The notes under the pieces: model-generated
The model's database searches: none
Told to the model about the DNA's origin: nothing
The model's input: the letters and a program-made list of their open reading frames with translations, nothing else
Origin: an uncultured Lachnospiraceae bacterium
Lineage (GTDB): Bacteria > Bacillota > Clostridia > Lachnospirales > Lachnospiraceae
Direction of reading: 5' to 3'
DNA length: 64,000 nucleotides
Assembly: GCA_946615865.1 (NCBI GenBank)
Contig: CAMOIJ010000008.1
Span: 1-64,000 of the forward strand
Shown here: positions 1 to 64,000 of the stretch, piece after piece
Numbering within the stretch: the stretch's first letter is position 1
Layout: each line of letters starts with the position of its first letter
Translations under genes and position numbers: made by a program

Positions 1-2
1 AG

Positions 3-2207
3 AACGGAAGCCTGGACGTCTATGAAGACTGGAGAAAGCCCGCGGAAGAGCGCGCGCAGAGCCTCGCTGAAGCAATGAAGGGCGAGGAGAAAGCGCTCAT
101 GCTGGCACATGGCGGCTGGGACGGCGATTTCACAACAGAGCCTCTTATGGCGGACGACGCATCGGCTGTTTATCTCAAAGCCGGCGGACGCGGCGGCGTC
201 ACCCGCGCGATCAGTAACGGCGGCGGAGCCCACGCGAAATGGACGAACGCGCTTCAGGAAGTGGCAGAGAGCTGCTTCTATGGTATTCCCGCAATGATCT
301 CCATCGATCCCTGCAATATTTCGGGCCTTGTTGAGAGCGTTTCTCTCGCCTCTACGATGGATCCCGCACTTGCTGCTGAGATCGGCAAGCAGACCGCGAA
401 ACAGTACCGCGCAGCAGGCGTTACCGCTCTGCTCGGACCGCAGGTCGATATCTCTTCGCCAATCATGAGCCGCGCAGGCGGAACTTACGGCGAAGATCCG
501 CAGCTGACGCTTGACATTGCCACCGCATATGTCAATGCAATGCAGTCTACATACGATGAGAACGGCGAAGACCTCGGCTGGGGCAAAGAGTCCGTATACT
601 GCTTCACGAAGCACTACGGCGGCGCAGGCGCCACAGAAGGCGGGCGCGACGACCACACTTATGCCGGCAGATATACAGTATTCCCGGGAGAGAATCTGGA
701 AGCGCACCTGATCACCTATTTTGACGGCGTGTTCAACCTTCCCGGAAAGACCGGAAAATCCGGTATCATGACTGAGTACGCGATCAACGTCGACAAGGAA
801 GGCAATCCCTTCGGCGGAGAGTACGCGGGTGCTTACAATGAGTTTATGTACAGCCTTCTTGACGAAGTCGGTTATGACAGCCTCAAGATCACAGACTGGG
901 GCGTGTTCGGCGGACTCGGAGAGAAGACCGGAGGTCTGTGGGGAACAGAGAGCCTTAGCGAACCCGAGCGTGTAGCACTTGGATTTGAGCGCGGTGTGAA
1001 CATCCTGGGCGGCTATGGCGGCTACGGCGGAATCGGCGCGATCGCTGAAGGCTACAATGTACTTGCCGGCAGGATCGGCGAGGAGGAAGCGAACAAGATC
1101 CTCACAAAGGCAGCATATAACTACATCGTCGTGATGATGAACCTTGGAATGTTCGAGCAGCCTTATAATGACAGCGCCTATGCGGATTCCATTATCTTCA
1201 GCCCGGATTCGAATGCGTTTGGTCAGCAGACACAGGACGCCTCTGTCGTCATGATCAAGAATGACGGCGTGCTCACCGGAGAAGCTAAAACAGAGAAGCC
1301 GAAGGTCTATGTGCCTTACGTCTACAGCACGGGATTCTCCGCAAACTGGATGATGGGCGTCAATGAAGGCACACCTTCCTGGGCTCCCGGACTTGATCTC
1401 GAGATACTTGGTAAATATTTTGACGTAGTAACGGATAAACCCGGCACTGCAACCGGAGAGCCGGACGCGGAAGGAAAACCGAAGTTTACCAAGGATGATA
1501 TTACAAGAGCGACCGCAGAGGAGATCGCAGGCTGCGATTATATCCTCGTAGGAATGACAGGCGCTTTCAGCGCGTCCTACAACTCCCACCTGCAGGCAGC
1601 TTTCGGCGCTCCCAGAGACCTGACAGGAATAGAGGACTTCTATTATCCCGCTTCTCTGCAGTATGCCGAGTATACAGCAGATACCGCCCGTGATCCTTCG
1701 ATCAGCGGCAACACTGTCGACGGCGTGAAGGAAAACCGTTCCTACAAGGGAAGAACTGCTCCGGCAGATCCCAACTACGGACATCTTGAAGCGCTTCAGT
1801 ACGCTGATTCCGTTGCCGGCGACATCCCTGTGATCGCGGCAGTCAGCATGGAAAGAGGCATGGTCTGGACGGAAGTCGAGCCGCTCTGCGATGCGATCTT
1901 CGTATCCTATAACGCGCAGAAGACGGATTCCGTCGCACGGATGATCCTTGGCCAGATCGAGCCTTCAGGACTTCTTGTATTCCAGCAGCCGGCTTCTATG
2001 GAAGCGGTCGAAGCGCAGGTGGATGACGTTCCCCGCGATGTGGAAGTTTATAAAGACGCAGCCGGAAATGCCTATGATTTCGCATTCGGAATGAACTGGT
2101 CCGGCGTCATTGACGACGCGCGCACTTCCAAGTACTCTGCGGAGCCGCTCACAAAGGTGCAGAGCCACGACTTCGGCGACAAGTTAAAGACGGCGGCAGC
2201 AGAATAA
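3..2207 (+). CDS. Glycoside hydrolase family 3 protein, 5' partial
   Basis: The reading frame is open to the window edge (the residues before the tracked ATG at 75 are NGSLDVYEDWRKPAEE), so the true start lies upstream. The order is the usual GH3 one: a TIM-barrel domain first, with a KHYGGAG substrate-binding segment and the probable nucleophile Asp in KITDWG (residue 274 counted from the ATG at 75), then a C-terminal alpha/beta domain from about residue 370. GH3 enzymes release terminal beta-linked sugars such as glucose or xylose. No fibronectin-like tail is seen. Two more GH3 genes follow on the same strand, so it probably belongs to one glycan-degradation locus. The family is clear; the substrate cannot be read, and secretion cannot be judged without the N-terminus. 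Confidence 0.88.
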   Translation, partial: NGSLDVYEDWRKPAEERAQSLAEAMKGEEKALMLAHGGWDGDFTTEPLMADDASAVYLKAGGRGGVTRAISNGGGAHAKWTNALQEVAESCFYGIPAMISIDPCNISGLVESVSLASTMDPALAAEIGKQTAKQYRAAGVTALLGPQVDISSPIMSRAGGTYGEDPQLTLDIATAYVNAMQSTYDENGEDLGWGKESVYCFTKHYGGAGATEGGRDDHTYAGRYTVFPGENLEAHLITYFDGVFNLPGKTGKSGIMTEYAINVDKEGNPFGGEYAGAYNEFMYSLLDEVGYDSLKITDWGVFGGLGEKTGGLWGTESLSEPERVALGFERGVNILGGYGGYGGIGAIAEGYNVLAGRIGEEEANKILTKAAYNYIVVMMNLGMFEQPYNDSAYADSIIFSPDSNAFGQQTQDASVVMIKNDGVLTGEAKTEKPKVYVPYVYSTGFSANWMMGVNEGTPSWAPGLDLEILGKYFDVVTDKPGTATGEPDAEGKPKFTKDDITRATAEEIAGCDYILVGMTGAFSASYNSHLQAAFGAPRDLTGIEDFYYPASLQYAEYTADTARDPSISGNTVDGVKENRSYKGRTAPADPNYGHLEALQYADSVAGDIPVIAAVSMERGMVWTEVEPLCDAIFVSYNAQKTDSVARMILGQIEPSGLLVFQQPASMEAVEAQVDDVPRDVEVYKDAAGNAYDFAFGMNWSGVIDDARTSKYSAEPLTKVQSHDFGDKLKTAAAE

Positions 2208-2275
2208 CGGACGGCCGGGCAAGACCCGGACGTCCTGCTGCATCGAATTAATCAACATAGATAAGGAGGAAGAAA

Positions 2276-5200
2276 ATGCTTAATTTTCTGTCAACACTGC
2301 TGTCCCCGATATTTACGCCGATGGGAGTCAGCCAGGCGGACCTCAACGCATATCTGAATCAGCTGTCCGGCTATGTGTATGCGATCCTCTTCGTGATCAT
2401 CGCGATGATCGCTATCATGATCGGGGCACATTGGGCAAAAAAGGGAAAACGCGCGATCATCCGCCTGGTCGCCGGTCTCGGCGCGCTGGCGGCAGTAGTA
2501 GGAATCGTAAACGCGATCTGCTTCGGCCCTATGTACAATAACGTTTCCGGTTTCCTGAACGCTTCCAAGGTCAATCTTTCTGAGGAAACGGTAGCGCAGA
2601 GCCGCGCGACAGTACAGAAAGTCGGTGAAGAGGGCGTGGTCCTTTTAAAGAACAACGGGATCCTGCCCCTTAACGTGGAAGAGTCGAAGAAACTGAACGT
2701 GTTCGGCTGGTCTTCCACCAATCCGATCTACGGAGGAACCGGATCCGGATCCTCCAGTTCCGCAACCGCGGTCAGCATCCTGCAGTCCATGAAGGACGCC
2801 GGCTTTGAGCCCAACGAGGGCCTCTCCGGCATGTATGTGGAGTACCGCGCGGAGCGTCCCACGATCGCCATGGCGTCTCAGGACTGGACAGTTCCGGAGC
2901 CGCCGGTCAGCGTCTACAACGACAACATGATGAAAGCGATCCACGAGTATTCTGACACAGCTGTCATCGTTATCGGCCGAAGCGGCGGTGAAGGCGCAGA
3001 CCTTCCCACCGATATGAAGGCGGTCCTCGACGGAACTTATAATCCCGCGGAAAAGGTCTCTGCGGCGCCCGGCAACTACGGCTATATGAATGCGGTTGCA
3101 TGGAACAATGGCGCATATGATGACTTTGAGGCGGGCGAGTCCTACCTCGAACTCTCCGTGACTGAAGAGAATCTGGTCAAGAAGGTTTGCTCCGAGTTCG
3201 ATAAGGTCATCGTGATCATCAACGCGAACAACGCAATGGAACTGGGATGGGTAGATGAGTATCCTCAGATCGGTGCCGTTCTTCTGGCACCCGGCTCCGG
3301 TATCACAGGATTCGCTGCACTCGGCGAAGTCATGAGCGGCGCAGTGAACCCTTCCGGCAGAACAGTCGATACATTTGTAAAAGACCTGTTCGCTACACCT
3401 TATATCAACAATATCGGCCAAATGTCCTTCACCAATGTGGATGACCTGAAGGCACAGATCGCTGCCGCAGATCCTGCATATGAGGGAACACTCTCCTTCG
3501 TCAACTATGTCGAAGGCATCTATGTAGGCTACAAGTATTATGAGACCGCTTCCGACGATGGCGCGATCAAATATGAGGATCATGTCCAGTATCCTTTCGG
3601 CTACGGTCTCTCCTACACGACCTTTGAGCAGAAGATCGAGAACTTCAAGGCGGACGACAAGGCAGTCACTTTCGACGTCACTGTAACGAATACAGGCAGT
3701 GTCGCCGGCAAGGATGTCGTGGAAGTATACTTCACGCCTCCGTATACCGACGGCGGTATTGAGAAGGCTTCTGTTAACCTTATCGATTTCGCGAAGACCG
3801 ATGTGATCGAGCCCGGCGCTTCCCAGACGATCAATTTCGCGATCAATACCGAAGACATGGCGGCTTTTGACTCCGAAGGCATTAAGATTCAGGGCGGCGG
3901 CTATATCCTCGAAGCAGGAGAGTACAAGATCTCCCTTCGCGCCAATTCCCATACTGTTCTGGCTGAGCAGGCATTTACGATCGCTGCGGATGTCGACTAC
4001 AGCAAGAACGGAAGAGAAAGCGACAAGATCCCCGCTGTAAACCAGTTCCAGGAGTATGCGAGAGGTGATTTCGAAGTTCTCTCCCGTGCGGGTAAGTTCG
4101 CAAACTATGACGCTACATGCGGACGCAAGCTCACAGATGAGGATTTCCAGATGGATGACGCAACACGCGCCAAGATCGAGGAATACGCATTCGGCACCTA
4201 TGACAGTACAAAATATAATGATCCCGCAGATGAGATGCCTACTACCGGCGCCAAGAACGGCCTCAAGCTGGCAGACCTGACCGGAAAGCCTTACGATGAT
4301 CCCGCATGGGACCAGCTGCTCGATCAGCTCTCTTTTGAAGACATGGCGACCATGATCAACGTCGGCGGCTGGCAGACAGCACCGATCGAATCCGTCGGCA
4401 AGGTCGGAACTTCCGATTGCGACGGACCTGCAGGTCTGTCCAACTTCATCACCGGCGCTTACGGAAGCGCTTACCCGGCAGAGACATTGATGGCTATGAC
4501 ATGGAACAAGGATCTCGCTTACGAGATCGGAACCTCCATGGGCCAGGAGTATCAGGACGCCAACAACTACGGCTGGTACGGACCTGCGATGAACACGCAC
4601 AGAAGTGCATTTGCAGGAAGAAACTTCGAGTATTATTCCGAGGACGGCGTTCTGGCAGGCCTCATTGCGGCGGCTGAGATCAACGGCGCGTCCACAAAGG
4701 GCGTATATCCTTACATCAAGCATTTCGCGATGAATGACCAGGAAACCAACCGCTGCTCCTTCCTTCTGACTTATGCTCCCGAGCAGGCTTTCCGTGAGAT
4801 CTACTTAAAGCCTTTCGAGATCGCGGTTAAGAAGTACGAAGGAACTGCTCTCGCCGCCATGTCCGCGTTCAACTGGATCGGAACAGAGCCCGGCTGCGCG
4901 AACAACGAACTGCTCAACACAGTTCTGCGCGATGAGTGGGGATTCAAGGGAATGGTCGAGACGGACTACAACGGCTCTTACGGCTACCAGATCACCGATC
5001 ACTGCATCCGCAACGGCAACGACCTGATGCTCGGCTTCAACGGCGCGGCATCCAATGTACTTTCAGACCAGAGTGCAACTGCTGTCAAGGCCATGCGTCA
5101 GGCTTGCAAGAACATTCTCTACACCGTCGGCAACAGCGGATACTACACCATCAATGAACAGACGTCAGGCGGACTGACCCGTATGCAGAAGATCTTCTAT

Positions 5201-5281
5201 GGAATCGACGCCCTTACAGCAGCTATCGTAATCATCCCTCTGGTACTTGTATTTATGAACCGGAAGAAGAAAGCGGCTTAA
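2276..5281 (+). CDS. Membrane-anchored GH3 beta-glycosidase with reversed domain order
   Basis: This 1001-residue protein has two predicted membrane segments near its N-terminus (about residues 33-55 and 62-83). The GH3 C-terminal type alpha/beta domain comes next (about 105-430, with GVVLLKNNGILPL), then a fibronectin III-like domain (about 455-570), and only then the catalytic TIM barrel (about 690-960). The barrel carries IKHFAMND and the probable nucleophile Asp897 in VETDYNGSYG. A last membrane helix (about 975-993) is followed by RKKKAA. Permuted GH3 enzymes are known in rumen and gut Clostridia; the paired membrane anchors at both ends fit a surface enzyme. AGGAGG lies 8 bases before the ATG. 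It is 68 bases behind the first GH3 gene and 12 bases before the third. Confidence 0.9.
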   Translation: MLNFLSTLLSPIFTPMGVSQADLNAYLNQLSGYVYAILFVIIAMIAIMIGAHWAKKGKRAIIRLVAGLGALAAVVGIVNAICFGPMYNNVSGFLNASKVNLSEETVAQSRATVQKVGEEGVVLLKNNGILPLNVEESKKLNVFGWSSTNPIYGGTGSGSSSSATAVSILQSMKDAGFEPNEGLSGMYVEYRAERPTIAMASQDWTVPEPPVSVYNDNMMKAIHEYSDTAVIVIGRSGGEGADLPTDMKAVLDGTYNPAEKVSAAPGNYGYMNAVAWNNGAYDDFEAGESYLELSVTEENLVKKVCSEFDKVIVIINANNAMELGWVDEYPQIGAVLLAPGSGITGFAALGEVMSGAVNPSGRTVDTFVKDLFATPYINNIGQMSFTNVDDLKAQIAAADPAYEGTLSFVNYVEGIYVGYKYYETASDDGAIKYEDHVQYPFGYGLSYTTFEQKIENFKADDKAVTFDVTVTNTGSVAGKDVVEVYFTPPYTDGGIEKASVNLIDFAKTDVIEPGASQTINFAINTEDMAAFDSEGIKIQGGGYILEAGEYKISLRANSHTVLAEQAFTIAADVDYSKNGRESDKIPAVNQFQEYARGDFEVLSRAGKFANYDATCGRKLTDEDFQMDDATRAKIEEYAFGTYDSTKYNDPADEMPTTGAKNGLKLADLTGKPYDDPAWDQLLDQLSFEDMATMINVGGWQTAPIESVGKVGTSDCDGPAGLSNFITGAYGSAYPAETLMAMTWNKDLAYEIGTSMGQEYQDANNYGWYGPAMNTHRSAFAGRNFEYYSEDGVLAGLIAAAEINGASTKGVYPYIKHFAMNDQETNRCSFLLTYAPEQAFREIYLKPFEIAVKKYEGTALAAMSAFNWIGTEPGCANNELLNTVLRDEWGFKGMVETDYNGSYGYQITDHCIRNGNDLMLGFNGAASNVLSDQSATAVKAMRQACKNILYTVGNSGYYTINEQTSGGLTRMQKIFYGIDALTAAIVIIPLVLVFMNRKKKAA

Positions 5282-5293
5282 CAAGGAGGTTCA

Positions 5294-7723
5294 ATGAAGC
5301 ACAAAGAATTAATTGATCAGTTGACGCTGGAGGAAAAGGCAGCCCTGCTCGGAGGTAAGGGAGAGTGGGACTCCAGAGATATTCCCCGGCTGAACATCCC
5401 GTCGATGATCATGTCGGACGGCCCTCACGGGCTCAGGCGCCAGGCGGGAGCGGGAGATCACCTTGGTCTCAACGCATCCCTTCCTGCAACCTGTTTCCCG
5501 ACAGCCGCAACAATGGCGGGCAGCTGGGATAAGGACCTCGGAACAGAGGTCGGCGTCGCGCTGGGCGAAGAGGCCAAGGCGATGGGCGTCAATATTTTGC
5601 TCGGCCCCGGTATGAACATCAAGAGAAGTCCTCTGTGCGGACGAAACTTCGAGTATTTCTCGGAAGACCCTTATCTGGCGGGCAGGATGGCCGCTTCCTA
5701 CGTGAAGGGCATCCAGAGCCAGGGAGTATATTCCTGTATCAAGCACTTTGCGGTCAACTCCCAGGAGGAGCGCCGCATGGCGATGAACGCGGTCGTTGAT
5801 GAGCGCACCCTGCGCGAGATCTATCTGACCGGATTTGAAGTGGCAATTGATGAGTCGAAACCAGGCGCGGTCATGACTTCCTACAACCAGGTCAACGGCG
5901 AGTATGCCAACGAGAGTATGCATCTGCTTAAGGAAATCCTTCGCGGTGACTGGAATTACGACGGATTTGTGGTCTCCGACTGGGGCGGAGCGAATGATCA
6001 CGTGACGGCAGTCAAGGCCGGTTCTGATCTGGAAATGCCCGCTCCCGGACTCGGCTCCGCGAGGGAACTGGTGGAGGCAGTCAAGAACGGATCCCTTTCC
6101 ATGGAAGATCTGGACGCCCGCGTGGACGAGCTGCTGGACGCGGTATTGACTACCACAGAGGCTGCTAAGGGCCACAGCGAGGAGTTTGATGTCGAAGGAC
6201 ACCATGCGCTGGCGAGAAAAGCAGCGGCGCAGTGCGCGATCCTTCTCAAAAACGATGATGAGATCCTTCCGCTTAAGGCGGGGACCAAAGTCGCAGTAGT
6301 CGGCGATTTCGCTTTCCAGCCCAGGTACCAGGGAGCAGGCTCCTCCATGGTCAATTCCACGAAAGTGGAGACGATCGAGAAGCTGATCCGAGGGGAGAGA
6401 GATCTGGAAGTCAAAGCGATGTGCCACGGCTATAAGAGAAACGGAGAAGTGGATTCTGTGCTTCTCTCCGAAGCCGTCAAGGCGGCGCAGGATGCGGATG
6501 TGGTTCTCTACTTCTTCGGACTTGATGAAATGAGCGAGTCGGAAGGTCTGGACCGCACACATATGCGCATTCCGCAGGTGCAGGTCGATGTGCTCAGGGC
6601 TATGGCGAAAGTCAACTCCAACATTGTCGGCGTGATCAGCGCCGGATCCGCCATCGAGATGGAGTGGGAGGACAGCCTCAAGGCGATCCTGCACGGTTAT
6701 CTGACAGGCCAGGCGGGCGCGGGCGCTATGCTCGACCTGCTTACCGGGCGCGTCAATCCCTCCGGCAAACTGGCGGAGACCTATCCCATGGTTTACGAGG
6801 ACACGCCGTCCCAGCCTTACTATCCTGCCAAGGAGAGAAATTCCGATTACAGAGAGGCTCTGTTTGTCGGTTATCGCTATTTTGACACATTTGACAAAGA
6901 GGTCCGCTATCCCTTCGGATACGGCCTCTCCTACACGACCTTCGAGTACTCGGATCTTAAGGTGGACGAAAAGGGCGTGACCTTCACTGTGAAGAACACC
7001 GGCGCCTGCGCCGGAGCGGAAGTCGCGCAGCTCTATGTCGGGCTTCCGGATGCCAAAATCCTGCGGGCCCGCAAAGAGCTCAAGGGATTTGTAAAGGTAT
7101 TCCTGGAAGCAGGCGAGGCGGGGACAGTGACAATTCCGTTTGACAGCTACACCTTCCGTTATTGGAATGTGAAGAAGAACGGATGGGCAGTTGAGGGTGG
7201 AACTTATGCGGTATGCGTGGGCAGTTCTGTGGCGGATATCCGTCTTCAGGGAAGCCTCAAGGTTGCCGGCGAGGACGCGCCTGCGCCTTATGACGACGCA
7301 AAACTCGCTGCTTACAGAGAAGGAAAGATCCGGGAGATTCCGGATGAAGCGTTCGCTGAGCTTCTCGGCGGTCCGATCCCGGATGGCAGCTGGGGCAGCC
7401 TGCTCACGGAAAATGACGCGATCTGCCAGCTCGGAAACGCCAAGAGCGGCCTGGCCCGTTTCATCTACAAGCAGCTTGAGAAGAAAAAACAGGAAGCGGA
7501 CGCGGCGGGCAAGCCGGATCTGAATGTCCTGTTCATTTACAACATGCCCTTCAGAGCCATCGGCAAGATGACCGGCGGCCAGGTGGACAAGAAGATGGTG
7601 GACGGCATGGTGGACGCCGTGAACGGACACTTCTTCAGCGGACTCGGAAAGGTGATCGGAGGCTACTTCTCCAACAAGAGCGCCAATAAGAAGTACGAGG
7701 AATTACTGAAGGGAGACAAGTGA
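5294..7723 (+). CDS. Beta-glucosidase-like GH3, cytosolic form
   Basis: An 809-residue protein in canonical GH3 order: TIM barrel (about 1-300, with CGRNFEYFSEDP, IKHFAVNSQE and the nucleophile Asp229 in VVSDWGGAND), alpha/beta sandwich (about 310-530), and fibronectin III-like domain (about 570-650, ending in AVEGGTYAVCVGSS). A further tail of about 150 residues is rich in Lys and Glu and has no family I recognise. There is no signal peptide or membrane helix, so it probably splits short glycosides taken up by the cell. The ATG has AAGGAGG directly upstream, and the gene follows the membrane GH3 by 12 bases, which supports one transcript. Substrate is not readable from sequence; beta-glucoside or beta-xyloside are both possible. 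Confidence 0.92.
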   Translation: MKHKELIDQLTLEEKAALLGGKGEWDSRDIPRLNIPSMIMSDGPHGLRRQAGAGDHLGLNASLPATCFPTAATMAGSWDKDLGTEVGVALGEEAKAMGVNILLGPGMNIKRSPLCGRNFEYFSEDPYLAGRMAASYVKGIQSQGVYSCIKHFAVNSQEERRMAMNAVVDERTLREIYLTGFEVAIDESKPGAVMTSYNQVNGEYANESMHLLKEILRGDWNYDGFVVSDWGGANDHVTAVKAGSDLEMPAPGLGSARELVEAVKNGSLSMEDLDARVDELLDAVLTTTEAAKGHSEEFDVEGHHALARKAAAQCAILLKNDDEILPLKAGTKVAVVGDFAFQPRYQGAGSSMVNSTKVETIEKLIRGERDLEVKAMCHGYKRNGEVDSVLLSEAVKAAQDADVVLYFFGLDEMSESEGLDRTHMRIPQVQVDVLRAMAKVNSNIVGVISAGSAIEMEWEDSLKAILHGYLTGQAGAGAMLDLLTGRVNPSGKLAETYPMVYEDTPSQPYYPAKERNSDYREALFVGYRYFDTFDKEVRYPFGYGLSYTTFEYSDLKVDEKGVTFTVKNTGACAGAEVAQLYVGLPDAKILRARKELKGFVKVFLEAGEAGTVTIPFDSYTFRYWNVKKNGWAVEGGTYAVCVGSSVADIRLQGSLKVAGEDAPAPYDDAKLAAYREGKIREIPDEAFAELLGGPIPDGSWGSLLTENDAICQLGNAKSGLARFIYKQLEKKKQEADAAGKPDLNVLFIYNMPFRAIGKMTGGQVDKKMVDGMVDAVNGHFFSGLGKVIGGYFSNKSANKKYEELLKGDK

Positions 7724-7725
7724 CA

Positions 7726-8289
7726 ATGAAAGATTTTATGGCAGACTTCGCGGAAAAGCATCCCAAGGCGGCGCAGTGGATCCGTGAGGGCGGACTGTTC
7801 GTACTGTTCAGCTACGTTGTTACCTTCATCAAGTATCTGCTGCTGACATTCCTGCCCGGCTTTTTCCACGGTATTGTCGGAGACGTAGAGTGGGTATGGC
7901 CCGGCATCAAAACAACGATGTTCGGCGTTCCCTTTACACTGGCGGTAATCGGAAACAGCCTGGCGGACGGCGGACTTGCCTTTACCCTGGCGAACTATAC
8001 ATCTATCATTCTGGGAGAGTGCATCAACTTCCCGCTTCAGAGAAACGTCACTTTCCGCAGCAAGGGCCCGGTCGGCCTGCAGATCTTTTTCCATGCGCTG
8101 GGAACGATCGGCGTCATGCTGGTCATGAATCTCTTTACCTGCATTTGGAATCCGGTCACGGCAGCCATCGGCATTCCTGACGCGGTCCGCAATATCGTTA
8201 CGACGATCGCAACCGGTGGTGTAGCAATGGTTATTATCTTTGCTATAGACAAGACAATTTTCGCACCCGGATTTGGTGAGAAGAAGTAA
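7726..8289 (+). CDS. Small multi-pass membrane protein, GtrA-like
   Basis: About 187 residues with four hydrophobic segments and a central NFPLQRNVTFR stretch that resembles the N-F-x-x-x-R-x-x-x-F signature of GtrA/DPMS-type membrane proteins. These are small proteins thought to help move lipid-linked sugars across the membrane. The ORF track begins at a GTG at 7720, but the ATG at 7726 is better placed behind GGGAGA and lies just after the TGA of the GH3 gene, suggesting translational coupling. It ends the GH3 cluster and is followed by a strong terminator. The family call is by pattern only; a role beside three glycosidases is inference. Confidence 0.6.
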   Translation: MKDFMADFAEKHPKAAQWIREGGLFVLFSYVVTFIKYLLLTFLPGFFHGIVGDVEWVWPGIKTTMFGVPFTLAVIGNSLADGGLAFTLANYTSIILGECINFPLQRNVTFRSKGPVGLQIFFHALGTIGVMLVMNLFTCIWNPVTAAIGIPDAVRNIVTTIATGGVAMVIIFAIDKTIFAPGFGEKK

Positions 8290-8321
8290 GCAGCGTTCCT
8301 GAAGGAACAAACATAAAAAAT

Positions 8322-8386
8322 GCAGCAAAGCACCCTTTCCCGCATCAAGGCAAAATGCGGAAAAAAGGGTGCTTGTTGCTTTTTTT
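8322..8386 (+). terminator. Rho-independent terminator after the GH3 cluster
   Basis: A long stem pairs GCAGCAAAGCACCCTTT with AAGGGTGCTTGTTGC, extended inside by CCGCAT/ATGCGG, and ends in a run of T. It separates the glycosidase transcript from the antiporter operon. Confidence 0.9.
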
Positions 8387-8470
8387 GGATTTAGGAGTAT
8401 GCTATAAAGAGTGAAAATATACATATTTGTATATGACCCAGTTTAACTCAGCTTAAAGACGGGAGACATT

Positions 8471-8929
8471 ATGGCGGTACTGCTGTTTCTTCTGTGGATC
8501 ATATGGAATGGAAAGGTGAATGCGGAAATTCTCCTTTTCGGCAGCGCGCTGACTGCGCTGGCACTTTTATTCGCGGTAAAGGTGCTGGGCTACAGCTTGG
8601 AAAGCGAACGCCGATTTTGGAGGAATTTTCCGCTTTTTTTGCGTTATACACTGGTCCTTATCAGAGAGATCTTTAAGGCGTCCCTGGCAGTAGCGAAGCT
8701 CGCCTGTAGTCCTGACGGCAAGCCTGATCCGGTCATTGTGGAGTTCCACTCGGGACTGCCGACGGATTTCCAGAATGCCCTTCTGGCAAATTCGATCACT
8801 CTGACTCCCGGAACATTTACGCTCATTCAGGAGGGGGACCGCTTTGTCGTGCATTGTCTGCGCCGGGAATACGCGGACGGAATTGAGGTCTCCACATTTG
8901 TGGAACTGCTCGGAAAGGTGAAACTGTGA
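8471..8929 (+). CDS. mrpE: Na+/H+ antiporter subunit E (MnhE/MrpE family)
   Basis: A 152-residue protein with two N-terminal hydrophobic helices and the soluble MnhE tail, including LANSITLTPGTFT, a hallmark of the family. In Mrp complexes subunit E is a small membrane protein needed for assembly and activity of the multi-subunit cation/proton antiporter. It opens a ten-gene operon, with ACGGGAGAC ahead of its ATG. The stop overlaps the start of the next gene. The family call is secure; which cation is moved is not visible. Confidence 0.92.
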   Translation: MAVLLFLLWIIWNGKVNAEILLFGSALTALALLFAVKVLGYSLESERRFWRNFPLFLRYTLVLIREIFKASLAVAKLACSPDGKPDPVIVEFHSGLPTDFQNALLANSITLTPGTFTLIQEGDRFVVHCLRREYADGIEVSTFVELLGKVKL

Positions 8930-9279
8930 TGACGGTGGAACAAGCTTACCAGATCTTATACGGAGGAGTGCTGATCGTCCTGATCCTCCTTATAGGCGCG
9001 ATGGTCATACGCTCGATCATCGGACCGCGCAGCACGGACCGGATCGTGTCGGTTAACATGCTCGGGACAATGACGATCTGCTCGATCGCGGTTTTGTCGG
9101 TCCTGCTTGATGAGGGGTATCTCGCGGATGTGGCGATGATCTACGCGATGATCAGTTTCGTCGCGGTGCTGATGATGGCGTCCATGTTTGTGCCGTCGAA
9201 GCCTAAGGCGCCGGTACTGGACCGGGATAAGGATCATGAGGCAGCGGCCGAAGGAGAATCCGGAGGTGAACAGAAATGA
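8929..9279 (+). CDS. mrpF: Na+/H+ antiporter subunit F (MnhF/MrpF family)
   Basis: About 116 residues with three membrane helices and the IRSIIGPRSTDRIVSVNMLG segment typical of MnhF. The ATG shares its A with the TGA of mrpE (TGATG), so the two are translationally coupled; the tracked GTG lies one codon upstream. The C-terminal 25 residues are charged (DRDKDHEAAAEGESGG) and longer than in many MnhF proteins. It acts as a small integral subunit of the Mrp-type complex. Confidence 0.92.
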   Translation: MTVEQAYQILYGGVLIVLILLIGAMVIRSIIGPRSTDRIVSVNMLGTMTICSIAVLSVLLDEGYLADVAMIYAMISFVAVLMMASMFVPSKPKAPVLDRDKDHEAAAEGESGGEQK

Positions 9280-9653
9280 TTTTGGAATGGATCAGATTTG
9301 CTATAGCGGCAGTTTTAGCCATACTGGGCCTGTGCTCTTTTGGCTCGGCGGTGCTCGGAGCGTATAGATTCGGATTTGTTTTGAACCGTATGCACGCCGC
9401 CGGAATCGGTGATACGGCGGGGATCTTTCTTATGATCGCGTCACTGGCCGTGGCGCGCGGACTGCACATGGACACGCTCAAACTTGTCGTGCTCGTTTTC
9501 TTTTTGTGGTTCACTTCGCCCGTTTCGACTCATTTTCTGGGGCAGGTGGAGTTCTATACCAACCCGCTGCTGGGCAGGCACGTGAAGCAGGCGGATCTCC
9601 CGGGACAGACCGGTGAGGATCAGACGAAAGGAGAAGGAGATGGCGCTGACTAA
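9276..9653 (+). CDS. mrpG: Na+/H+ antiporter subunit G (MnhG/MrpG family)
   Basis: A 125-residue protein with three hydrophobic helices and the MnhG pattern RMHAAGIGDTAGIFL followed by TSPVSTHFLG. The start overlaps mrpF by four bases (ATGA) behind GGAGGTGAAC. The tail is charged and runs 14 bases into the next gene. It is a small membrane subunit of the Mrp complex and its position after E and F matches the usual E-F-G order. Confidence 0.92.
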   Translation: MILEWIRFAIAAVLAILGLCSFGSAVLGAYRFGFVLNRMHAAGIGDTAGIFLMIASLAVARGLHMDTLKLVVLVFFLWFTSPVSTHFLGQVEFYTNPLLGRHVKQADLPGQTGEDQTKGEGDGAD

Positions 9654-9990
9654 AATTGCCGAAATCATACTGCTGATCCTGCTGGTGGTCTGCGCTGTGG
9701 GCGTAAACTTCGGAAAAAGTCTTCTGCAGGCAGTGATCATATTTATGTCCTATAGTTCGATCATGTGTATTTTATGGGTGCTATTGGAGTCGCCGGACCT
9801 GGCGATCACGGAGGCGGCAGTCGGAGCGGGCGTCAGCAGTGTTCTGTTCATGCTGACGCTGCGGAGAATTCACACAGAAGACCTGAGAATGGAGGCGCTG
9901 CAGCAGGAGGCGGGGATGAGCGATCCCGTACAGATCGCTGAGGCCTCACAGGAAGAGGGCAGTTCGGAAGCGGGGATAACGGGAGAATAA
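9640..9990 (+). CDS. DUF4040/MbhD-like antiporter subunit (N-terminal MrpB module)
   Basis: About 116 residues with three membrane helices and LESPDLAITEAAVGAG, the signature of the DUF4040 module. In standard Mrp this module is fused into MrpA or MrpB, while in archaeal Mbh it is the free subunit MbhD. The tracked start at 9613 has no ribosome binding site; the ATG at 9640 follows GGAGAAGGAG and gives a start directly before the first helix. The last 30 residues are acidic and soluble. Gene order with the next ORF matches mbhD-mbhE-mbhF. Confidence 0.85.
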   Translation: MALTKIAEIILLILLVVCAVGVNFGKSLLQAVIIFMSYSSIMCILWVLLESPDLAITEAAVGAGVSSVLFMLTLRRIHTEDLRMEALQQEAGMSDPVQIAEASQEEGSSEAGITGE

Positions 9991-9992
9991 AC

Positions 9993-10964
9993 GTGAAGAT
10001 CTTCGATTTGAATTTTGATGTGGAAGAGGAGCCGATCCCTGACGGAGAGGACCATGATCTTCTCGAAAATATCATGGACGGTGAAGAAGTTCATGACAGT
10101 CCTAGGGAAAAGGTCAAAACAGAGAAAGAGTATTATAGAAATTATGTGCGCAGCACACAGTGGGTGCAGAAACTGATCCTGACAGAAAACAGAGGATTTA
10201 ACGTTTTTTATTTCTCTGTGGCGGTGGTCAGCTGTGTTCTGCTGATCGGCATGCTCCTGTTCACGATCTCATATCTGCCGCGCTACGGCGTGGAGAATCC
10301 GGAGAGCATTCTGGTGGTGAAGAGATATGTGGAGAACGGCCTTCAGGAGACGGGCGCGGTGAATATAATCTCGGGGATCATCCTGGACTACAGGGCGTTC
10401 GATACTCTGGGGGAGTCCCATGTATTGTTCACGGCGCTGATGTGTGTGACGGTGCTCCTGCGCAGAGATTCAAAGAACATGCGCACCCAGTATGAGGACT
10501 TCTATACGATCCGCGATGAGAAATATCACGAGCTCTACAGGGAGTCCATCATGAAATTTGTGGCGGCGGTTCTGCTTCCCTGCCTCCTTCTCTATGGAGC
10601 TTATGTGCTGCTGAACGGGCAGATCTCGCCCGGCGGCGGTTTCTCCGGCGGCGCGGTACTGGGGTCAGGCCTGATCATCTGCGCGGCCGCGTTTGGATTC
10701 AGGAGCACTGACAGAGTGATCACCAGAAAGACCGCGAATCTGATCGCCTTCTTTTCGCTCGGATTTTACAGTTTCGCGAAGGGATACGTATTCTTTACAG
10801 GAGCAAACGGGCTGGAGAACCACATTCCTAAGGGAACGCCCGGCGCGATCCTCAGCGGCGGCCTGATCCTTCCGCTGGATATTGCGGTGGGTCTTGTGGT
10901 GGCAACCACGATGTTCGGTTTTTACAGTCTGTTCCGCAGGGGCAGCATCGGAGGAAACAAGTGA
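9993..10964 (+). CDS. MbhE-MnhB fusion subunit of the Mrp-type antiporter
   Basis: A 323-residue protein from a GTG start two bases after the previous stop. An acidic N-terminus of about 60 residues precedes a helix and a segment IILDYRAFDTLGE (about 125-140), which is the MbhE/MrpA C-terminal pattern. The second half is a MnhB domain with YVLLNGQISPGGGFSGG and four helices. This joins two modules that are separate genes in archaeal Mbh. The acidic leader is unusual for the family. The stop codon overlaps the next start. Confidence 0.88.
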   Translation: MKIFDLNFDVEEEPIPDGEDHDLLENIMDGEEVHDSPREKVKTEKEYYRNYVRSTQWVQKLILTENRGFNVFYFSVAVVSCVLLIGMLLFTISYLPRYGVENPESILVVKRYVENGLQETGAVNIISGIILDYRAFDTLGESHVLFTALMCVTVLLRRDSKNMRTQYEDFYTIRDEKYHELYRESIMKFVAAVLLPCLLLYGAYVLLNGQISPGGGFSGGAVLGSGLIICAAAFGFRSTDRVITRKTANLIAFFSLGFYSFAKGYVFFTGANGLENHIPKGTPGAILSGGLILPLDIAVGLVVATTMFGFYSLFRRGSIGGNK

Positions 10965-11341
10965 TGGAAAACCTGATCGCCAACAGCACGGAAGCCGTGG
11001 CTGTCATCTTATTCGGTATCGGATTTACGATGCTTCTCTTTCACAGAAACCTCTTCAGGAAACTGATCGGGCTCAACGTCATGGATACGGGCGTATTCCT
11101 GTTCCTGGCGTCCATGGGATATATCGAGGGCCGCAAAGCGCCGATCATCGTCAACGGCGTGCAGAGCACGGAGGCTTATATCAACCCGCTTCCGGCGTCC
11201 CTGGTCCTGACAGGTATTGTTGTATCCGTTTCGGTGACCGCGATCATGCTGTCACTGACAGTCCGCCTGTATATGCGCTATCACACGCTGAACCTGGACG
11301 AGATCTACAGAATGGCCGACCATCTGGAAGATGACCGGTAA
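10964..11341 (+). CDS. mrpC: Na+/H+ antiporter subunit C (MnhC/NuoK-like)
   Basis: About 125 residues, three helices, with the NuoK-like pattern NLFRKLIGLNVMDTGVFLFL and LPASLVLTGIVVSVSVTAIM, which closely resembles MnhC. The ATG overlaps the mrpB stop as TGATG with GGAGG nine bases upstream; the track starts one codon earlier at GTG. MrpC is homologous to NuoK of complex I and helps form the ion path beside the D subunit. Confidence 0.93.
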   Translation: MENLIANSTEAVAVILFGIGFTMLLFHRNLFRKLIGLNVMDTGVFLFLASMGYIEGRKAPIIVNGVQSTEAYINPLPASLVLTGIVVSVSVTAIMLSLTVRLYMRYHTLNLDEIYRMADHLEDDR

Positions 11342-11356
11342 ACGAAGGAGCCGACA

Positions 11357-12844
11357 GTGGACTTTATCAGAAACTTTCCGATGTTCAGCGTTGTGCTGAG
11401 CCTGTTCTCAGGCGTTTTGTGCACTATGCTGAGCGGCAAAAAAGCAAGAATATACACGATCATCTACGAGTGCATTCTGTTAGTCATGGTTGCAGCGGTT
11501 CTCCGCTATACTGTGGTGACCGGGGAAGCCTTTACCTATGTGCTGGGAGAATTTCCTGCCCCCTGGGGGAATGAGCTTCGGGCCGGCACGCTGGAAGCGT
11601 CGATCGCGGTCCTGTTCATCGCAGTGATGCTGTGCGCGGTGCTGGCAGGTCAGCACTATGTCCGCAAGGATATTGACGAGAGCAAGGTCAATATCTATTA
11701 CGCGATCCTGAACCTGATGACAGCAGCCCTGATGGCGATGACCTGGACCAACGATATTTTCTCCGGGTACGTATTTCTGGAGATCCTGACGCTGACAAGC
11801 TGCGGCGTCCTGATAGTGCGCGAGATCGGCAGAACGACACTGGCGGCGGTGCGCTACATGATCCTCAATCTGGTGGGGTCGGGCCTGTTTCTTCTGGGCG
11901 TTGTGCTCCTGTACGATATCACGGGAAATCTTCTGATGGTGCCGATGCAGCGCGAGATCGCGATGCTGTACCAGGATCCGGGCGCCCGGGTCGTGCTGAT
12001 CATGGCGACAGGCATCCTGACCATCGGACTCTCGATCAAGAGCGGACTTTTCCCCTTCCACTACTGGATGCCGGACACTTACGGCTGGGCTACGCCTACC
12101 TCCGGAGCGGTGCTCTCGTCGCTGGTCTCCAAGTGCTACATCTTCTTGTTGATCAAAATATACTGGCGCGTGATCGGGATCGATATCTTTACGGATATGC
12201 CGATCCGCAACGTTTTGTTTGTGCTTGGACTGTGCGGAATGGTGTTCGGCTCGCTCTCGGCGATCCGGGCGGAGAATATAAACCGGATGGTGGCTTTCTC
12301 GTCTGCGGCACAGATCGGCTACATCTATATGGGGATCGGACTGGGCGGAACCGCGGGCTTTACCGCAGCGGTGTTCCACATCATGGCCCACGCGGTCACC
12401 AAATCCCAGCTGTTTCTGACAACGCCGAGACTTGCCGCGGTGTCCGGAAACAGCCTGCGGTTCAAGAATCTGCAGGGCTGCGCCCTCAGAGATCCCAATG
12501 CGGGACTGTTTTTCCTGCTGCCGAGCCTTTCGATGATCGGTATTCCTATTTTCGCGGGCTTTTCGTCCAAACTCTTTTTTGCCATGGCGGCCGCGGACAG
12601 GGGAGGGATCAAACTGATTCTGGTCATGCTGGTGCTGGCGGCAAGTTCACTGCTGAACGCGCTGTATTTTATGAGGACGCTGATCCGCATCTATACACCG
12701 TCTGATCCCTCGAATGAGAGAGTCAGACACCATCTGGATTACAATATTCCCATGACCGCCCTGACGCTGGCAAATCTGGCGATGGGGCTTTTCAGCGGTG
12801 TTTTCGCCGCTCTGATCGGGCAGGGATTTTCAATGTTCAACTGA
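11357..12844 (+). CDS. mrpD: Antiporter large subunit D (NuoN/MnhD-like), copy 1
   Basis: A 495-residue polytopic protein of the proton-translocating NuoL/M/N family. The conserved charged residues are present: Glu in YVFLEILTLTSCG (helix 5), Lys in GLSIKSGLFPFHYWMPD (helix 7), Lys in SSLVSKCYIFLLIK (helix 8) and Lys in HAVTKSQLFL. GTG start behind AAGGAG. It lies directly after mrpC, where MrpD belongs, and is the first of four large subunits in a row. Confidence 0.92.
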   Translation: MDFIRNFPMFSVVLSLFSGVLCTMLSGKKARIYTIIYECILLVMVAAVLRYTVVTGEAFTYVLGEFPAPWGNELRAGTLEASIAVLFIAVMLCAVLAGQHYVRKDIDESKVNIYYAILNLMTAALMAMTWTNDIFSGYVFLEILTLTSCGVLIVREIGRTTLAAVRYMILNLVGSGLFLLGVVLLYDITGNLLMVPMQREIAMLYQDPGARVVLIMATGILTIGLSIKSGLFPFHYWMPDTYGWATPTSGAVLSSLVSKCYIFLLIKIYWRVIGIDIFTDMPIRNVLFVLGLCGMVFGSLSAIRAENINRMVAFSSAAQIGYIYMGIGLGGTAGFTAAVFHIMAHAVTKSQLFLTTPRLAAVSGNSLRFKNLQGCALRDPNAGLFFLLPSLSMIGIPIFAGFSSKLFFAMAAADRGGIKLILVMLVLAASSLLNALYFMRTLIRIYTPSDPSNERVRHHLDYNIPMTALTLANLAMGLFSGVFAALIGQGFSMFN

Positions 12845-12857
12845 GGGAGGTCAAGAC

Positions 12858-14300
12858 ATGCTGATGATTGCGGCAATACTGATACCTGTGGCGGCAGGAA
12901 TCGCGATATCTGCGATCCCTATGGAGGATCGTATGAGGAAGGCGCTGTATGCCTGCAGTGTTCTCCTGACAGACGCCGTCGCAGCCTTTGCAGCAATGGG
13001 CGGCGAAACGCTGCGCCTCTCGGAGCTGTCGGAAGGTGTAGCCATTATTTTCAGAGCGGACACACTGGGCAGGTGTTTTCTGGCGGTGACAATACTGCTG
13101 TACACCTCCGTGCTTTTTTATTCCTTCGAATATATGAAGATGGAAGAGCGGATCCCGACTTTCTACGCGTTCTACCTGATCTCAATGGGAGCGCTGATCG
13201 CGGAGTGCTTCGCGGGGAATCTGGTTACGATGTACCTGTGTTTCGAGTTCCTGACACTGACCTCCATGCCCCTGGTGCTTCATGAGAGGACCAAAGAGGC
13301 CGTCGCGGCAGGTCTCAAGTACCTGTTCTATTCGGTCGCGGGCGCTATGATGGGCCTTCTCGCCATTTTCTTCGTCTATCATTTTGCAAAGGACCCGGAA
13401 CTTTTCATCTACGGCGGATTCCTGGATCCGTCAAAATATACCGGCGCGGAGACCGTCCTTCTGGCAGCTGTCCTGGCAGGGATTGTCGGATTCGGCGCCA
13501 AAGCCGGCATGTACCCTCTTCACGGCTGGCTCCCGACCGCGCATCCCATCGCGCCGGCTCCCGCCTCCGCGCTGCTGTCCGCCATGATCGCCAAGGGAGG
13601 CGTTCTGGCGGTGATCAGGCTTGTATATTTCTCTGTGGGTGATCAGCTCCTGCGGGGGACCTGGGCGCAGCTTGCCTGGATGTGCCTCGCGACCCTGACG
13701 ATCCTCATGGGTTCCACCATGGCTTTCGGTGAGGAAAACCTCAAGAAGAGACTTGCTTATTCCACAGTCAGCCAGATCTCCTATATCATGCTCTCGCTCT
13801 CTCTTTTGACAGACGCGGGTTTGCGGGGAGGGCTTCTGCATGTGTTCAGCCACGCCTGCGCCAAAGGCTGCCTGTTCCTGGTGGCCGGCGTCTTTATCTA
13901 TAAGCTCAGGATACGCAGAGTTACTGAACTTATGGGGATCGGCAGGACAATGCCCCTCACACTGGCGTGTTTCACACTTGCCTCTATCTCCCTTGTGGGA
14001 ATACCGCCGATGGGCGGATTTACAAGTAAATGGGCCATCGCGACGGCGGCTATGGACAGCGGAGCGGGCGTTTTCGCGGTCCTGGGTCCTGTGGTCCTGC
14101 TGATCTCAGCGCTCCTGACCGCGGGCTATCTGCTTCCGGTCATGGTAGACGGTTACTTCCCGGGTATGGTGACGGGATACGAAGACGATGAGAAAGCTGA
14201 GCCCAATGCGCTTATGCTGATCCCGATGTTCATCCTGTGCGCGGGATCCCTGCTGGTAGGCGTATTCGGAAGTTCCTTTATGGGAGGACTGGTATTCTGA
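12858..14300 (+). CDS. Antiporter large subunit (NuoM/NuoN-like), copy 2
   Basis: A 480-residue member of the same family, with CFEFLTLTSMPLVLH (helix 5 Glu), GFGAKAGMYPLHGWLPTAHP (helix 7 Lys), AMIAKGGVLAVIR (helix 8 Lys) and HACAKGCLFLVAG. All residues of a working proton channel appear to be kept. GGGAGG precedes the ATG, 13 bases after copy 1. Such paralogues are additional ion-translocating units in complex I-like machines. Confidence 0.9.
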   Translation: MLMIAAILIPVAAGIAISAIPMEDRMRKALYACSVLLTDAVAAFAAMGGETLRLSELSEGVAIIFRADTLGRCFLAVTILLYTSVLFYSFEYMKMEERIPTFYAFYLISMGALIAECFAGNLVTMYLCFEFLTLTSMPLVLHERTKEAVAAGLKYLFYSVAGAMMGLLAIFFVYHFAKDPELFIYGGFLDPSKYTGAETVLLAAVLAGIVGFGAKAGMYPLHGWLPTAHPIAPAPASALLSAMIAKGGVLAVIRLVYFSVGDQLLRGTWAQLAWMCLATLTILMGSTMAFGEENLKKRLAYSTVSQISYIMLSLSLLTDAGLRGGLLHVFSHACAKGCLFLVAGVFIYKLRIRRVTELMGIGRTMPLTLACFTLASISLVGIPPMGGFTSKWAIATAAMDSGAGVFAVLGPVVLLISALLTAGYLLPVMVDGYFPGMVTGYEDDEKAEPNALMLIPMFILCAGSLLVGVFGSSFMGGLVF

Positions 14301-14325
14301 CACTGAAAACGGGAGGAGATCGATC

Positions 14326-15843
14326 TTGAGCCCTGTATTTTTGCTGATCCCGATCCTGCTGCCCATTGCGGGCGGACTGGCGATGCTGATCAGACCTCTG
14401 AAAAAAGAAAAGAAAAGGAGAATCTGCTGCGAAACCCTGGCCCTTTTGACGTCTGCCTGTGTCTGGGCGGCCGCCTTTTGGGTACAGCGCGAGCCCGTGA
14501 CGATCTACAGTTTCACCCGGGGATTCGCGGTGAACTTCTGCGTGGACGGCATGGCGAATGTGTTCGCGCTCATGATCTCCGTGATGTGGCCGCTTGTCCT
14601 TCTGTACGCCTTTGAGTATATGAAAGGAGATGAAGGGCGCGATCGCTTTTTTGCCTTCTATGTCATGACTTACGGCGTGACGCTGGGCGTCTGCTACTCG
14701 GCGGACATGATCACGATGTATGTGTTCATTGAAATGCTGACGCTGGTGACGATCCCCCTGGTGTCTCACTACGGAGGGCACGAGAGCATGTATGCCGGGC
14801 GCAAGTATGCCGCCTATACCATCGGCGGCGCTTCACTGGGCTTTATGGCAGTGGTCCTGACTACGATGTTCGGCATGGCGGGGAGCTTCCGCTACGGCGG
14901 GAGCATTGACGTAACGTATGACGCGGTCATGATGCAGCTGGCTTTCGTGCTGGGATTCGTCGGATTTGGAGCCAAGGCCGCGGTATTTCCCCTGCACGAC
15001 TGGCTTCCGACAGCTTCGGTCGCACCGACCCCGGTCACTGCGCTTCTGCACGCGGTGGCTGTGGTCAATTCAGGCGTTTTTGCCGTCATGAGGATGACCT
15101 ATTATGTCTTCGGGGCGGACTATCTGCGGGGGACAACAGCGCAGGCGATCTGCCTGGCACTGGCGGTCTTTTCCCTTCTCTTCGGCGCCGTTCAGGCATT
15201 GAGAGAGCGTCATTTCAAGAGAAGGTTCGCTTACTCCACGATGAGCAACCTGTCTTATATGCTGTTGGGGGTCATGACACTGTCGCCTCAGGGGCTTAAA
15301 GCAGGACTGGCCCATATGGTATTCCACGGCGTCATCAAGATCAGCCTGTTCATGTGCGCAGGCGCCTTTATGCACCAGGCCCGCAAATCCTATATTTATG
15401 AACTGAACGGGATCGGCCGGCGGATGCCCGCGACTTTCACGGCCTACACTCTGTGCGCGCTGTCCCTTACGGGAATCCCGCCCTTCTGCGGGTTTGTCTC
15501 CAAGTGGCAGCTGCTGACAGCAGGACTCGGAGCTGCCACAGAGGCGGTACAAATGCGAACGGCAGGTTCCACTGTCTCACAGATCCTCCCGTATCTGCTG
15601 TACGGAGGAGTCGCGGCGCTGATCATCGCGGCTTTTCTGTGTGCGATGTACACGCTCAGTATTACGGTGAGAGCGTTCTTCCCCCTGGATGAAAAGGATC
15701 TGTATAAAGACAGCAATGTCAGGGAAGCGGGACCTCTCATGCTGGTTCCCCTCTATGTTTTCGGGGTGTGCAACATTCTGTTCGGCATGTTCCCGGGACC
15801 GATCCTGGCTGTACTGACAGCGATCGGAGAGGGAAGGCTTTGA
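14326..15843 (+). CDS. Antiporter large subunit (NuoM/NuoL-like), copy 3
   Basis: A 505-residue paralogue starting at TTG behind GGGAGGAG. It has FIEMLTLVTIPLVSH (helix 5 Glu), GFGAKAAVFPLHDWLPTASV (helix 7 Lys) and HGVIKISLFMCAG. In helix 8, where copies 1, 2 and 4 have Lys, it reads HAVAVVNSGVFAVMR, so the usual Lys is Asn. This may change its role in proton transfer, or the subunit may work differently. The rest of the fold is intact, and there is no frameshift. Confidence 0.9.
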   Translation: MSPVFLLIPILLPIAGGLAMLIRPLKKEKKRRICCETLALLTSACVWAAAFWVQREPVTIYSFTRGFAVNFCVDGMANVFALMISVMWPLVLLYAFEYMKGDEGRDRFFAFYVMTYGVTLGVCYSADMITMYVFIEMLTLVTIPLVSHYGGHESMYAGRKYAAYTIGGASLGFMAVVLTTMFGMAGSFRYGGSIDVTYDAVMMQLAFVLGFVGFGAKAAVFPLHDWLPTASVAPTPVTALLHAVAVVNSGVFAVMRMTYYVFGADYLRGTTAQAICLALAVFSLLFGAVQALRERHFKRRFAYSTMSNLSYMLLGVMTLSPQGLKAGLAHMVFHGVIKISLFMCAGAFMHQARKSYIYELNGIGRRMPATFTAYTLCALSLTGIPPFCGFVSKWQLLTAGLGAATEAVQMRTAGSTVSQILPYLLYGGVAALIIAAFLCAMYTLSITVRAFFPLDEKDLYKDSNVREAGPLMLVPLYVFGVCNILFGMFPGPILAVLTAIGEGRL

Positions 15844-15870
15844 TGGCAAAATATCGATAACAATGAAATA

Positions 15871-18132
15871 ATGCGGAAAATTACGGCGTTAAAGAGCCGT
15901 TTTTCCGCGGAAGTGGAGCACAGGATGCTTATTGCGACCATCGTCTTCGGACCGTTTGCCGGAGCAGCAGCTGCGGCCGCCATAGGGAAAAAGAGTGAAA
16001 AAGCCGGAGAATATGCGGCTCTTTTCCTGACGCTCTGCATACTGGGACTGTCGCTGGCCCTTGTACCTCCGGCAGGTTCGGCAACACTTTATCCGTCCGC
16101 AGAAAGCGCGGGCGGGGCATCCCTTGTGATCCCGAAAATCCTGTCCGGGAGCGGCCTGACCTTCAGCGTTACGGGATTCAGGGCAGTGTACGCCGTGATC
16201 ACCGCGCTCATGTGGGTCGGGACAACGATGTTCTCCCCGGAATATTTTGCCCACGAGAGGGAAAATCTGGGCAGGTACAAGTTCTTCGTGCTGTTTACAC
16301 TCGGAGCCGTGGAGGGCGTCATGCTCTCAGCGGACCTGATGACGGCGTTTGTGTTCTTTGAGGTACTTTCCTTTACATCCTTCACCTGGGTCATCCACGA
16401 ACAGACCCGGGAAGCGATCCGGGCGGGGTACACTTATCTGTTTATCGCGGTGATTGGCGGTCTGTTAATGTTCATGGGCCTTGTGCTCCTGGAGCGCACA
16501 ACGGGAACTCTGTCCTTCGCGGGTCTGTCGGAGGCGCTGCAGGGAGCCGGCTCTTCGCCGGACAGCCTCGCGGAGCCCAAGGTGCTGGCGGCAGGCGTGC
16601 TGATTCTTCTCGGATTCGGCGCCAAAGCGGGCATGTTTCCGCTGCACGTATGGCTTCCCAAAGCCCATCCGGCGGCGCCTTCCCCTGCCTCGGCTCTTTT
16701 GTCGGGCATTCTGACGAAAGTTGGTGTCTACGGGATCCTGATGACGGCGCTCTATGTGCTGGCCGGAGATTTCCGCTTCGGCCTGATCGTGCTTGCAGCC
16801 GGTATGATCACCATGCTGCTGGGTGCAGTCCTGGCGCTGTTCTCCGTGAACCTCAAGCGCACTTTGGCCTGTTCTTCTATGTCTCAGATCGGCTTCATCC
16901 TGACCGGTATCGCAGTGACAGTGCTCATGGGAGCCGTGGGCGAGAAAGAAGCGGTGATGACAGCGCTTGCGGGTACGGTGCAGCACATGATCAACCACTC
17001 GCTGCTCAAGCTCACACTGTTTATGTGCGCGGGCGTGGTAGTCATGAACCTTCACAGCCTTACTTTGGACGAGATCAGGGGATGGGGCAGGAACAAGACG
17101 CCTCTCAAGACCGCTTTCGCCCTGGGAGGCCTTGGGATCAGCGGCGTACCGCTCTTTAACGGCTATATCAGTAAGACTTTACTCCACGAAGGAATAGTGG
17201 AAGCCATCCATGGGATGGCGGAGGCGCGGGAACTCGGACTTTCGACGGTTGACGCGGTGACTGCAGGGAACATCTCGAATATTCTTAAGATCGGTGAATG
17301 GATCTTCCTGTTTTCGGGCGGACTGACGTTTGCCTATATGCTCAAGCTCTTTATCTGTATCTTTGTGGAGAAGAACCGGGATGAGGACGTTCAGGAACGT
17401 TATGACAGCTCAACTAAGTGCATGAATCCCGTGAGTACAGCGGCGATCCTGGGATCGTCCCTGTTCATGGTGATCCTGGGAATGCCTCCGGTGACGAAGA
17501 GACTGATTGCTTTTGCCCTGGGCGAGAACGAGATCCTGGAATTCGCGGCTTTCACACCTGAGAATCTCAAGGGAAGCGCGATCTCTCTGGTGATCGGCGC
17601 GCTGGTCTATCTGACGGTCGTAAGGCACCTGCTGTACAGGGAGGGGTCTTATGTCAACCGCTGGCCGGAGAAACTGGACCTGGAGGAAGGCCTTTACAGG
17701 CCGGCCCTGACCAGATGGATTCCGCGAGTCCTTCTCACTATTGCTTCTGTATTCGGTGAGAACAAAATATTGAAGCCTGTGTGCCGATTCGGTCTTGATA
17801 CTGCGCTGAAAGCGGCGGCTGTATTCGGTGAGGACAAGATTTTGACCCCGGTCTGCACCTTCAGTTTCAGCCTGATGCAAAAGATAGCGTACTGCTTCAG
17901 TGTCAGCACGGACTATCTGATCCTGGAAATGAGACGCACTGCGCTGCGGGAGAAAAGAGTGCGCAGAGCCGGCGTGGGACAGGTCAGCCGTCTCCGCATG
18001 CTCCGGGAGGGCACAGCGGAGGCTGTGAACCCGATTTTGCGCAATTTTACGTTTGCTTTGCTGATGACTTGCCTTGGAATACTGATGATTTTGGGAGTTT
18101 TGCTGATTGCAATTGTGCATATTTCTCAATAG
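15871..18132 (+). CDS. Antiporter large subunit (NuoL/MrpA-like), copy 4, with long C-terminal extension
   Basis: A 753-residue NuoL-like protein with FFEVLSFTSFTWVIHE, GFGAKAGMFPLHVWLPKAHP, GILTKVGVYGIL and HSLLKLTLFMCAG. Past the antiporter core (about 540) it has a soluble stretch with two near-repeats, SVFGENKILKPVC and AVFGEDKILTPVC, and a final membrane helix, which may correspond to the lateral helix anchor of NuoL. The tracked ATG at 15871 has no clear ribosome binding site; the ATG at 15925, behind GGAAGTGGAG and directly before the first helix, is a good alternative. It ends the operon. Confidence 0.88.
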   Translation: MRKITALKSRFSAEVEHRMLIATIVFGPFAGAAAAAAIGKKSEKAGEYAALFLTLCILGLSLALVPPAGSATLYPSAESAGGASLVIPKILSGSGLTFSVTGFRAVYAVITALMWVGTTMFSPEYFAHERENLGRYKFFVLFTLGAVEGVMLSADLMTAFVFFEVLSFTSFTWVIHEQTREAIRAGYTYLFIAVIGGLLMFMGLVLLERTTGTLSFAGLSEALQGAGSSPDSLAEPKVLAAGVLILLGFGAKAGMFPLHVWLPKAHPAAPSPASALLSGILTKVGVYGILMTALYVLAGDFRFGLIVLAAGMITMLLGAVLALFSVNLKRTLACSSMSQIGFILTGIAVTVLMGAVGEKEAVMTALAGTVQHMINHSLLKLTLFMCAGVVVMNLHSLTLDEIRGWGRNKTPLKTAFALGGLGISGVPLFNGYISKTLLHEGIVEAIHGMAEARELGLSTVDAVTAGNISNILKIGEWIFLFSGGLTFAYMLKLFICIFVEKNRDEDVQERYDSSTKCMNPVSTAAILGSSLFMVILGMPPVTKRLIAFALGENEILEFAAFTPENLKGSAISLVIGALVYLTVVRHLLYREGSYVNRWPEKLDLEEGLYRPALTRWIPRVLLTIASVFGENKILKPVCRFGLDTALKAAAVFGEDKILTPVCTFSFSLMQKIAYCFSVSTDYLILEMRRTALREKRVRRAGVGQVSRLRMLREGTAEAVNPILRNFTFALLMTCLGILMILGVLLIAIVHISQ

Positions 18133-18190
18133 AATGGAAAGACAGGGTAAAAAATAGAAACAATACAGAGCAAGAAAAAAGGTATATTTA

Positions 18191-20002
18191 ATGAGCATAT
18201 TTGACTTCCTGACACTCTTTGGCGGTCTCGCTATGTTCCTTTACGGAATGCGGCTTATGGGAGACGGCCTCAAAGAGAGCTCCTCCGGAACCCTCAAGAA
18301 GGCAATGGAGTCGGTTACCAACAACCAGTTCAAGGCTTTTCTTCTGGGTTTGGGCATTACGGCGATCATTCAGTCGTCTACGGCTACGATCGTCATCACA
18401 TCAGGTCTGGTCGGAGCGGGTCTTCTCACTCTTCACCAGTCCATCGGTATCATTATCGGCGCTAACGTCGGTACTACCGTTACGGGCCAGATCATCAGAC
18501 TTCTGGATCTGGACACAGGAGGCGGAGCCACCTCCTGGCTGCAGCTTTTCAAACCGTCATCTTTGGCGCCCATCGCGCTGATCATCGGCATTATCATTAT
18601 CATGGGAGGCCGGCTCAAGAGTTCGCGGCAGATCGGAAATATCGCGATCGGCTTCGGTATTTTGTTCTCGGGCCTTATGAACATGACCGCCGCTGTCAAT
18701 GTTTTGACAGAGTCAGGCATGGTGGAAGGGCTGTTTACCGGCCTTGGCAACAACCCGGTCCTCGGCTATCTGACAGGAGCGGCCGTCGCGTTTGTGCTGC
18801 AGAGTTCATCGGCTACGATCGGTATTCTGCAGGCCTTCTCCGCATCGGGCATGATGACATTTAAAGCTGTGTATCCGGTCATCGTCGGCGTCTATCTCGG
18901 CGACAGTGTGACCACGGGTATTGTCTGCTTCATCGGCGCGAGCGCGGAGCAGAAGAGAGTAGGTATCGTCAATATTCTCTTCAATATCGGCAAGATGGCG
19001 CTGATCCTGATCGGCGTTGCGATCCTGCATCAGCTCGGTTTCCTGGACGGAATCTGGGACAAAATAGTGAATTCCGGTATAATCGCGAACACCAACACGG
19101 TTTTCAACCTGGCAGCAAGTATCCTGCTGTTCCCGGTAGTCGGGTTGTTTGAGAGGACCGGAGTCCGCCTTGTGCCCGACGACAAGGAAAAGCCGAACAA
19201 ATACCAGGACAAGCTGGACGCACTCAACCCCATGTTCTTCGATACGCCGGCTCTGGCGCTGCGAAGCTGCTACGATATCCTGCTTACTTTATGCCGTTCT
19301 TCCAGGGCCAATATTGAAAAGTCTTTCGGGCTTTTAGAAAATTATGACGAAAAAGTCTATGAGGAGATCGTGGAAGAAGAGGCGAATCTTGACCTGCTAA
19401 CAGACCGCGTCAGCCGCTATATTGTGGAATATCTTCCGCATATTCGGGACGCGCAGAACGCGGCGATCCTCGACCAGTACTACAAGGTTGTGACAGATTT
19501 CGAGCGCCTTGGCGACCACGCGGTGAATATTGCCGACAATGCCGGCAGTATGCACAGACTGCAGAAAAAGTTCACGAAGACCGCAATCAGCGAGCTGGAG
19601 ATCCTCGAGGACCTTCTAAGGGAGATCCTTGACAATGTGGACCTTGCGTTCGGAAAGAGGGACGTGGACGCGGCGTTCAGGATCGAACCGCTGCAGCAGG
19701 TTGCCACCGACATGGTCAGTAAACTCAAGAGACACCATCTTGACAGAATGAGTAAAGGCGAGTGCGATATTTTCACAGACGCCAACTTCGAGAACCTGAT
19801 GTCGGATATGCAGAGAATTGCTGACGTCAGCACCAACATCGGCGAGGCGACGCTGGTCCGCGTCAACCCTGAACTTGCCGAAAATGAGCATGATTACTTC
19901 GCAGCGCTGCGTTCGGGTCAGAACAAGGAATACAACGAACAGTTCAACAGCGCGTACGAGAAATATAAGGACCGTTTCAGAAAAGTGGCGGAGAACGGTT
20001 GA
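18191..20002 (+). CDS. Na/Pi cotransporter family protein with PhoU-like tail
   Basis: A 603-residue protein with two Na/Pi cotransporter repeats, marked by LGLGITAIIQSSTATIVITS and FVLQSSSATIGILQAFSASG (the QSSSA signature), over about residues 1-310. A soluble PhoU-like helical domain (about 340-590) follows, with FERLGDHAVNIAD. Relatives move phosphate with sodium, and the PhoU part is thought to sense or gate. Next to an Mrp-type operon it could use the sodium gradient, though that is inference. It has its own gap of 58 bases after the antiporter operon and a weak ribosome binding site. Confidence 0.92.
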   Translation: MSIFDFLTLFGGLAMFLYGMRLMGDGLKESSSGTLKKAMESVTNNQFKAFLLGLGITAIIQSSTATIVITSGLVGAGLLTLHQSIGIIIGANVGTTVTGQIIRLLDLDTGGGATSWLQLFKPSSLAPIALIIGIIIIMGGRLKSSRQIGNIAIGFGILFSGLMNMTAAVNVLTESGMVEGLFTGLGNNPVLGYLTGAAVAFVLQSSSATIGILQAFSASGMMTFKAVYPVIVGVYLGDSVTTGIVCFIGASAEQKRVGIVNILFNIGKMALILIGVAILHQLGFLDGIWDKIVNSGIIANTNTVFNLAASILLFPVVGLFERTGVRLVPDDKEKPNKYQDKLDALNPMFFDTPALALRSCYDILLTLCRSSRANIEKSFGLLENYDEKVYEEIVEEEANLDLLTDRVSRYIVEYLPHIRDAQNAAILDQYYKVVTDFERLGDHAVNIADNAGSMHRLQKKFTKTAISELEILEDLLREILDNVDLAFGKRDVDAAFRIEPLQQVATDMVSKLKRHHLDRMSKGECDIFTDANFENLMSDMQRIADVSTNIGEATLVRVNPELAENEHDYFAALRSGQNKEYNEQFNSAYEKYKDRFRKVAENG

Positions 20003-20050
20003 CAGAACCGTTACAATTTGGTAATAACATGTGTGTAGAATAAAGGTTTT

Positions 20051-20120
20051 CGGTTACTGACGGATTTGTGGAGCACCACATGGGAACCGGAAATTGTGAA
20101 GAAGTCGACCGTCTGGGCAG
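20051..20120 (+). promoter_or_regulatory. ZTP riboswitch aptamer (pfl motif) upstream of fhs
   Basis: Stem P1 pairs CGGTT (20051-20055) with AACCG (20085-20089). Inside it a perfect P2, TGTGG/CCACA, closes an AGCA loop. The 3' conserved strand reads CCGTCTGGGCA, one base from the pfl-motif consensus CCGCCUGGGCA. ZTP/ZMP riboswitches sense a purine intermediate that builds up when 10-formyl-THF is short, and switch on folate genes such as fhs, which is the gene downstream. Identification is by eye. Confidence 0.82.
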
Positions 20121-20170
20121 TGATAGGTAGTGGAGCAGATACCGCGAGATTACCGTTACTGCCCTTTTTT
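20115..20170 (+). terminator. Terminator hairpin overlapping the ZTP aptamer
   Basis: GGGCAGT (20115-20121), which is also the 3' conserved strand of the aptamer, pairs with ACTGCCC (20158-20164), followed by six T. A second block GGTA/TACC extends the stem. Ligand-bound aptamer would hold GGGCA and block the terminator, the known ON mechanism for this class. Confidence 0.82.
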
Positions 20171-20171
20171 G

Positions 20172-20330
20172 TAATTATTCAGCACCCCGGGAAAAAGCTC
20201 GGAAACTGACCGGGGAGCTCGTTCACCGGTCAGTTTCCGAGCTTTTTCCCGGGGCGGACAAGGCGCGCAGCGCCTCTGGACGCCTACAGTCCCGAATGCG
20301 AAGCATTCGGGACGAGATGCTGAATAATTA
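20172..20330. repeat. MITE-like element with three internal hairpins
   Basis: Perfect 13-bp terminal inverted repeats, TAATTATTCAGCA and TGCTGAATAATTA, enclose 133 bp. Inside are a perfect 29-bp stem with a 12-base loop (20185-20213 with 20226-20254), a 6-bp stem AGGCGC/GCGCCT (20261-20275) and a perfect 11-bp stem GTCCCGAATGC/GCATTCGGGAC (20289-20313). No ORF is needed to explain it. It lies between the ZTP terminator and the fhs ribosome binding site, so it would be transcribed in the fhs leader. Confidence 0.75.
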
Positions 20331-20362
20331 TGCAGTGTATTAACAAAAAACAGGAGGAAAGA

Positions 20363-22048
20363 ATGGGATACAAGAGTGATATCGAAATTGCGCAGGAATG
20401 TCAGATGCTTCCGATCACCGAGATCGCGGCAAAGGCAGGCATCAGTGACGAATATCTGGAACAGTACGGCAAATATAAAGCTAAGATCGACTATAAGCTT
20501 TTGAAGGATTCCGACAGGAAAGACGGCAAACTGATCCTTGTTACAGCGATGAACCCTACGCCCGCAGGAGAAGGAAAGACAACAACAACCATCGGTCTGG
20601 CTGATGGTCTTCAGAAGCTCGGCAAGAAGGTTATGGTAGCACTGCGCGAGCCCTCCCTCGGACCGGTTTTCGGCGTCAAGGGCGGCGCTGCAGGCGGCGG
20701 ATACGCTCAGGTCGTTCCCATGGAGGACATCAACCTTCACTTCACAGGTGATTTCCACGCGATCGGTGCCGCGAACAACCTGTTGGCAGCAATGATCGAC
20801 AACCACATCTATCAGGGAAATGAGCTGAATATCGATCCCCGCAAGATCACATGGAAGAGATGCGTGGACATGAACGACCGTCAGCTTCGCTTCGTAGTGG
20901 ACGGTCTTGGCGGAAGAGTCAACGGAACGCCCCGCGAGGACGGCTATGACATCACAGTTGCCTCCGAGATCATGGCAGTCCTTTGCCTTGCCAGCGACAT
21001 CAACGACCTCAAGGAGAGACTCTCCAGGATCATCGTCGGCTATACATACGGAAAAGTCAGCGAGCAGAAGCCCGTCACAGCAGGCGACCTGCACGCTCAG
21101 GGCGCTATGGCAGCTCTTCTCAAGGACGCCCTCAAGCCCAATCTGGTACAGACGCTTGAACACGTGCCCGCGATCGTACACGGCGGTCCTTTCGCCAACA
21201 TCGCTCACGGATGCAACTCTGTAACTGCTACAAAGATGGCTATGAAGCTTGCGGATTACGCTGTCACAGAAGCAGGATTCGGCGCTGACCTCGGCGCGGA
21301 GAAGTTCCTGGATATCAAGTGCCGTATGGCCGGTCTTCGTCCCAACGCGGTGGTCATTGTTTCCACTGTCAGAAGCCTTAAGTACAACGGCGGCGTTGCT
21401 AAGGCAGACCTGGGTGCTGAGAACCTTGAAGCTCTCGAGAAAGGTCTTCCCAACCTTCTCAAGCACGTCAGCAACATCCGCGACGTATACGGCCTTCCCT
21501 GCGTAGTTGCCATCAATGAGTTCCCTACTGACACCGCTGCGGAAGTCAAACTTGTGGAAGACAAGTGCAAAGAACTCGGTGTGAACGTTGTCCTCTCCCA
21601 GGTATGGGCCAAGGGCGGCGAAGGCGGCAAGGCCCTCGCCGAGGAGATCATCCGCCTCGTGGAGCAGCCCTCCGATTTCCGCTACTCCTATGAGCTGGAA
21701 GGAACCATCGAGGAGAAACTGACCAAGATCGCGACCAGGATCTACGGAGCGCGCGGTGTTGTGATGACTGCCGACGCGGCCAAGCAGGCGAAGCAGCTCG
21801 AGGCAATGGGATTCGGCAACTGCCCGATCTGCGTTGCCAAGACACAGTACAGCCTGACCGACGATCCGAAGAAGCTGGGCGCGCCCAAGGACTTCGATAT
21901 CACGGTCCGCGGAGTCAAAATATCGGCTGGCGCAGGCTTTGTCGTAGCGCTCACCGGCGATATCATGACCATGCCCGGCCTTCCCAAGGTACCTGCTGCG
22001 GTCAAGATTGACGTAGATGAAAACGGAAAAATTACAGGTTTGTTCTGA
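20363..22048 (+). CDS. fhs: Formate-tetrahydrofolate ligase
   Basis: A 561-residue enzyme that makes 10-formyl-THF from formate, THF and ATP, feeding purine synthesis and one-carbon metabolism (or the Wood-Ljungdahl methyl branch in acetogens). The ATP loop [18 protein letters not shown] is present, as are [20 protein letters not shown] and [13 protein letters not shown], which are near-invariant in Fhs. Length matches the family. The tracked start at 20330 is wrong; AGGAGG lies eight bases before the ATG at 20363. It is controlled by the ZTP riboswitch upstream and stands alone before a terminator. Confidence 0.97.
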
Positions 22049-22125
22049 CAAAAAGTCGAAAATGTCCTAATTTATGTCGTTTTTCTGCCTGTTTTTCTAA
22101 AGGGGATTCGGGTATCATAACCATT

Positions 22126-22260
22126 GTCAGCAGAGAGCTGACACATTATCAATTACCCCCCTATACATTATTAACATCCCCTAAGAGATGGAGCTCCGTT
22201 CTGAGGCTTAAGCCCGGAATGGGGCTTTGTTTCTTTCAGGGGGTGTTTTTTTATCCCCTG
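22126..22260 (+). terminator. Hairpins and probable terminator after fhs
   Basis: The 320-base gap after fhs holds a perfect hairpin GTCAGC/GCTGAC (22126-22142). The likely terminator is AAGCCC/GGGCTT (22210-22227), followed by TGTTTCTTT. A third inverted repeat, CAGGGG/CCCCTG (22237-22260), encloses a T-rich loop. No gene is visible in the gap. Confidence 0.55.
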
Positions 22261-22368
22261 AGAAGGAGATTTGTGGTATTGTAGTATATAGTCAGTAGTG
22301 CGATATTTTGACAGTAATGCAGCAGGATCGGTGCTTTGCAGGAGTGCCGGGGTTTTGGAAGGATAGAT

Positions 22369-23871
22369 ATGAAAACAGCGTATATTGGCGGTATTATACT
22401 GGACGGCACAAAGGATATGGTGCCGCAGAAGGGGAAGACAGTCATTGTGGAGAACGGCAGGATCGCGGATATTATCTCCACGGATGAGCTTGTGCCCTCA
22501 GACTGCAGGATCGTGAATCTCAGGGGCTGCTATCTGATGCCCGGATTGATCAACCTTCACGTACATCTCAACTCCGGCGGGAAGCCTTCCAAAAAGAAGA
22601 AAGAGCCGGAAGACTACGTGCGGCTTGCACAGATCGCCGCTTCCAATAAGATCGCCGGAGAGGGCGTGCGCGCGCTTATGCGGGGCTATGCCAATACTGC
22701 GCTTCACAGCGGCGTGACCACGATCAGGACTGTCGGAGGCATTTCTGATTTTGACGGGAGGCTGCGGGACGAGATCGAAAAGGGATGCAGAGCGAGACTT
22801 CAAGCCGAGAAGGAAGGGGCGAGCCGTACGAGCAGCCTGCCGGAGACGATCCGGAAGGCGAGAACGGGCATGTCCAGAATTCCTGTGGGTGCTGCGGCCC
22901 CGGAAGGGATCGGCGCGCTGCTGCGCGGAGGCACGTCCGGGGAGACTATGTCCGGTCCCAGGATTCTGACGAGCAATAAGGGAATCTCAGTGCCCGGCGG
23001 ACATATGGCCGGTTCGCTGGCTTACTCCGTTTCCACTCCGGAAGAGGCGGTCATGTGTGTGCGCAGGATCGCGGCGGAACGTCCTGACCTGATCAAGCTG
23101 ATGATCACCGGCGGGATCATGGACGCGGAGAAGGAGGGAGAGCCCGGAGTGATGAAGATGTCTCCGGAGATCATTGAGGCGGCCTGCAAGGAAGCACACA
23201 ATCGGAGGCTTCCGGTGGCGGCCCATGTGGAGAGCACGGAGGGAGTTGTCGCCGCTCTCAGGGCAGGTGTGGATACGATCGAACACGGCGCGATGCCTAC
23301 GGATGAGATGATGGAACTCTTTAAGGAGAATGGTTCCTGCCTTGTGACTACGATCTCACCGGTCATTCCCCTGGCGCTTTTTGACACAAGTATGACAAAT
23401 GCCCGGTCTATGGATCGATACAATGCGGGGATCGTACTGCGAGGCATCATTGAGTGCGCCAGAAGGGCGCTGAAGGAGGGAATTTCCGTAGGTCTGGGCA
23501 CGGATACGGGCTGCCCCTATGTCACCCACTATGATATGTGGCGCGAACTTCATTATTTTAATGTTTTCTGCGGCGTCTCAGAAGGTTTTGCGCTTTACAG
23601 CGCGACTCTCGGCAACGCGAAGATCGCCGGTATTGACGCTGAGACGGGAAGCATTGAGATTGGAAAGTCTGCTGATTTTCTTATCACAGCGGGCAATCCG
23701 CTGGAGAGTCTCCGCGCGCTGCGAAAGCCGAAGATGGTGGTCACCAGAGGTGTGGCGATCAAAGACCCTATCGTCAGAAAGAATGTGGAGATGGAGCAGT
23801 CTTTGGACAGCCTTCTCAGATACGGATATGAAGATCTGGATGTTCTGCTCAAGAAAGGAACAGGCAGATGA
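22369..23871 (+). CDS. Amidohydrolase family protein (imidazolonepropionase-like)
   Basis: About 500 residues in the metal-dependent amidohydrolase fold. Near the N-terminus is a beta-sandwich with GCYLMPGLINLHVHLNSGG, whose HVH binds the first metal. Later come PVAAHVESTEG, VDTIEHGAMP and SVGLGTDTGCP, which supply the other His and the catalytic Asp. Relatives cleave cyclic amides or dipeptides (prolidase-like); the substrate is not readable here. The tracked TTG at 22336 is less likely than the ATG at 22369 behind GGAAGGA. It overlaps the next gene by four bases. Confidence 0.85.
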   Translation: MKTAYIGGIILDGTKDMVPQKGKTVIVENGRIADIISTDELVPSDCRIVNLRGCYLMPGLINLHVHLNSGGKPSKKKKEPEDYVRLAQIAASNKIAGEGVRALMRGYANTALHSGVTTIRTVGGISDFDGRLRDEIEKGCRARLQAEKEGASRTSSLPETIRKARTGMSRIPVGAAAPEGIGALLRGGTSGETMSGPRILTSNKGISVPGGHMAGSLAYSVSTPEEAVMCVRRIAAERPDLIKLMITGGIMDAEKEGEPGVMKMSPEIIEAACKEAHNRRLPVAAHVESTEGVVAALRAGVDTIEHGAMPTDEMMELFKENGSCLVTTISPVIPLALFDTSMTNARSMDRYNAGIVLRGIIECARRALKEGISVGLGTDTGCPYVTHYDMWRELHYFNVFCGVSEGFALYSATLGNAKIAGIDAETGSIEIGKSADFLITAGNPLESLRALRKPKMVVTRGVAIKDPIVRKNVEMEQSLDSLLRYGYEDLDVLLKKGTGR

Positions 23872-24527
23872 GCGAAAGGACGGAAGGGACCCGGCGCCTT
23901 TACGGAGCCCAGGACATGGTCAGGATCTCGAGCAGTTCCTGCGCGGGCTGCGGTGCATGCTGCAGAGAGATGTCAGATACGATCGTCCTTGACCCTTACG
24001 ATGTGTGGCAGCTGGGCCTTATCACCGGGAGAACTTTTGAAGAGCTTATGGGAGCAGGTATTGACCTGCATGTGGAGGAAGGAGTGATCCTTCCTCACCT
24101 TATGATGAGAGAAGAAACAGGCGGCTGCTTCTTTTTGGGAGATGACGGGAGATGTACGATACACGCGTATCGTCCGGGCATCTGCAGGCTGTTCCCGCTC
24201 GGAAGGCATTATGACAAAGAAAAGACCTCCTACTTCATCGTCCCCGAGGGGTGCGTGAAGGGAGGCCTGTCTAAAGTCAGGATCGACAAATGGCTTGGGA
24301 TTCCCGATCTGCCCGCCTATGAGGACTACAAAGCCCGCTGGCACTCTTTGATCAGAACACTGTCGGCCAGAGTTGCCGCGGAAAAGTCCGATGAGACGCG
24401 CAGAAATATCAATCTGTATTTTCTTCGGCTGTTTTTTATGCTGCCCTACGGGAAGGCCCTGTCCGCTGACACTTTCTATGAGGAAGCGGGGGACAGAATG
24501 AAAAAATTCGCAGACGCTGTCCTGTGA
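23868..24527 (+). CDS. YkgJ-type cysteine-cluster protein
   Basis: A 219-residue protein of the zinc/iron-chelating YkgJ family, with SSCAGCGACCREM near the N-terminus and GGCFFLGDDGRCTIHAYRPG, then ICRLFPLG. Together these eight or so Cys residues probably hold a metal or Fe-S cluster; the biochemical role of the family is poorly defined. It starts at an ATGA overlap with the amidohydrolase stop, so the two are cotranscribed. The C-terminal third is helical and not conserved in ways I recognise. Confidence 0.85.
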   Translation: MSERTEGTRRLYGAQDMVRISSSSCAGCGACCREMSDTIVLDPYDVWQLGLITGRTFEELMGAGIDLHVEEGVILPHLMMREETGGCFFLGDDGRCTIHAYRPGICRLFPLGRHYDKEKTSYFIVPEGCVKGGLSKVRIDKWLGIPDLPAYEDYKARWHSLIRTLSARVAAEKSDETRRNINLYFLRLFFMLPYGKALSADTFYEEAGDRMKKFADAVL

Positions 24528-24529
24528 GG

Positions 24530-25714
24530 TCAGCGTCTGTCCACATATTCCGCATTCATTATCGGCATGCTCATGGAGGAGCCGTCCATCATTCGGGCGC
24601 TTACTTCCTTGTACATGCCGTATACTTTGCACGGGACTCCTTCCGGCGGAAGTTGTCCGTGCAGAGTCTTGGTATATGTGGCGCACAGCATGCCGGTGGT
24701 CAGTCCGAGGAAATCACCGCTCATTTCAATGAAAACCTCAGTGCTACCGTTCGTGCCGGGGCGGATCTCCACGATGGTTCCCTCCACAGCGACATTGGTG
24801 CCTGTATACTTGCCAGGGTTGCGGTAAAGAGAAGAGTAACTTGCGGATATGCAGCCGGCCTTGAATTCCTCGGGAGTAGGCGTAGTGCAGGTAACCTCCA
24901 GCGTACATACGCTGTCCTCGTAATGGATTTCCAAAATATAGCGCTGTTTCGGCTCCAGTGTCACGGACTCCGCCAGCGTCCATTTATCCACTTGTTCAGA
25001 AGTGCGGTCCGCGTATTTGGCAGTTACTGTCAGATCCTTGCAGCCGGTGGCGATCACAGTACCCTCCTCTGTGCTCCCCTTATAGGAAGCTGTCAGACGC
25101 ATGATTTCCCGGGTGGTGCACTGGATGGAAAGTGTACAGGAGAATCCCTCATATTCAATATTGACGGTAGTGATCTTCTCCTTCTCCAGTACTGAGGGGT
25201 TGGCGACACGCCATCCGCTCTCCACGGGGGTCTTGCTGCCGTCCCGGATCGCATAGACATGAATGCCCGGATTGGTATCCGAGATCTGTGTGCCGGCGGT
25301 GGTCTCGCCGTCGTACTCCGCGGTAATCGACTGGATCAGGCCTGTGGTGCATTGGACCTCACATTGAGTGCTGGCTTTCTCATAAGTGATCGTGACAACG
25401 CTGATCTCCGCGTCCTTGAGCGTTTGGGGCTCCGCAATGGTCCACCCTGTGACTTCTTCACTGTGATCATCCTTGAAATAGGCAGTCACTATAAACCCTT
25501 TGTTATTGTCGTCAAGAACAACACCGGCCTTGGTGTCTCCGGTGTACTTCGCGGTGATATGGTCAACGATCTTCCTCTTAGGTTTTGCCCCGATGACGAT
25601 GGCTGTAATAACTGCGGCTGCCAGCAGTATCGCCGCGGCAATCAGAATACACTTGCGGTGCTCTTCCAAAAAGGTATTATTGCCCGTACCGCCGGGCTTC
25701 GTGCCTTTGTTCAT
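24530..25714 (-). CDS. Membrane-anchored protein with three Ig-like repeats and an OB-like tail
   Basis: 394 residues, transcribed convergently to the previous gene with only two bases between stops. A short cytoplasmic N-terminus precedes a membrane helix (about 23-45). Three diverged repeats of about 75 residues follow, each starting with an ITAxYxGxTxAG-like strand and ending in a CxxxCTT motif (QCEVQCTT, CTLSIQCTT, CTLEVTCTT). The last 100 residues, with NPGKYTGTNVAVEGTI, look like a tRNA_anti-like OB fold. The paired Cys at the end of each repeat could form disulfides outside the cell. No function is assigned. Confidence 0.7.
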   Translation of the reverse strand: MNKGTKPGGTGNNTFLEEHRKCILIAAAILLAAAVITAIVIGAKPKRKIVDHITAKYTGDTKAGVVLDDNNKGFIVTAYFKDDHSEEVTGWTIAEPQTLKDAEISVVTITYEKASTQCEVQCTTGLIQSITAEYDGETTAGTQISDTNPGIHVYAIRDGSKTPVESGWRVANPSVLEKEKITTVNIEYEGFSCTLSIQCTTREIMRLTASYKGSTEEGTVIATGCKDLTVTAKYADRTSEQVDKWTLAESVTLEPKQRYILEIHYEDSVCTLEVTCTTPTPEEFKAGCISASYSSLYRNPGKYTGTNVAVEGTIVEIRPGTNGSTEVFIEMSGDFLGLTTGMLCATYTKTLHGQLPPEGVPCKVYGMYKEVSARMMDGSSMSMPIMNAEYVDRR

Positions 25715-25845
25715 CTGTCCACCTCGCTTGTCATTTCTGTGTGGATGTCTTCAATTTCATTTCTAAAAACGGCAAAACATAGACCGCCTTACGTTCGCGC
25801 AAACCCGATATTTTTCCTTATAATAATATTATATCGGCTAAATGC

Positions 25846-25908
25846 TTGACAGAAAAGCAGAACAGGGATAACATATAAACAAACATATGAATAAATGTTC
25901 AAATGTTT
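25846..25908 (+). promoter_or_regulatory. Promoter and ArsR/SmtB-type operator of the metal-resistance operon
   Basis: TTGACA at 25846-25851 is followed after 17 bases by TAACAT as the -10. Directly downstream is an 11-6-11 inverted repeat, AAACATATGAA and TTCAAATGTTT (25881-25891, 25898-25908), with one mismatch. This matches the imperfect palindromes bound by SmtB/CadC-type repressors, and the first gene encodes such a repressor. A repressor bound here would cover the transcription start. Confidence 0.75.
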
Positions 25909-25952
25909 GGAGTTTCACATAGTTGAAGAATTATAAGACCGGAAAGCAGGAT

Positions 25953-26330
25953 ATGGGGAAAATGAGAATTTATGCCGCGGCGGAAGCGCCGTGCTGTGAC
26001 GAGAAGGAAGTGCATGAGGACAGGGTGCGTTTTGTCCATGAGAACATGCCTTCAGAAGATGACTTATATGATCTGGCGGAACTGTTCAAGGCCTTTGGTG
26101 ATTCTACCAGAATACGTATATTGTTCGCGCTTTTCGAGGCGGATATCTGCGTATGTGATCTGGCGGAGTCGCTTAACATGACCCAGTCAGCAATCTCGCA
26201 TCAGCTGCGTCTGCTCAAACAGGCGGGGCTCGTGAACGGACGTCGGGAAGGCAAGCAGATCATCTATTACCTGGCGGATGAACACGTAAGGACTATCATC
26301 TCGATGGGATTGGAACACATCAACGAATGA
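25953..26330 (+). CDS. ArsR/SmtB-family metal-responsive repressor
   Basis: About 125 residues of winged helix, with LFKAFGDSTRIRILFALFEADICVCDLAESLNMTQSAISHQLRLL. The Cys pair in ICVCDL sits where the alpha-3 metal site of ArsR/CadC proteins is found, so soft metals (Cd, Pb, Zn, As) are plausible ligands. The tracked TTG at 25923 is unlikely; ATG at 25953 or 25962 fit better. It heads an operon with an HMA protein and a P1B ATPase, behind a matching operator. It probably de-represses efflux when metal is bound. Confidence 0.9.
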   Translation: MGKMRIYAAAEAPCCDEKEVHEDRVRFVHENMPSEDDLYDLAELFKAFGDSTRIRILFALFEADICVCDLAESLNMTQSAISHQLRLLKQAGLVNGRREGKQIIYYLADEHVRTIISMGLEHINE

Positions 26331-26406
26331 AAATCTTGCGTTTATAATGAGGAGCGCATGATCGGGAGCTGCGCCGGAGGCGCATCTGCAAAAAAGGAGA
26401 CAATCT

Positions 26407-26625
26407 ATGAAAAAGACTTACAAGATCGATGTGGACTGCGCAAACTGCGCGAACAAGATGGAGCAGGCAGCGAAGAAGACAGAGGGTGTCAAGGACGCGA
26501 CAGTCAACTTCATGGCGCTGAAGATGAAAGTGGAGTTCGAGGACGGCGCAGAGCCGGCAGCAGTTATGCAGGAAGTTCGAAAGAACTGCAAGATCGTCGA
26601 AGATGACTGCGAGATCTTCCTGTAA
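26407..26625 (+). CDS. Free-standing heavy-metal-associated (HMA) domain protein
   Basis: 72 residues forming one ferredoxin-like HMA domain, with the metal site in VDCANCANKMEQA (CxxC) at about residue 11-14. In most relatives this domain is fused to the N-terminus of the P-type ATPase; here the ATPase encoded next lacks it, so this small protein is probably the metal donor or sensor for that pump. AAAAAGGAG precedes the ATG. The C-terminal DDCEIFL adds a third Cys. Confidence 0.92.
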   Translation: MKKTYKIDVDCANCANKMEQAAKKTEGVKDATVNFMALKMKVEFEDGAEPAAVMQEVRKNCKIVEDDCEIFL

Positions 26626-26662
26626 AGAGACGTGACGGAGGCTCCGCAAGGAGATTATAAAA

Positions 26663-28612
26663 GTGACTAAACTGACTGAAAATCTGAATAAAAAACAGAA
26701 GAATCTGCTGCTGCGTATCATTGCGGCAGCAGTTATGCTTGTGATTCTATATCTCCTCCCTCTGGAGGATTACCCGGTGCTGCGGTTTCTGCTCTTTCTG
26801 ATCCCGTATTTCACCGTGGGATATGACGTTCTGCGCAAGGCCTGGAAGGGAATCCGGAACCATCAGGTTTTCGATGAGTGTTTCCTGATGGCTGTGGCTA
26901 CCATCGGCGCGATGATCCTGGGCGAGTATACCGAGGCCGTGGCGGTTATGCTGTTTTACCAGATCGGTGAGCTGTTTCAAAGCATTGCCGTCGGCAAGAG
27001 CCGGCGCAGCATCAGCGACCTGATGGATATCCGTCCTGACTACGCAAACCTCGAGCAGGACGGAGAAGTGGAGAGAGTAGACCCTGATGAGGTCGAAGTC
27101 GGCAGTATCATCGTGATCCGGCCGGGCGAGAAGGTCCCGATCGACGGTATAGTTGTAGAGGGAAATTCTTCACTTAATACCAGCGCCCTGACCGGCGAGA
27201 GCCTTCCCAGAGACGTCAAGCCGGGCGACGAGATCATCAGCGGTTCTGTAAATATGAGCGGCCTGCTGCGCGTCGAGACTACCAAAGAATTCGACGAATC
27301 AACCGCCTCCAAGATCCTGGAACTGGTGGAGAACGCGGGCGAGCGCAAGGCCAAGTCCGAGCAGTTCATCACCAAATTCGCGAGGTGGTATACGCCTGCG
27401 GTATGCTACAGCGCATTGGCGCTTGCAATCCTCGGGCCGCTGGTCAATATTTTGGTATTTCATAAGCCCGGCGACTGGGCGCTGTGGTCCGACTGGATCT
27501 ACAGGGCGCTCACCTTCCTGGTCATCAGCTGCCCCTGCGCGATCGTGGTCAGTGTGCCGCTGTCCTTCTTCGGCGGGATCGGCGGCGCGAGCAGCGAGGG
27601 CATCCTGATCAAGGGCTCTAACTTTATGGAGACCCTGGCTAATGTCAAATATCTGGTCATGGACAAGACCGGAACCATTACCAAAGGTAATTTCGAGGTG
27701 ACGGCGGTTCACGACGGACGGGATCAAAACATAGACTCTGCAGAAATCTTAGAGCTCGCCGCGTTGGCGGAGAGTCACTCCTCGCATCCTATCGCGTCCA
27801 GCATCCGGCGCGCGTATGAGGCCGGAGGTGCGGAGCTTGACAAGAGCCGCGTGGCGGATGTGCAGGAAGTCAGCGGCAAGGGCGTGATCGCAGTCGTTGA
27901 CGGGATGCAGGTTGCAGCAGGGAATCTCAAGCTGATAAAGATGCTTGAAGTCGACTGTGAGCCGTGCCATCATGTGGGGACTATTGTATATGTGGCGAAG
28001 GGCGCCGCGGGCGGACCGCTAACCTACATCGGCCATGTGGTCATCTCCGACGAGATCAAGCCGACTTCCGCGGAAGCAATCAGTGCATTGAAGAAGGCAG
28101 GCGTAGTGAAGACAGTCATGCTGACCGGTGATATTACTTCTATGGCGGAAAGTGTGGCGAAAGAAGTGGGCCTGGACGAGGTGCATGCAGAGCTCCTGCC
28201 GGAAGACAAAGTGATGCATGTGGAGAAACTCATTGCTGAGAAGAACGCGCAGGCAGGTCCCGGTGCCGCGCTTGCCTTTGTCGGCGACGGCATCAACGAC
28301 GCACCGGTCCTGGCTATTGCAGACCTGGGTATAGCGATGGGAGCCCTTGGCTCCGACGCGGCTATTGAGGCGGCAGATGTCGTCCTTATGGATGACGACC
28401 CGGCGAAGATCGTCAAGGCGATCCGCATTGCGCGCAAGTGCATCCGTATCGTCAATGAGAATATCTGGTTCGCCATCGGCGTGAAGTTCCTGTGCCTGAT
28501 CCTCGGTGCACTTGGCATCGCGAATATGTGGCTCGCGATCTTTGCGGACGTGGGCGTCATGGTGCTCTGCGTGCTGAACGCGGTAAGGGCGCTGTTTGTG
28601 AAGAATGTGTAA
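26663..28612 (+). CDS. P1B-type heavy-metal-exporting ATPase (Zn/Cd/Pb class)
   Basis: 649 residues from a GTG start with AAGGAG nine bases upstream. It has the actuator motif LTGES, the membrane metal site SCPCAIVVSVP, the phosphorylated Asp334 in DKTGTIT, the SSHP motif and GDGINDAPVLA. The C-terminal helix segment (KFLCLILGALGIANMWLAIFADVG) carries the Asp expected of ZntA/CadA-type pumps. There is no N-terminal HMA domain; it is encoded separately just upstream. It should export divalent soft metals using ATP. Confidence 0.94.
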   Translation: MTKLTENLNKKQKNLLLRIIAAAVMLVILYLLPLEDYPVLRFLLFLIPYFTVGYDVLRKAWKGIRNHQVFDECFLMAVATIGAMILGEYTEAVAVMLFYQIGELFQSIAVGKSRRSISDLMDIRPDYANLEQDGEVERVDPDEVEVGSIIVIRPGEKVPIDGIVVEGNSSLNTSALTGESLPRDVKPGDEIISGSVNMSGLLRVETTKEFDESTASKILELVENAGERKAKSEQFITKFARWYTPAVCYSALALAILGPLVNILVFHKPGDWALWSDWIYRALTFLVISCPCAIVVSVPLSFFGGIGGASSEGILIKGSNFMETLANVKYLVMDKTGTITKGNFEVTAVHDGRDQNIDSAEILELAALAESHSSHPIASSIRRAYEAGGAELDKSRVADVQEVSGKGVIAVVDGMQVAAGNLKLIKMLEVDCEPCHHVGTIVYVAKGAAGGPLTYIGHVVISDEIKPTSAEAISALKKAGVVKTVMLTGDITSMAESVAKEVGLDEVHAELLPEDKVMHVEKLIAEKNAQAGPGAALAFVGDGINDAPVLAIADLGIAMGALGSDAAIEAADVVLMDDDPAKIVKAIRIARKCIRIVNENIWFAIGVKFLCLILGALGIANMWLAIFADVGVMVLCVLNAVRALFVKNV

Positions 28613-28651
28613 TATCTGATTTTATTGAAAGGCTGTCGCAAGATGATAAGC

Positions 28652-28691
28652 GGCCCGGTGGGGCGGTTTGTCGGCTTGCGGGGCCTTTTTT
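28652..28691 (+). terminator. Terminator after the metal-resistance operon
   Basis: GGCCC (28652-28656) can pair with GGGCC (28681-28685) across a GC-rich loop, followed by six T. It lies about 40 bases after the ATPase stop. Confidence 0.65.
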
Positions 28692-28749
28692 GTGTGCTCT
28701 GGTGTTATCTGCCTTCCTGGTTTGCCGGGTGTCTGGCTGAATGGGCAAA

Positions 28750-29240
28750 AAATTTCCATCCATTATGGGGCGTCGTCAAATTGGATGGTGTGGTTAAGGC
28801 TTGTTAGGCTTGAACGGGCACAAATTTTCCATCCTCTTTGGCGTGTCGTCAAAATTGGATGGTGCTTTATGACTTATCTGGCACAAGCTCTACATCCGAT
28901 TGCCGTCTCGATTGAATCCGATGGTGTGAAAAAAGCTTGTTGAGCACAAACTCTACATCCGATTACGTCTTCAGCCATATCCGATGGTATGCATGCTAAG
29001 GAAAGCTCAAATTTATTACATCCATCTACGCTTTCGATCAAATCCGATGGTATACCTGCCTGAAATGCTCAAATTCTCTACATCCGATCACGCTTTCAGC
29101 CATATCCGATGGTAGATTTTCGAATGAACGCTTTAAAACGCTACATCGACTTTAGGATATCGCCAAATCGGATGGTACGGTTCAAATATCTGGTACAAAC
29201 ACTACATCCATTCTTGTGTTCGTCAATATCAGATGGATTG
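28750..29240. repeat. Array of eight degenerate hairpin repeats, mostly 61-64 bp apart
   Basis: Eight units begin at about 28756, 28829, 28893, 28956, 29019, 29081, 29144 and 29205, so the spacing is 73, 64, 63, 63, 62, 63 and 61. Each has a left arm like TACATCCGAT and a right arm like ATCCGATGGT about 15 bases apart, so each can fold as a hairpin. The first two have perfect CCATCC/GGATGG arms. The linkers also share a rough GCACAAA ending. Stops and frame changes rule out a normal coding repeat. Confidence 0.8.
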
Positions 29241-29296
29241 ACCGAAAATAAGACTAATTATAGACATTTCAAATGAAAAGCGAGCTCAGAAAAAAT

Positions 29297-29304
29297 GATA
29301 TAAT
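29297..29304 (+). promoter_or_regulatory. Extended -10 promoter for the subtilase gene
   Basis: TGATATAAT forms an extended -10 (TGn plus TATAAT at 29299-29304). No good -35 is seen 17 bases upstream. It lies 40 bases before the subtilase ATG and 60 bases after the hairpin array. Confidence 0.5.
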
Positions 29305-29343
29305 AAACACATTATTTTCAATCATAACCGGAGAGACAAAACC

Positions 29344-32300
29344 ATGAGAAAAACTGTAATTGCTCTGGCAATGTGTGTAACCTTAGCCTTTTCGTCAAAA
29401 AGTGCCGCGTTTGCGGTATTTCAAACAACTACACCCGCTTCCGCAGCTGACGTGCAGAAATCATATGTCGAAGGGGAAGCCCTCGCGATCGTCAAAGGAG
29501 ATATACAGCTGAAAGGACCAGGCAAAGTCGAGCGCATTGCGCAGGTCAGCTCATTGGCTCTTCAGGACGTCCTTGAAGAGTGGGATGATAGCGAGGTCTT
29601 GACCAAAGAGAGCAGGCGACAGTTCGAAGAGGATGAGACCTTCGCGATCTGGAGCGTCAGTGACCGTAATCAGACGACAGAGGAAATTCTGCGAGAGCTT
29701 CGGACTGATCCGGATGTGATCGCCGCGGAACCGAATTATATCGCTTATGCCGCGAATGAAGAAGAGGCGGAAGCAGAGCCGGAAGAAGCGGTGGAAGCCG
29801 CGGAAGCGGAGACGGAAGAACCGGAAGCCGACAACACCGAACCCACAGTAACCAAGGGAGACCTCTCACCTATGCAGTGGTCAAATGGCAGCCCGGGTTC
29901 GGAAGCGCCCGCGATCTATACCACCCCTCTTTCGCCGACAGCCGGCTACACTATGGAGGTGCCCGGCTGGCAGGAAGGGCGGACGAACCTGAATGCCCCG
30001 GCTAACGCGGGAGGCACGATCTGCATAATGGATACCGGTGTTGATACGGACCACCCCGATCTGCAAGGCGTGCTCTACGAGTTTACGCCGGAGCAGCAGG
30101 CGAAGTATGGCTGCGGCAAGTACGGCTATAACGCCAGCGGCGACGGACGGCCGGAGAATGAGCAGAAAGCGACTGATTCCCACGGCACGCATGTGGCGGG
30201 CATTATTGCCGCGAACTGGAACGGTGAAGGAACATCCGGTATTGCCAACGGAGTCAAAATATTCTCCGTCAATGTATTTGGCGGAAACGGGACGGAGCAG
30301 GATTTGAGATCCGTCGTCAAAGGATTTCAGTTTCTTGTGGATGTGGCGCAGGAAGTCAACCTCAAGGCAGTCAACTGCTCCTGGGGCACGGCGCAGTCCA
30401 TATTTATTCTCTCTGTCATGATGGATGAGCTTGGCCGCAAAGGGGTTAATACCGTCATTGCCTCCGGAAACCGCTATTGCGACCTGGATGAGTCTATCGA
30501 CCTGGGCAGTATGACCAACAGTGAATACGTGATCGTTGTGGACGCCGCGTCTATGGATGGAAAGATGACGGATTTTTCATGCTGGGGCCAGGGCACGACG
30601 GATGTCTTTGCGCCGGGCGGCGGGATCCTCTCTTCTGTTACACAGATCATCCGAGAGGATATGATGGACGAGGTCTACAGCTATCAGGACAACACGCGCT
30701 TTATTCCCGAAGTGACGCCCGAGGAACATCTGCTGTCCGGGATCGAGCGCTTTGATGAAGAAGAGCCGGGCGTGCGCTTTTTTGACGCAAATCCGGCGCT
30801 GAGCGGGGAGGCCAAAGAGATCGGAGAGATCAATACAGCAAACGGCTTCGACGACAAACGGGCAGCGGCAGTGCACCTTTCTGATCTCAAGAAGGAGGCG
30901 CAGCGGGAGCACTCCGGCTTCTCCGCGATTAACGGATATGTATATATGGCGATCCCGGTGCCTTCCGGGGAAAACGCCGAGTGGATCAGTGTCAAAACAG
31001 CGATGAGCGACGGTTTTAAACCTAACGGCGGGATCGATTCGATCACCTGCAAAGGCGTGGACGGCGAGCCAGTCGAGATCGACTGCCTGTGCTCTGGCGC
31101 GCTGAAGAAGGGTTATGAGACAGGTGCCTTCAGCAATATTTATCAGTGTCAGTGGGCACAGCTCAGCTTCAATGTAAAGGGCTTTATCGATGCGTCGAAC
31201 GAGCTCCATGAAATGCTTCAGAAGGGCATGGAACAGGAGAAGATAAATAACCTCGGGATTGCCGATTACAAGGATCCCGGCGAGATCACAGGCATCTATG
31301 AGTGGGAGGACCAGGGACAGACTTACCTGATCGCGCGGATCGGGATCGGTCATGTCGCAAAGGACAGCCGATCATATGAGAGCACACAGGATACCACTCT
31401 CTATTTTGACAACGCGGCAGCTGGCGATGCAGATGCTTATACGGGCGCCTATATGTTCATGTCCGGCACATCGATGGCGGCGCCGGCGGTGACCGGGTGC
31501 CTTGGCGTGATCGCGAAGGATGAGCCCGCGAATGCTTCGCTTTCGGAGGAAGAACTCATGGAAGCGGCGCGCGGAAGAGCTGCCAAACTTCTTGCAGCAG
31601 TTGACTATGACGAGGCTCTCTCCGGGCTCTGCAGCACAGGCGGCAGGGTCAATCTGCACGGACAGTCGGAATTTGTCCGCAAGGCACCTTTGATCAGCAG
31701 GGCACAGGTGGAGGACCGTGTTCTGGAGCTGTCGGGATGGTATTTTGGCCAGGAAGGAACACTGGCAATAGACGGCGCAGAAATCGAAACGCAGACGTGG
31801 CAGGACAACATAATCACGGCGGATATCCGCGCACTTCCTAACGGATCGCATGTGGCGGCGGTCACAAATGCGGACGGCGCGGTGAACAGGGCAGTGTTCA
31901 GTACTTCCTCTCAGGACGCGGAAGGGCGCATGCTCTTTGAAAGATCCCACAGCCTTCCCATTAACGATCCTGCGTTTATCGCGGACCAAAGCGACCGCAT
32001 CTACGGACCGATGGCGATAAGCGGCGGAAAGATCTACACGATGGCGGAGACGGCCAAGTACAAAATAGCGCAGGCAATATGGTGCTATGATATCGAGGAG
32101 GACAGCTGGGCTCGGCTTCCATTGCCCGAAGGATGCGATCCGCAGTCGATCAGAGACGGGGACTTTGCTTCTTTGCGTGACAGACTATACCTGTATGGTA
32201 TACACCTTTCAACGGATGAATCCGGATTGAACGTGAGCAGAGGATGCCTGTGGCGCTATGAGCCTTACGGAGATTTTTGGGAACAACTGGAGATTCCTTT

Positions 32301-33156
32301 ACCTGATAACGCCGAAGGCATCTGCGCGCTGGGAGACGAACTCTTTGTGGTGGGCGGCAGTGTTTATGACATGCAGCTCGAAGGAGCGCCTGCCGATAGT
32401 GATGGAGCTTACAACGCCGGTTTCTACAAGGCGGACCTGGCACGCGGCGCGCTTGTCCGGGTCGGAGGGAAGCTTCCTGATGATGCCGCGATGGTCAACA
32501 CGAAGGTTGCATCGGGCAAAGACAGGATGTACATTTACGCGGAAATTGACGAAAGCTATTATGATGATACCGGGGAAACTCCGGCAAGTGGAGCAGAATA
32601 CAGCAAGACAGTTTCAGGTGGAGTGCTTTACCGCGTCGCCTATGATGGCGCTGAGAACAAGATCAGTTTCGAGGATCTGACGGGCACTCTCAATAAAACA
32701 TTGGGGGATGGCCTGCGCACGGAATATGAGTACAAGATGAGAGCGGATACACCGGGCGAGCACTTCGCGATCGCGGGCCTTGATACGGGTGTCGCGATCA
32801 TCGGATCTTCCGTAAACGGCGAAGATGTGCATATCATCTACGATACCGACGAGAAAGCTGTGCTTTACGACAGAGCTACTTGCTATCACAAGGCTTATGA
32901 TCCGATCGCAGCTTCCGACGGCAGAAGGCTTTACGTGATCGGTTACAATGGAACAGAGCCGGATGTGATGTATTTCCGGTCTCAGGAGATTACGCCGCAG
33001 GCAGCGGCGAACGAAAGCGGCGCGCCCGGAGGAACCGGCGGCGTCAGCAGCGGCGGAATGGACCCCACGGTCATCGGCGGAGTGACTATCGGATTGTTTG
33101 CAGCTATGGTCGTTGTGCTCTCGATCACGCGCAGGAAGAGCAGAACAGGGGAGTGA
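29344..33156 (+). CDS. Cell-surface S8 family (subtilisin-like) serine protease with kelch-like region
   Basis: 1270 residues. A signal peptide (MRKTVIALAMCVTLAFSSKS) is followed by a propeptide-like segment (about 38-135) and an acidic Glu-rich linker. The S8 catalytic domain has Asp230 in IMDTGVDTDHPDL, His280 in DSHGTHVAGI and Ser710 in MSGTSMAAP. About 430 residues separate His and Ser, far more than in subtilisin, so a large domain is inserted. The region from about 880 to 1200 has kelch-like strands (GGKIYTMAE, LRDRLYLYG, LGDELFVVGG). A C-terminal helix (about 1240-1262) plus RRKSRTGE anchors it in the membrane. ATG behind CCGGAGAG. Confidence 0.92.
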   Translation: MRKTVIALAMCVTLAFSSKSAAFAVFQTTTPASAADVQKSYVEGEALAIVKGDIQLKGPGKVERIAQVSSLALQDVLEEWDDSEVLTKESRRQFEEDETFAIWSVSDRNQTTEEILRELRTDPDVIAAEPNYIAYAANEEEAEAEPEEAVEAAEAETEEPEADNTEPTVTKGDLSPMQWSNGSPGSEAPAIYTTPLSPTAGYTMEVPGWQEGRTNLNAPANAGGTICIMDTGVDTDHPDLQGVLYEFTPEQQAKYGCGKYGYNASGDGRPENEQKATDSHGTHVAGIIAANWNGEGTSGIANGVKIFSVNVFGGNGTEQDLRSVVKGFQFLVDVAQEVNLKAVNCSWGTAQSIFILSVMMDELGRKGVNTVIASGNRYCDLDESIDLGSMTNSEYVIVVDAASMDGKMTDFSCWGQGTTDVFAPGGGILSSVTQIIREDMMDEVYSYQDNTRFIPEVTPEEHLLSGIERFDEEEPGVRFFDANPALSGEAKEIGEINTANGFDDKRAAAVHLSDLKKEAQREHSGFSAINGYVYMAIPVPSGENAEWISVKTAMSDGFKPNGGIDSITCKGVDGEPVEIDCLCSGALKKGYETGAFSNIYQCQWAQLSFNVKGFIDASNELHEMLQKGMEQEKINNLGIADYKDPGEITGIYEWEDQGQTYLIARIGIGHVAKDSRSYESTQDTTLYFDNAAAGDADAYTGAYMFMSGTSMAAPAVTGCLGVIAKDEPANASLSEEELMEAARGRAAKLLAAVDYDEALSGLCSTGGRVNLHGQSEFVRKAPLISRAQVEDRVLELSGWYFGQEGTLAIDGAEIETQTWQDNIITADIRALPNGSHVAAVTNADGAVNRAVFSTSSQDAEGRMLFERSHSLPINDPAFIADQSDRIYGPMAISGGKIYTMAETAKYKIAQAIWCYDIEEDSWARLPLPEGCDPQSIRDGDFASLRDRLYLYGIHLSTDESGLNVSRGCLWRYEPYGDFWEQLEIPLPDNAEGICALGDELFVVGGSVYDMQLEGAPADSDGAYNAGFYKADLARGALVRVGGKLPDDAAMVNTKVASGKDRMYIYAEIDESYYDDTGETPASGAEYSKTVSGGVLYRVAYDGAENKISFEDLTGTLNKTLGDGLRTEYEYKMRADTPGEHFAIAGLDTGVAIIGSSVNGEDVHIIYDTDEKAVLYDRATCYHKAYDPIAASDGRRLYVIGYNGTEPDVMYFRSQEITPQAAANESGAPGGTGGVSSGGMDPTVIGGVTIGLFAAMVVVLSITRRKSRTGE

Positions 33157-33215
33157 TCGGAGGCTCCTTGAACGAGTCAATCAAGGGAGAGAATTACGAT
33201 CCATAGTAGTAAGGT

Positions 33216-33277
33216 CAGGCGGAAAGGACACCGGCACTTTGTTAAAAAGTGCATTTAATGGTTGTTTTTTCCGCCTG
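33216..33277. terminator. Nested hairpin between the subtilase and tRNA-Ala
   Basis: CAGGCGGAAA (33216-33225) pairs perfectly with TTTCCGCCTG (33268-33277); inside, GCACTTT/AAAGTGC forms a second stem. It may end the subtilase transcript. Confidence 0.55.
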
Positions 33278-33320
33278 TTTACAGTAAGATACTATTTGTC
33301 GAATGAAAATCATATGACAT

Positions 33321-33393
33321 GGGGGCGTAGCTCAGTTGGGAGAGCGCGACACTGGCAGTGTTGAGGTCATGGGTTCAAGTCCCACCGTCTCCA
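33321..33393 (+). tRNA. tRNA-Ala (anticodon GGC)
   Basis: A 73-base cloverleaf: acceptor GGGGGCG/CGTCTCC including the alanine-identity G3-U70 pair, D-arm GCTC..GAGC, anticodon stem CGACA/TGTTG with loop CTGGCAG, and T-arm with TTCAAGT. The outermost T-stem pair is an A-C mismatch. CCA is not encoded. An integrase gene lies just downstream on the other strand. Confidence 0.93.
33371..33393 (+). other. Probable attL: 3' end of tRNA-Ala as integration site
   Basis: A tyrosine recombinase gene ends 55 bases after the tRNA 3' end, facing it, which is the usual layout when an element has integrated into a tRNA gene. The T-arm and acceptor 3' strand would be the core. No second copy of this sequence was found by eye in the window, so the exact core is not proven. 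Confidence 0.5.
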
Positions 33394-33409
33394 TTTTTGG
33401 GTTAATATG

Positions 33410-33455
33410 AAGTCCGAAAAGTGCTTTATTTAAAGGCTTTTCGGGCTTTATATTT
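33410..33455. terminator. Bidirectional terminator between tRNA-Ala and integrase
   Basis: AAGTCCGAAAAG (33410-33421) pairs with CTTTTCGGGCTT (33437-33448) with one G-U, followed by TATATTTTT on the plus strand. It serves the tRNA and overlaps the end of the integrase gene. Confidence 0.75.
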
Positions 33456-34851
33456 TTGTAAAAACTTCCGGGTGACTCGAATCTGCGTCCGGGTGACTCT
33501 TGCCTGGAAATCTAATCACCTGACAGTTCAAATTCAAATCCGAAGCATCTTCTTTAACGGGATCAAGACGGAGTTCATCAATTTTTCCAAGTTTGCAGGA
33601 TTTTTCTTCCATACGGTTGCGGTTCTTAATATAAACATTTTCCGTAGTACTGATATCCGTATGCCCCATCTGCTCAATGATCATCTGATCGTCAATGTCA
33701 GCCGCCTTTAATATGGATGCGTATGTCTTCCGGAATTTGTGGGGAGGCTTATAGCTTATTCCCAATTCGGCACATATTTTCTTCAGATGTCTTCTTACCT
33801 GGCTGGCACGGACTCGTTCTCCTACATAGCGTTCTCTGTATCTCCCCGGTTCCTGCTTGAACAGATATCCACCGCCGGTTTTCTCGGAAATGTCTTTAAT
33901 TCCACGTACCCATTCAAGAGAGTTTTCAGGAATCGCAACACGCCTGACTCCTGCATCAGTTTTAGCCCCTTCTTTGATAGTCTCCCGCTGTCTTCCTGTT
34001 TCATCCGCTTGTGTTTCTGTACGTCGGACATAAATACAATGTTCATCAAGATCAATATCCTCTGCAAGCAGAGCCGCACACTCACCGATCCGTTCGCCAG
34101 TTATGATTGCCAGTAGGATACAGCGTGTATATGGATCAGGATTAGTAAGGCAGTAGGTTTTCAGTGCCTGTAGTTCATCGGGGTAGTATACCTCGTCCTC
34201 TGTGGAATGTTTTGAATGACGAAATCCATGCATATCTGTACGAACATGGGAGATGACCTCATCAGAAGTATATGAGATAATGCCTTCATCTTCTGCTTGG
34301 TCAATAATCCCTTTCACTATGCATTTGACACGCCCTAACTCCTTTGCAGAAATCTTTCTCTTAAGATCCTCTTTTGTTGGACTGCCTGCTTCATAAATGC
34401 CTTGGAGAAATGCGGTCCACTCTTTACGAGTGATCCTTCTCATAGGCATCTTATTGATGTCTGCGCTTTTTATATATTTATCACAGGTCTTGCGATACCG
34501 AAGGGCAGTTGCACCCTGGATCACGCCTTTTTCAAGTCGGGAGGTATTCCATTCAGTAAAGATATCTTCAGGCATTTTTCCTGTGAGTTCCTTCTCTTTT
34601 CTGATTCTTTCCTTTTGGATCTGTAGGATTTCTTTTTCTACATCTTCCCGATTCTTTCTTTTAATCCTCCTTCCACCTGGGAGTCGGCAATACCATCTGC
34701 CGCCACTTTCAAAAATCTTGTATTCATATGAATCTAATAAGTTCATTCGCTCAGTCTCCTCGTACTGCTGGCGAATGCTGCCAAGATTTATTATGCCTGT
34801 GTCAATGGCATATTTCAAGATTTCGGGGTTTATCGATAATTCCTTGGTCAT
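33448..34851 (-). CDS. int: Site-specific tyrosine recombinase (integrase)
   Basis: About 467 residues. An N-terminal DNA-binding part contains GGRWYCRLPGGRRIKRKNRE, a core-binding domain spans about 105-200, and the catalytic domain has Arg in ITGERIGECA, HKFRKT (HxxR) and GHTDISTTENVYI with the nucleophilic Tyr. All key residues appear present. It cuts and joins att sites to integrate or excise the element. The ATG at 34851 lies eight bases after GGAGG; the tracked GTG at 34860 abuts that site and is unlikely. The gene faces tRNA-Ala, which fits that tRNA as the attachment site. Confidence 0.93.
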   Translation of the reverse strand: MTKELSINPEILKYAIDTGIINLGSIRQQYEETERMNLLDSYEYKIFESGGRWYCRLPGGRRIKRKNREDVEKEILQIQKERIRKEKELTGKMPEDIFTEWNTSRLEKGVIQGATALRYRKTCDKYIKSADINKMPMRRITRKEWTAFLQGIYEAGSPTKEDLKRKISAKELGRVKCIVKGIIDQAEDEGIISYTSDEVISHVRTDMHGFRHSKHSTEDEVYYPDELQALKTYCLTNPDPYTRCILLAIITGERIGECAALLAEDIDLDEHCIYVRRTETQADETGRQRETIKEGAKTDAGVRRVAIPENSLEWVRGIKDISEKTGGGYLFKQEPGRYRERYVGERVRASQVRRHLKKICAELGISYKPPHKFRKTYASILKAADIDDQMIIEQMGHTDISTTENVYIKNRNRMEEKSCKLGKIDELRLDPVKEDASDLNLNCQVIRFPGKSHPDADSSHPEVFTKI

Positions 34852-35308
34852 CTTTTTCACCTCCGTATGGAGGATGAAAGAAAAGGTAATAATTTTGCTA
34901 TTTATGAACGAAGCTACTTGTTTGATTACAAAAAGCTCGAATAGGCTTAAACGCTGTCAGAGGTGAAAGATGGATAGACACAATTAAAATCATCCAATTT
35001 CCAGGCTGACACGTAAATGTCTAATTAGACGATTCTGTACCGGATAATAGGTTCTCCAGAGAGAATGGGGGAGCACACTTGAGCAGAAATTATCCACTTT
35101 GCTAAAATAACAGAGTGTATACGGGCTAATATGATGCGAGTAATCTATGATCAGAAAACGACCAATATGATAACTGCGGAAAAGAAGAGTAAAAAAAGGG
35201 GAAGCCGAATGTGATTGGCGTCCCCGTTGTTATCTATTGTAATACGATACGAAGCATAATTCATGCATACTGTCCGCAGGTATATGATGAAAGCTATATT
35301 TCTTCAGT
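34852..35308. other. Intergenic region between integrase and VapE-like gene
   Basis: About 450 bases with no ORF I can support; no excisionase gene is evident. Near its right end, GGGGAAGCC and GGCGTCCCC (about 35199-35226) can form a hairpin that may end the VapE-side transcript. Confidence 0.4.
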
Positions 35309-36637
35309 TTATGCACAGCGCTGCCAGGCACGCTGCTTCCCGTAGCGAGGGAAGCGGTATTTAGAATCCTTTGCGGTACCGTTGAGTCCGGCATATCGCT
35401 TCCATCCAATGATGCTTAAATTCATGACTTCAGCGATCCTGGATAGTTCTTTCTCATCTGGTAAAGCATCTTCGGAGTCCTTGAACAGGCGCTCCCAGAT
35501 CATTCGGCTGCAGACGAGGTCCTCTTCGCACGTGTCAAGGAAGTCTTGGATCATGCCGGCGTTGCTGTTATCGGGCATAAGGCCGGACCGGATCACATCC
35601 AATTCATCCTGATACTCTCTGTCAAGGTCTAAGAGAAACCCATCTGTCTTGCCGATTGCTATTGCTTCCGCATAGCACTGACGGATATACTCACGAGTCT
35701 CAGCCTCGTCAGCCAGAGGATGTACTTCAGCTCTGCTCCCATCGCAGATTACCGGCACAAAGCGTCGGTTTCCAGTTCGATCATTCGGGAGACATCGGAA
35801 AAGATTCGACGTCCCAATGAAGATCGCCTGTCTTGGGTACTTTTCAGAAAAAGTGCCGTGTGGCTGTCGATAGCTGTCATATTGCCGGCTGAGATACCCT
35901 TTGATCACATTTACGTCTTGTGTTCTCCGGATGGCGACCATTTCGCCAAGTTCACAGATCCATCGGCCCCGTATTTTCTCATATGCTGTTTTCGTATCTC
36001 CGAAATGATCCAGGTCATCGCAGAAGTACTCATCCTCCAAGGCCAAAAATCTGCACAGAGAGCTTTTCCCTGTCCCCTGCTTGTTATCGAGGAGCGTGAT
36101 GCAGTAGTCGAACTTGATCCCAGGGTTCATTACCCTCTGAATAGCTCCGTGAAACAGAAGCTTCGTGATCTCGGTCGTAAGGACAGACCTTGTTGCGCCA
36201 AGATATCTTGGGAGAAACTCGCTAAGTCGGGGTTTTCCATCCCATTCGAGATTGTTGAGAGCATCCAGGATCGGATGAAAGCCTGTCTTCTCAGCAATCA
36301 AAGCGACGGCATCTTTGATATCTTTGCCCGGACTAACTTCGTAAGCGCAGTCAATGAAGCGTCTGAGATTGGAGATGTCATTGTCACATAGAGTGTGTTC
36401 TTTCGGGTGCCAGTATACATCCTTGAGCGTAACCCGCTTGTTGAAGACGTTCATCCTGGATTTCCCTGAGAGATATGGATCCTTTTCCAGGATTTCGCAG
36501 TAGTTTGCAAAAGACTTGGCGATCATCCCGGATGAATTCTGTTTGAGCTCAATCTGTCCGCCATTCATTCTACTCAGCCCTACTGCCTGTTCCATAGTCG
36601 TAATATCGCTATTAACCGTATATAAATCCGAACTCAT
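35309..36637 (-). CDS. VapE-family (virulence-associated E) helicase-like protein
   Basis: 442 residues matching the VapE family of SF3-like ATPases carried by phages, satellites and integrated elements. The family core WDGKPRLSEFLPRYL is followed by Walker A in LLDNKQGTGKSSL, a Walker B-like RWICELGEM and FIGTSNLFRCLPNDRTGNRR. In satellites the protein acts with a primase to start DNA replication. Here there is no primase domain in the visible protein, and the family is often longer. GGAGG precedes the ATG. It is transcribed away from the duplicated gene block. Confidence 0.88.
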   Translation of the reverse strand: MSSDLYTVNSDITTMEQAVGLSRMNGGQIELKQNSSGMIAKSFANYCEILEKDPYLSGKSRMNVFNKRVTLKDVYWHPKEHTLCDNDISNLRRFIDCAYEVSPGKDIKDAVALIAEKTGFHPILDALNNLEWDGKPRLSEFLPRYLGATRSVLTTEITKLLFHGAIQRVMNPGIKFDYCITLLDNKQGTGKSSLCRFLALEDEYFCDDLDHFGDTKTAYEKIRGRWICELGEMVAIRRTQDVNVIKGYLSRQYDSYRQPHGTFSEKYPRQAIFIGTSNLFRCLPNDRTGNRRFVPVICDGSRAEVHPLADEAETREYIRQCYAEAIAIGKTDGFLLDLDREYQDELDVIRSGLMPDNSNAGMIQDFLDTCEEDLVCSRMIWERLFKDSEDALPDEKELSRIAEVMNLSIIGWKRYAGLNGTAKDSKYRFPRYGKQRAWQRCA

Positions 36638-36680
36638 ATTATGCCTCCATAAGTAATGTCATTGCTTAGCTATTAGTCAC

Positions 36681-36834
36681 CAGTCCCCAGTCCCCGCTGT
36701 CCCCAGGGTATCGTTTCGATCTTTGTGCCTGTCAGGGAACCCGAGGCCTTTATGAGAACCCGAACCCACCGGGGACAATGGGGACACTCCAAGGAACAGG
36801 GCCTCCTTGGAACAGGAGACGGGGATATTACCCC
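36681..36834. other. Cluster of GTCCCC/GGGGAC motifs and hairpins ahead of vapE
   Basis: GTCCCC occurs at 36683, 36690 and 36699, and its complement GGGGAC at 36771 and 36780. CCAAGGA/TCCTTGG (36789-36810) and GGGG-ATATTA-CCCC (36821-36834) add inverted repeats. Iteron-like clusters beside a replication helicase are typical of origins; function here is inference. Confidence 0.45.
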
Positions 36835-36878
36835 GCCTCCTCCAGAATGGTTCCTTAAAAGTCCCATTCCCATCAGAC

Positions 36879-37667
36879 TTATTCTGTATAGAGCTTGAGA
36901 CCGATCCGGTTTGCCCAGGCCTGAGCCGCTTCTATCGTGGGGAATGTCATACAGTCGTCCTTGCCGAGTTCGAAATAATTGTCTTGCCTGTATCCGGCAG
37001 GTAAATAATAGATCAATTCTTCACGGTACCTTTCTTCATTTCCATCTCCGCATACAGGAAAACCATACCAGCTGTCACCGTAAAAAGCACAAAAAGCAAG
37101 TACAAATGAGCCGTTCACCAGCTTGTAAATATCTACATCTCCCCGATAGCAATAGCCCATCATCTCTTCGCTGCACTTAATATCGAATGCAGATAAAACG
37201 TAGTTCGCAGAACGGTCATAGACAGACCGAAAGCCTTCATGCGTAGGGTTCTCGGACAAAGGCATTGTGAATGCAGTTTCCTGTTCGCCGCCTTTAATCC
37301 AGCATTGTGCAATCAGACTATCTGATTCAGTGTCCCAGTCAGGGTCCCAATAGTAGTAGAGACTGAAATTATACTCGTCAACGACAACGCCATTGCTGTC
37401 CTTGAGCAAAAAGGGGACGGTAATCTTTTCTACGTCCAGGACATCAATAGAATCATATGTAATATGATTGCCGCGATCAGCATTCAAGATGAGAGCCCAT
37501 TCTTTGAAAGACGTAGAGATGAAGGGATTTCGTGGGCCCTTCTTGTACCCGCTCCGATCCAGCAGCGCGAACTGCTCGGGCACGGTCAGGCCCTTCAGCT
37601 CATCTAAGGAAACGATCCTGCGGATTTTGCCTTCTCTCGAATCAACAGTAACTTTCTTGTTCAACAT
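36879..37667 (-). CDS. Uncharacterised protein, duplicated-unit gene B (copy 1)
   Basis: 262 residues, no family I recognise. The first 35 or so residues (MLNKKVTVDSREGKIRRIVS...) are identical to the 270-residue protein at 38448-39260, after which the two diverge while keeping DEYNF, LIAQCWIKGGE, ETxFTMPL, GFPVCGDG and a C-terminal EAAQxWANRI. No signal peptide or membrane helix. AAAGGAGG lies seven bases before the ATG. It is downstream of its own copy of the 101-residue gene, separated by a conserved hairpin. Probably a soluble accessory protein of the element. Confidence 0.75.
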   Translation of the reverse strand: MLNKKVTVDSREGKIRRIVSLDELKGLTVPEQFALLDRSGYKKGPRNPFISTSFKEWALILNADRGNHITYDSIDVLDVEKITVPFLLKDSNGVVVDEYNFSLYYYWDPDWDTESDSLIAQCWIKGGEQETAFTMPLSENPTHEGFRSVYDRSANYVLSAFDIKCSEEMMGYCYRGDVDIYKLVNGSFVLAFCAFYGDSWYGFPVCGDGNEERYREELIYYLPAGYRQDNYFELGKDDCMTFPTIEAAQAWANRIGLKLYTE

Positions 37668-38097
37668 AATGAACCTCCTTTTGATGGGGCAATTGCCCGT
37701 TTAATATGGCTTTGAGTGCCAATTTTCTCGTCAAATTGGCAAACGCAAATATTAAGTTGTAGTAGATGCCAGCCCCAAGTGGGGCTGACATCGTGCCGGG
37801 GCCTTATTCCTCCGGTTCTCCGAAGAGCTCGATATAGGTTTCGGCGGGCAGGTGGTCTTCGCTCCACTCTTTGGCTTCCTCGACGGTCAGCGGAGAGATC
37901 TTCTCTCCGGAAGACCAGGAATTTGTGTCGGTCTGCACACTGTACATCGACAGTGGACCGCCTTCCCCGCAGAGGAAGAACTCACCGTTGTTTTTTCGAT
38001 AGAGTTCTTCGCGCAGATAGTGGAAATCGCGGGGATTTGAGTATTCGTAGCTTCCGATACATGTAGCTGTTTCTGTGCTGTACAGCTTACCCTTGAT
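37563..38097. repeat. Direct repeat, left copy (535 bp)
   Basis: This stretch recurs at 39156-39690 with an offset of 1593 bp and no difference that I noticed. It covers the 5' end of gene B, the hairpin AGCCCC-AAGT-GGGGCT and nearly all of gene A. Shadow ORFs inside both copies translate identically. It indicates a recent tandem duplication or gene conversion. Confidence 0.9.
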
Positions 38098-38109
38098 GAT
38101 GCGCTTCAT
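37804..38109 (-). CDS. Uncharacterised small protein, duplicated-unit gene A (copy 1)
   Basis: 101 residues, MKRIIKGKLYSTETATCIGS to LFGEPEE, identical to the protein at 39397-39702. The sequence resembles small conserved proteins often seen in Firmicutes mobile elements (GEFFLCGEGGPLSMY, ISPLTVEEAKEWSEDH), but no function is known to me. AGGAGGT precedes the ATG. It lies upstream of gene B on the same strand, with a hairpin between them that may attenuate transcription. Confidence 0.8.
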   Translation of the reverse strand: MKRIIKGKLYSTETATCIGSYEYSNPRDFHYLREELYRKNNGEFFLCGEGGPLSMYSVQTDTNSWSSGEKISPLTVEEAKEWSEDHLPAETYIELFGEPEE

Positions 38110-38212
38110 AGTTCTTACCTCCTATTTGGTTTTAGATGTTGTATATATAGAAGACCATATTGTTTCGGGAAAAGCGTTCCCTGACAGGCACAAGGTAATC
38201 CTGTCATAAGGA

Positions 38213-38337
38213 ATGCCAGCCCCAAGCGGGGCTGACATCGTGCCAGGGCTTTATTCCTCCGGTTCTCCGAAGACCTCGATATAGGCTTCGGCGGACAGGT
38301 GGTCTTCGCTCCACTCTTTGGCTTCCTCGACAGTCAG
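38213..38337 (-). pseudogene. Truncated third copy of gene A with its hairpin
   Basis: About 125 bases match the 3' end of the 101-residue gene plus the AGCCCC/GGGGCT hairpin, with scattered substitutions (for example AAGCGGGG for AAGTGGGG). The match stops within GACAGTCAGG, so the 5' part is lost. The 338-base gap it lies in has no other gene. It shows that at least three copies once existed. Confidence 0.8.
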
Positions 38338-38447
38338 GGCGCTTGCCGGCTTCTATGAAACTGAATGACGGGGAGGCGTTGACTATCCTCGAGTCTTTTA
38401 CAGATTCTCTTCAAGAATGGGGCAGTCATCTCGCCTGGCTTTAGAAC

Positions 38448-39260
38448 TTATGCCTGAGTGTACACATTACGCATGTTATTCCGTGTACTGCTGAGTTTGA
38501 CACTAATCCGATTAGCCCAGACTTGGGCTGCCTCATATGTTGTAAACGTCATGCTGTCGTCCCGATCGACTTCGTAAGATGCATCGTAATCAACCCCATG
38601 AAAAAGATAACGGATTACGACAGTCTTATACTGTGCCTCGTCACCATCTCCGCAAACGGGAAAGCCCTCCCAAGACTTGCCGTTGCCATAAACATGGGTT
38701 GCAAGTACGAAGCGCCCGTTCGACAATTGTGTGATTCTCGTCAGATTTGAAAAGCGGGAGGAGAGGCGTTCCTCGAAGCACCTGATATCATGCGCTGTCA
38801 GGATGTACTTCGCGGGATCATTGAATACACAGTGGAAGCCATTGATTACAGGAGCCTCAGTGAGCGGCATTGTGAATACAGTTTCTTCTTCGCCGCCCTT
38901 TATCCAGCATTGTGCGATCAGTCTGGCGGGGTAGGAATTATAATAGTAGATGAGATTGAAATTGTATTCATCAATCACAACTCCGCATCGGTTTCTAAGG
39001 ACGAATGGAACAGTCAGCTTTTCCGTGCTGAGCAGATCCACACATTGTTCCGCCACAAATTCTCCATCATCAGCATCCAGGATCATCCGCCATTCGTTTA
39101 CGAACGTGCGATTGAAGTTATTTTCCAGTCCTCTATGGTAGCCGTTCTTCTCCAACAGCGCGAACTGCTCGGGCACGGTCAGGCCCTTCAGCTCATCTAA
39201 GGAAACGATCCTGCGGATTTTGCCTTCTCTCGAATCAACAGTAACTTTCTTGTTCAACAT
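38448..39260 (-). CDS. Uncharacterised protein, duplicated-unit gene B (copy 2)
   Basis: 270 residues, a diverged paralogue of the protein at 36879-37667. The N-terminal 36 residues are identical because they lie in the 535-bp repeat; the rest differs at many positions. Shared blocks are LDELKGLTVPEQFALL, DEYNFxLxYY, LIAQCWIKGGE and EAAQVWANRI. It has an extra C-terminal RNNMRNVYTQA. The mix of an identical start and a diverged body suggests gene conversion or variable-cassette exchange. No domain recognised. Confidence 0.75.
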   Translation of the reverse strand: MLNKKVTVDSREGKIRRIVSLDELKGLTVPEQFALLEKNGYHRGLENNFNRTFVNEWRMILDADDGEFVAEQCVDLLSTEKLTVPFVLRNRCGVVIDEYNFNLIYYYNSYPARLIAQCWIKGGEEETVFTMPLTEAPVINGFHCVFNDPAKYILTAHDIRCFEERLSSRFSNLTRITQLSNGRFVLATHVYGNGKSWEGFPVCGDGDEAQYKTVVIRYLFHGVDYDASYEVDRDDSMTFTTYEAAQVWANRISVKLSSTRNNMRNVYTQA

Positions 39261-39690
39261 AATGAACCTCCTTTTGATGGGGCAATTGCCCGTTTAATAT
39301 GGCTTTGAGTGCCAATTTTCTCGTCAAATTGGCAAACGCAAATATTAAGTTGTAGTAGATGCCAGCCCCAAGTGGGGCTGACATCGTGCCGGGGCCTTAT
39401 TCCTCCGGTTCTCCGAAGAGCTCGATATAGGTTTCGGCGGGCAGGTGGTCTTCGCTCCACTCTTTGGCTTCCTCGACGGTCAGCGGAGAGATCTTCTCTC
39501 CGGAAGACCAGGAATTTGTGTCGGTCTGCACACTGTACATCGACAGTGGACCGCCTTCCCCGCAGAGGAAGAACTCACCGTTGTTTTTTCGATAGAGTTC
39601 TTCGCGCAGATAGTGGAAATCGCGGGGATTTGAGTATTCGTAGCTTCCGATACATGTAGCTGTTTCTGTGCTGTACAGCTTACCCTTGAT
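39156..39690. repeat. Direct repeat, right copy (535 bp)
   Basis: Partner of 37563-38097. Similarity continues in weaker form beyond the identical block, for example TATATAGAAGACCATAT with CCTGACAGGCACA upstream of gene A in both copies, so the original duplication was larger, about 1.6 kb. Confidence 0.9.
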
Positions 39691-39702
39691 AATGCGTTTC
39701 AT
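39397..39702 (-). CDS. Uncharacterised small protein, duplicated-unit gene A (copy 2)
   Basis: 101 residues, identical to copy 1 at 37804-38109. The tracked ORF begins 29 codons earlier at 39789, but GAGGAGGT sits just upstream of the ATG at 39702 and the homologous start in copy 1 is the same. Promoter sequences for both copies are probably in the shared upstream segment. Function unknown. Confidence 0.8.
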   Translation of the reverse strand: MKRIIKGKLYSTETATCIGSYEYSNPRDFHYLREELYRKNNGEFFLCGEGGPLSMYSVQTDTNSWSSGEKISPLTVEEAKEWSEDHLPAETYIELFGEPEE

Positions 39703-39857
39703 AGTTTTTACCTCCTCGTTGGTTTTAGATGTTGCATATATAGAAGACCATATTTGTTTAGGGAAAGCGTTACCTGACAGGCACAGCATTAATTGGGCTC
39801 AGATAATGAGTTGTCATTTATTGTGAGACTTTCTATTATGGAGAAGGCCTTTGAAGC

Positions 39858-41066
39858 ATGATACTATCATTAGAAGGAGCTATGCCCTATATATGGTCAG
39901 TGAATTCGACAAGGAGGACGGTTTTGAATACGAATTTGTTCAGAAAATTGAAGATTTCCAATCGGGATCTTTTAAACATAGTAGATGCGGATATCATAGT
40001 TAATTCAGCTATGGCAAAAGCCGCACATGGCAAATCCGGAAGCATAGATTTTATGATTCATAATGCTGCTGGAAAAGAGATGCTGAGAGAACGGAGAAGC
40101 TTTGAAAATGAAGGATATTTGAAGTGTTCTGAATGCTGTTCTACAGACGCTTATGGACTTAAGGATAAGGGGATTAGAAGGGTTATCCACGTAAACGTCC
40201 CTTCTTATTTTCGGAACAAAAACGCGGTAGTTGATACAAACGTCAAGTTGCTGGAGTGCTATTATAACGTCCTATGCGAGGCAGCTTCCGACGAGGAACC
40301 CCACGTAGTGGCTTTTCCTTTACTGGGAACAGGTGCAAAAGGGTTTCAATATCCTGCGGCTGTAGGACTCATGCAGATTGGAATCAGCTCTTTTTTTGAG
40401 GATCATCCCGATGCTCAAATCGGCGTGATTATTTCAATCATCGATCCGGCGGGTTTCCAATATGCTACTTTCTCGAACCAGGTTCTCGATCTTGTCAATC
40501 CGAAGGATAACAAATATTCTGTAGAGCAAGAATTCTCGAATGTCCACGCGACAGTTTCATCAGGTATCCCAGAATATAAACTGTTTGACGATCTTAAAAG
40601 ATATAGAGAACAGCTGGAAGAAGCGAAACAACAGTTTCAAGAGCAGAGACAGCAGATGCTAAAAGCGATAACAGAATCGTGGAGTAAGAATCAGCATTCA
40701 CTCGGCGCGAAGATATATTACTATGAAAAAAAATCAGAGATGACCAGGAAGGAGATAATTGAAGCAGCAAATATTTCCGCAAAACAGTATAACGATGCAG
40801 TCAACAAACCGCACCATAATTGTTCGTTTAATACGATTATTGGGCTATGCGTGGCATTTAACCTCACTTTAAATGAAAGCTATGATTTGTTAAAATCTGC
40901 AAGAATGACTTTTGATGAACATGATCAGGGATGCCAGATAATAATGAGAGGTATCGAAAACAGAGATCTATTACCGTTGAAGAAAAGAGATCAGATAAAC
41001 TATAATTTAAATGCGTGCGGAATTACTTATGTTTATGTTGGCAATGCTGAAGATGGGGGGATATAG
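39858..41066 (+). CDS. Macro-domain protein with C-terminal HTH-like domain
   Basis: 402 residues. The first 200 form a macro domain: DADIIVNSAMAKAAHGKSG, then IHNAAGKEM, YLKCSECCSTDAYGL, IRRVIHVNVP and PLLGTGAKGFQYP. Macro domains bind or hydrolyse ADP-ribose conjugates. A coiled-coil linker (about 245-275, KRYREQLEEAKQQFQEQRQQ) leads to a helical domain (about 290-350) with ISAKQYNDAVN and CVAFNLTLNESYDLLKSARM, which resembles the XRE-like/HTH tails of some phage-defence regulators. GGAGAAGG precedes the ATG. It is the only plus-strand gene in this block. Confidence 0.82.
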   Translation: MILSLEGAMPYIWSVNSTRRTVLNTNLFRKLKISNRDLLNIVDADIIVNSAMAKAAHGKSGSIDFMIHNAAGKEMLRERRSFENEGYLKCSECCSTDAYGLKDKGIRRVIHVNVPSYFRNKNAVVDTNVKLLECYYNVLCEAASDEEPHVVAFPLLGTGAKGFQYPAAVGLMQIGISSFFEDHPDAQIGVIISIIDPAGFQYATFSNQVLDLVNPKDNKYSVEQEFSNVHATVSSGIPEYKLFDDLKRYREQLEEAKQQFQEQRQQMLKAITESWSKNQHSLGAKIYYYEKKSEMTRKEIIEAANISAKQYNDAVNKPHHNCSFNTIIGLCVAFNLTLNESYDLLKSARMTFDEHDQGCQIIMRGIENRDLLPLKKRDQINYNLNACGITYVYVGNAEDGGI

Positions 41067-41091
41067 ATTACATTTCCTTATATCAGAGCAA

Positions 41092-41119
41092 AAGCGGCAG
41101 CCCTTCCGGACTGCCGCTT
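41092..41119. terminator. Bidirectional hairpin between convergent genes
   Basis: AAGCGGCAG and CTGCCGCTT form a perfect 9-bp stem between the macro-domain gene and the convergent antirestriction gene. Confidence 0.7.
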
Positions 41120-41141
41120 CAAGTTCGCATCTCTAAAATCT

Positions 41142-42002
41142 CTACATATTTAATATGAAACTCACAGCCTTCTCCGCCTGCCCGGCAGCCTGGATGATCA
41201 GGCGCCGGTCGTCGTGAAGGGCCTTCAGCCATCCACGGATATACGCCGTGTTGTTCTGGATACTATGATCTGTCTCAATCCCCAAGGTGTTCAACAGCGC
41301 AGCCGCGCCGATCTCGGCAATCAGTTCCTCCTTGCTATACGTCTCACTTCCAAAGGAAGCTTTTTTTAATCCGACACGGTTCAAGCGAGTTGTACTGCCG
41401 GTGCTATGTACGCATTCATGAAAGGCTGTGCTACAAAATTCGCTCGGATACTTATACTGACTCAGTTCCGGCAAATGAATCAAATCCTTCGAAGGAGAGT
41501 AGTACGCCTCGTTAGAAGGCTCCAGATCTACACGAATTCTCTCGCGACTGACATAGTTCCAGAATACCTTTTCGCCTATCGTAATAGGATCCGACGAATA
41601 CACCGGTATCTGCCTTTCACGAGGCGCAACGGATTCAATCTGCGAGATGTGGAATACTTTGTAGTACCGCAGTACCGGCCTTCGGGACCGGTCTTCTTCC
41701 TGTGTTTCTTCCTTATTATCATCCGCTGTCTGATCCTCCTTATCCTGGTCCGGCCACTTGAAGAAGACGACCATCTCGCCTTTTTCACCTTTTCGGACCT
41801 TCCCGCCGAGCTCTGTCCACTGGCGAAATGTAGCATACTCGCCGGTGTGAGACAAAAGCATCTGATTGATCAAGGAGTAGCGCTTCCCGGAGACGCGGTT
41901 AAACGCGCCCCCGTTTTCACTGCACCAGGGTTTCTGCCAGGGAATCTCCTCCATTTCGAGAGCGGTCATGATACGGTCCGTCACGATCTGATAGACGTCC
42001 AT
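41142..42002 (-). CDS. ArdC-like antirestriction protein
   Basis: 286 residues. The N-terminal ssDNA-binding domain of the ArdC family (about 1-125) has IPWQKPW, FNRVSGKRYSLINQMLL, TFRQWTELGGKVRKGEKG and VVFF. The C-terminal zincin-like metallopeptidase domain has the HExxH-type motif in STAFHECVHSTG, with a downstream Glu in EELIAEIGAA. In conjugative elements ArdC shields incoming single-stranded DNA from host restriction. Its gene is followed on the same strand side by accessory genes and shares the element with a relaxase. A Lys/Asp/Glu-rich stretch separates the domains. Confidence 0.92.
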   Translation of the reverse strand: MDVYQIVTDRIMTALEMEEIPWQKPWCSENGGAFNRVSGKRYSLINQMLLSHTGEYATFRQWTELGGKVRKGEKGEMVVFFKWPDQDKEDQTADDNKEETQEEDRSRRPVLRYYKVFHISQIESVAPRERQIPVYSSDPITIGEKVFWNYVSRERIRVDLEPSNEAYYSPSKDLIHLPELSQYKYPSEFCSTAFHECVHSTGSTTRLNRVGLKKASFGSETYSKEELIAEIGAAALLNTLGIETDHSIQNNTAYIRGWLKALHDDRRLIIQAAGQAEKAVSFILNM

Positions 42003-42014
42003 GATCTCACCCCC

Positions 42015-42869
42015 TTACAGCGTCGCGACGACATTGATCTCGTCAGAATCAATACTGTAACGATAAACCGCCGGTTCGAGCTGCAGGATAGGATCGACCT
42101 GATCTTCGTTAATGGTTTCAACCATACGAACGAGATCGTTTACCGTAAGACGCCCGTTGTCCAGAGAGGTTTCCCTCAACACGAGAATTTCCTCGGTTGA
42201 CGAGGGGAGCATGTAGCACGCTTCTTCGCCGTGGTCTTCGCAAAATGCATGGAAGATCTCCGGGAAGTACAAGACACTTGCTCCGCCGGTCAGCTGACCA
42301 GTCGTTGCTACATACAGGGACTGCTCGCCGTCTGTATCGGGAAGACCAAGGACTTCAGCCATGCTGCGGATACTTGCCTCTTTAAGACTGTTTGCTGCAG
42401 CGTAATCCCACAGATCATCTTCCATAATGCTAAGCTGTGCGACCAAGCCGGGCGTCACCTTTACAGATCCGGCACCTGCCGGTCCGCCCAGATCGAGCAT
42501 AATCCTCATAAAGAGCTCCAGGTTAAGATACTCCTTCTTTACGATTTCCTCCTTGCTCTGTTTCTGAACTGCCAGAAACACATTATTTCTCACATAGTTC
42601 AGATCATTGAGCAGCTTGATCGAGTCATGAGGCACATCGCTTTCAAGCGCGGTCTGAATGCGAAACATAATCTGCTCGTATGTATCCTGCTCCGAGTAGT
42701 ACACTACGGGGCAGATATTACTTCCCTCCTTACAGATGCGGATCCCTTTGCAGGGAATCCCGTTCTTCACGATTTCTATTTCTTCTGCTTCTACTTTAAT
42801 TCCCTCATTTCTCAGAGTTTCTACGATTCTGTTCTCAAAATTCCTCATTTTTCGATTGTTAAAGTACAT
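42015..42869 (-). CDS. DUF5688-family protein
   Basis: 284 residues. The start (ENRIVETLRNEGIKVEAEEIEIVKNGI), the middle VQKQSKEEIV and the ending part with TSLDNGRLTVNDL match the pattern of DUF5688 proteins that are abundant on Clostridia mobile elements. There is no signal peptide or membrane helix. Function is unknown. It lies 12 bases upstream of ardC on the same strand, so the two are probably cotranscribed. The start follows GGAAAGGGA. Confidence 0.75.
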   Translation of the reverse strand: MYFNNRKMRNFENRIVETLRNEGIKVEAEEIEIVKNGIPCKGIRICKEGSNICPVVYYSEQDTYEQIMFRIQTALESDVPHDSIKLLNDLNYVRNNVFLAVQKQSKEEIVKKEYLNLELFMRIMLDLGGPAGAGSVKVTPGLVAQLSIMEDDLWDYAAANSLKEASIRSMAEVLGLPDTDGEQSLYVATTGQLTGGASVLYFPEIFHAFCEDHGEEACYMLPSSTEEILVLRETSLDNGRLTVNDLVRMVETINEDQVDPILQLEPAVYRYSIDSDEINVVATL

Positions 42870-43130
42870 AATGATCCCTTTCCGCCCGTATTCACTGTGA
42901 ACGGGCTTTACAATAGTGTTTTGCCCGTTCTACGAACGGTGGTATCAAATTGTCGAGATGCGAATCTCGTTTTGTATGCGCCGGTAAAGGCCGGGGAGCA
43001 TACGATGGTCCAGATACATTTCGCAAAGGCTACTGTACCTGAACTGCTTTCATATAAATGAACGCAAACCCCGCCTCATAGGAGGCGGACGCTGCCGGCT
43101 TAATTGCCTATTTATCCTCGCCGGCACGAG
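42870..43130. other. Intergenic region with several small hairpins
   Basis: No gene supported. It contains CGAGATGCGAATCTCG-type, CCGCCTC-ATAG-GAGGCGG (about 43074-43091) and TGCCGG/CCGGCA inverted repeats. The CCGCCTC hairpin may end the upstream minus-strand operon. Confidence 0.45.
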
Positions 43131-43499
43131 TCACCATACATCGGCACTATCAGATGAGACCCTCCCTTTATTGATCTCGCGAAGACGAGCATCGATACCG
43201 AGCTGTTTCCTTTTTGTGCTTATACAGTATAAAATGTCATCTTTGAGGTCATCAGAAATATCCATGGCCTGTACTTCTGCACTTTTCGACTCGCAAATTG
43301 CAGCGAGAACTGGAATAGCTGCAAGAGCGTCGGGGTCTGCGAGGCTCTCGAATTCTGCTGCGATATTGCAGATGGACCCAATCCATGTTTCACCGAGGAC
43401 AAGTTTGTCCCCGGTAAAGAGCGTCGGACCAGTCCTCAGTTTGCTAACAATCATCTGATCGAAGGCATGACTCAGTCGTATATCCATTTTCCTAAGCAT
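43131..43499 (-). CDS. Hypothetical protein of the element
   Basis: 122 residues, no family recognised. It is soluble and mostly helical, with FTGDKLVLGETWIGSICNIA and a C-terminal SKSAEVQAMDISDDLKDDIL. AGAGGTGA precedes the ATG. It lies six bases behind the XRE gene on the same strand, so it is probably cotranscribed with it. No evidence links it to a known antitoxin or regulator. Confidence 0.6.
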   Translation of the reverse strand: MLRKMDIRLSHAFDQMIVSKLRTGPTLFTGDKLVLGETWIGSICNIAAEFESLADPDALAAIPVLAAICESKSAEVQAMDISDDLKDDILYCISTKRKQLGIDARLREINKGRVSSDSADVW

Positions 43500-43505
43500 T
43501 AGTAA

Positions 43506-43742
43506 TCACCTCTTCCCGTATGCGAGCTGCACGAGATCGATCCTTTCGCTGTCAGAAACTCCCAAGGCATCGAGATACCTGTGGTAAATTGATACCCGAG
43601 GCATCATGCCCCGCTCGTAATTTGAAATCGTGCGGGGATCGCAGAAAACAAGCTCGCTGATCTGTTCGATTGTCTTACCGCTTCTTGTCCGCAGTTCCTT
43701 GAGCTTGTCGCCGAGCTCAAAATTATAATCGTAGTATTTCAT
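43506..43742 (-). CDS. XRE-family helix-turn-helix regulator
   Basis: 78 residues, essentially one HTH_3-type domain: LGDKLKELRTRSGKTIEQISELVFCDPRTISNYERG. The recognition helix is CDPRTISNYERG. GGAAGGA precedes the ATG. Small XRE proteins of this kind control transfer or maintenance genes of mobile elements. It is the first gene of a likely two-gene unit with the 122-residue protein. Confidence 0.88.
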   Translation of the reverse strand: MKYYDYNFELGDKLKELRTRSGKTIEQISELVFCDPRTISNYERGMMPRVSIYHRYLDALGVSDSERIDLVQLAYGKR

Positions 43743-43830
43743 ATATTTTCCTTCCTGCCCACAGGGCGATTGCGTTTGTCACTCTGTGTATGCAGGAAGT
43801 AAAAAATAATAAAAAAAATCTTCTAAAGTC

Positions 43831-44298
43831 TCATCGAGCATCAATCGATCTACTCATCATCATGAGTAGCGCCCTCAGGAGACTGCCTGTGGACCTGCTC
43901 GCTTCCTTTGCATCATTCGAGGCAGCTCGCAGTACAGCGTCAAAACTTCGGCTGCCAATGTTCTTTGTGAGGCCGCTAACTTCTGTTATTTTCTGAGCTT
44001 TTTCTGTAGCAGTTTCCGGTCTACCGATCCCGTCGATATCAGCAATCGTAGCGGCTATTTTCTCCTCAGAAATCTCTTCATCATTGACAAACATCCTGAT
44101 TTTATCAGTGTCCCTATCAAGAGCGAACAGCACTTTTCCTTTCTTATGATCGATCTCGATTGAGTCCTTCTTCGTAGCTTTCATCGCCTGCCGGGCGGCA
44201 GAGAGTACGCGGTCCCGATATGACTCAGGGTCTGTATCTGCATCAGCTGCCTTCTTCTGCGCCTTCTTCAGTGTTTCTTCCAGAGTTATATTCACCAT
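43831..44298 (-). CDS. Hypothetical protein of the element
   Basis: 155 residues, charged and helical, with ITLEETLKKAQKKAADADTD at the start and DRVLSAARQAMKATKKDSIEI. No family recognised. GAGGAGG lies ahead of the ATG, which is inside the 3' end of the upstream gene (56-base overlap), so translation is probably coupled. It is rich in Ala, Lys and Asp. Confidence 0.6.
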   Translation of the reverse strand: MVNITLEETLKKAQKKAADADTDPESYRDRVLSAARQAMKATKKDSIEIDHKKGKVLFALDRDTDKIRMFVNDEEISEEKIAATIADIDGIGRPETATEKAQKITEVSGLTKNIGSRSFDAVLRAASNDAKEASRSTGSLLRALLMMMSRSIDAR

Positions 44299-45070
44299 TT
44301 TGAGATCCTCCTCGATTTCTTGGTTTTTGCTGTGGTCTGCGGTGCGGCGGGACAGAGAGCGGCCCGGACGTGTATATCGTGACTGTCCAAAACCCCGACC
44401 CCGACCGATAGTCCGCTGTAAAGATCCAGCGATACATAGACATCTCTTCGATCGGCTCAGCAGGCCGGCCGTTGACCTGCTCGTAATATGGGCATCCTAG
44501 ATCCGCCAGCACGCCGTCGATGAGATCCTCGAAAATCTGTTTCTTAGCTGTCTCGTCGTCCATGCCGGCATCAAGAGGAGATTGGATTGTAGTTTTATAG
44601 CCGCGGATCAGTTTCCCGTTCTGGGCCTTCTCCCGCCACTCTTGGGAGACGAGGACGATGTAGCCATCGTCATTTTTGGATAGACCCCGGGCCTGGTTTG
44701 CACGCTCGCGGCAGATACGCTTCAGATTGACATTCAAGGATTCCGCATAAGCGAGATCATCGGTCAGCTTTGTGATTTCTTCTCTGAGTGTTGTAATTGA
44801 CTGCTCGAGCTCATCTTTTTGGCGAGAAAGCTCTTTTATCTTCTCTTCGGAAACAGAGAGTTGTGATCTGAGAGACCCTATCGTCTTGAGGTCGTCCTGC
44901 AGTTTGCAGTGCAGGTCCACACTCTCTTGGGAAAGGCGGCGGATGTCGTCGCGCAAAAAATGGAATATCTTGGTATTTTCGTGAAAATCTTCGTTTGTCA
45001 TGATGATGTGAGTTCCATCCCCATCGACAATTCGGTATGATCCGAAAGACGTCTTCACTGCTTCTTTCAT
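44243..45070 (-). CDS. Coiled-coil hypothetical protein of the element
   Basis: 275 residues. A long coiled coil (about 38-115, with LSQESVDLHCKLQDDLKTIG and ELEQSITTLREEITKLTDD) is followed by a globular part with DGYIVLVSQEWREKAQ and YRWIFTADYRSGSGFWTVTI. The tail is rich in Gly, Asn and Glu. GGAG precedes the ATG. It faces away from the mob genes across the probable oriT region, a place often used by accessory mobilization or regulatory genes. No function assigned. Confidence 0.6.
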   Translation of the reverse strand: MKEAVKTSFGSYRIVDGDGTHIIMTNEDFHENTKIFHFLRDDIRRLSQESVDLHCKLQDDLKTIGSLRSQLSVSEEKIKELSRQKDELEQSITTLREEITKLTDDLAYAESLNVNLKRICRERANQARGLSKNDDGYIVLVSQEWREKAQNGKLIRGYKTTIQSPLDAGMDDETAKKQIFEDLIDGVLADLGCPYYEQVNGRPAEPIEEMSMYRWIFTADYRSGSGFWTVTIYTSGPLSVPPHRRPQQKPRNRGGSQNGEYNSGRNTEEGAEEGS

Positions 45071-45249
45071 ACTTAATTCTCCAAGTAAATATCATCCTAA
45101 TAGTATGGTATCCCCTATCAAAGATCCTTTTAATGAAAGTAATTTTCTTTTTAACGTAGCAGAGAAGGTTATTTATTAAAGCAAAATAAAACACTTTTCT
45201 TTCATCCTAATCCAAAGAAGCGAAGGAACAGACACCATCTTCCGAGCCT

Positions 45250-45410
45250 CCTCCTGCGCCGAACGCCTATGCTTCTATATCGTCGCAGGAAGGCACTACT
45301 GACAGACCGACACCGAACGCCTATGCTCCTATGTCGGCGTCAATCTGTCAGGCAAGTTTCGCCTTTGGGCAAGCCAAAGGCGCCGGGATCTATCGATCCC
45401 TAAACTTGCC
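45250..45410. other. Structured region upstream of mobC, probable oriT
   Basis: Two successive hairpins have different stems but almost the same loop. The first has stem TCCTGCG/CGCAGGA (45252-45290); the second has CTGACAGA/TCTGTCAG with inner CCGACA/TGTCGG (45299-45350). Both loops contain CCGAACGCCTATGCT. A third structure is a perfect three-way junction: GGCAAGTTT/AAACTTGCC outside, with CGCCTTTGG/CCAAAGGCG and GGGATC/GATCCC inside (45351-45410). The position right before mobC and the relaxase gene fits oriT. The nick site was not identified. Confidence 0.6.
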
Positions 45411-45474
45411 GTGGGCTCTGCCCCTCGGAACCCCGTGAAGGAAAGATACATTAACATCAGAAAGGATCATCATT

Positions 45475-45855
45475 ATGCGCAAACGGAACAAAGCAATCAC
45501 CGTCCGAATGACGGAACAGGAAAACGCGGTTTTGCAGAAACGAATCGCTGAATCTGGTCGCACACAGCAAGCCTACATCATCAACTCGGCTCTCAATGCT
45601 CAGATCTCCTCCGCGGAAGAGATCTCTACGTTGAAGGAGGTCAGCGCCTCGTTCGCGGATCTTGTACGGCAGCTTCGCGGTATCGCTACCAATATTAATC
45701 AGATGACTCGCATTGCTAACAGCGTCGGCATAATTCCGTCGTCACGGGAGCTGTCGAAAATTTCCGATCAAATTGCGGAGTACAGAAAGGAGAGTGAGAA
45801 CGAATGGCAATCAATAAGGTCGTTAATCACGGATCAAAATCACACAGTGGAATGA
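45475..45855 (+). CDS. mobC: MobC-like relaxosome accessory protein
   Basis: 126 residues. A ribbon-helix-helix-like N-terminus (RNKAITVRMTEQENAVLQKRI) is followed by the MobC signature ADLVRQLRGIATNINQMTRIAN. MobC proteins bind oriT and help the relaxase open the strands. AAAGGA lies eight bases before the ATG. The gene overlaps the relaxase gene by 52 bases, so the two are translated together, and it starts 65 bases after the structured oriT candidate. Confidence 0.9.
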   Translation: MRKRNKAITVRMTEQENAVLQKRIAESGRTQQAYIINSALNAQISSAEEISTLKEVSASFADLVRQLRGIATNINQMTRIANSVGIIPSSRELSKISDQIAEYRKESENEWQSIRSLITDQNHTVE

Positions 45856-46880
45856 AAAATGTGATTGGGTACGTTCTTCGGGACGATAAGGTCCGGGAAG
45901 GCTTTGTCATGATCACAGGCCCCTACTCAGAGGAGACGATTACTGCGGCAGGCGTGTATAAGGCTTTCTTGAGCGAGAAGAAACTCTGGGAAAAGGACTC
46001 CGGCAGGATGTATGCGCATAATGTCATCTCATTTCACGCAGAGGAACGAATCAGCCCGAAGGATTGTCTTGAAATAGGGGAGGCTTTCGCAGACCGGTTT
46101 TTCCCTGCGCACCAGTCCCTGATCGGAGTACATCAGGACAAGGATCATTTGCACTGTCATATTGTGACCAATACTGTTTCGTTCGTTGACGGCAGAAAAT
46201 TACACCAGTCGAAATTGGATCTCGAGCGTCAGAAGCGATTTACGAACGATCTTTGCCGGCAGCGTGGTCTCTCAGTCCCGGAGAAGGGACGGCACTTTGA
46301 CGGTACGGTGATCGAGGACGGTGAGATCCGCTCATGGGATAAGAACAAATACAACCTGATTGTCGATAAATCTAAAGGAAGTTACGTAGCTGACTGTGCC
46401 ATTGCCGTTATGGAAGTCGCCATGCTGTCGACAAGCAAAGAAGCCTTTATACGAGGTATGGAAGCAAGGGGCTGGACCGTACAGTGGAAGGACAACCGCA
46501 AGCACATTGTCTTCATGGATGGCAAAGGCCGCAAGGTTCGGGACAGCAACTTGGCGAGGACTTTTTCCATTGATATAGGAAAGGAGACGTTGAATGCCCA
46601 ATTTAAGAGACAGGCTGCCGACAAGGAGCGCCGTATCCAGGACATCGATTCAGCCGTCGCCGGAGCAGACGCTGCTATCAAAGACGCAGGAGATGCAGTC
46701 CGCAGTAGCCGAAATGAAAGACGAGCTCTCCGAGAGTCTGAGAATAAATCAGGTGATCACGGCGGAAAAGGAACAGCTCGCGCGAGAGAACGCCGATCTC
46801 AGACAAGAACATACTACTCAGGTTCAGCGGCTGATGGAGGCAGAACAGATCATACGCGATTTGGAGAAAGAGGTCGCTGA
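45804..46880 (+). CDS. Relaxase/mobilization nuclease (MobA/VirD2-type)
   Basis: 358 residues. The relaxase domain covers about 1-180, with an N-terminal KSHSGMKNVIGYVL segment and the three-His metal motif VHQDKDHLHCHIVTNTV. The catalytic Tyr is probably Tyr26 or Tyr67, not certain. The protein nicks oriT and leads the strand into a recipient. The C-terminal 90 residues are low-complexity and overlap another frame that encodes a separate protein. No coupling protein or T4SS genes are seen nearby, so the element looks mobilizable and not self-transmissible. Confidence 0.9.
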   Translation: MAINKVVNHGSKSHSGMKNVIGYVLRDDKVREGFVMITGPYSEETITAAGVYKAFLSEKKLWEKDSGRMYAHNVISFHAEERISPKDCLEIGEAFADRFFPAHQSLIGVHQDKDHLHCHIVTNTVSFVDGRKLHQSKLDLERQKRFTNDLCRQRGLSVPEKGRHFDGTVIEDGEIRSWDKNKYNLIVDKSKGSYVADCAIAVMEVAMLSTSKEAFIRGMEARGWTVQWKDNRKHIVFMDGKGRKVRDSNLARTFSIDIGKETLNAQFKRQAADKERRIQDIDSAVAGADAAIKDAGDAVRSSRNERRALRESENKSGDHGGKGTARARERRSQTRTYYSGSAADGGRTDHTRFGERGR

Positions 46881-47148
46881 TCTACGTGATGTAGAGGACA
46901 TCGCCTGCATCGAGGCTGTCCGGCGGGCAAGGATGGAGATGCTGATCATCCGTAATGCGGCAGAGAAGAACGTCTCCCGTCAAAAGCATGAGTACGAAGC
47001 CAAAATACAGCAGATGTCCGTTGACTGCCGCAGCCAGATTAACGCTGCGAGGGAAGAAGCGAAAGCCGCGAAAGCCCGTGAGGACGTTTTAAGGAGATGT
47101 ATATTCTTGCTGATTATGATTATAGGTATCGCTTTTTGTGCATGTTGA
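46594..47148 (+). CDS. Coiled-coil membrane protein overprinted on the relaxase 3' end
   Basis: 184 residues in a different frame from the relaxase, sharing 287 bases. A canonical GAAAGGAG site lies seven bases before the ATG. The protein is a long coiled coil (about 25-165, with ITAEKEQLARENADLRQEHT) ending in a membrane helix (CIFLLIMIIGIAFCAC). Overlapping mob genes are known in plasmids. It could tether the relaxosome at the membrane, which is inference. The coiled coil starts within the overlap, so here both frames are constrained. Confidence 0.72.
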   Translation: MPNLRDRLPTRSAVSRTSIQPSPEQTLLSKTQEMQSAVAEMKDELSESLRINQVITAEKEQLARENADLRQEHTTQVQRLMEAEQIIRDLEKEVADLRDVEDIACIEAVRRARMEMLIIRNAAEKNVSRQKHEYEAKIQQMSVDCRSQINAAREEAKAAKAREDVLRRCIFLLIMIIGIAFCAC

Positions 47149-47276
47149 ACAAAAACAACGCTATTATTACAGCTTATTTTGGAATCGCTTGAGTTTTCCC
47201 AGAAAAAATTTATTTTCCGCATTTCTTTCATACTCCCTACGAAAAAGAAATTCTGCAGTATCGAAAGGAGAATTAT

Positions 47277-49370
47277 ATGCAGTACAAAAAAGTAGTGGGT
47301 TTATTTAATGTTATACGGATGAAAGAAAGGACCGCGCAGTGCATCTGCCCGGCACACAAGGATGATCACGCGAGCCTGACCATCAGCGAAGAGAACGGAA
47401 GGATCCTCATGCACTGCCACGCAGGATGTGATACAAAAGACATCCTCGACAAAGTCGGACTTAAGATGCAGGATCTGTTCCAGGATGTAGAAGAACCGTC
47501 AGAGGAATCGAAGGCTTGGGTTAGGTATATCGAGTCGAGGGAAGGCGTGAAGGTAGAAAAGGCCTATCACTTCCATGATCTCCAAGGCAGATATGCCTTC
47601 AGCAGGATCCGTCTCGAAGGAAAACAGTTTATTCTCGGAAAGCTGGTTAATGGAGTATTTACCTACGGATTGGATGGACTGGACAGGAAGAAGACGGCCT
47701 GTTTTTATGGTAGTTCCATCGAAGAAATCTCATCAGCAGTGAAGAACGGAATTCCGGTATATTACTGCGAAGGTGAGAAGGATGTAGACAGTATGATTAG
47801 TAACGGCTTTGTTGCAGTGACCTGCGGATCAAGTGCCGACTGGCACCCTGGAATAGGGATGCTCTTCAGAGGAGCAGATGTGGTTGTGCTTGAGGACAAT
47901 GATGCAGCAGGAAGGAGATCCTCAGAAATCATTGCGAAGGACTTGGAGGAATACGCCAGAATAATCACTGTGTTCACTCCGACGCCAGACATTGAACATG
48001 GGGATGTGACAGACTATCTTGAGCGCAACAAAGCTGAATGGTTGTGGGACGCGGTCAAAGGGAGCGGGAGGATCACCTTTATTAATAAAAACCAGTTCCA
48101 TATATTTAAGGATGATAATATCTCCGGAGTATATGATTACAAGGTCTTTCGTTTTATAAAGATCCATGTCCCACTCTTTATTATGGGAGGTATCCCATAC
48201 ATTTATAAAGAAGGCGGTTACTGCGCTGATCTTTCGGGAGCAAAGCTGAAAACCATTATAAGGAAATGTATCTACCCGGTTGTGATGAAATACGCTGTGC
48301 TCAAGCGTATCTTTGACCTGATTCTGTCAGATGCGGATCTGCAGGTACAGTCTGGCGATCTTAACCAGTATCCGGCTGAATGGATCTGCTTCAAGAATGG
48401 ATTTTATGACCCTGTTAATAAGAGATTGCTCCCTCATAACCCCCGGTACATGGCAATGAATCAGATTCCTTTCTCCTACGACCCGGACTGTCATCCAGAA
48501 GGCCCCGTCATCAAAGAGTGGTTGGAGTATATGTTGGAGAAACCGGAGGACAGAGAGATGCTGCTACAGTATGTGGGCTATTGTATGACCCGGGACACAA
48601 GACAACAGAAATTCCTTATCCTCAACGGTAACGGTGGCACAGGGAAGTCTACTTTGATCAAACTGATCGAGGAGATGATCGGTAGCAGTAACATTTCTAA
48701 TGTGTCCCTTCTCCAGCTGTCCAAGAGGTTCACTGTATTTAATCTCCTGGGTAAGATCTTGAACAGCTGCGCTGATTTGGAAAATAAAGCATTGGACGAT
48801 ACATCCATCCTCAAGAAAGCTTTGGGGGAGGACAGCCTCATGGCAGAGGCGAAGGGAAAAGACATGGTTCCTTTCAAGAGCTATGCAAAACTGTTGTTCT
48901 CGACAAATGAGCTGCCTGCGGTCAAAGGGGAGAAGACCAATGCATTCTACCGACGGCTGCTGATACTGTCAATCAATAAAGCGCCTAAGAAAGTGGATTC
49001 CTGTTTCTATGACAAGATTCGAGCCGAAATGGACTTCTTCATTCATTTATGTGTGGAGGCGCTCGGGCGTATGTATGAGAATGGAACAATCATTGAATCA
49101 CCAAACTCCATTGAGGCAGTTCAGAAACTGCGTGAAGAATCGGATACCGTTTCCGCCTTCCTCAAGAACTGTGTGACATTCTCACCGGAAGGTAGATCAA
49201 AGCCCAAGGACACTTTCGCTCTGTATGAAGCATACTGCACACAGGAGGGGAAAACTCCTCTTAAGAAGAACGAATTCCTTAAGTCCGTGGAGATGAAGGG
49301 GTTCGGCAAAATTAAGTCATGCGGGTATGATTACTTCAAAGGCATCATACTGCCGGAAGACCGCACATAA
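47277..49370 (+). CDS. Phage/plasmid P4-type primase-helicase
   Basis: 697 residues. The N-terminus has a CHC2-like zinc finger (CPAHKDDH and MHCHAGC). A Toprim domain follows (about 160-225, YYCEGEKDVDSM and VVLEDNDAAGR). The C-terminal D5/SF3 helicase has Walker A in NGNGGTGKSTL, and LFSTNELPAV. These proteins prime and unwind DNA for replication of satellites and integrated elements. AAAGGAG precedes the ATG. The element also has a VapE-type helicase in the other orientation, which is unusual. Confidence 0.93.
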   Translation: MQYKKVVGLFNVIRMKERTAQCICPAHKDDHASLTISEENGRILMHCHAGCDTKDILDKVGLKMQDLFQDVEEPSEESKAWVRYIESREGVKVEKAYHFHDLQGRYAFSRIRLEGKQFILGKLVNGVFTYGLDGLDRKKTACFYGSSIEEISSAVKNGIPVYYCEGEKDVDSMISNGFVAVTCGSSADWHPGIGMLFRGADVVVLEDNDAAGRRSSEIIAKDLEEYARIITVFTPTPDIEHGDVTDYLERNKAEWLWDAVKGSGRITFINKNQFHIFKDDNISGVYDYKVFRFIKIHVPLFIMGGIPYIYKEGGYCADLSGAKLKTIIRKCIYPVVMKYAVLKRIFDLILSDADLQVQSGDLNQYPAEWICFKNGFYDPVNKRLLPHNPRYMAMNQIPFSYDPDCHPEGPVIKEWLEYMLEKPEDREMLLQYVGYCMTRDTRQQKFLILNGNGGTGKSTLIKLIEEMIGSSNISNVSLLQLSKRFTVFNLLGKILNSCADLENKALDDTSILKKALGEDSLMAEAKGKDMVPFKSYAKLLFSTNELPAVKGEKTNAFYRRLLILSINKAPKKVDSCFYDKIRAEMDFFIHLCVEALGRMYENGTIIESPNSIEAVQKLREESDTVSAFLKNCVTFSPEGRSKPKDTFALYEAYCTQEGKTPLKKNEFLKSVEMKGFGKIKSCGYDYFKGIILPEDRT

Positions 49371-49822
49371 ATTCCAGCACATATTCCAAGGGATGCCCGT
49401 TCTGCGGAAACATAATCTGCAGAACGAGCATCCCATGTGTTATGCGGGAAGAATAGCGTATTCCAAAAAGAGGACATTAAAATAAAACCTTCATGGGGCC
49501 TGCATGTGTTTCAAAAACCATAGGGAGTTTTCTTTTAATGATAGTTCTGTGGAATACGTTCCAGGGGATTTAGGGGATTTAGGGGGGCGTGATTTTTTGT
49601 TTGGAGTAAATGCTTACGGAAATATCAGCTAGGCTGGAATAGTGATTCCCTTTTTCCCCTGTTCCCCCTGCTACCTGTTGAAACTTCCCAATCACTGAAA
49701 TGATCTATAAAACTCCTGAGGTTCGATATTCTAAAGCCCTAAGACATGTCCGTACTTGACTTATAATTCAAGACACCCTTTGTCAAGACAGATCATTACG
49801 CTGGGGTTATGACGGTGGCGGA
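49371..49822. other. Intergenic region after the primase: hairpin and G-runs
   Basis: A strong inverted repeat, GGGATGCCCGTTCTGC with GCAGAACGAGCATCCC (49390-49405, 49419-49434, one mismatch), probably ends the primase transcript. At 49564-49587, GGGGATTTA is repeated before a run of six G, which could form a quadruplex. Nothing else is supported in these 450 bases. Confidence 0.5.
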
Positions 49823-50272
49823 ATGGCCTGCGGTCCCGTGAGCGGCAGCATGATCGTTGAAGTTTGTGCGACAGATAAGGAAGGACACAACTTCTTCGTT
49901 ATCGTGAGCGAGATGGACGATTTCCAGAGGATCGGCGTATCGCCTATGCCGCTGTTCGATGTGCTCATGCATATGATGCATTACGACGTGAAGTTTGATG
50001 AGGAATTCGCCAAGTATGAGTCCAATGTGGTCGAGGATTACGACTTTGAGATTGGCGAGGAACCAGAGGAGATATCCGGGTCCAGGTTCGCGAAAGTGAT
50101 CCACCTGGCAAGGCTCGCCATGCAGGCCTACATCGACCTGGATGATGACGCCGGGTCCGAGGCGGAGGCTGCGGAGGAATTCATCGAACCCTATGTCGAC
50201 GAAGATGTCGATGAGATGGATCTTCCTGAACTTGAGGACAACGTTGACGAGGACGAGTGGGACGGGGAATAA
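49823..50272 (+). CDS. Acidic hypothetical protein
   Basis: 149 residues, strongly acidic, ending in DVDEMDLPELEDNVDEDEWDGE. The N-terminal half has GPVSGSMIVEVCATDKEGHNF and MPLFDVLMHMMHYDVKFDE. No ribosome binding site is clear before the ATG, and the frame is open for about 60 bases upstream without a normal start, so the 5' end may be lost or start elsewhere. The frame and coding character support a real gene or a recently truncated one. No family recognised. Confidence 0.5.
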   Translation: MACGPVSGSMIVEVCATDKEGHNFFVIVSEMDDFQRIGVSPMPLFDVLMHMMHYDVKFDEEFAKYESNVVEDYDFEIGEEPEEISGSRFAKVIHLARLAMQAYIDLDDDAGSEAEAAEEFIEPYVDEDVDEMDLPELEDNVDEDEWDGE

Positions 50273-50297
50273 CTTGAGACACGGTAAAGAGAACATA

Positions 50298-50333
50298 GTA
50301 AGGCCGCAGTGACTGTGAACACTGCGGCCTTAC
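50298..50333. terminator. Bidirectional terminator-like hairpin
   Basis: GTAAGGCCGCAGTG and CACTGCGGCCTTAC form a perfect 14-bp stem with an 8-base loop between the acidic-protein gene and the convergent 148-residue gene. Confidence 0.8.
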
Positions 50334-50362
50334 AGCATCTGTTTCTAATCAGCAAAAATGGT

Positions 50363-50809
50363 TCATGCTGCCTGCTTTTTAAGAAAAGAGGCAAATTTGA
50401 ATATCGTATATAAGCCCGATACTATGAGAACGACGCTTGTAACGATCATCTCCCCCATATCCGTGTCATGTACACGGTCAAGGGCTTCGCTGGCAAATTC
50501 ATCGGCCTCTCTACGGGTCTCGCTGATATCCTCAGAAACGGCTCCCATAAGATCGAGAAGCTCATCACGGCGTTCAGGCGATATGTCCTTGCGTTTGAGC
50601 TCGGTCTTGTACGCCTCAAACAGCGCCTGCTTCGTCTGGATATCTTCCGCAGCGAGTTTTTGGGTGTTGTCGGCCGCCTTTTTGTTTATGTCTCTTGACG
50701 CCTTTGCCGTGGCGCGGGCATTGTTGTAAATGACAAGCACATCGGTCTTCTGATCGTCTGTGCGGCCTGTCTGATCGTACTTTTTGGGGAACTCTTTCTT
50801 TGTACCCAT
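50363..50809 (-). CDS. Small C-terminal-anchored membrane protein
   Basis: 148 residues. A charged helical part (about 1-115) has DISPERRDELLDLMGAVSED, and a membrane helix (about 121-141, MIVTSVVLIVSGLYTIFKFA) ends in KKQAA. GGAGGAATT precedes the ATG. It lies 43 bases behind the membrane-anchored HTH gene on the same strand, and both have membrane helices, so they may work together. Function unknown. Confidence 0.65.
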   Translation of the reverse strand: MGTKKEFPKKYDQTGRTDDQKTDVLVIYNNARATAKASRDINKKAADNTQKLAAEDIQTKQALFEAYKTELKRKDISPERRDELLDLMGAVSEDISETRREADEFASEALDRVHDTDMGEMIVTSVVLIVSGLYTIFKFASFLKKQAA

Positions 50810-50852
50810 ACTTATAATTCCTCCTATGCTATGTGGTTGCTTTGTAGTCCTG

Positions 50853-51662
50853 TCAGCTGAATATATATTTATAATCCCCGGCGTACCTGACCTGCGGATT
50901 AGCGATCAGGTATGTCTCTAATTTGGCGGCATCCGGTCCCGTCATTTCCAATATCAGTTTAGGCTCATCCAGATCCTCGCCCAGTCTCACTTCAAACATC
51001 TCCTTAACACGCGACACTTTGGCGATATTGAGCTTCCCCGGGGCTGCAAGAAACTCATAATCTTTCGGCACATCCGCAAGCCATGTATCCCATTCATACG
51101 TGGCGGACTGGTATCCGCGCTTTGTCGGTTCTGCCATGTCCGGGATCATCCACTTCTGGCCAAACTTTGTGGCGCTGCGGATCTTGCCGCGGCGGATCCA
51201 GATATTGACCGTAGACGGAGAACAGTCGTGTATCCGGGCATATTCCTCGATAGTGAGATACCGGCATTCCATCCTGATCAGGTGATACCTTGCGTTCAAT
51301 TCATCTATAGTATCGTAGAACCCGACGCTCTTATCTTCAGGGGCATGAAGCCAGACGTACGGAGTATACATTATGAACAGGGAGATCCCGGCAGAGCTTA
51401 TACAGATACCGTAGCTCCACCAGTCTTCGAGACGGCTGAACAGCGGGGCGTCGCTGATCAGTTTGAAGAACTGCCGGAGATAGCCGGCAACGGTCCTAAG
51501 ATAGGCCCCCGTTTCGGGATCCGTATCAGGCGATCCGGCCGCTTTTTCTTTGTCATCGGCCTCCCGGGCGATGACTTCGAGCAGCCGGTCTTTTGACGTT
51601 ATCCTTACTTCCCGGAATTCATCTGCGTTAGTGATTTGTTTGTTGTGATCCTGTTTGCTCAT
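50853..51662 (-). CDS. Membrane protein with a DNA-binding HTH domain
   Basis: 269 residues. Hydrophobic segment at about 83-105 (ICISSAGISLFIMYTPYVWL). A helix-turn-helix of the excisionase/MerR-like HTH_17 type follows (about 133-170, YLTIEEYARIHDCSPSTVNIWIRR then KWMIP). The C-terminal part (about 200-269) has mixed strands and is unassigned. GGGAGGA precedes the ATG. The gene is divergent from the hsd operon and carries two copies of a palindrome in its promoter, so auto-regulation is possible. A membrane-bound transcription factor is unusual, but the single segment could also be a buried helix. Confidence 0.68.
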   Translation of the reverse strand: MSKQDHNKQITNADEFREVRITSKDRLLEVIAREADDKEKAAGSPDTDPETGAYLRTVAGYLRQFFKLISDAPLFSRLEDWWSYGICISSAGISLFIMYTPYVWLHAPEDKSVGFYDTIDELNARYHLIRMECRYLTIEEYARIHDCSPSTVNIWIRRGKIRSATKFGQKWMIPDMAEPTKRGYQSATYEWDTWLADVPKDYEFLAAPGKLNIAKVSRVKEMFEVRLGEDLDEPKLILEMTGPDAAKLETYLIANPQVRYAGDYKYIFS

Positions 51663-51682
51663 ATTTTCCTCCCTCTAAAGAG

Positions 51683-51745
51683 TGTACGATGATCGTTCGT
51701 TTTTTTGTTTACAAACAATGTACGATGGTCGTTCAATTTTGTCAA
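51683..51745 (-). promoter_or_regulatory. Promoter with two palindromic operators for the HTH gene
   Basis: On the minus strand, TTGACA (51740-51745) is followed after 17 bases by TACATT (51717-51722). TGTACGATGATCGTTC at 51683-51698 contains the palindrome ACGAT-G-ATCGT. A near copy, TGTACGATGGTCGTTC at 51719-51734, overlaps the -10 and the spacer. The two lie 36 bp apart. A bound repressor would block the polymerase. Confidence 0.7.
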
Positions 51746-51945
51746 CACTTCTTTTGCACAATTTCTCTGATCTCTTTTCGCAAACTTAATCTATCTGCAT
51801 AACTGGTCTTCTTTTTGTCCAATACCCTTTATACGGCTCCTAAAAGACGGATTATGACTGTCTGCAGTATGTTCAGTCACCTCAAAAACTGATAAAATGA
51901 AATATTAGAAATCCTTCCAACACTTCGGGATAAGGAGCCGGCATC

Positions 51946-54900
51946 ATGTCAAACTTTGATTTCTTACAAGAAAGATTTCCCGTCCTTGCCAATTTCGGCA
52001 GCCTTGCGGAACAATACTGCTATTCAGATCCCAATTCTGCGCTCATAAAGTCAGGGATGATCGGAGAGACGATCGTCAACCTGATCTTCCGCTATGACCA
52101 TATTGAAGAGCCCTATGACAATACGGCTGTATACAGAATCGACAAGGTATACCGCGAAGGGCTGATCACAAAGGAGCTTTGCGATATCCTCCATACGCTC
52201 AGGAAAATGCGGAATAAAGCCGCACATGCGAATTACGGGACGGCTGAAGAGGCCAAGATGGTTCTGGAAATGGCCTATAGCCTTTGTGAATGGTTCATGC
52301 AGACATACGGCGATTGGGAATATAAGAACAGGCCATTCGTTATGCCTGCGGATCCCAAGACAGCTGTTCCTGTCACAGAAGAGATAAAGAAGGAAGAAAA
52401 GAGCAGGGAAGAGCAGCTCATCCTTGAGGCGGAACGCACCGCAGACGCTGCAGAGAAGGTCGATCCTGATATAAGGAAAGAAAGATCTAAGAAAGCGGCA
52501 AACCAAAGAATACGCCCTGAAGCAGAGACACGTTTACTGATCGACGAGCAGCTTCGCCAGGTCGGATGGGAAGCGGACACTTCAAATCTCCGTCATTCCA
52601 AAGGTACGCGTCCCGAAAAAGGCAGGAACATGGCGATTGCGGAATGGCCTACGGACTCTACTGTAGGAGACAGGGGCTTTGTTGACTACGCGCTCTTTAT
52701 CGATACAAAGATGGTCGCCACAGTGGAGGCGAAAGCGGAACATAAAGACATCCCGTCAGTGATAGACTTTCAATGTAAGGATTATTCCCGGAACATCCGC
52801 AAAAAGGACTACGAGTACCAGATCGATACATGGGGAGAGTTCAAGGTCCCCTTTACTTTTGCCACGAACGGACGGCCTTACCTCAAGCAGTATGAGACAA
52901 AATCCGGCGTCTGGTTCCTTGACCTGAGACGGCCTGACAATGCGCCTAAGGCTCTGCACGGATGGATCAGCCCGATCGGCATCAGTGAACTCATGGAAAA
53001 AGATCCGGTTGCAGGGAACAACCGTCTCGTTGCGACGCCCTACGACCTGCTCCAGGACCCGGACGGGCTGGCGCTGAGGGATTACCAGATCAAAGCAATC
53101 AAAGCTGTAGAGAATGCCATTTTCGAAGGAAAGCAGACGGCTCTTCTTGCCATGGCAACAGGAACCGGAAAGACAAGGACTGTACTTGGCATGATCTACC
53201 GTTTCCTGCAGTCGGACAGGTTCCGCAGGATCCTGTTCCTTGTCGACCGCACATCCCTTGGAGAACAGGCGGAGGACGTGTTTAAAGAGGTAAGGCTGGA
53301 AGACCTCAAAACCCTCGATAATATCTACAATATCAAAGATCTTGAGGAGTCTGTGATCGACAAGGAGACGCGGGTCCAGATCGCGACCGTCCAGAGCATG
53401 GTCAAACGCATCCTTTACAATGACGGTGAGAAAATGCCGGCGGTAACGGACTATGACCTCGTGATCATCGATGAGGCGCACCGCGGGTACATCCTTGACA
53501 AGGAAATGGATGAAACGGAAGCGCTGTACCGCGACCAGCATGATTTCCAGAGCAAGTACCGCAGCGTCGTCGAGTATTTTGACGCCGTGAAGATCGCGAT
53601 CACTGCTACGCCCGCACTGCACACGACGGAGATCTTCGGGCCGCCCGTTTTCACATATACATATGCGGAAGCCGTCATTGACGGCTGGCTTGTCGACCAC
53701 GATGTCCCGCATGAGCTCCATACAAAGCTCCGTGATGAGGGGATCCATTATACGAAGGGTGACGATATCGTCCTCTATGATCCGGTGACCGGACAGATCC
53801 TCAACAGTGAGATGCTGGAGGATGAGCTCAACTTTGACGTCGACAATTTCAACAAACAGGTCATTACGGAGGGCTTCAACAGGGCAGTCCTTGAAGAGAT
53901 TGCAAGGGATATCGACCCGACCAGCCCGGATATACAGGGAAAGACGCTGATCTATGCTGTGGATGACCAGCATGCCGATATGATCGTCAAGATTCTGAAA
54001 GAGATTTATTCGGAGTCGGGAGTGGACAATGACGCGATCATGAAGATCACGGGCAGTGTCGGTGGCGGCAACAAAAAGAAAATCCGGGAAGCGATCAACC
54101 GCTTCAAGAACGAGACTTATCCGAGTATAGTGGTGACGGTAGACCTTCTGACGACAGGCATTGACGTGCCGAGCATCACGACGCTTGTCTTCATGCGGCG
54201 GATCAGGAGCCGTATCCTTTTCGAGCAGATGCTGGGAAGGGCGACCAGGCTCTGCCCCGAGATCCATAAGACACATTTTGATATCTATGACCCGGTCGGC
54301 GTCTATGAGTCACTCGCAGACGTCAATACGATGAAGCCCGTCGTCGCTAATCCGAAAGCGACCTTTGAAGAGCTGCTGGACGGGCTTGATGAGATGGACG
54401 ATGAGCGCCATATGCAGTACCAGATCGACCAGATCGTCGCAAAGCTGCAGCGCCGCAGAAGGAGCATGGATGAAAAGACCATGGAACACTTTATGAGCAT
54501 GACCGGCGGCAAGGACCCTGCTGAGGTCGCGTCAGAAGTCAAGCATGCGGACCCGGAAACGGCAAGGGAAAAACTGCGCGCATACAGGGATGCCCTGAAA
54601 TGGCTGCAGGAGATCCGGATCAACCGGAACAGGGCAGTCGTCATCTCCGAAGAAGAGGATGAGCTCGTATCCCACACACGCGGATATGGCAAAGGGGAGA
54701 AGCCGGAGGATTATCTGCAGTCCTTTGAGACCTTTATCAAGACGCACCTTAACGAGATCGCAGCCCTGAATATCGTGTGCACAAGGCCGCGCGAGCTTAC
54801 GAGGGAGGCCCTCAAGGAACTAAGGCTCACGCTTGAGAGGGAGGGCTTTACAGCGACACGGCTCAACACGGCTGTATCACAGATGACAAATGAAGAGATG

Positions 54901-55218
54901 ACGGCGGATATCATCAGCCTGATCCGGCGCTACGCGATCGGCAGTCCCCTGCAGAGCCATGAGACGAGGGTGAAGAATGCGATACAGAAATTAAAGCGGG
55001 CACACCGCTTCTCAAAGCAGGAACTGAACTGGATCGACAGGATCGGGACATACCTTCTCAACGAGTCCGTCATCAGCACAAAGGTGTTTGACGAGGACGT
55101 TAGGTTCCGGTCACAGGGCGGATACGCAAGGATCAACAAAGCATTTCACGATCAGCTGGACAGCATTATCGCTGAGCTGAACGATTATCTGTATGATGAT
55201 GGAGGAAAGACAGCATGA
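51946..55218 (+). CDS. hsdR: Type I restriction enzyme, endonuclease/translocase subunit
   Basis: 1090 residues. An N-terminal DUF4145-like helical domain (about 1-125) is followed by the nuclease with D and ExK in FVDYALFIDTKM and VEAKAEHK (about 245-275). The SF2 motor has MATGTGKTRT, IDEAHRG, ITATPALH and QMLGRATRLCP. The C-terminal domain (about 850-1090) is the EcoEI-type tail. The subunit cuts DNA after ATP-driven translocation. AAGGAG lies nine bases before the ATG. It overlaps hsdM by four bases. Confidence 0.96.
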   Translation: MSNFDFLQERFPVLANFGSLAEQYCYSDPNSALIKSGMIGETIVNLIFRYDHIEEPYDNTAVYRIDKVYREGLITKELCDILHTLRKMRNKAAHANYGTAEEAKMVLEMAYSLCEWFMQTYGDWEYKNRPFVMPADPKTAVPVTEEIKKEEKSREEQLILEAERTADAAEKVDPDIRKERSKKAANQRIRPEAETRLLIDEQLRQVGWEADTSNLRHSKGTRPEKGRNMAIAEWPTDSTVGDRGFVDYALFIDTKMVATVEAKAEHKDIPSVIDFQCKDYSRNIRKKDYEYQIDTWGEFKVPFTFATNGRPYLKQYETKSGVWFLDLRRPDNAPKALHGWISPIGISELMEKDPVAGNNRLVATPYDLLQDPDGLALRDYQIKAIKAVENAIFEGKQTALLAMATGTGKTRTVLGMIYRFLQSDRFRRILFLVDRTSLGEQAEDVFKEVRLEDLKTLDNIYNIKDLEESVIDKETRVQIATVQSMVKRILYNDGEKMPAVTDYDLVIIDEAHRGYILDKEMDETEALYRDQHDFQSKYRSVVEYFDAVKIAITATPALHTTEIFGPPVFTYTYAEAVIDGWLVDHDVPHELHTKLRDEGIHYTKGDDIVLYDPVTGQILNSEMLEDELNFDVDNFNKQVITEGFNRAVLEEIARDIDPTSPDIQGKTLIYAVDDQHADMIVKILKEIYSESGVDNDAIMKITGSVGGGNKKKIREAINRFKNETYPSIVVTVDLLTTGIDVPSITTLVFMRRIRSRILFEQMLGRATRLCPEIHKTHFDIYDPVGVYESLADVNTMKPVVANPKATFEELLDGLDEMDDERHMQYQIDQIVAKLQRRRRSMDEKTMEHFMSMTGGKDPAEVASEVKHADPETAREKLRAYRDALKWLQEIRINRNRAVVISEEEDELVSHTRGYGKGEKPEDYLQSFETFIKTHLNEIAALNIVCTRPRELTREALKELRLTLEREGFTATRLNTAVSQMTNEEMTADIISLIRRYAIGSPLQSHETRVKNAIQKLKRAHRFSKQELNWIDRIGTYLLNESVISTKVFDEDVRFRSQGGYARINKAFHDQLDSIIAELNDYLYDDGGKTA

Positions 55219-56711
55219 CAACACAGGAGATTGTCTCAAAACTATGGAACCTATGCAACGTTCTGCGGGACGACGGCATTACATACCACCAGTATGTTAC
55301 GGAGCTGACCTATATTCTGTTCCTGAAGATGGCAAATGAGACCGGCGCGGAGGAGAATTTCTCCAAAGGGGTTACGCTCCTTGAAGGAGACAATCTGACT
55401 GCCGACCAGGAAGCAGCGAACAACGAGAAAAAGATAGTGCTTGACTACAGCTGGGAGACGCTCTGCGGGAAATCCGGCATCGAGCTGCATAAATACTATA
55501 AGGACCTCCTGAGACTCTTTGGCACATACTGCACTGGCCGCGTGCGGGAGATCTACCAGGGGTCTTCGACAAACATTGATGAGCCGAAGAACCTTGAAAA
55601 GATCATCACGACGATCGACGGCCTGGACTGGTTCTCCGCCCGTGAAGAGGGCCTTGGAAACCTGTACGAGGGGCTTCTGGAGAAGAATGCGAACGAGAAG
55701 AAATCCGGCGCCGGGCAGTACTTTACTCCCCGTGTCCTGATCGACGTTATTACCCGCCTGACGAAACCGCAGCCGGGAGAGCTGTGCAATGACCCTGCGT
55801 GCGGTACGTTCGGTTTCATGATCGCGGCACATCAGTATGTGAAAGACCATACCGATGATTTCTTTGACCTTGACGCGGATACAGCGGAGTTTGAAAGGAC
55901 GAAGGCCTTTACCGGTTGCGAGCTCGTACATGATACACACCGTCTGGCGCTGATGAACGCCATGCTCCATGATATCGACGGGAAGATCCTGCTCGGGGAT
56001 ACGCTTTCCAACCTCGGAAAGAGTATGAAGGGTTATGACCTCGTCGAAACGAACCCTCCATTCGGTACGAAAAAGGGAGGAGAACGGGCGACCCGTGACG
56101 ACTTTACCTTCCCTACCAGCAACAAACAGCTGAACTTCCTGCAGCACATATACAGGAGCCTCAAGTCGAACGGAAAAGCAAGAGCTGCTGTGGTCCTTCC
56201 TGACAATGTACTGTTTGCGGACGGTGAAGGCGAGAGGATCCGCGTTGACCTCATGGACAAGTGTGACCTGCACACAGTTCTTCGTCTTCCTACAGGCATC
56301 TTCTATGCTCAGGGCGTTAAGACAAATGTGCTGTTCTTTACCCGCGGAAAAACCGACAAGGGCAACACGAAGGAAGTCTGGTTCTATGACCTCAGGACCA
56401 ACATGCCCTCCTTCGGCAAGACGAACCCGCTGAAGAAAAGTGATTTCGAAAGCTTTGAGGCAGCGTATGAAGCAGAGGACCGTCATGCTGTAAGCGATGA
56501 ACGCTGGAGCGTATTTACCCGTGAACAGATCGCGGAAAGGGGCAACAGCCTGGACCTCGGCCTCATCCGTGACGACTCCATCGTAGATTATGAGGACCTG
56601 CCGGATCCCATCGAGAGCGGCGAGGAGGCGATCGCGCAGCTTGAAGAGGCCGTCGACCTTCTCATGAGTGTGGTGAAGGAGCTGAAATCCCTCCGGAAGA
56701 CGGAGGTGTGA
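55215..56711 (+). CDS. hsdM: Type I restriction-modification adenine methylase subunit
   Basis: 498 residues. An N-terminal helical domain (about 1-145) is followed by the SAM-dependent N6-adenine methylase core: GAGQYFTPRVLID, NDPACGTFGFMI (SAM loop) and DLVETNPPFGTKKGG, where NPPF is the catalytic motif. Together with HsdS it methylates and protects host sites. Start overlaps hsdR as ATGA. The C-terminus is helical, as expected for the HsdS contact. Confidence 0.97.
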   Translation: MTTQEIVSKLWNLCNVLRDDGITYHQYVTELTYILFLKMANETGAEENFSKGVTLLEGDNLTADQEAANNEKKIVLDYSWETLCGKSGIELHKYYKDLLRLFGTYCTGRVREIYQGSSTNIDEPKNLEKIITTIDGLDWFSAREEGLGNLYEGLLEKNANEKKSGAGQYFTPRVLIDVITRLTKPQPGELCNDPACGTFGFMIAAHQYVKDHTDDFFDLDADTAEFERTKAFTGCELVHDTHRLALMNAMLHDIDGKILLGDTLSNLGKSMKGYDLVETNPPFGTKKGGERATRDDFTFPTSNKQLNFLQHIYRSLKSNGKARAAVVLPDNVLFADGEGERIRVDLMDKCDLHTVLRLPTGIFYAQGVKTNVLFFTRGKTDKGNTKEVWFYDLRTNMPSFGKTNPLKKSDFESFEAAYEAEDRHAVSDERWSVFTREQIAERGNSLDLGLIRDDSIVDYEDLPDPIESGEEAIAQLEEAVDLLMSVVKELKSLRKTEV

Positions 56712-56713
56712 TC

Positions 56714-58042
56714 ATGGTGCGCGGAAAGAAGAAAGAAAAGATATTGACGCCGGAAAAGAAACTGCGGCAGGCACTGGTGCCGGAGAGTGAGTGGCCGTAC
56801 AAGGTGCCGGGAAATTGGCGGTGGGTGTATTTGACAAGTGGTTTTTCAGAATGTTTGGACAGCCATAGAAGCCCAATTAATGCAAGTGAACGCGCCAGTA
56901 GAACAGGTGATATTCCATATTACGGAGCAACAGGGCAAGTTGGATGGATAGACGATTATCTTACGGATGAAGAACTTGTTTTGCTAGGTGAAGATGGGGC
57001 TCCCTTTTTAGATTTGATCAAGGATAAAGCGTATATTATTACCGGGAAAGCGTGGGTTAATAACCATGCACATATCTTAAAATCTTATTTTGGTCACTTT
57101 GGAAACCTATATCTGTGCAACTACCTCAACATATTCAACTTTACAGGATATGTTAATGGAACTACGAGACTAAAACTAACACAAGCAAGTATGAACACAA
57201 TTCCTGTTCCCCTCCCTCCTCTCCCAGAACAACAGCGTATTGTCGACCGCATCGAGAGCCTATTTGAAAAATTGGATGAGGCGAAAGAAAAAGCGCAGGC
57301 GGTCGTGGACGGATTTGAGGACAGGAAAGCGGCGATCCTGCATAAGGCGTTCACGGGGGAGCTTACAGAAGTTTGGCGCAATGAAAATGGTCTTGATTTT
57401 GATAGTTGGAAAGATACAACGCTAAATGAGGTTCTAGATGTGCGAGATGGAACACATGATTCTCCTCAATACTATGAAGAAGGATTCCCGCTTGTCACCT
57501 CAAAAAATCTTAAGAATGGCAAAATCACGGACAAAGATATTAAGCTTATCTCAAAAGATGATTATGAGAAGATTAATGAAAGAAGTAAAGTTGATGTTGG
57601 AGATATCCTGTTTGCAATGATTGGTACTATTGGAAGTCCAGTTGTTGTTGAACAAGAGCCTACTTTTGCTATAAAGAATGTCGCATTATTTAAGAACATT
57701 GGGAAAGTTGATTCTTACTTTATAAAATACTATCTCGAAAGCAAAACTGTTATAAATAAAATGATAAGAGAGGCAAGGGGATCAACTCAAAAGTTTGTTT
57801 CCTTAGGTTATCTTAGAAACTTTCCTATCAAAATGCCGTCAGATTGTGAGCAGAAAGCTATTGTCAACCATGTTAATCGGCTTTTAGAAGCAGAGGTACA
57901 AGTAAAGGAAATTGCCAAGCAGGTCATCACCCAGATCGACACCATGAAGAAGTCCATCCTCGCCCGCGCCTTTCGCGGCGAACTTGGGACAAATGATTCT
58001 TCCGACGAGAGCGCGGAAGAACTGCTGAAAAGAATACTGTAA
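56714..58042 (+). CDS. hsdS: Type I restriction-modification specificity subunit
   Basis: About 442 residues with two target recognition domains (about 18-165 and 230-375) and two conserved coiled coils: LPPLPEQQRIVDRIESLFEKLDEAKEKAQ in the middle and KAIVNHVNRLLEAEVQVKEIAKQ near the end, followed by RAFRGELGTNDSS. The tracked GTG at 56708 overlaps the hsdM stop; the ATG at 56714 is seven bases after GGAGG and is preferred. Its A+T content is higher within both recognition domains than in hsdR and hsdM, as common in exchanged TRDs. Confidence 0.95.
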   Translation: MVRGKKKEKILTPEKKLRQALVPESEWPYKVPGNWRWVYLTSGFSECLDSHRSPINASERASRTGDIPYYGATGQVGWIDDYLTDEELVLLGEDGAPFLDLIKDKAYIITGKAWVNNHAHILKSYFGHFGNLYLCNYLNIFNFTGYVNGTTRLKLTQASMNTIPVPLPPLPEQQRIVDRIESLFEKLDEAKEKAQAVVDGFEDRKAAILHKAFTGELTEVWRNENGLDFDSWKDTTLNEVLDVRDGTHDSPQYYEEGFPLVTSKNLKNGKITDKDIKLISKDDYEKINERSKVDVGDILFAMIGTIGSPVVVEQEPTFAIKNVALFKNIGKVDSYFIKYYLESKTVINKMIREARGSTQKFVSLGYLRNFPIKMPSDCEQKAIVNHVNRLLEAEVQVKEIAKQVITQIDTMKKSILARAFRGELGTNDSSDESAEELLKRIL

Positions 58043-58050
58043 AACAAGAG

Positions 58051-58082
58051 GATGGTAGTGCCTGGAAAAGTTTGCTACCATC
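58051..58082 (+). terminator. Hairpin after hsdS
   Basis: GATGGTAG and CTACCATC form a perfect 8-bp stem; there is no T-run, so ending of transcription is not certain. The rest of the 258-base gap is empty. Confidence 0.45.
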
Positions 58083-58300
58083 ATATTATTATAGAAGTCC
58101 TTGTAATGTAATGGAGCATCAGCAGTATTACTGTCTAAGGCATTTTGCGGTGCCTTATAATAAAGCATAGGAAGAAGGGGGTACTTGAACAACCACTCGA
58201 TAACAGTCATGAGTGGTATTTAATCCAGAATTGAAGATATGCGTAATCGTATGATTATTATCATGACTAAGTATTATGATTTAGGAAGAATAGAGGCATC

Positions 58301-58750
58301 ATGAAGACCATAGCACTGCGCTTTGCAGACCATTTTGCTCCCGAATGCGGTACCATTGCAGCTCACGAACAAGTTATAAAAAAGATTGGGCATGTATGGT
58401 ATGGAAAACTGGGGAACAAAGTGTCCGATAAAATGCTTAAAACAATTATGGATGCAGAGGAGCCAAAGATACTTCTGATTCGGAGTGGTAAGGTAGAGAG
58501 ATATTGGGCCTATGTGTGTAAGGCTCAAAATGAACTGCCGGATTTAAATGAAGTACCGATGTATTACCGGAATAATCATGAAAAATTTCATACATGGTTT
58601 TGCGTGACTCGATTTGACAATGCACCGAAGAGTATCATGTCTGAATGCATCGTAACCTCATCTGGAGCATTATTGGGGCATGCATCCAAATATAGCATGA
58701 GTCCATATTTTATAATTGAAACAAAGAGTCAATATGAAAACAGTAAGTGA
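58301..58750 (+). CDS. Hypothetical protein, partner of the HEPN protein
   Basis: 149 residues, no family recognised. A beta-rich middle (PKILLIRSGKVERYWAYV and KFHTWFCVTRFDNAP) recalls small PUA-like or sRNA-binding folds, which is only a guess. AGAGG lies six bases before the ATG. It overlaps the HEPN gene by 17 bases, so the two are translated together. Composition is A+T-rich compared with hsdR and hsdM. The pair sits between hsdS and a decayed hsdS end. Confidence 0.65.
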   Translation: MKTIALRFADHFAPECGTIAAHEQVIKKIGHVWYGKLGNKVSDKMLKTIMDAEEPKILLIRSGKVERYWAYVCKAQNELPDLNEVPMYYRNNHEKFHTWFCVTRFDNAPKSIMSECIVTSSGALLGHASKYSMSPYFIIETKSQYENSK

Positions 58751-59300
58751 AAAAGATTTTGAAGAGAGAATGTTGCGGATTCGAAGCGTTTTGAGAAATG
58801 CCTGGATTGATACATATGGCCTAGATGTAATTGACTCTTACATTAAAGACGTTGAAAAGGAGCATATGATTGATGGACATTTTGTATCAATACTAAACCA
58901 TTATAGGAAATTGATGCAGTATGACCTTTGTCTATCCGTAACGAGGATGTATGAAACTACAGGCAATAATTCGCTAAGAAATATACAGGCCATTGCTATT
59001 GGATTTAGAACTGGGAACTGGGGAAAGTTTCCAACGGTATCATTACCTGCATTGAAAAAAGCTGAAGCATATAGAAATAGTTATTTGGCGCATTTGGACG
59101 TTGAGGTTTCATCAACACCGATTACAAATGATGACATGACACAACTTTTGAAATCTGCAACAGCTTTTTACAATAGTATCTGTATCAATGTCAGCAAACC
59201 AGAATGGGCTCTGTCAGATAATGAATTGAACCTTTTACATTTGCAGCGATATTTTGATTTTATTGACGTTCTTCAACAGCATATTAAAGATAAAGAATGA
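58734..59300 (+). CDS. AbiU2-like HEPN-domain protein
   Basis: About 188 residues, all helical. The motif YRNSYLAHLD gives the Rx4-6H signature of HEPN RNases (Arg114 and His120 from this ATG), and LCLSVTRMYE upstream resembles the AbiU2 HEPN pattern. HEPN proteins cut RNA in toxin-antitoxin and abortive-infection systems. The tracked TTG at 58716 is less likely than the ATG at 58734. The gene overlaps the upstream 149-residue gene, typical of toxin-antitoxin pairs, though the partner is not a known antitoxin. Confidence 0.72.
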   Translation: MKTVSEKDFEERMLRIRSVLRNAWIDTYGLDVIDSYIKDVEKEHMIDGHFVSILNHYRKLMQYDLCLSVTRMYETTGNNSLRNIQAIAIGFRTGNWGKFPTVSLPALKKAEAYRNSYLAHLDVEVSSTPITNDDMTQLLKSATAFYNSICINVSKPEWALSDNELNLLHLQRYFDFIDVLQQHIKDKE

Positions 59301-59401
59301 TATGAACGAACAGATGTGACATATTTAATAATACCATTAGAAATTGCATCCTGATATTAAGGCTTTATGGTCAGCTATGTAAATGTCTAAAGTAACAGTG
59401 T

Positions 59402-59474
59402 CGAACTTTGTCCATAGAAACAAAATGATTTTGTGACAAAAGAGCAGAAGAACTGCTGAAGAGAATACTGTAAA
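59402..59474 (+). pseudogene. Remnant of an hsdS 3' end
   Basis: The last 11 codons read KRAEELLKRIL then stop, matching the end of the intact hsdS (SAEELLKRIL). Further upstream ACAAAATGATT matches ACAAATGATT of hsdS. The two ends differ at several bases, so this is another allele. It sits just before the downstream nuclease gene. Confidence 0.8.
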
Positions 59475-59491
59475 TTCACAGGAGGAATAAG

Positions 59492-59956
59492 ATGGGTGTT
59501 TCGTTCAGGCATTCCGCAGGGTTCGGAAAAAGAATGGAATATAATCTGATCGGGAAAATGCTTATGGAAGGCCTGGATGTGTACGTCCCGCTCGTAGACG
59601 ACCACGGTGTCGACTGTGTTATTAAGAAAGATGACGGGACTTTTATCGAGGTTCAGATCAAGGCGCGGTCCAGCGAAGTCACTGAGGGTGACGCCGCCCT
59701 GTTTTCGGCTATAACACATGATCTGACAGAAAATTTCTATTTTGTGTTCTATTCCGAGCGGCTGGATATGATGTGGATCCTGTCGTCTGATGAATTCCTT
59801 AAAGAGTGCGTGACGAACAAGACAGGGAAGAATAAGGGTAAACGAGGGATCTGGTTCAACGGAAACAGAAGGGATAAGCAGACCGGCATCAAGAAGGAAT
59901 ACTGCAAAAAGCAGTTTGAGAAGTATATCGAGAAGGATTTTTCCCGGTTTCATTGA
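59492..59956 (+). CDS. PD-(D/E)XK-like nuclease of the RM locus
   Basis: 154 residues. The short fold has Gly-Val-Asp in DDHGVDCVIKKDDG and VQIKAR, a QxK variant of the PD-(D/E)XK active site seen in DUF4365-like proteins. A C-terminal RGIWFNGN and basic tail (KKEYCKKQFEKYIEK) follow. AGGAGG precedes the ATG. It starts 17 bases after an hsdS remnant, so its original position was directly behind an hsdS gene. It could act on modified or foreign DNA. The Glu/Gln change makes catalysis uncertain. Confidence 0.65.
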   Translation: MGVSFRHSAGFGKRMEYNLIGKMLMEGLDVYVPLVDDHGVDCVIKKDDGTFIEVQIKARSSEVTEGDAALFSAITHDLTENFYFVFYSERLDMMWILSSDEFLKECVTNKTGKNKGKRGIWFNGNRRDKQTGIKKEYCKKQFEKYIEKDFSRFH

Positions 59957-60004
59957 TAGTACGCTTTCATTTTGAGTGTATCTGTATATGATTAAGGAGC
60001 TGCC

Positions 60005-60859
60005 ATGTATAAGAATGCTGCGGTCAGACATATTAAATTCGGAAAGGGAGCGGTAACAAAGATTGTTAACGGTTCCAACTGCAGATTTATAAAAGTTAAA
60101 TTCAAAAGCAAAGAAGTCCAGTTTATATTCCCAGACGCATTTGAAAAGCATCTTCGTTTTGAAGACGAGAAACTGCAGGCGGCAGTCATGAAAGAATTGC
60201 GCGGCGAAGAAATAACGCAGGCACCGGTGAGACAGAGTGTGTCTACAGAAAGCAGCCATACATTAACAGGAAACAGACCAAAGTCATCGAAAAGAGCTGC
60301 CCCATCGAGGATCGGAGTGTATATTCTAAACTTTCAGGGACCATCAACATACGACGACTTAGTGTGGGTTTATAATGACTGTGACAAAAAGACGAATCTG
60401 GAAGAACTGTTTGAGGACGCTGAGACTGGCACGACATGCTGGAGTGTACCAACTTATGCCGGGATCGGTGATACCGTTCTGTTTATGCTCGCCTCTTCAT
60501 CAATCGACACGTACCATATGAACGGGGCCGTCAACGAAGCCGCTGAATTGTCGGACTGGAAGATATATGAGTTCGGCAAAGCGGAGAGAGAAAAGTACAG
60601 AAAATACGCTGGAAAGATCTTATGCGTTGGAAAAATCACTGGCTTTTCAAAAGAAGATGAGCCAGATGAGGAATTCAACCAGAGGCTGATCTATGCGGAT
60701 ATCGGAAATCTTCAGATGCTGGAAAATCCAGTCCCTCTAAAAGATTTCAGGGATTTCATTAATATAAACAGATTCTGGTCTGTGACAAGTTTGAAACAGG
60801 AGCAATGGGATAAGCTGAAGAAACTGTTGGTGTTAAGAAATCCTGATATTAGATTGTAA
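60005..60859 (+). CDS. Protein with N-terminal Tudor-like and C-terminal PUA/EVE-like domain
   Basis: 284 residues. The first 60 residues (VRHIKFGKGAVTKI and FIFPDAFEKHLRFED) resemble the SH3/Tudor-like modules that accompany helicases and DNA-repair proteins in Firmicutes. After a linker, about 100-284 include GIGDTVLFMLASSSIDTYHM and ENPVPLKDFRDFI, patterns I associate with EVE/PUA-like modified-base readers. That second call is tentative. AAGGAG precedes the ATG. It follows the nuclease by 48 bases and probably belongs to the same operon. Confidence 0.5.
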   Translation: MYKNAAVRHIKFGKGAVTKIVNGSNCRFIKVKFKSKEVQFIFPDAFEKHLRFEDEKLQAAVMKELRGEEITQAPVRQSVSTESSHTLTGNRPKSSKRAAPSRIGVYILNFQGPSTYDDLVWVYNDCDKKTNLEELFEDAETGTTCWSVPTYAGIGDTVLFMLASSSIDTYHMNGAVNEAAELSDWKIYEFGKAEREKYRKYAGKILCVGKITGFSKEDEPDEEFNQRLIYADIGNLQMLENPVPLKDFRDFININRFWSVTSLKQEQWDKLKKLLVLRNPDIRL

Positions 60860-60864
60860 AATAA

Positions 60865-60902
60865 GGCAGGCAGAAGAGCCGTAAACGGCCTCCTTGCTTG
60901 CC
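60865..60902. terminator. Nested hairpin between convergent genes
   Basis: GGCAGGCA pairs with TGCTTGCC (one G-U), with GCCG-TAAA-CGGC inside. It lies between the Tudor-like gene and the XRE gene. Confidence 0.6.
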
Positions 60903-60928
60903 GTATTATGTCCTATACAAAAATGGAT

Positions 60929-61639
60929 TTATACCGCCTTAATGAGAATACTTAGTCCGTCACGGATCCATGATGCTACCAGCTGTGGATATTTTTCTTC
61001 AATCTCATAATAAGGATTATCAATTCGATGATAGTCATCCTGGTCAGTAAGGAGAAGATCACATACGCTATCTTTGTATTTCGGATCGCTGACTTTTGGA
61101 AGATCCCATGAACCATGTGCGATATCTTCACCAAGATACAAGATCATCAGAACGTAAGCCATTGCGATTTTTCCGTTTTCCCTCACAAAGGCATCCAACT
61201 CCACCTTTTTCTTCAATATTACCTTATCAGCCAATCCTAGAGGATCCATCTCAGAAAGCGTCCTGAAGGGGCTGCTGATATCTACACCACGGCGTGCCAG
61301 TTCTTCATCTTCAAGATTCTTAATCTCAAGACCTTCCTGTTCCCATCTATCAAGTATTGCACACAACCTGTTGGCGACGGACGCATTTTCCAAGCATCTT
61401 TTTAAAAGCAGCTCTTTCTGTTCTTCAGGGTAAAATTCGAGGTTTTTCCCGTTGAATAATTCGTCGTAGCTTATTCCTATTGCCCTGCTTAAAAGGGGAA
61501 ACAGCGCAAGGTCGGGAACTCTTTCATTACGTTCCCAGTTTGACACCGCCTGCGGAGTGACATGTATGATCTCAGCAAGCTCATGTTGTGTATAACCCGT
61601 TTTTTTGCGGTAATTGCGTATCTTATCACCTAATTTCAT
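60929..61639 (-). CDS. XRE-family transcriptional regulator with helical C-terminal domain
   Basis: About 236 residues. HTH at the N-terminus: KIRNYRKKTGYTQHELAEIIHVTPQAVSNWERNERVPD. A C-terminal helical part (about 70-236) has no family I recognise. The ORF track starts 22 codons upstream, but GGAGG lies nine bases before the ATG at 61639 and the HTH begins directly after it. It is oriented away from the small minus-strand genes and faces the Tudor-like gene. It may control neighbouring defence genes. Confidence 0.88.
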   Translation of the reverse strand: MKLGDKIRNYRKKTGYTQHELAEIIHVTPQAVSNWERNERVPDLALFPLLSRAIGISYDELFNGKNLEFYPEEQKELLLKRCLENASVANRLCAILDRWEQEGLEIKNLEDEELARRGVDISSPFRTLSEMDPLGLADKVILKKKVELDAFVRENGKIAMAYVLMILYLGEDIAHGSWDLPKVSDPKYKDSVCDLLLTDQDDYHRIDNPYYEIEEKYPQLVASWIRDGLSILIKAV

Positions 61640-61870
61640 CCAATTTATCCTCCGAGTCTTTTTCTTGTGCAAATTATCTCGTTTATGACGGAATTTGTAA
61701 AACAACGCTCTGTTGAGCTTCGATAGATTAAAATTGGAGGGGATAATTAACGCGTAATGTGATAATAATGAAATAAGACAGGCAGAACTGTATATAATTC
61801 ATTTGCCGTTATAGAAGATGCGCACTATTTATGTCAACAACTGTCACCGATTGAATACATACAGCTTCTT

Positions 61871-62149
61871 CTATTTGTTGTAGTACCAAATATCGTGATT
61901 GTGTATATAATCTATTGCAGACTCGAGAGAACTATATCGTCCCCTCTGTTGATGGAAGGAATACCGTTCAGAATGCCTGTGCAGGATCTCGCAGGCCGAA
62001 CCATCATAAGGGGATATGATGATCCATTCGTGACTGGTCAGGCTGCTCTTCAGATGTATGTCGTGCCCGTTAGATGCAATTATGTTATAGCTAGCCCCTA
62101 GAGAATTCAAATAACTCAGCTCATCCCGGCTGAACATAATTGTCCTCAT
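61871..62149 (-). CDS. Hypothetical small protein
   Basis: 92 residues, no family recognised, with DIHLKSSLTSHEWIIISPYD and a C-terminal SLESAIDYIHNHDIWYYNK. It overlaps the upstream 82-residue gene by 29 bases. Two ATGs, at 62149 and 62137, are possible; GAGGA sits five bases before the second. The tight overlap with the 82-residue gene suggests a functional pair, but no toxin or antitoxin motif is seen. Confidence 0.5.
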   Translation of the reverse strand: MRTIMFSRDELSYLNSLGASYNIIASNGHDIHLKSSLTSHEWIIISPYDGSACEILHRHSERYSFHQQRGRYSSLESAIDYIHNHDIWYYNK

Positions 62150-62369
62150 TAATCAAGTCTTTTGCTCTAATTACCATTTCGAGTTTTGCAATGACTTCCT
62201 CCACCACATCCCGCATTATCGGTTCCACTGCCAAAGCTATGAGCCGAACAATCTCCCCTTCAGTATCCCAATCCCTGTTTTCATCAGCCATCAAAGCAAC
62301 CGATCGGATCGCCTGCAGATCCTCTGAGATGAATTTCAACTGCTGTCTGCTGTCTTCGAGTTCCATCAT
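62121..62369 (-). CDS. Hypothetical small acidic helical protein
   Basis: 82 residues, predicted helical and acidic, with EDSRQQLKFISEDLQAIRSVA and VEEVIAKLEMVIRAKDLINE. GAGGAGGTG precedes the ATG. It is the first gene of a likely two-gene unit with the 92-residue protein. No family recognised. Confidence 0.55.
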   Translation of the reverse strand: MMELEDSRQQLKFISEDLQAIRSVALMADENRDWDTEGEIVRLIALAVEPIMRDVVEEVIAKLEMVIRAKDLINEDNYVQPG

Positions 62370-62429
62370 GTGTTCTCACCTCCTCAAGCGTCGTTATAGC
62401 ACAGAGAAAGAGGAAAAGAAATAGAATAG

Positions 62430-62772
62430 GCCACCGAAAATCCGAAAACGGCCATTCTTGTGATTTTCGTATAAGATATAGCAGTCACTTTTTATGAAAC
62501 CTCATTGGTTTAAAAAATGCCGTTCATTAAAATTACCAACTCTTTTTAATATCATTACATATACAAGCGATTCGATAGCGGTTTTTTGATATTCTGCTCA
62601 ACATTCCTCAGTAATACGATGCGATTTCTTATCATGTCTTGCTGATCGGTACTAATAATTACACTTTCAGCATTGTAGGCTGGCACTTTCCCCACATTAA
62701 GAACAACTCATAAGTAAAAATCAAGAGTTTTAGCCACCGAAAATCCGAAAGTCGCCATTCTTGTGATTTTCG
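62430..62772. repeat. Two 40-bp direct repeats with internal inverted repeats
   Basis: GCCACCGAAAATCCGAAA...TTGTGATTTTCG occurs at 62430-62469 and 62733-62772, with three differences. Each contains the perfect inverted repeat CGAAAATC/GATTTTCG. They lie 303 bases apart in the 587-base gap before the helicase gene. No gene is seen between them. Confidence 0.75.
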
Positions 62773-62956
62773 CACAAAGTGATTTGCCGAAAAATAGACC
62801 AGCATAGCGGAGAGGATTAATTAACTGTAACTGCTAAGAAAATGATGATATATAATCATGTTAGTGATTTATAAAAACACAAGCGCACATCGGTACTTCA
62901 TAAAACACGCATTACGGTCACGTTACCGTCATTAATCTGAAAGGCAGGTACACCAA

Positions 62957-64000
62957 TTGGAGAGCAGATTTATCGAGGTGAAGTCAAACGGAATAGTCTC
63001 TGCGAAACGGGGTAAAAACAAAAGGACGCCCTATGATCATCAGAAAAAGGCCATGAAGAACCTTGATATCATTGATGAATCCCCCAGTTACAGCACATTG
63101 GTGGTTCTGCCGACTGGCGGCGGAAAGACCTACACTGCTTCCATGTGGCTGCTGAGGCACGCTCTTAACAATCATAAGAAAATACTCTGGATCGCACACA
63201 GGCAGATGCTCCTTGACCAGGCGGCGGAGTCATTCCAGAAGTATGCCTACGCAGAGAACCTCCCGAATATATCATCCTTCTCTTACAGGATCGTATCCGG
63301 TTCTACGAGCCACGACAGGACTAAAGATATCATGCCGGACGATAACCTGCTTATCGCAAGCAAGGACAGCATCGGCAGGAACATGGAAGCCTTAGACAAG
63401 TGGATCAATGGAGACGATGAGATATATCTGGTCATTGATGAAGCACATCATTCCACAGCGAAAACATACAGGAAGATCATAGACCATGTTAGGGCGAAGG
63501 TAAAAAATACAAAGGTTATAGGCCTTACAGCGACGCCGCTCAGGACAGCGGCAAATGAACAAGGGCTTCTTGCGAAGCTGTTTACTGACGGTGTCAAGTC
63601 CGGAAGAGCTGTAAGGGGAGATATCGGCATCACCTACCAGATCGGCCTTAAGGACCTGATTAACAGGGGGATTCTGTCAAAGCCTATATTCGAAAGCCGT
63701 TATACCGATGAGGCTTTTGGAGATAACCTGGGACTGGATGACTGGGAGAAGATCTCACACTTAGATGTCCTTCCGGATTCCATCGCAGGACAGATGGCGA
63801 ACAGCGCGGTCAGGAACAAGCTGATCGTAGAAACATATAAGAAAAATCAGGATGTGTACGGTCAGACTATTGTGTTCGCCGTAAATGTTGTTCATGCGAT
63901 CACGCTCTGCAAGCTGTTCAACAGGGCCGGTATCCCTGCAGAGTTCGTTGTATCCGATGTTAAAGACTTGATCACCGGAGTAACCCTGAGCCGGGAAGAT
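62957..64000 (+). CDS. DEAD/DEAH-box helicase, 3' partial
   Basis: The frame is open from a TTG at 62957 to the window end (348 codons); it is missing from the ORF track because no stop is reached. SF2 motifs: VLPTGGGKTYTAS (Walker A), VIDEAHHS (DEAH), GLTATPLRTA (motif III) and QTIVFAVNVVHAITL at the start of the second RecA lobe. A GGCAGG site lies eight bases before TTG; a GTG at 62978 is an alternative. Helicases of this ResIII/SSL2 type occur in restriction and other defence systems, so it could begin a further defence operon, but what follows is not visible. Confidence 0.88.
   Translation, partial: MESRFIEVKSNGIVSAKRGKNKRTPYDHQKKAMKNLDIIDESPSYSTLVVLPTGGGKTYTASMWLLRHALNNHKKILWIAHRQMLLDQAAESFQKYAYAENLPNISSFSYRIVSGSTSHDRTKDIMPDDNLLIASKDSIGRNMEALDKWINGDDEIYLVIDEAHHSTAKTYRKIIDHVRAKVKNTKVIGLTATPLRTAANEQGLLAKLFTDGVKSGRAVRGDIGITYQIGLKDLINRGILSKPIFESRYTDEAFGDNLGLDDWEKISHLDVLPDSIAGQMANSAVRNKLIVETYKKNQDVYGQTIVFAVNVVHAITLCKLFNRAGIPAEFVVSDVKDLITGVTLSRED

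Follow-up and report, generated by a model that had tools for sequence, protein, structure and literature searches.

Phase-locked arrays of inverted sites in a Lachnospiraceae genus: candidate binding arrays for a lineage-specific DNA-reading factor

Introduction

What is the function, if any, of a row of eight degenerate, hairpin-like units lying between a P-type ATPase gene and a subtilase gene in an uncultured Lachnospiraceae bacterium? The locus belongs to the window analysed here, a stretch of 64,000 nucleotides (positions 1 to 64,000 of contig CAMOIJ010000008.1, assembly GCA_946615865.1; source genome G000). An earlier note, made from the letters of this stretch, described the row as a decaying tandem array and offered three readings: a structured RNA array, a protein-binding array controlling the subtilase, or a guide-like array. 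We examined the array in its window, across its genome and across the genus.

Results

The window array consists of eight direct units at 28744-29237 (+) with a spacing of 61-63 bp and one of 74 bp, which confirms the eight-unit row described in the earlier note. Measured between the GATGG ends of the units (28788, 28862, 28924, 28987, 29050, 29112, 29175 and 29236), successive spacings are 74, 62, 63, 63, 62, 63 and 61 bp, the first reflecting an 11-bp gain in the linker preceding unit 2. A chain of [CA]CATC-N-GATGG motifs at unit spacing reached a length of 8 in the real sequence, compared with at most 1 in 2000 dinucleotide shuffles, and the CATC/GATG arm core is common to all eight units. 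The array and its neighbours are as follows.

26663-28612, P-type ATPase gene (E1-E2_ATPase, Pfam), on one side of the array
28673-28695, +, terminator-like hairpin with a run of T, separating the ATPase gene from the array (a consensus match alone; shuffles give about as many)
28756-28788, +, unit 1 inverted site, CCATCC...GGATGG, 33 bp
28829-28862, +, unit 2 inverted site, CCATCC...GGATGG, 34 bp
28892-28924, +, unit 3 inverted site, ACATCC...CGATGG, 33 bp
28955-28987, +, unit 4 inverted site, 33 bp
29018-29050, +, unit 5 inverted site, 33 bp; linker subtype B, CTCAAATT
29080-29112, +, unit 6 inverted site, 33 bp; linker subtype B
29143-29175, +, unit 7 inverted site, ACATCG...CGGATGG, 33 bp
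29204-29236, +, unit 8 inverted site, ACATCC...CAGATGG, 33 bp
29344-33156, subtilase gene (Peptidase_S8, Pfam), on the other side of the array

The C-terminal half of the large subtilase (29344-33156) bears weak Kelch-like similarity. Beyond it, positions 33320-36637 carry a tRNA-Ala(GGC), then a tyrosine recombinase (33448-34860, -) and a VapE-like protein (35309-36637, -), which is likely an integrated element.

The single array of the window proved to be one of at least 24 dispersed intergenic arrays in its genome, together more than 110 units, here termed family 1; a sequence-model search of the same genome yielded 116 matches at E values up to 0.01. The search of related genomes proposed in the earlier note likewise recovered similar arrays, although only some species of the genus have them. 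Family 1 is present in many copies in five of 62 genus genomes (G000, G003, G032, G069 and G088), with families 2 and 3, described below, in others; G068 has two weak family-1 units. The carriers are related, mostly rumen-derived bacteria with more than 20 arrays per genome. Among named records, a search of genome contigs found the exact family-1 pattern in RUG13037, UBA6998 and RUG14002, all metagenome-assembled genomes of uncultured Lachnospiraceae.

Alignment of 318 family-1 units gave the motif TCT[C/A]CATCC, a variable stretch of about 20 bases, then AATCCGATGG. CATC and GATG are nearly invariant, while most loop columns hold 0.1-0.9 bit, so that each unit presents an inverted site of 33-34 bp (MCATCC...CGATGG). 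A distance of 27 bp, or about 2.6 turns, separates the left arm from the right, an unusual geometry for a simple dimer site. Loop and linker sequences turn over fast; they are nevertheless related between units and between arrays, in agreement with the partial relatedness already noticed within the window. The order in which linker subtypes A and B succeed each other recurs in several arrays, and some arrays contain near-identical neighbouring units. The term 'decaying', however, does not describe the array, as sequence is replaced everywhere except in the arms.

The intergenic gaps that house family-1 arrays are long, and convergent genes often border them: this holds for 8 of 22 arrays, compared with 22 of 186 neighbouring gene pairs overall (codon-scored gene calls), and gaps of at least 350 bp, which include those with arrays, are convergent in 11 of 40 cases. 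Judged by eye from sequence, the reading frames flanking the G000 arrays resemble unrelated housekeeping genes with no common pathway. Given this lack of a theme, no regulated pathway is visible, and single-gene regulation was rejected as an explanation.

Spacings across arrays cluster at 43, 52-54, 61-65 and 71-75 bp, corresponding to 4, 5, 6 and 7 helical turns, with 61-65 bp as the dominant class. The changes sit mostly in the linker, where gains or losses of 8-11 bp lead to spacings of 71-74 and 52-54 bp. A Rayleigh test on 12 departures from 63 bp at a period of 10.5 bp gave R = 0.65 and p ≈ 0.004 with a mean phase equal to that of 63, the 12 being a small number obtained by hand reduction to one per likely event, in which the choice of independent departures was the author's judgement. 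Some spacing changes (those of the 53-54 bp junction units) may go back to a single ancestor, and the phasing could partly be inherited unit length. The spacing in integral helical turns, as far as few independent departures can define it, is that of a phased protein-binding array.

Array sites persist between species while the sequence within them is replaced. For most G000 arrays, at least one sister species also has an array in the orthologous position; in some of these pairs, identity is 59-80% within the array but 90-100% in one flank or in both. Unit number and content vary. At the window site, identity with G003 is 97% in the coding flank but 47% in the array region, with arms and period kept (GATGG ends at spacings of 63, 63, 43, 63 and 74 bp).

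The window array itself is 100% identical between G000 and G032, over the array plus 400 bp downstream, with outer flanks at 86-91%. Constraint on the array was considered as the reason for this identity and rejected because the identical block overruns the array by 400 bp, which speaks for recombination. In the comparison of window positions 28736-29640 with both G032 and G069, the array plus about 400 bp downstream is 99-100% identical between outer flanks of 86-91%; this block looks like recent recombination.

Arrays of this layout, but with different arms, occur in two further groups of species in the genus. In G068, a blind scan for periodicity revealed a 75-bp array that is multi-copy in G068 and G083 (family 2), with arms CCTACGA/TCGTCGG and a bimodal spacing of 63-64 or 73-75 bp. 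A scan of G035 yielded family 3, likewise multi-copy, with arms CCGATAA/TTATCGG and a spacing of 63-65 bp. The inverted site measures about 33-34 bp in all three families. Between the orthologs of a 501-aa and an approximately 610-aa reading frame, one and the same intergenic site is occupied by family 1 in G000 and G032 and by family 2 in G083 and G068; a second such site shares one neighbour only. G068 and G083 also have a family-2 array near the subtilase ortholog, downstream of the gene.

The blind autocorrelation scan covered 1.32 Mb from seven other genomes. Most of what it returned beyond families 2 and 3 was coding repeats, along with a single homogeneous 71-bp array and two weak stretches that are partly open; samples of G062, G084, G057 and G073 contained no comparable non-coding array, and the G089 sample contained only the homogeneous 71-bp repeat. 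This tandem repeat (L215:48-549, contig G089:C10) has AAGGGCA/TGCCCTT arms, and a GGGCACT repeat of about 70 bp that resembles it lies downstream of a G000 array (L077, contig G000:C25). The two form a separate repeat class.

A RAYT-driven REP system was the strongest rival explanation because a RAYT ortholog accompanies the arrays. It would make the units REP/BIME-like palindromes, selfish or domesticated, spread by a Y1 (RAYT) or other transposase and amplified in tandem, with any host role secondary. The units indeed resemble REPs as imperfect palindromes in the 20-40 bp range (33-34 bp) with many dispersed intergenic copies, in lineage-specific families and with a bias towards convergent genes (PMC3733652). 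The RAYT ortholog, 90-99% identical, occurs in all five family-1 genomes, and homologs occur in family-2 and family-3 genomes. However, no array unit lies near the 12 Y1_Tnp loci examined, and RAYT as the partner of the arrays was rejected: it co-occurs with them but is flanked by its own palindrome, distinct from array units. Units within an array share one orientation, head-to-tail, instead of alternating. The unpaired GTAG or CGTC that tags one end of REPs is not found either; GTAG is not conserved, the corresponding place being split 156/158 between A and C, and in family 2 CGTC lies inside the arm. Moreover, array sites are stable between species, and neither a single-unit insertion nor, in a non-systematic look, an empty site with duplication was seen. 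Taking both sides together, we regard a REP origin as unlikely.

RAYT-type Y1 transposase genes of about 250 aa are flanked by the palindrome GACCTCTGGGGT(C), seen at L160:2050-2300 (G068), at L171:970-1200 (G083) and on the flanks of the RAYT gene in L150 (G000); it is arranged in tandem at 35-37 bp in two species. Gene and palindrome are likely a RAYT/REP pair in Lachnospiraceae.

Functionless tandem repeats of the MIRU/VNTR kind, expanding and contracting through slippage and gene conversion, would account for the variation in unit number and content between sister species and for near-identical neighbouring units. Such neutrality is nonetheless hard to reconcile with arms that stay invariant while the remainder drops to about 50% identity, with phased spacing that survives linker change, and with related species whose arrays differ in sequence family but agree in period and site length; we give it little credence.

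Less credible still is a row of structured RNA hairpins that would be transcribed and perhaps processed. Inverted arms are present, and the claim that they can pair in every window unit is formally true, but the conserved pairing core is 4-5 bp and in family 1 encloses about 22 nt of loop; as single strands, no units of the window array besides 1 and 2 give a convincing fold. Covariation, the check put forward for this reading, failed to appear: compensatory change within family 1 was not above shuffles, and unit-level compensation in family-2 arms was not significant (Fisher p = 0.34). Since an RNA hairpin would be expected to show compensation unit by unit, its absence disfavours the RNA reading. 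The arrays had no Rfam match, and the terminator-like site, a consensus match alone, separates the upstream ATPase gene from the window array. The arrays are thus probably not RNA. Nor do they code for protein, in agreement with the earlier note; no persistent open frame exists in family 1, where 62- and 64-bp units and stops break the frames.

Finally, despite regular spacing and partly variable segments, the arrays are not CRISPR, as already argued for the window, and a guide-like role is scarcely conceivable, for the repeats are degenerate, the variable linkers and loops are related to one another, flanking reading frames resemble housekeeping genes (window neighbours searched against Pfam gave no Cas match; the G000 flanks were judged by eye only), the window array had no match in phages or plasmids and the family-1 pattern had none in viral contigs.

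Discussion

Of the three readings originally offered, protein binding fits best, given that spacing is helically phased, arms are invariant and arm sequences are replaced lineage by lineage. Its link to the subtilase does not hold, since the same arrays lie beside many unrelated genes and the family-2 array of the sister lineage is downstream of the subtilase. We see an even chance that the arrays are DNA-level, phase-locked binding arrays for a lineage-specific sequence-reading factor, perhaps with a role in structuring the chromosome rather than in controlling single genes. Each array would act as a double-stranded DNA element that places inverted sites of 33-34 bp on one face of the helix at intervals of six turns, or also of four, five or seven, and a putative clade-specific, sequence-specific DNA-binding protein would read the row cooperatively. 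One postulated factor might serve all of the 20 or more arrays of a genome. Protein binding, cooperativity, a role in the nucleoid or its topology and co-evolution with one factor are what we infer; arms that are short and invariant, loops and linkers that vary freely, spacing in whole turns and arm sequences exchanged by lineage together fit a single DNA-binding factor in each lineage. The lack of covariation within a genome is as expected if the units do not fold individually but are all read by the same protein. A structuring, boundary or topological role appears likelier than control of one gene because arrays lie in long intergenic gaps, often between convergent genes.

Should the specificity of the factor shift in a lineage, both arms of all units would shift together. 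We put forward, more tentatively, a genus-level class of arrays in Lachnospiraceae, whose whole-turn inverted sites may be read by a postulated fast-evolving DNA-binding protein; the recognition sequence would be replaced genome-wide in each lineage, with array sites, site length and phase kept, as in the co-evolution of satellites and centromeres. If true, these bacteria would possess satellite-like, phase-locked binding arrays with a co-evolving reader, and bacterial chromosome organisation would be opened to direct test, by asking which protein reads the arms and what a 5-bp shift does. Degenerate repeats can mimic decay when selection acts on arms and spacing alone.

Several known systems resemble the arrays in part. 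Neisserial NIME arrays are intergenic variable segments bounded by short inverted repeats (dRS3), a layout shared with the arrays described here; dRS3, however, is a fixed 20-bp repeat, whereas the arms of the present arrays switch between species, and we know of no helical phasing in NIME/dRS3 arrays. Mycobacterial MIRU and staphylococcal STAR elements are dispersed intergenic direct tandem repeats that, like the present arrays, occupy stable sites with varying unit number; units here differ in being highly degenerate except for the arms, and in a spacing that changes in steps of about one helical turn. With REP/BIME and RAYT systems (PMC3733652, PMC2817692) the arrays share short imperfect palindromes, many intergenic copies, lineage-specific families and a bias towards gene ends and convergent gaps, but they are strictly direct, with a long 20-bp loop and phase-locked spacing, lack a conserved GTAG or CGTC tag and are unlinked to the RAYT gene. 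In phased protein-binding arrays such as those of H-NS, a cooperative nucleoprotein structure takes its form from how the binding sites are arranged (PMC5418058), which is the feature in common; the motif here differs in being specific and lineage-switched, and its reader is postulated. A phase lock in bacterial interspersed palindromic repeats was not found described in the open-access literature searched, and the arrays are probably a variant of such repeats that has one.
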